Positions 1-11,929 of a stretch of DNA of 11,929 nucleotides are shown here, one piece after another. The notes under the pieces are model-generated. The model was not told the DNA's origin, did no database searches, and saw only the letters and a list, made by a program, of their open reading frames with translations. This stretch comes from Cyanobacteriota bacterium (GTDB lineage: Bacteria; Cyanobacteriota; Cyanobacteriia; PCC-6307; Cyanobiaceae): positions 1 through 11,929 of the forward strand of contig CANHSW010000035.1 in NCBI GenBank assembly GCA_947463165.1. The letters run 5' to 3'. Numbering within the stretch: the stretch's first letter is position 1; each line of letters opens with the position of its first letter. A program made the translations under genes and the position numbers.

Positions 1-158
1 AACTGGTGGAGGGCCACGAGGCCGTGGCCCGCACGATCCGCAGCGGTTTCGCCGTCGCCAACGAGGCCAACGACCAACCCACCGCAGACCTACTCACCCA
101 ACGCCTGCAAATCCACGAGAAAACCGCCTGGATGCTGCGCAGCCTGCTGGAGGCCTGA
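1..158 (+). CDS. dps: Dps-type DNA-protection ferritin, C-terminal fragment
   Basis: Only the last 51 codons are in the window; the reading frame is open from the left edge and ends at TGA 156-158. Dps proteins form dodecameric shells that oxidise and store iron and protect DNA during starvation or oxidative stress. The visible part contains a helix-forming stretch with [11 protein letters not shown], then [13 protein letters not shown] and [14 protein letters not shown], which match the usual C-terminal helices of Dps/bacterioferritin-like proteins. The ferroxidase residues lie upstream and cannot be checked. The gene ends 166 bases before pyrG, and a GC-rich inverted repeat lies between them, so the two are probably separate transcription units. 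Another member of the ferritin-like superfamily is possible, but the [12 protein letters not shown]...[10 protein letters not shown] pattern is typical of Dps. Confidence 0.8.
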
Positions 159-206
159 GTAGGGAAGCTCGACCGGGCTGCTGGAAGCCCGAGCAGGCTG
201 GATGCT

Positions 207-268
207 CCCCAGTTGGCGGGCAGCCAGAACACCTGCTTAGGCCCCCAGCCCGCCGGCTGCCACTGGGG
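207..268 (+). other. Long GC-rich inverted repeat between dps and pyrG
   Basis: CCCCAGT (207-213) pairs with ACTGGGG (262-268), and GGCAGCC (219-225) pairs with GGCTGCC (255-261), giving a 14-bp stem with a five-base bulge. An alternative pairing is GGCGGGC (215-221) with GCCCGCC (248-254). A smaller hairpin, CGGGCT/AGCCCG, lies just upstream at about 175-191. No T-run follows, so this is not a classical intrinsic terminator. It may be a terminator for dps, a structured pyrG leader, or neither. The pairing is seen directly; the role is unknown. Confidence 0.4.
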
Positions 269-273
269 GGTTG

Positions 274-2052
<1,779 letters not shown>

Positions 2053-2064
2053 GCTGCACTGCCC

Positions 2065-2820
2065 ATGTCCCCCACCTGGCCCACCGCCGCCACACCGCCA
2101 GCGCTGCCAGCGCCAGCAGACGGGCCAGCCAGGGCCCCGGCTTCCCCAGCAGCAGTTAGCAGCGCCGTGTGCCCCGACCCCGTTCCCAGCCTGCCCGTAG
2201 TGGAAACCTTCCATTCACTGCAGGGGGAGGGTGTCCATGCCGGGCGCAGTGCCTTCTTCATCCGGCTGGCGGGCTGCCAGGTGGGTTGTAGCTGGTGCGA
2301 TACCAAGCACTCCTGGCCCCTGGCAGCCCATCCGCAGCGGCCCCTGGCCGAGCTGGTGGCGGAGGCGCAGGCCGCCGCCGCCGCCGGGGCGGCCTTCCTG
2401 GTGATCACCGGCGGCGAACCGCTGCACCACCAGCTCGATCCCATCTGCAACGCCCTGCGGCAGCTATCGGCACCGGGCGGCAAAGCACTGCCCCTGCACC
2501 TGGAAACCAGCGGCGTGGATCCCCTCAGCGGCCACTTTGACTGGATTGCCCTATCGCCCAAGCGCCACCGGCCGCCCAGGCCAGAACTGCTGGCCGCCTG
2601 CCACGAACTGAAGCTGGTGGTGCACTGCGGCGACGACCTCAGCTTCGCGGCGGCCATGGCCGCCGCCGCCGCCCGCCGGGGGCGGGATCAGGGACCGGTG
2701 CTGCTGCTGCAGCCGGGGGCCGACTGCGCCGCCGGCCAGCAACTGGCGATCGACTACGTGAAGGCCAATCCAAATTGGCGTCTCAGCCTGCAGAGCCACA
2801 AGCTGCTGGGCCTGCGCTGA
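2065..2820 (+). CDS. queE: 7-carboxy-7-deazaguanine synthase QueE (radical SAM)
   Basis: QueE rearranges 6-carboxytetrahydropterin to 7-carboxy-7-deazaguanine, the ring-contraction step of preQ0/queuosine synthesis. The radical SAM cluster motif CX3CX2C is at Cys71, Cys75 and Cys78 (GCQVGCSWCDTKHSW). The SAM-binding GGEP is at 116-119 (VITGGEPLHH), followed by LETSGVDP and SPK. The substrate-side motif ETFHSLQGEG precedes the cluster, as in the family. The 251-residue frame begins with about 40 residues of Pro/Ala-rich low-complexity sequence not typical of QueE. A GTG at 2167 would give 217 residues, nearer the family length, and may be the true start. Spacing to pyrG (12 bases from this ATG) indicates an operon. 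QueC, the next enzyme but one, is encoded about 1.9 kb downstream after a reverse-strand insertion of other genes. Confidence 0.93.
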   Translation: MSPTWPTAATPPALPAPADGPARAPASPAAVSSAVCPDPVPSLPVVETFHSLQGEGVHAGRSAFFIRLAGCQVGCSWCDTKHSWPLAAHPQRPLAELVAEAQAAAAAGAAFLVITGGEPLHHQLDPICNALRQLSAPGGKALPLHLETSGVDPLSGHFDWIALSPKRHRPPRPELLAACHELKLVVHCGDDLSFAAAMAAAAARRGRDQGPVLLLQPGADCAAGQQLAIDYVKANPNWRLSLQSHKLLGLR

Positions 2821-3198
2821 GCTGTATGGCCAGTTGATTAGCGAGGCTTAAGAAAATTTTAACCACGATCAATTGGGCCCTGATGCCCGCGATGGTCTCA
2901 TCAAAGGCTTTCAGGAAGGGCCCTCAGTTGGCAGCACCGCCGGGAGGACCGCCGGCAGGATCGCCGGCAGGGCCGTTTCCCATGGTTTGCTTAGCAGTTG
3001 CCTGGCGGCCAATAGCCCCAGGGCGCCAATTCACTTGAATAGCAACGCCCTAAGGCCCCGGGAGACCTTGGCGGACTTTTCCTATTGGATTGCCCCTAGG
3101 CAGGCCACTGGCAGCACAGATTGTGCCCACAGAAAGTCAATAAAGACAAAACCATCTAGGGCTTCAGTCCGCGCGACCAACCGCACCGCCGTCAATGA
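2821..3198. other. Non-coding stretch after queE, no convincing gene
   Basis: I see no supported gene in these 378 bases. The stretch holds a 12-bp tandem repeat (2935-2970), two GGGCCC palindromes (2875-2880 and 2918-2923), and a minus-strand mini-frame (2983-2924) that would encode a 19-residue Gly/Pro/Ala-rich peptide. It also contains a + strand frame of 111 codons (2873-3208) with no recognisable motif, which overlaps the end of the better-supported minus-strand small gene. Confidence 0.5.
2935..2970. repeat. 12-bp tandem repeat, 3 units
   Basis: Three consecutive 12-mers are CACCGCCGGGAG, GACCGCCGGCAG and GATCGCCGGCAG. The last two differ at one base. They look like a short slipped-strand repeat in non-coding GC-rich DNA. 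Confidence 0.6.
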
Positions 3199-3420
3199 CT
3201 ATAGATAAAGAACACCAATGCTAATAAGCGAGTTTCCAGTACTGCCAATTCCAACCACATTATCGCCAGAAGCGGTAGACTGATTGAAGTTTGTCAACCC
3301 TCCCAACACGCTGGCACCGCCAAGACCGCCGAAACCGCCAAGCAAGGAGCCAAGCGACGGCCTGGCGCCGCCAGATAGCGCTTCACAGTTCCGATCCGCA
3401 AGCAAGCTGATTTGAGACAC
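3199..3420 (-). CDS. Small protein with double-glycine leader-like N-terminus, glycine-rich centre and DNVVGIG C-terminus
   Basis: No family is recognised with certainty. From the GTG at 3420 the product is 73 residues. The N-terminus ISLLADRNCEALSGG resembles the leader of double-glycine peptides exported by C39-peptidase ABC transporters. A glycine-rich linker follows (LGSLLGGFGGLGGASVLGG), then a C-terminal segment with NFNQ, DNVVGIG and LISIGV. The leader and the C-terminus both align with the neighbouring 55-residue product (3615-3782). In the ten shared residues FNQ + DNVVGIG, six codons differ and all six are synonymous, which argues that both are translated. The start is uncertain: no ATG lies between the upstream terminator (3530-3557) and the leader, so GTG 3420, a TTG at 3405, or loss of the original start are all possible. 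A longer frame reaching 3570 would begin inside that terminator and is not accepted. Confidence 0.55.
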   Translation of the reverse strand: MSQISLLADRNCEALSGGARPSLGSLLGGFGGLGGASVLGGLTNFNQSTASGDNVVGIGSTGNSLISIGVLYL

Positions 3421-3529
3421 AAAGAAAACCGGAAGAAGACCGGATGAATGTTGGCTCTGATTTTCTAGACACGGCTTGAGTGAACATCCAAAGGCGCAGC
3501 GAATATGCAACGTCCAGATAACAAGCAAT

Positions 3530-3557
3530 AAAAAAGCCGCTTGATATTTCAAGCGGC
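3530..3557 (-). terminator. Intrinsic terminator downstream of the 55-residue small gene
   Basis: On the minus strand a perfect 9-bp stem, GCCGCTTGA/TCAAGCGGC (3557-3549 with 3544-3536, loop AATA), is followed by six T residues (3535-3530). A second hairpin, CCTGAC-AAA-GTCAGG (3595-3581), lies between this and the stop codon of the small gene. There is no T-run on the + strand side, so it acts in one direction, ending transcription of the 3615-3782 gene. Confidence 0.88.
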
Positions 3558-3614
3558 ATACACGAGTCAACGATCAATAACCTGACTTTGTCAGGCCATG
3601 ACTGGACTTCAAAA

Positions 3615-3782
3615 TCAGAACAGTTTGATCACGCCGGTGCTAACAAGGCTCAGGTCGCCACCAATGCCAACAACGTTGTCGCGGGTGCCAAACTGGTTGA
3701 AGGACAGAGTAGAACCACCACCGTTGAAAGATTCGGCGCTCTTGTCGGCGATTTCTTGGATAGCAGTGTTGTTTGAGGTCAT
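3615..3782 (-). CDS. 55-residue double-glycine leader-like small protein (RiPP/bacteriocin-like, function unknown)
   Basis: The frame runs from ATG 3782-3780 to TGA 3617-3615, and an in-frame stop lies eight codons upstream, so the start is well fixed. The N-terminal 22 residues (MTSNNTAIQEIADKSAESFNGG) look like a double-glycine leader; the putative mature part has STLSFNQFGTRDNVVGIGG and ends VSTGVIKLF. The leader aligns with that of the downstream small gene: IQEIADKSAESFNGG against ISLLADRNCEALSGG. The C-terminus aligns as FNQ, DNVVGIG, L(V/I)S and GV, with mainly synonymous codon differences. The FNQxG..DN pattern faintly recalls curlin repeats, but with wrong spacing and only one copy. 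A strong terminator follows and an inverted repeat lies in the presumed leader. Export by a C39-type ABC transporter is inferred; no transporter or modifying enzyme is in the window. Confidence 0.7.
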   Translation of the reverse strand: MTSNNTAIQEIADKSAESFNGGGSTLSFNQFGTRDNVVGIGGDLSLVSTGVIKLF

Positions 3783-3798
3783 GGTAACAAAGCGAAGT

Positions 3799-3840
3799 GT
3801 GGATCAGCGGGGACAAGCCCCTCACCTTGTTTAGATCCAC
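3799..3840 (-). promoter_or_regulatory. Nested inverted repeat in the 5' region of the 55-residue gene
   Basis: GTGGATC (3799-3805) pairs with GATCCAC (3834-3840), and inside it GGGG (3809-3812) pairs with CCCC (3818-3821). The structure begins 16 bases upstream of the ATG of the minus-strand gene. It could be an operator, an attenuator-like leader fold or an RNA-stability element. No convincing -10/-35 pair was found beside it. Confidence 0.4.
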
Positions 3841-3964
3841 AAGGAACCTTTGGGCCCCATTTCAGCTAATGCGCTGAGCTTCAACAGCGAAGTGAATAAA
3901 AAACATTCGGCTAAACCGGTATGCGCCAAAACTATTGTTGTCTTCGCCCTCTTCCTGGCAGAAA

Positions 3965-3986
3965 TTCCTGGCCAGCGGGCCAGGAA
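3965..3986 (-). terminator. Possible weak terminator hairpin downstream of ecotin
   Basis: A perfect 8-bp stem, TTCCTGGC/GCCAGGAA with a 6-base loop, lies about 94 bases beyond the ecotin stop codon on the minus strand and is followed there by only TTT. A second copy of CTTCCTGGC at about 3951 could compete for the same arm. It is a plausible but weak terminator; it may instead be an mRNA 3'-end stabiliser. Confidence 0.35.
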
Positions 3987-4079
3987 GAAAATCCAGGCCG
4001 ACTGGCCGATCGAGGCCAGCAAGGCTCCAGACCCGCCTTCCCCAGCCAAAAATCCCAGCCCACCGGCCCCCGCTCCACT

Positions 4080-4604
4080 TCAGGGCAGCGCCAGGGCCGG
4101 CTGGCTGTTGGTCTCCGCCTTCCACAGCCTCCACCGCAGCTGCAGCGGTCTGGGGGCATCCAACACGATCGGGGTACTGACGTTGTAAGAAACCACGAAC
4201 GGCTTGCCGGCCATGGGCACAAAGCGCTCCCGGGGCGGCATGCCGGGGCAGGCCATGCGGGTGGCCACCAGGGGCCCCACCTCGCTCACCCGATACAAAA
4301 TCGGCCCCTGGCCTGCCGCCAGCGGCTCGGGCCTGAGCCTGGCGCTGAAGCTGTACTGGTTGCAATCCACCAGGGTGGTTTGGCCCACGATCAACTCCAC
4401 GCGCCAGTCGCGGGGGTTGGCCGAGATGCTGCCATCGGCGCTGGGGCGCAGCAGCCCAGGCAATTGGATCACCCAGCGGCGATCGCCGGCGGCAGGCGCT
4501 GGATAGCCGCTCAAATCCAACCGCGGGATGGCCCTGGCCGCCGGTGCCGCCGCCAGGGCCAAGCCGGTGAACGCCAGGGCGATCAGTGGACGAAGCATGG
4601 GCAT
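4080..4604 (-). CDS. eco: Ecotin-family periplasmic serine-protease inhibitor
   Basis: Ecotins are secreted dimers that inhibit trypsin-fold serine proteases in the periplasm. The product is 174 residues. A Sec signal peptide (hydrophobic core [14 protein letters not shown], likely cleavage after ARA at 25) precedes the ecotin core. Matches are [20 protein letters not shown] (30-50), [14 protein letters not shown] (69-82), [13 protein letters not shown] (109-121) and RWRLWKAE (157-164). Cys81 and Cys119 correspond to the conserved disulfide. The reactive-site loop reads ATRMAC, so the P1 residue (Met84 in E. coli ecotin) is Arg116 here, which predicts inhibition of trypsin-like proteases. The start could be either of two ATGs two codons apart. 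The gene is divergent from queC across about 110 bases and lies on the same strand as, and upstream of, the 55-residue small gene. The assignment is firm; the natural target is unknown. Confidence 0.93.
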
Positions 4605-4631
4605 TGCCAGCGCACTGGCGACATTTTGACG

Positions 4632-4699
4632 AGCACCGGTGCCCCTGGCAGGTCAATGCCTAGAGCAGGTCACTGCCCCTGGCAGGTAATGGCCTCCAT
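4632..4699. repeat. 17-bp tandem array in the ecotin/queC divergent intergenic region
   Basis: Four 17-bp units lie end to end (4632-4648, 4649-4665, 4666-4682 and 4683-4699). Units 2-4 start with CAGGT, and the shared core CAGGTCA.TGCC recurs at 4649, 4666 and 4683, exactly 17 bases apart. The first unit shares the TGCCCCTGG end with the third and contains the palindrome GCACCGGTGC (4633-4642). The array fills the space between two divergent starts, so it may bind a regulator; slipped-strand duplication without function is also possible. Confidence 0.65.
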
Positions 4700-4715
4700 C
4701 TGCCAGCCTCAGGCC

Positions 4716-5408
4716 ATGCCTGCTGACGCCCCCCCCCTGGCCATCGCCCTGCTCTCCGGCGGGCTCGATTCGGCCACCGCCGCCGCCCTGGCCATTGAAG
4801 CGGGCTACCGGGTGATCGGGCTCTCGTTCAACTACGGCCAGCGCCACCTGCGGGAACTGGAGGCCGCCGCCGCCCTGGCCGCCGGGCTGGGGCTGGTGGA
4901 GCACCATGTAATAGACGTGAACCTGGCCGCCTGGGGCGGCTCGGCGCTCACCGACAGCGCCATCGCCATCCCCACCTCTGGCGTGGAAGCGAGCGGCATT
5001 CCCAACACCTATGTGCCGGGTCGCAACACGGTGTTCATCGCCCTGGGCCTGAGCCTGGCGGAGGCCCGCGGCGCAGAAGCCCTGGTGCTGGGGGTGAACG
5101 CCGTGGACTACTCCGGCTACCCCGACTGCCGGCCCGATTACCTGACCGCCTTCCAGACCCTGGCGGACCTGGCCAGCAGGGCGGGCCGCCAGGGCCGCGG
5201 CGCCCGCCTCTGGGCACCGCTGGTGAACTGGAGCAAGTTGGAGATTGTGCGGCAGGCCCTGCGCCTGGGGGTGCCGATCGCCGACACCTGGAGTTGCTAC
5301 AGCGGCGGCCACCAGCCCTGCGGGCTCTGCGACAGCTGCCGGATTCGCGATGGGGCCCTGATCGAGGCGGGTCGAGCTGATCTGGCCAGTAGCCAGCGGG
5401 AGGCATGA
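4716..5408 (+). CDS. queC: 7-cyano-7-deazaguanine (preQ0) synthase QueC
   Basis: QueC converts 7-carboxy-7-deazaguanine and ammonia to preQ0 with ATP. The product is 230 residues, the usual family length. The PP-loop SGGLDS is at 14-19 ([14 protein letters not shown]), followed by [16 protein letters not shown] (100-107) and [15 protein letters not shown]. The zinc site is formed by Cys194, Cys202, Cys205 and Cys208 in [17 protein letters not shown]. The frame stays open far upstream, but I choose ATG 4716 because it leaves the normal short N-terminus. An in-frame ATG at 4689 lies inside the 17-bp tandem array and is a second candidate. The stop codon overlaps the pabB start (ATGA, 5405-5408), so queC, pabB and the next gene form one operon. 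No preQ1 riboswitch was seen upstream. Confidence 0.95.
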
Positions 5409-6736
5409 GCGGCCTTACCTGGCGGCGGCAGCCGCTGCCCTGGCGGCAGCCGCTGCTGGTGGTGCAGGCCCTGGCCCACCACTACGGCCCGGCCGGGCTG
5501 GTGTGGCTCGATGGCAACGAAAGTCCCTTGGCCGGCATCGGGCGGCTCGGCGTGGCCCCCCACCAGCAACTGGTTTGCCGCGGGCTGCCCGGCGAGGCGA
5601 ACGCCAGTGATCCCTTCATCGCCCTGGAAACGATGGCCCGCAGTGGCGGCCACTGGATGGGCTGGTTGGCCTACGAAGCGGGCGCCTGGGTGGAGCCGGC
5701 GGCCCACTGGCGCTCCTCGCCCATGGCCAGCCTCTGGGCGGCGCGCCACGATCCGGTGCTGGCGATCGATGCCCAAGGCCAGCAGCTCTGGCTAGAGGGC
5801 AGTGAACGGGGGTTGATGGCAGAGCTGACGGCCCTGATCGAGGCCCTGCCCCCCGGTGCTGCCGCTGCGCCGCTGACCAGCCCAGGACCGATCCCGCTGC
5901 ATCTCTGGCAGTGGCACACAAGCCGCCAGAGCTACACCGAGCAGGTGGATCAGATCCGCGCTCGCATCGCCGCCGGCGACCTGTTCCAGGCCAATCTCAC
6001 CGCCTGCTGCGAGCACCAGCTGCAGGCGGAGCCCGATCTGCTGGCCCTCTACGGCCGGCTGCGCCAGCGCTGCCCGGCTCCCTTCGGGGGGCTAGCGATC
6101 GCTGCGGGGGAAGCTGCTGGGGAAGCGGTGCTCTCCGCCTCCCCGGAACGCTTTTTGCAACTGGATGGCCAGGGCTGGGTGGAAACCAGGCCGATCAAGG
6201 GCACCCGGCCCCGCCATGGCGAGGCCAGCGCCGATGCCGAAGCCGCCGCAGACCTGATCACCAGCCCCAAGGACCGGGCCGAAAACGTGATGATCGTGGA
6301 TCTGCTGCGCAACGACCTGGGCCGGGTCTGCCGGCCGGGCAGCGTGGCGGTGCCCCAACTGGTGGCCCTCGAGAGCTACGCCCAGGTGCACCACCTCACC
6401 TCGGTGGTGCGGGGCCAGCTGCGGCCGAATACCAACCTGGTGCAGCTGCTGCGGGCCTGCTGGCCGGGGGGCTCGATCAGCGGAGCGCCCAAAATCCGGG
6501 CCTGTCAACGGCTGGGGGAGCTGGAGCCGGTGCCCCGAGGGCCCTACTGCGGCTCCCTGTTCCGGCTGACGCCCACCGGCGAATTCGACAGCAGCATTTT
6601 GATTCGCTCCCTGTTTGTGCGGGGCCGCAGCCTGCGGGCCCATGCCGGCTGCGGCATCGTGGCCGACTCCGACCCGGCCGGCGAGGCGGAGGAACTGGGC
6701 TGGAAGCTGCAGCCCCTGCTCGACGCCCTGGCCTGA
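5405..6736 (+). CDS. pabB: Aminodeoxychorismate synthase component I (PabB)
   Basis: PabB aminates chorismate to 4-amino-4-deoxychorismate with ammonia from PabA, on the route to p-aminobenzoate and folate. The product is 443 residues with an N-terminal TrpE-like region (MGWLAYEAG at about 85-93) and a C-terminal chorismate-binding domain. Key blocks are FQANLTA (194-200), ASPERFL (245-251), [10 protein letters not shown] (261-270), [20 protein letters not shown] (290-309), [11 protein letters not shown] (323-333) and [11 protein letters not shown] (354-364). The PIKGT motif with Lys265 marks PabB; anthranilate synthase TrpE has PIAGT. It overlaps queC by four bases and shares one base with the next gene (TGATG), so translation is probably coupled. 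pabA is not in the window. Confusion with isochorismate synthase is unlikely because of PIKGT and GSISGAPK. Confidence 0.95.
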
Positions 6737-7593
6737 TGGCAGCCGCCATCGCCTGGATCGATAGCCCCGATGGGGCGGGCCGCTGGGGCGAGCCGGCGGC
6801 GCTGGGCCTACCGCTGCACGATCGCGGCCTGCTGCTGGCCGACGGCCTGTTCGAAACGCTGCTGGTGGAGCGGGGCCAGCCCCAGCTACTGAAGGAGCAC
6901 CTGGAGCGCTGGCACGGCGGCGCCGCCCTGTTGGGCATGGCGCCGCCACCGGGGGCTGCACGGGTGCGCCAGTTGGCCGCCGAGGCGGTGGCCCGCAGTG
7001 GCATCGGCGGCGGTGCCCTGCGGCTCAACTGGAGCCGCGGCGGCGGCGGTCGCGGCATCGAGCTGCCGCCGGGTGCTGCCGAGGGCGGCCCTGGCCAGCG
7101 CTTTTGGCTACAGCTATCGGCGGCGACGCCCTGCTTTGCCCCCTTAACGGTGATCGTTAGCGCCACCGAGCGGCGCTGCAGCACCAGTCTGCTGAGCCGC
7201 TGCAAGAGCTTCGCCTACGGCTCCGCGATCCAGGCCCGCCGCCAAGCTCGCGCCGCCGGCGCCGACGAGGCCTTGCTGGCCAGCAGTGCCGGCGGCCTCT
7301 GCTGCGGCACCACCGCCAACCTGCTGGTGCTGCGGGCTGGCCAGTGGTGCACCCCGCCCCTGGCCAGCGGCTGCCTGCCGGGGGTGATGCGTCGCCGGGC
7401 CCTGGAATTGGGTCTGGCCCAGGAGGCCCAGCAGCCCATTGAGCTCAGTGAATTTGCCAGCGGCCAGATCCCCGCAGCCCTGCTAATCAACAGCCTCGGC
7501 TGCAGGCCGATCAGCGCCATCGAGGGGCTGGCCCTGGCCGAGGTTCAACCCGGGGCGGCGAAGCGATTTTGGCGTGGTCTGCTGCCGGCCTGA
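6736..7593 (+). CDS. pabC: Class IV PLP aminotransferase, probable aminodeoxychorismate lyase (PabC-like)
   Basis: This fold-type IV PLP protein is placed directly after pabB, which suggests it eliminates pyruvate from aminodeoxychorismate to give p-aminobenzoate. It has 285 residues from ATG 6736, whose A is the last base of the pabB stop. The N-terminal motif LHDRGLLLADGLFET (27-41) is typical of the family. The PLP lysine is most likely Lys157 in SRCKSFAYGSAIQARR. In the usual GxVxExxxxN motif, the glutamate that contacts the PLP ring nitrogen is replaced: here the sequence is GGLCCGTTAN, with Cys190 at the glutamate position and Asn195 kept. Other motifs such as SGCLPGVMRR (211-220) are intact. 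A branched-chain or D-amino-acid aminotransferase role cannot be excluded by sequence alone; the context favours PabC. Confidence 0.82.
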   Translation: MAAAIAWIDSPDGAGRWGEPAALGLPLHDRGLLLADGLFETLLVERGQPQLLKEHLERWHGGAALLGMAPPPGAARVRQLAAEAVARSGIGGGALRLNWSRGGGGRGIELPPGAAEGGPGQRFWLQLSAATPCFAPLTVIVSATERRCSTSLLSRCKSFAYGSAIQARRQARAAGADEALLASSAGGLCCGTTANLLVLRAGQWCTPPLASGCLPGVMRRRALELGLAQEAQQPIELSEFASGQIPAALLINSLGCRPISAIEGLALAEVQPGAAKRFWRGLLPA

Positions 7594-7606
7594 GCGGCGG
7601 CGCCCA

Positions 7607-7664
7607 GCAGTGCTCAATTGCAGGCCGGCTCCAGAGCAGAAGTGCTGAATTAGGCAGTGCTCAA
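7607..7664. repeat. 11-bp direct repeat between pabC and the lipoprotein gene
   Basis: GCAGTGCTCAA occurs at 7607-7617 and 7654-7664, each followed within 11 bases by GGCCGG. A degenerate third copy (GAAGTGCTGAA) lies at about 7639-7649. The repeats sit 49-106 bases upstream of the lipoprotein start, so they may be part of its promoter region or mere slippage products. Confidence 0.5.
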
Positions 7665-7712
7665 GGCCGGGAGTAAAAAAGGTTCAGCATCGATCTGGGC
7701 AAGGAAAGCGCT

Positions 7713-8201
7713 ATGGCGAAGCCTGCTGGGGCATGGGCCGGCATCGGCGCGGTGGCGCTGGCCCTGGGCTTTGGGCTGCTGGGCTGCACTGGCAAAGGTG
7801 AACAGCCGGTGTCCACCGCCAAGCCCGGAGATCTGTTGGTGATCAGCGGCAAGCAGCGCCTGGAACTGGTGCAAGCCCCCCGCGGTGGCACTGTGCCCAA
7901 CAGCCTGCTGGGGGGCGTGGTGCGGCTGCGGAGCGATGGCCAAGAGCAGCTTTACACGGTGAATGCGGTATGCAGCATGCCGAACCTGCCCGGCTGGCCC
8001 ACCTATGACAACCTCTACGGCCGTGAGCTCAGCAAGGTGGCAGAAGCCAAAAACTCCCTGGGCAAAACCAGCTGGCAGATTTTGTTCCACTACGCCAAGA
8101 GCAAAGAGGAGAAAATGGGTCGCGATCCCGGCCCCTGGACAGCACGTTTAAGGGACAACATGTGCCGGCGCGGCGATTTTGACGATCGCCCTAAGCGCTA
8201 G
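7713..8201 (+). CDS. Small predicted lipoprotein, function unknown
   Basis: The product is 162 residues and I do not recognise a domain. The N-terminus has a hydrophobic segment (residues 8-24) ending in a lipobox LLGC, so Cys25 is the predicted lipidated residue and the mature protein of about 138 residues would be membrane-anchored on the outside. The mature part begins CTGKGEQPVSTAKPGDLLV. It contains a stretch likely to form beta strands (residues 40-87) and a charged C-terminus rich in Lys/Arg/Asp (AKSKEEKMGRDPG, CRRGDFDDRPKR). Two further cysteines, Cys87 and Cys151, could form a disulfide. The start is supported by a purine-rich AAGGAAA (7700-7706) six bases before the ATG. It follows the queC operon by 119 bases on the same strand and may have its own promoter. 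The real coding frame is supported by the signal sequence; the role is open. Confidence 0.78.
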   Translation: MAKPAGAWAGIGAVALALGFGLLGCTGKGEQPVSTAKPGDLLVISGKQRLELVQAPRGGTVPNSLLGGVVRLRSDGQEQLYTVNAVCSMPNLPGWPTYDNLYGRELSKVAEAKNSLGKTSWQILFHYAKSKEEKMGRDPGPWTARLRDNMCRRGDFDDRPKR

Positions 8202-8205
8202 ACCC

Positions 8206-8225
8206 CCAGCCAGCCAGCCAGCCAG
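8206..8225. repeat. (CCAG)5 microsatellite after the lipoprotein stop
   Basis: Five perfect CCAG units begin four bases after the lipoprotein stop codon. Such short repeats are prone to slippage. It lies outside any gene, so copy-number change would not shift a reading frame. Confidence 0.75.
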
Positions 8226-8270
8226 GACCAACCGCTGGCAATGCTTAAACAGCTAACGCAAAGCATCCCG

Positions 8271-8350
8271 CCTTCTGCCTTTGCTAACGGCCTTCTGCCT
8301 TTGCCAACAGCCTTCTGCCTTTGCTAACGGGCATCTGCCTTTGCCAACGG
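8271..8350. repeat. 20-bp tandem repeat, exactly four units
   Basis: Four contiguous 20-mers (8271-8290, 8291-8310, 8311-8330 and 8331-8350) share the core TCTGCCTTTGC.AAC. Units 1 and 3 are identical. Units 2 and 4 share the C variant (GCCAAC), which suggests duplication of a 40-bp pair. It lies in the 398-base gap between the lipoprotein and formamidase genes; apart from this array, the CCAG repeat, HIP1, the NtcA site and a CTGGGC/GCCCAG hairpin (8478-8500), I see nothing else there. There are no spacers, so it is not a CRISPR array. Confidence 0.85.
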
Positions 8351-8515
8351 CCGGGGCCCCAAGGCGAAAGCCAGGACCCCAGCATTGCCACCCAGCAGTG
8401 GCCTGGAGCCATTGTTATGAGCAAATAGCCCTAGCGATTATGCCCAAGGGCAGTGCCCGGGAGTTTGGCCCAGGCCACTGGGCTCCTGGCTCTTGCCCAG
8501 GGCCCAGCCATGCCA

Positions 8516-8523
8516 GCGATCGC
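8516..8523. repeat. HIP1 palindrome (GCGATCGC)
   Basis: GCGATCGC is the highly iterated palindrome of many cyanobacterial genomes. Other copies in this window are at 962-969 (in pyrG), 4479-4486 (in ecotin) and 6095-6102 (in pabB). Four in 12 kb is well above chance. This copy lies 7 bases upstream of the NtcA site. Confidence 0.85.
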
Positions 8524-8530
8524 AGAGAAA

Positions 8531-8573
8531 GTATCAACAGTTACACACTCTGCTGTTGGGGCTGTCGTTTGAT
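8531..8573 (+). promoter_or_regulatory. NtcA-activated promoter of the formamidase gene
   Basis: GTA-TCAACAGT-TAC (8531-8544) is an exact match to the NtcA consensus GTA-N8-TAC. A -10-like TTTGAT (8568-8573) lies 23 bases downstream, within the 20-24-base spacing known for class II NtcA-activated promoters. Transcription would start near 8580, about 20 bases before the ATG at 8600. NtcA activates nitrogen-assimilation genes when 2-oxoglutarate is high and ammonium scarce, which fits a formamidase. The site is seen directly; activation is inferred. Confidence 0.78.
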
Positions 8574-8599
8574 TTCGCCTGGAATGAAACCCTGGCCCC

Positions 8600-9805
8600 A
8601 TGCCGCAAACACTGTTCAAGGTTGATCTCACCAAGCCGATGGATCAACAGGAAATGCCAGGTCACAACCGCTGGCACCCAGACATCCCGGCAGTGGTTTC
8701 CGTCAATCCAGGCGACGTGTTCAGGATCGAATGCAAAGACTGGACGGACGGCCAGATTAAAAACAACGACGACCCCAAAGATATTGCCGATGTAAACCTA
8801 GAAGTGGTTCACGTTCTCAGTGGCCCCATATGGGTTAATGGCGCTGAACCCGGCGACATTCTTGTTGTCGACATTCTCGATGTTGGAGCCCTTCAGGGTG
8901 ATGAATGGGGCTTTACTGGCATCTTCGCCAAGGAGAATGGTGGTGGCTTCCTCACCGACCACTACCCCAATGCCGCCAAGGCGATTTGGGACTTTGAAGG
9001 CATCTATACCAGCTCCCGCCACATTCCCGGCGTGCGCTTTGCCGGCATCACCCACCCCGGTCTGATTGGCTGCGCCCCCTCCCACGAGCTGCTCAAGGAG
9101 TGGAATCGGCGCGAAACAGAGCTAGTGAATACCGCCCCAGACATCCGCACCTATGGCGCCGGCCTATCGGGCAGCGAACCGGTGCTGGCCGCCCTGCCCA
9201 ACCCCAATAGCGCCATCCTCGGCACCCTGGCCAGCTCCGAGTTTGAGCGGGTTGCCAACGAGGCGGCCCGCACCGTGCCACCGCGGGAGCACGGTGGTAA
9301 CTGCGACATCAAAAATCTCACCAAGGGCACCAGGATTTACTTCCCAGTTTACGTAGAAGGTGGCAAGCTATCCATGGGAGACATCCACTTCTCCCAAGGC
9401 GACGGCGAGATCTCCTTCTGCGGCGCCATCGAGATGTCTGGCTATCTCGATCTCCACGTGGATATCATCAAGGGTGGCGTAGCCAAGTACGGCATGGTTA
9501 ACCCCATGTTCAAGACCAGCCCCGTGGAGCCACATTTTACCGATTACCTGGTATTCGAAGGCATCTCAGTTGATGAATTCACCGGCAAGCAGCACTACAT
9601 GGATGTGCACATTGCCTACCGTCGCGCCTGCTTGAATGCCATCGAATATCTCAAGAAGTTTGGCTACACCGGCGAACAGGCTTATCTGCTATTAAGCTGT
9701 GCTCCCGTGGAAGGTCGCATCAGCGGCATCGTGGACATCCCCAACGCCTGCGCCACCCTGGCCATTCCCACATCGATCTTCAATCAAGACATCTTGCCCC
9801 GTTAA
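8600..9805 (+). CDS. fmdA: Formamidase (FmdA/AmdA family)
   Basis: This cytoplasmic amidohydrolase hydrolyses formamide to formate and ammonia. It has 401 residues, close to Methylophilus FmdA (about 407). Recognisable family blocks are GHNRWHPDIPAVVSVNPGD (21-39), GAEPGDILVVDILD (81-94), ITHPGLIGCAPSHELL (150-165), RTVPPREHGGNCDIKNL (224-240) and MGDIHFSQGDGEISFCG (259-275). The RTVPPRE.GGN.DIK and GD.HFSQGDGEI motifs are diagnostic of PF03069 and separate it from nitrilase-type AmiF formamidases. A promoter with an NtcA site lies just upstream and a strong terminator follows, so it is probably monocistronic. The FmdB-like zinc-ribbon gene is next, and urtE is convergent beyond it. Acetamidase activity is possible in the family; formamide is the likeliest substrate given the length and motifs. 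Confidence 0.93.
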   Translation: MPQTLFKVDLTKPMDQQEMPGHNRWHPDIPAVVSVNPGDVFRIECKDWTDGQIKNNDDPKDIADVNLEVVHVLSGPIWVNGAEPGDILVVDILDVGALQGDEWGFTGIFAKENGGGFLTDHYPNAAKAIWDFEGIYTSSRHIPGVRFAGITHPGLIGCAPSHELLKEWNRRETELVNTAPDIRTYGAGLSGSEPVLAALPNPNSAILGTLASSEFERVANEAARTVPPREHGGNCDIKNLTKGTRIYFPVYVEGGKLSMGDIHFSQGDGEISFCGAIEMSGYLDLHVDIIKGGVAKYGMVNPMFKTSPVEPHFTDYLVFEGISVDEFTGKQHYMDVHIAYRRACLNAIEYLKKFGYTGEQAYLLLSCAPVEGRISGIVDIPNACATLAIPTSIFNQDILPR

Positions 9806-9825
9806 GCGCCAGCCTCTAGCATCTC

Positions 9826-9854
9826 AAGGGAGGGGATATATCCCCCTCCCTTTT
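9826..9854 (+). terminator. Intrinsic terminator of the formamidase gene
   Basis: AAGGGAGGGG (9826-9835) pairs with CCCCTCCCTT (9843-9852) around a 7-base loop, and the T-run covers 9851-9854. It starts 21 bases after the formamidase stop codon and separates this gene from fmdB. Confidence 0.9.
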
Positions 9855-10088
9855 CCCGCCTCGCAACTCGACTTTCGGCCACAAGTTCACAAGGCCTAGC
9901 CGAGGCACCCCAAGTACCCAAGTTCTAACCGAGCCATTATCTTAACCTTATCTCAATCTTGCTGCGAAAATTTTGAATATTCATCTAGGTTTAATTTCAT
10001 TTTGTTAAAGGCGGCCATCGCTCAAGCCCCGGCCCCTTTCCCCCTTCCAGTTCTCCACCACCCCACCCAGAAAGCGCCCAATCTCACC

Positions 10089-10364
10089 ATGCCAGTCTAT
10101 GAGTTCAGCTGCCCCCAGGGCTGCGATAATTATGAAGTTTGGCGCTCAATTGATGCCCGTGACTCTAACACTGAATGCCCTGATTGCGGGATTAAAGGCA
10201 ACCGCGTATTCAGCCCACCGATGGCGCTCTGCGGGCCTCTGCGCTTAAAAACCGAAAGCAAAGATCCCACTATTGTGCGCAAAGAAACGGGCAGCGAAAA
10301 CAAGCCACGACTTAAAAATGCCCAAGGCGCCAGGCCATGGATGCTCAACCGTGGCTGTTGCTAA
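10089..10364 (+). CDS. fmdB: FmdB-type zinc-ribbon protein
   Basis: FmdB-family proteins are small zinc-ribbon proteins often found near formamidase genes; a regulatory role has been proposed but is not established. The product is 91 residues from ATG 10089, where MPVYEFSC matches the family start (MPxYEYxC). An upstream in-frame TTG at 10002 would add 29 atypical residues. The metal site is Cys8-X3-Cys12 (CPQGC) and Cys30-X2-Cys33 (CPDC); most relatives have CX2C in the first pair, so the extra residue is a variation. A further Cys48 and a terminal Cys90-Cys91 pair add thiols. The gene lies 283 bases after formamidase, beyond a terminator, in AT-richer DNA (9950-10010), so it probably has its own promoter there. 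No NtcA consensus was found upstream. Confidence 0.87.
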   Translation: MPVYEFSCPQGCDNYEVWRSIDARDSNTECPDCGIKGNRVFSPPMALCGPLRLKTESKDPTIVRKETGSENKPRLKNAQGARPWMLNRGCC

Positions 10365-10568
10365 TGCTCCTGGCGATTGAGCGAATGTGCATGTCGGCCT
10401 GGCATCTGGCCATCCAGCTTGATTACTGTTCAACTGCCGCTGGATTCGGGGCATTTTTATGACAATAACCAAGGAGGGAAACAGCTATAAATATAGATAG
10501 AGTGCACGAGCCAGGCGAGCAAAACGAGCCAACCAAGGCAGATGAGTCAGATGAAGTAGATCAGCCAG

Positions 10569-10602
10569 AGTAGGCAGATAAGCAAAGAAGGCAGATAAGC
10601 AA
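10569..10602. repeat. 17-bp tandem duplication in purine-rich DNA
   Basis: Two adjacent 17-mers (10569-10585 and 10586-10602) share GGCAGATAAGCAA and differ at one base. They lie in a longer low-complexity stretch built of similar GCAGAT/GAGCA elements. Confidence 0.65.
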
Positions 10603-11040
10603 GATGAGCAATACGAGAAGAATTAGCGCCCCCTCGGAAGCCAGATATAGCTCACCACAATTCACGGGAAAACGACGAAAGGTGTGCGTGCTATATCCAA
10701 AGCCGACATATTTATCGCGAGATGGCCTTAAATAGAAAAAACGCGCCGTGGAATCGCAGAAAGAAGCTTTGCAATCCTTCCATCATAGATTTATTTATTT
10801 TGATTAGCAAGGCCCAGGCAGGTTAATATGAAGCAAGCTTTGATGAAGTTACCAATCGCAAGGGAGATGCTGGAAAACCATAGCCATTATCAATGGAGCA
10901 CTAATCTGGCAATTTCCCTTAGCTAACATATGTCGCCTAATCGGAGGTTTTCCAGAGTCTCCTTAGCCTCCATTCCTTGATTTCATTCCCCCAAACACCT
11001 GGCTTGCAGATCGGGGCTGTATGCGTTCCCCAAGGCGCTC

Positions 11041-11122
11041 CCCAGGCCCCGGTGGGTACTTCCACCGTCCCCTGGTAACCCCTAGGAAGCCGGAGGTCAT
11101 ATGCGGGAAGTGGGGACCTGGG
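11041..11122. other. GC-rich segment with nested and competing stems (possible structured RNA)
   Basis: CGGTGG (11050-11055) pairs with CCACCG (11062-11067) over a 6-base loop. Outside a 3/3 internal loop, CCAGG (11042-11046) pairs with CCTGG (11071-11075). The same left arm, CCCAGG (11041-11046), can instead pair with CCTGGG (11117-11122), and GTCCCC (11067-11072) with GGGGAC (11112-11117), so mutually exclusive folds exist. No known RNA family is recognised. The pairing is seen by eye only, with no folding energy or covariation support. Confidence 0.35.
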
Positions 11123-11158
11123 AGAAGCTCGGGGCAAGGGAACTAGCCATGGCCTGTT

Positions 11159-11212
11159 CACAGGCAATAACAAGCCCACAGGCGACAACAAGGCTAAAGG
11201 CATTAACAAGGC
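11159..11212. repeat. 18-bp imperfect tandem repeat, 3 units
   Basis: Three contiguous 18-mers (11159-11176, 11177-11194 and 11195-11212) follow the pattern .A.AGGC...AACAAG.C. Units 1 and 2 share CACAGGC and AACAAG; unit 3 is more diverged. The array directly follows the GC-rich structured segment. Confidence 0.6.
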
Positions 11213-11410
11213 TTCGGATCCTAAACTAGAGACAATAGGCGATTACCCTAGTTAGCCATACCACGACAAAGTGGCCGGAAAAAAGCGAGACGAATTTGCC
11301 TCACTATCGAAAACCTAACGCCATGATGATCTCAAGAATATTTCAACGGCTGGTGATTTGACTACCTGGGCAACTGGGGACAAAATTTCACAAGCAGCAC
11401 GAAAAGCGGC

Positions 11411-11434
11411 ATATTATTATATGCATAATATTAT
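11411..11434. other. AT-only imperfect hairpin beyond the urtE stop
   Basis: Around the loop ATGC (11421-11424) a 10-bp A/T stem with one mismatch forms between 11411-11420 and 11425-11434. It lies 7 bases downstream of the urtE stop on the minus strand. It has no GC pairs and no clean T-run, so it would be a weak terminator at best. Confidence 0.3.
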
Positions 11435-11441
11435 ATAGCTA

Positions 11442-11929
11442 TTAGACGGTAAGAAATTCCTTGACGACATCCTCGGAGAGGGAGGCCGTGGGACCGCTGG
11501 AAACGATGCTGCCTCGCTGCATAGCATAATAATAGCTGGATTGACGAACAAAATGCAGATGCTGTTCAACTAGAAGCACACTAATGCCGGTTTCTTTCAT
11601 AATTCTCTGCACGGCACGCTCGATATCGAAGATAATTGAGGGTTGAATTCCCTCTGTTGGCTCATCAAGGAGCAATAACTTAGGCTTGCCTAGCATGGCA
11701 CGGGCAATGGCTAATTGCTGCTGCTGACCACCGCTGAGATCTCCACCCTTGCGGCCCAGGAATTTCTCTAGAATCGGAAATAGGTCAAATACGATTGGAT
11801 CGATGTGGCGGTTCTTGGCCAGACCTCCGGGCAGTGCTTCCATGCCCAGCAGAAGATTCTCGCGGACAGTTAGCTGGGGGATGATATCCCGCCCCTGGGA
11901 AACATAGCCAATGCCATGGCGAGCACGCT
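11442..11929 (-). CDS. urtE: Urea ABC transporter ATP-binding subunit UrtE, C-terminal part
   Basis: UrtE is one of two ATPases of the UrtABCDE importer for urea and, in some bacteria, short amides; it acts on the cytoplasmic face of the inner membrane. The last 161 residues are in the window; the gene runs off the right edge, so the first 70 or so residues, with Walker A, are missing. Visible motifs are the Q-loop (GYVSQGRDIIPQLTVREN), the ABC signature LSGGQQQQLAIARA, Walker B LLLLDEPTEG and the H-loop region LLVEQH. The DEPTEGIQPSII sequence after Walker B is characteristic of UrtE, where LivF-type subunits usually have a different continuation. An internal ATG at 11843 is not the start because the frame continues with conserved sequence. 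The gene is the 3' end of an operon entering from the right and is convergent with fmdB. Confidence 0.93.
   Translation of the reverse strand, partial: RARHGIGYVSQGRDIIPQLTVRENLLLGMEALPGGLAKNRHIDPIVFDLFPILEKFLGRKGGDLSGGQQQQLAIARAMLGKPKLLLLDEPTEGIQPSIIFDIERAVQRIMKETGISVLLVEQHLHFVRQSSYYYAMQRGSIVSSGPTASLSEDVVKEFLTV

Follow-up and report, generated by a model that had tools for sequence, protein, structure and literature searches.

Paralogous double-glycine peptides A and B, apart from any C39 exporter, in a probable low-GC insertion of a Cyanobiaceae genome

The window, that is, the whole stretch of DNA analysed here, is one entire contig of 11929 bases from a 2.27 Mb assembly in 332 contigs that is 77.7% complete. 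It carries two small genes, A and B, whose features are listed in Table 1. Two minus-strand frames of 55 and 73 residues with a common leader and C-terminus had been described in a sequence-only reading of this DNA, and both the coordinates and the shuffle tests given below agree with that description. The frame of B is open further upstream, so that its GTG is the likely rather than the proven start. When the upstream bases were judged by eye, no clear Shine-Dalgarno sequence was seen before A or B. Both putative mature peptides are rich in Gly and Ser (14 of 55 residues are Gly in the B core), and the Gly-rich insert reported right after the GG site of the longer member is present. A structure prediction for B made from 30 sequences (mean pLDDT 54) was uninformative except for a leader helix at residues 9-16.

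Table 1. The A/B locus and its surroundings, in positions of the window.
Feature	Positions	Strand	Details and basis
ORF A, short pair member, 55 aa	3615-3782	minus	ATG...TGA; frame listing and leader profile
Leader of A, MTSNNTAIQEIADKSAESFNGG, putative cut after GG	3717-3782	minus	residue spacing as in relatives
Putative mature A, 33 aa	3618-3716	minus	3.4 kDa, 0 Cys
ORF B, long pair member, 73 aa	3199-3420	minus	GTG...TAG; leader profile and core match to G074 long peptide
Leader of B, (V/M)SQISLLADRNCEALSGG	3367-3420	minus	leader profile
Putative mature B, 55 aa	3202-3366	minus	5.2 kDa, 0 Cys
Gly/Leu-rich insert at start of putative mature B, absent from A	about 3295-3366	minus	
Strong intrinsic terminator in the A-B gap, downstream of A	3557-3536	minus	MFE -15.9 kcal/mol, z -3.98
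Probable inserted segment	2824-3869		GC 52.6% vs 62.2% for the window; congener comparison and GC
Direct repeat copy 1, 11 bp, TGCGCTGAGCT, end of upstream gene	2813-2823	+	exact match to copy 2
Direct repeat copy 2, 11 bp, TGCGCTGAGCT	3870-3880	+	exact match to copy 1
Ecotin-family gene	4080-4604	minus	PF03974, E 3.5e-29

Common to A and B are a leader of the double-glycine type and, towards the C-terminus, the blocks FNQ, DNVVGIG and SL(V/I)S. Their leaders align with a score of 35, reached in 0 of 10000 shuffles, and their cores with a score of 57, reached in 1 of 10000. Across 50 aligned codons the residue is the same in 23, and the same codon is used in 8 of these 23; the differences at codon positions 1, 2 and 3 number 25, 17 and 35. 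Six of the ten codons of FNQ+DNVVGIG had been reported to differ with every change synonymous, and a re-count gave the same figures, all six changes being at third positions (probability 3.5e-4 if six changes were scattered at random among the 30 bases). Judged from these alignments, A and B are paralogues.

The pair sits between a gene upstream that we take to be queE-like and the ecotin-family gene, these two being arranged tail to tail. Positions 652-2823 and 4042-5533 of the window match the corresponding locus of a congener, G059, at 91% and 94%, and the stretch without a match there is 2824-4041; the flanking genes are nearly adjacent in G059, with 12 bases between them against 1218 in the window. 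A second congener, G087, is also without the inserted stretch, so that a low-GC stretch of about 1.05-1.2 kb with A and B is missing from both. GC along it is 0.44-0.62, compared with about 0.7 farther out. The DNA of the ecotin-family gene is present in both congeners too. The 11-bp direct repeat may be a target duplication; short repeats like TGCGCTGAGCT also occur by chance. Because most of the 150 bases past repeat copy 2 are likewise absent from G059, the borders of the insert are uncertain. The genome of the window holds no second copy of the stretch, other matches being of 45 bases or less.

With E allowed up to 10, searches of Pfam and NCBIfam gave 0 families for either A or B, and Rfam gave no match; the statement that the core belongs to no described family thus holds against Pfam and NCBIfam. 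A protein search with A in 201 family genomes found no significant relative outside the window's own genome. Matches at E≤1 occurred in 30 of the 201, at 37 places besides the window's own, all with E>0.01, and those inspected (29 of 37) belonged to longer frames that encode other proteins, the sole exception being in G155 (L026, about 1501-1593, minus). This is a 94-aa frame with a GG-leader-like VPIQEVTDQELEAIHGG close to the A leader (E 0.245) and a core unlike that of A. The pattern DNVxGxG was present in six of 400 family genomes, and none of the five matches outside the window's genome, all of which were inspected, was a GG peptide. In genome_contigs, neither a relative of A nor the fixed pattern FNQ-12-DNVVGIG was found; phages searched with A and viral contigs searched with the A/B alignment gave none either. 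A class-wide profile search matched 4 of 388 genomes, one of them (G591) from another family of the class. Its GG-leader peptides (L175, 5103-5429 and 8443-8697, minus) have SNVVAGG/DNIVSGG-like cores.

Small frames with GG leaders were sought beside 20 C39 exporters, and in G087, of the same genus as the window, four such frames stand in a row directly before the exporter. A seed profile of A, B and seven GG peptides from beside C39 exporters, run on 400 family genomes, had matches in 30 of them at E≤0.05; the strong ones are mostly tandem sets, and the weakest are probably chance. Addition of 20 further loci brought the list to 63 peptides, A and B included. For an independent comparison with the pair, a profile of 59 rows (23 genomes) was built without A and B, omitting also the G062 and G076 peptides and six frames that failed the site rule, two of which were restored for the core tests (subgroup profiles, and motif counts in 65 cores).

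Against the 59-row profile the leader of A scored 10.0 bits (0 of 5000 shuffles, although narrowly, the shuffled maximum being 9.9) and that of B 20.2 bits (0 of 5000, shuffled maximum 12.0); at full length the score was reached by 1 of 5000 shuffles for A and by 0 of 5000 for B. The A leader has hydrophobic residues at -4, -12 and -15 and GG at -2/-1, the same as the relatives. With A or C at -7 and no E at -8, both leaders differ from the consensus quoted in the part of PMC3140520 drawn on here. The cores alone behave otherwise: shuffles do as well as A in 4132 and as B in 4582 of 5000, and against six groups of cluster cores neither does better than shuffles (lowest count 206 of 3000, for B and a two-member group). 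Since leaders match and cores do not, membership is shown for the leader and not for the core. A Q-x-N motif occurs in 59 of 65 cores (shuffled mean 15), with A and B among the six lacking it. The motif A[FI]NI occurs in six of the 65 (shuffled mean 0.27), for example as NQINLAFNIVLNGG in G087, and is absent from A and B. When 30 GG-peptide sequences were scanned, the best E was 0.0017 in NCBIfam and 0.023 in Pfam. Two more GG-leader frames, with other cores, lie apart from the C39 cluster of G217 (L183, 5788-6504, minus), and in G199 a gene for a sigma-70 family factor is found directly upstream of the GG-peptide cluster (L120, 9263-10264, minus).

Of the 20 loci that the peptide profile turned up, 15 carry a complete homologue of the G087 exporter (domains PF03412, ABC_membrane and ABC_tran), two carry a fragment, and three carry none in the stretch examined, the last being G059 and two loci of G179, one of which is on a contig that ends some 340 bases past the peptides. 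Four further loci, chosen by C39 and having exporters by construction, were left out of this count; with them, 19 of 24 have a full exporter. HlyD comes after the exporter in each of the three loci examined for it. In G158 (L127, about 9177-9263) and G107 (L130, about 4950-5192) the C39 exporter is cut to an N-terminal fragment beside intact GG-peptide frames. Genes for polysaccharides (UDP-glucose dehydrogenase, glycosyltransferase 2, GH26, epimerase) are seen by GG/C39 clusters at L067 (5328-10162), L118, L122, L125 and L126.

Beside A and B there is neither a C39 exporter nor a recognised immunity gene. The 11.9 kb contig has no match to the peptidase part of the C39 exporter, an ABC ATPase fragment at the contig end being all that matches. 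The sequence-only reading had called for a C39 peptidase/HlyD exporter to be sought in the genome, and the search came out negative: PF03412 was absent from the one assembly of this genome (0 of 1, 77.7% complete), and the closest exporter match is a 993-aa cNMP-binding ABC protein beside an HlyD gene, with no C39 match. For comparison, 49 of 101 family genomes, the congener G087 among them, have a C39 domain at E≤0.001, and in 45 of these it scores above the cut-off. In G059, another member of the window's genus, there are two GG peptides, and C39 again gave no match. With no C39 domain found in the genome of the window, export would take place in trans, or has been lost. The proposal of an exported two-component peptide system stands in part: it is supported as regards a selected two-gene set with GG leaders, and so far unsupported as regards a C39 exporter in this assembly and a choice between bacteriocin, signal and matrix.

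A profile of A and B only was run on 399 genomes of the order and matched five at E≤0.02, the window's own included. Two of the four other, weak matches lie in long frames of another reading, and one belongs to the G250 cluster of GG peptides. The fourth was a GG peptide of G032 with the ending NIGSIGTSLVSVGAIYL, compared with VVGIGSTGNSLISIGVLYL in B; an E of 0.007 over 399 genomes is not significant on its own. The case for this long relative in G032 is made instead by the leader, the C-terminus, the order of the pair and the orthologue in G074, a genome of the same genus as G032 and not of the window's. The long member of this pair ends IGSIGTSLVSVGAIYL, compared with IGSTGNSLISIGVLYL in B, and in both genomes a shorter GG peptide is encoded directly upstream of it, in the same order as in the window, between methyltransferase and class II aldolase genes. 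Measured from the stop codon of the short gene to the probable start codon of its long neighbour, the gap is 82 nt in G032, 148 nt in G074 (85 nt if an earlier start is taken) and 194 nt in the window.

The alignment of the B core with the G074 long core was equalled in 0 of 10000 shuffles and with the G032 long core in 1 of 5000; within G074 itself the core of the short peptide is similar to that of the long one (5 of 10000 shuffles), as A is to B. A has a weak likeness to the G032 and G074 long cores (199 and 110 of 5000 shuffles) and none to their short cores (2546 and 2797 of 5000). The search for orthologues thus recovered the long peptide and the pair, and did not establish by sequence that A is orthologous to the short peptide. 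Divergence between G032 and G074, estimated by NG86 and given here as values that carry no error bars, is dN 0.142 and dS 0.619 for the short gene (52 codons; dN/dS 0.23) and dN 0.290 and dS 0.963 for the long gene (71 codons; dN/dS 0.30); in the last 24 codons of the long gene dN/dS is 0.081/0.678. These ratios, which are not near 1, answer the question the earlier reading had put to dN/dS, and by this measure the pair is under purifying selection in the genus of G032 and G074. The stretches examined around their pair loci yielded no C39 exporter, and both genomes have one on another contig. Counting the window, a short GG gene followed by a long one is thus seen in three genomes of two genera, at two different chromosomal sites. 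Leader match, recurrence of the pair and dN/dS combine to indicate that A and B are real, conserved, orphan GG peptides.

The reading we prefer, at a probability of about one half, is that A and B are orphan GG-class paralogues, exported in trans, that act together as EbfG-like surface or matrix peptides. Their leaders of 18-22 residues would be cut after GG by a C39-peptidase ABC exporter during export, with release of Cys-free peptides of 33 and 55 residues. No C39 exporter adjoins the cassette, which would draw on one in trans, and mature A and B would then act together outside the cell. Support for this function is indirect, coming from EbfG and from the genes around the clusters. The model is EbfG1-4 of Synechococcus elongatus, GG peptides that are required for biofilm formation and secreted with PteB, a C39 protein, according to the cited part of PMC4997328; EbfG1-3 form amyloid, with a hotspot A-Phi-N-I-(G/S), LAFNIG in EbfG2, as given in the cited sections of PMC9981879. 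The six cluster cores with A[FI]NI agree with this hotspot at four of its five positions, since in each of them the following residue is neither G nor S.

The genes around the clusters point the same way. A gene for UDP-glucose dehydrogenase (at least 69% identity) lies beside five of 24 clusters, those of G087 (the query), G250, G217, G126 and G143, and by each of them stand one or more further homologues of a glycosyltransferase, an epimerase or GH26. The five come from three genera, and so are perhaps three independent cases. Such neighbours favour the view that the clusters serve at the surface or in the matrix; to carry that role over to A and B is to infer, because the cores differ. Against an EbfG-like role it must be said that the polysaccharide link is a feature of the clusters and not of the window pair, that A and B are without A[FI]NI and Q-x-N, and that the assembly has no C39 domain. 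It is tempting to speculate further, though we think it rather unlikely, that the pair forms a self-contained mobile cassette of about 1 kb that moves between sites and borrows the C39 exporter of its host, its homologous, beta-prone C-terminal cores co-assembling outside the cell into a surface or matrix polymer that is heteromeric and differs from EbfG.

Among the alternatives, a two-peptide bacteriocin, with A and B exported and jointly killing related cyanobacteria, is the least improbable, although still unlikely. Bacteriocins typically have GG leaders and C39 exporters, the B core is Gly-rich (14 of its 55 residues), and in the cited portion of their paper Wang et al. 2011 (PMC3140520) name such cyanobacterial clusters bacteriocin clusters. 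The terminator between A and B argues against it, as does the want of a recognisable immunity-like gene among the listed ORFs of the insert, which were judged by eye rather than searched singly. The partners of classical two-peptide bacteriocins are, moreover, usually unrelated, whereas the cores of A and B are homologous to each other.

Somewhat less credible is that the pair is a relic, gained by transfer and left without its exporter, its genes unexported and drifting in this species. The absence of a C39 domain from the assembly would fit, as would the low GC and insertion relative to congeners, the GTG start of B with no clear Shine-Dalgarno sequence, and the precedent of G107 and G158, where exporter fragments adjoin intact peptide frames. 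Yet A and B are still uninterrupted frames, the conserved block shows nothing but synonymous changes between them, and the assembly is just 77.7% complete. That A and B are signalling peptides sensed by neighbours is improbable: the short conserved C-terminus is under selection, and GG peptides act in cell-to-cell communication in other bacteria (PMC7018657, in the part cited), but no receptor or regulator is recognised directly beside either pair locus, the neighbours being the queE-like and ecotin genes in the window and the methyltransferase and aldolase genes in G032 and G074. Chance ORFs that are not genes would account for the shortness of the frames, the empty library searches and the plain search with A that gave no significant homologue, but are already contradicted by the leader and paralogy statistics and by a conserved pair with dN/dS of 0.23 and 0.30, and scarcely merit belief.

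A conserved pair apart from its exporter suggests that cargo and exporter are separately heritable in picocyanobacteria, and two defined sequences make the role of such peptides (matrix, killing or signal) testable. Exported GG peptides are easily missed because their leaders are short and their cores diverge fast; the pair was not found described in the open-licence literature, which omits most subscription papers.

Of the systems with which A and B can be compared, the CTB family bacteriocin NF038167 is matched weakly by four of 30 GG-peptide sequences (best E 0.0017) and by neither A nor B at E up to 10; the best match scored 18.5 bits against a curated cut-off of 32. A and B are also without an NHLP/Nif11-type leader (0 families in Pfam and NCBIfam, E up to 10). 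Prochlorosins share with them the possibility that precursor genes are scattered away from their machinery (PMC10783134, in the passages cited), and the orphan layout is therefore not new in kind; unlike prochlorosins, a core without Cys would form no lanthionine rings. The tandem clusters of GG peptides and short-type C39 exporters (Wang et al. 2011, PMC3140520, as cited in part) have the leader in common with A and B. There the relatives adjoin a short-type C39-ABC exporter, with HlyD where checked, whereas A and B have no C39 exporter nearby and a core unlike the cluster cores tested. EbfG1-4/PteB of S. elongatus PCC 7942, compared here by description and not by sequence, differs in that its genes form an operon of four near the exporter gene, where A and B are an orphan pair without one, and in its hotspot core A[FI]NI, common to six of the 65 cores of the related clusters and absent from A and B. 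It resembles A, B and the related clusters, as far as the cited parts of PMC4997328 and PMC9981879 describe it, in being a set of small GG peptides with no known core domain, and the related clusters in having a C39 exporter.
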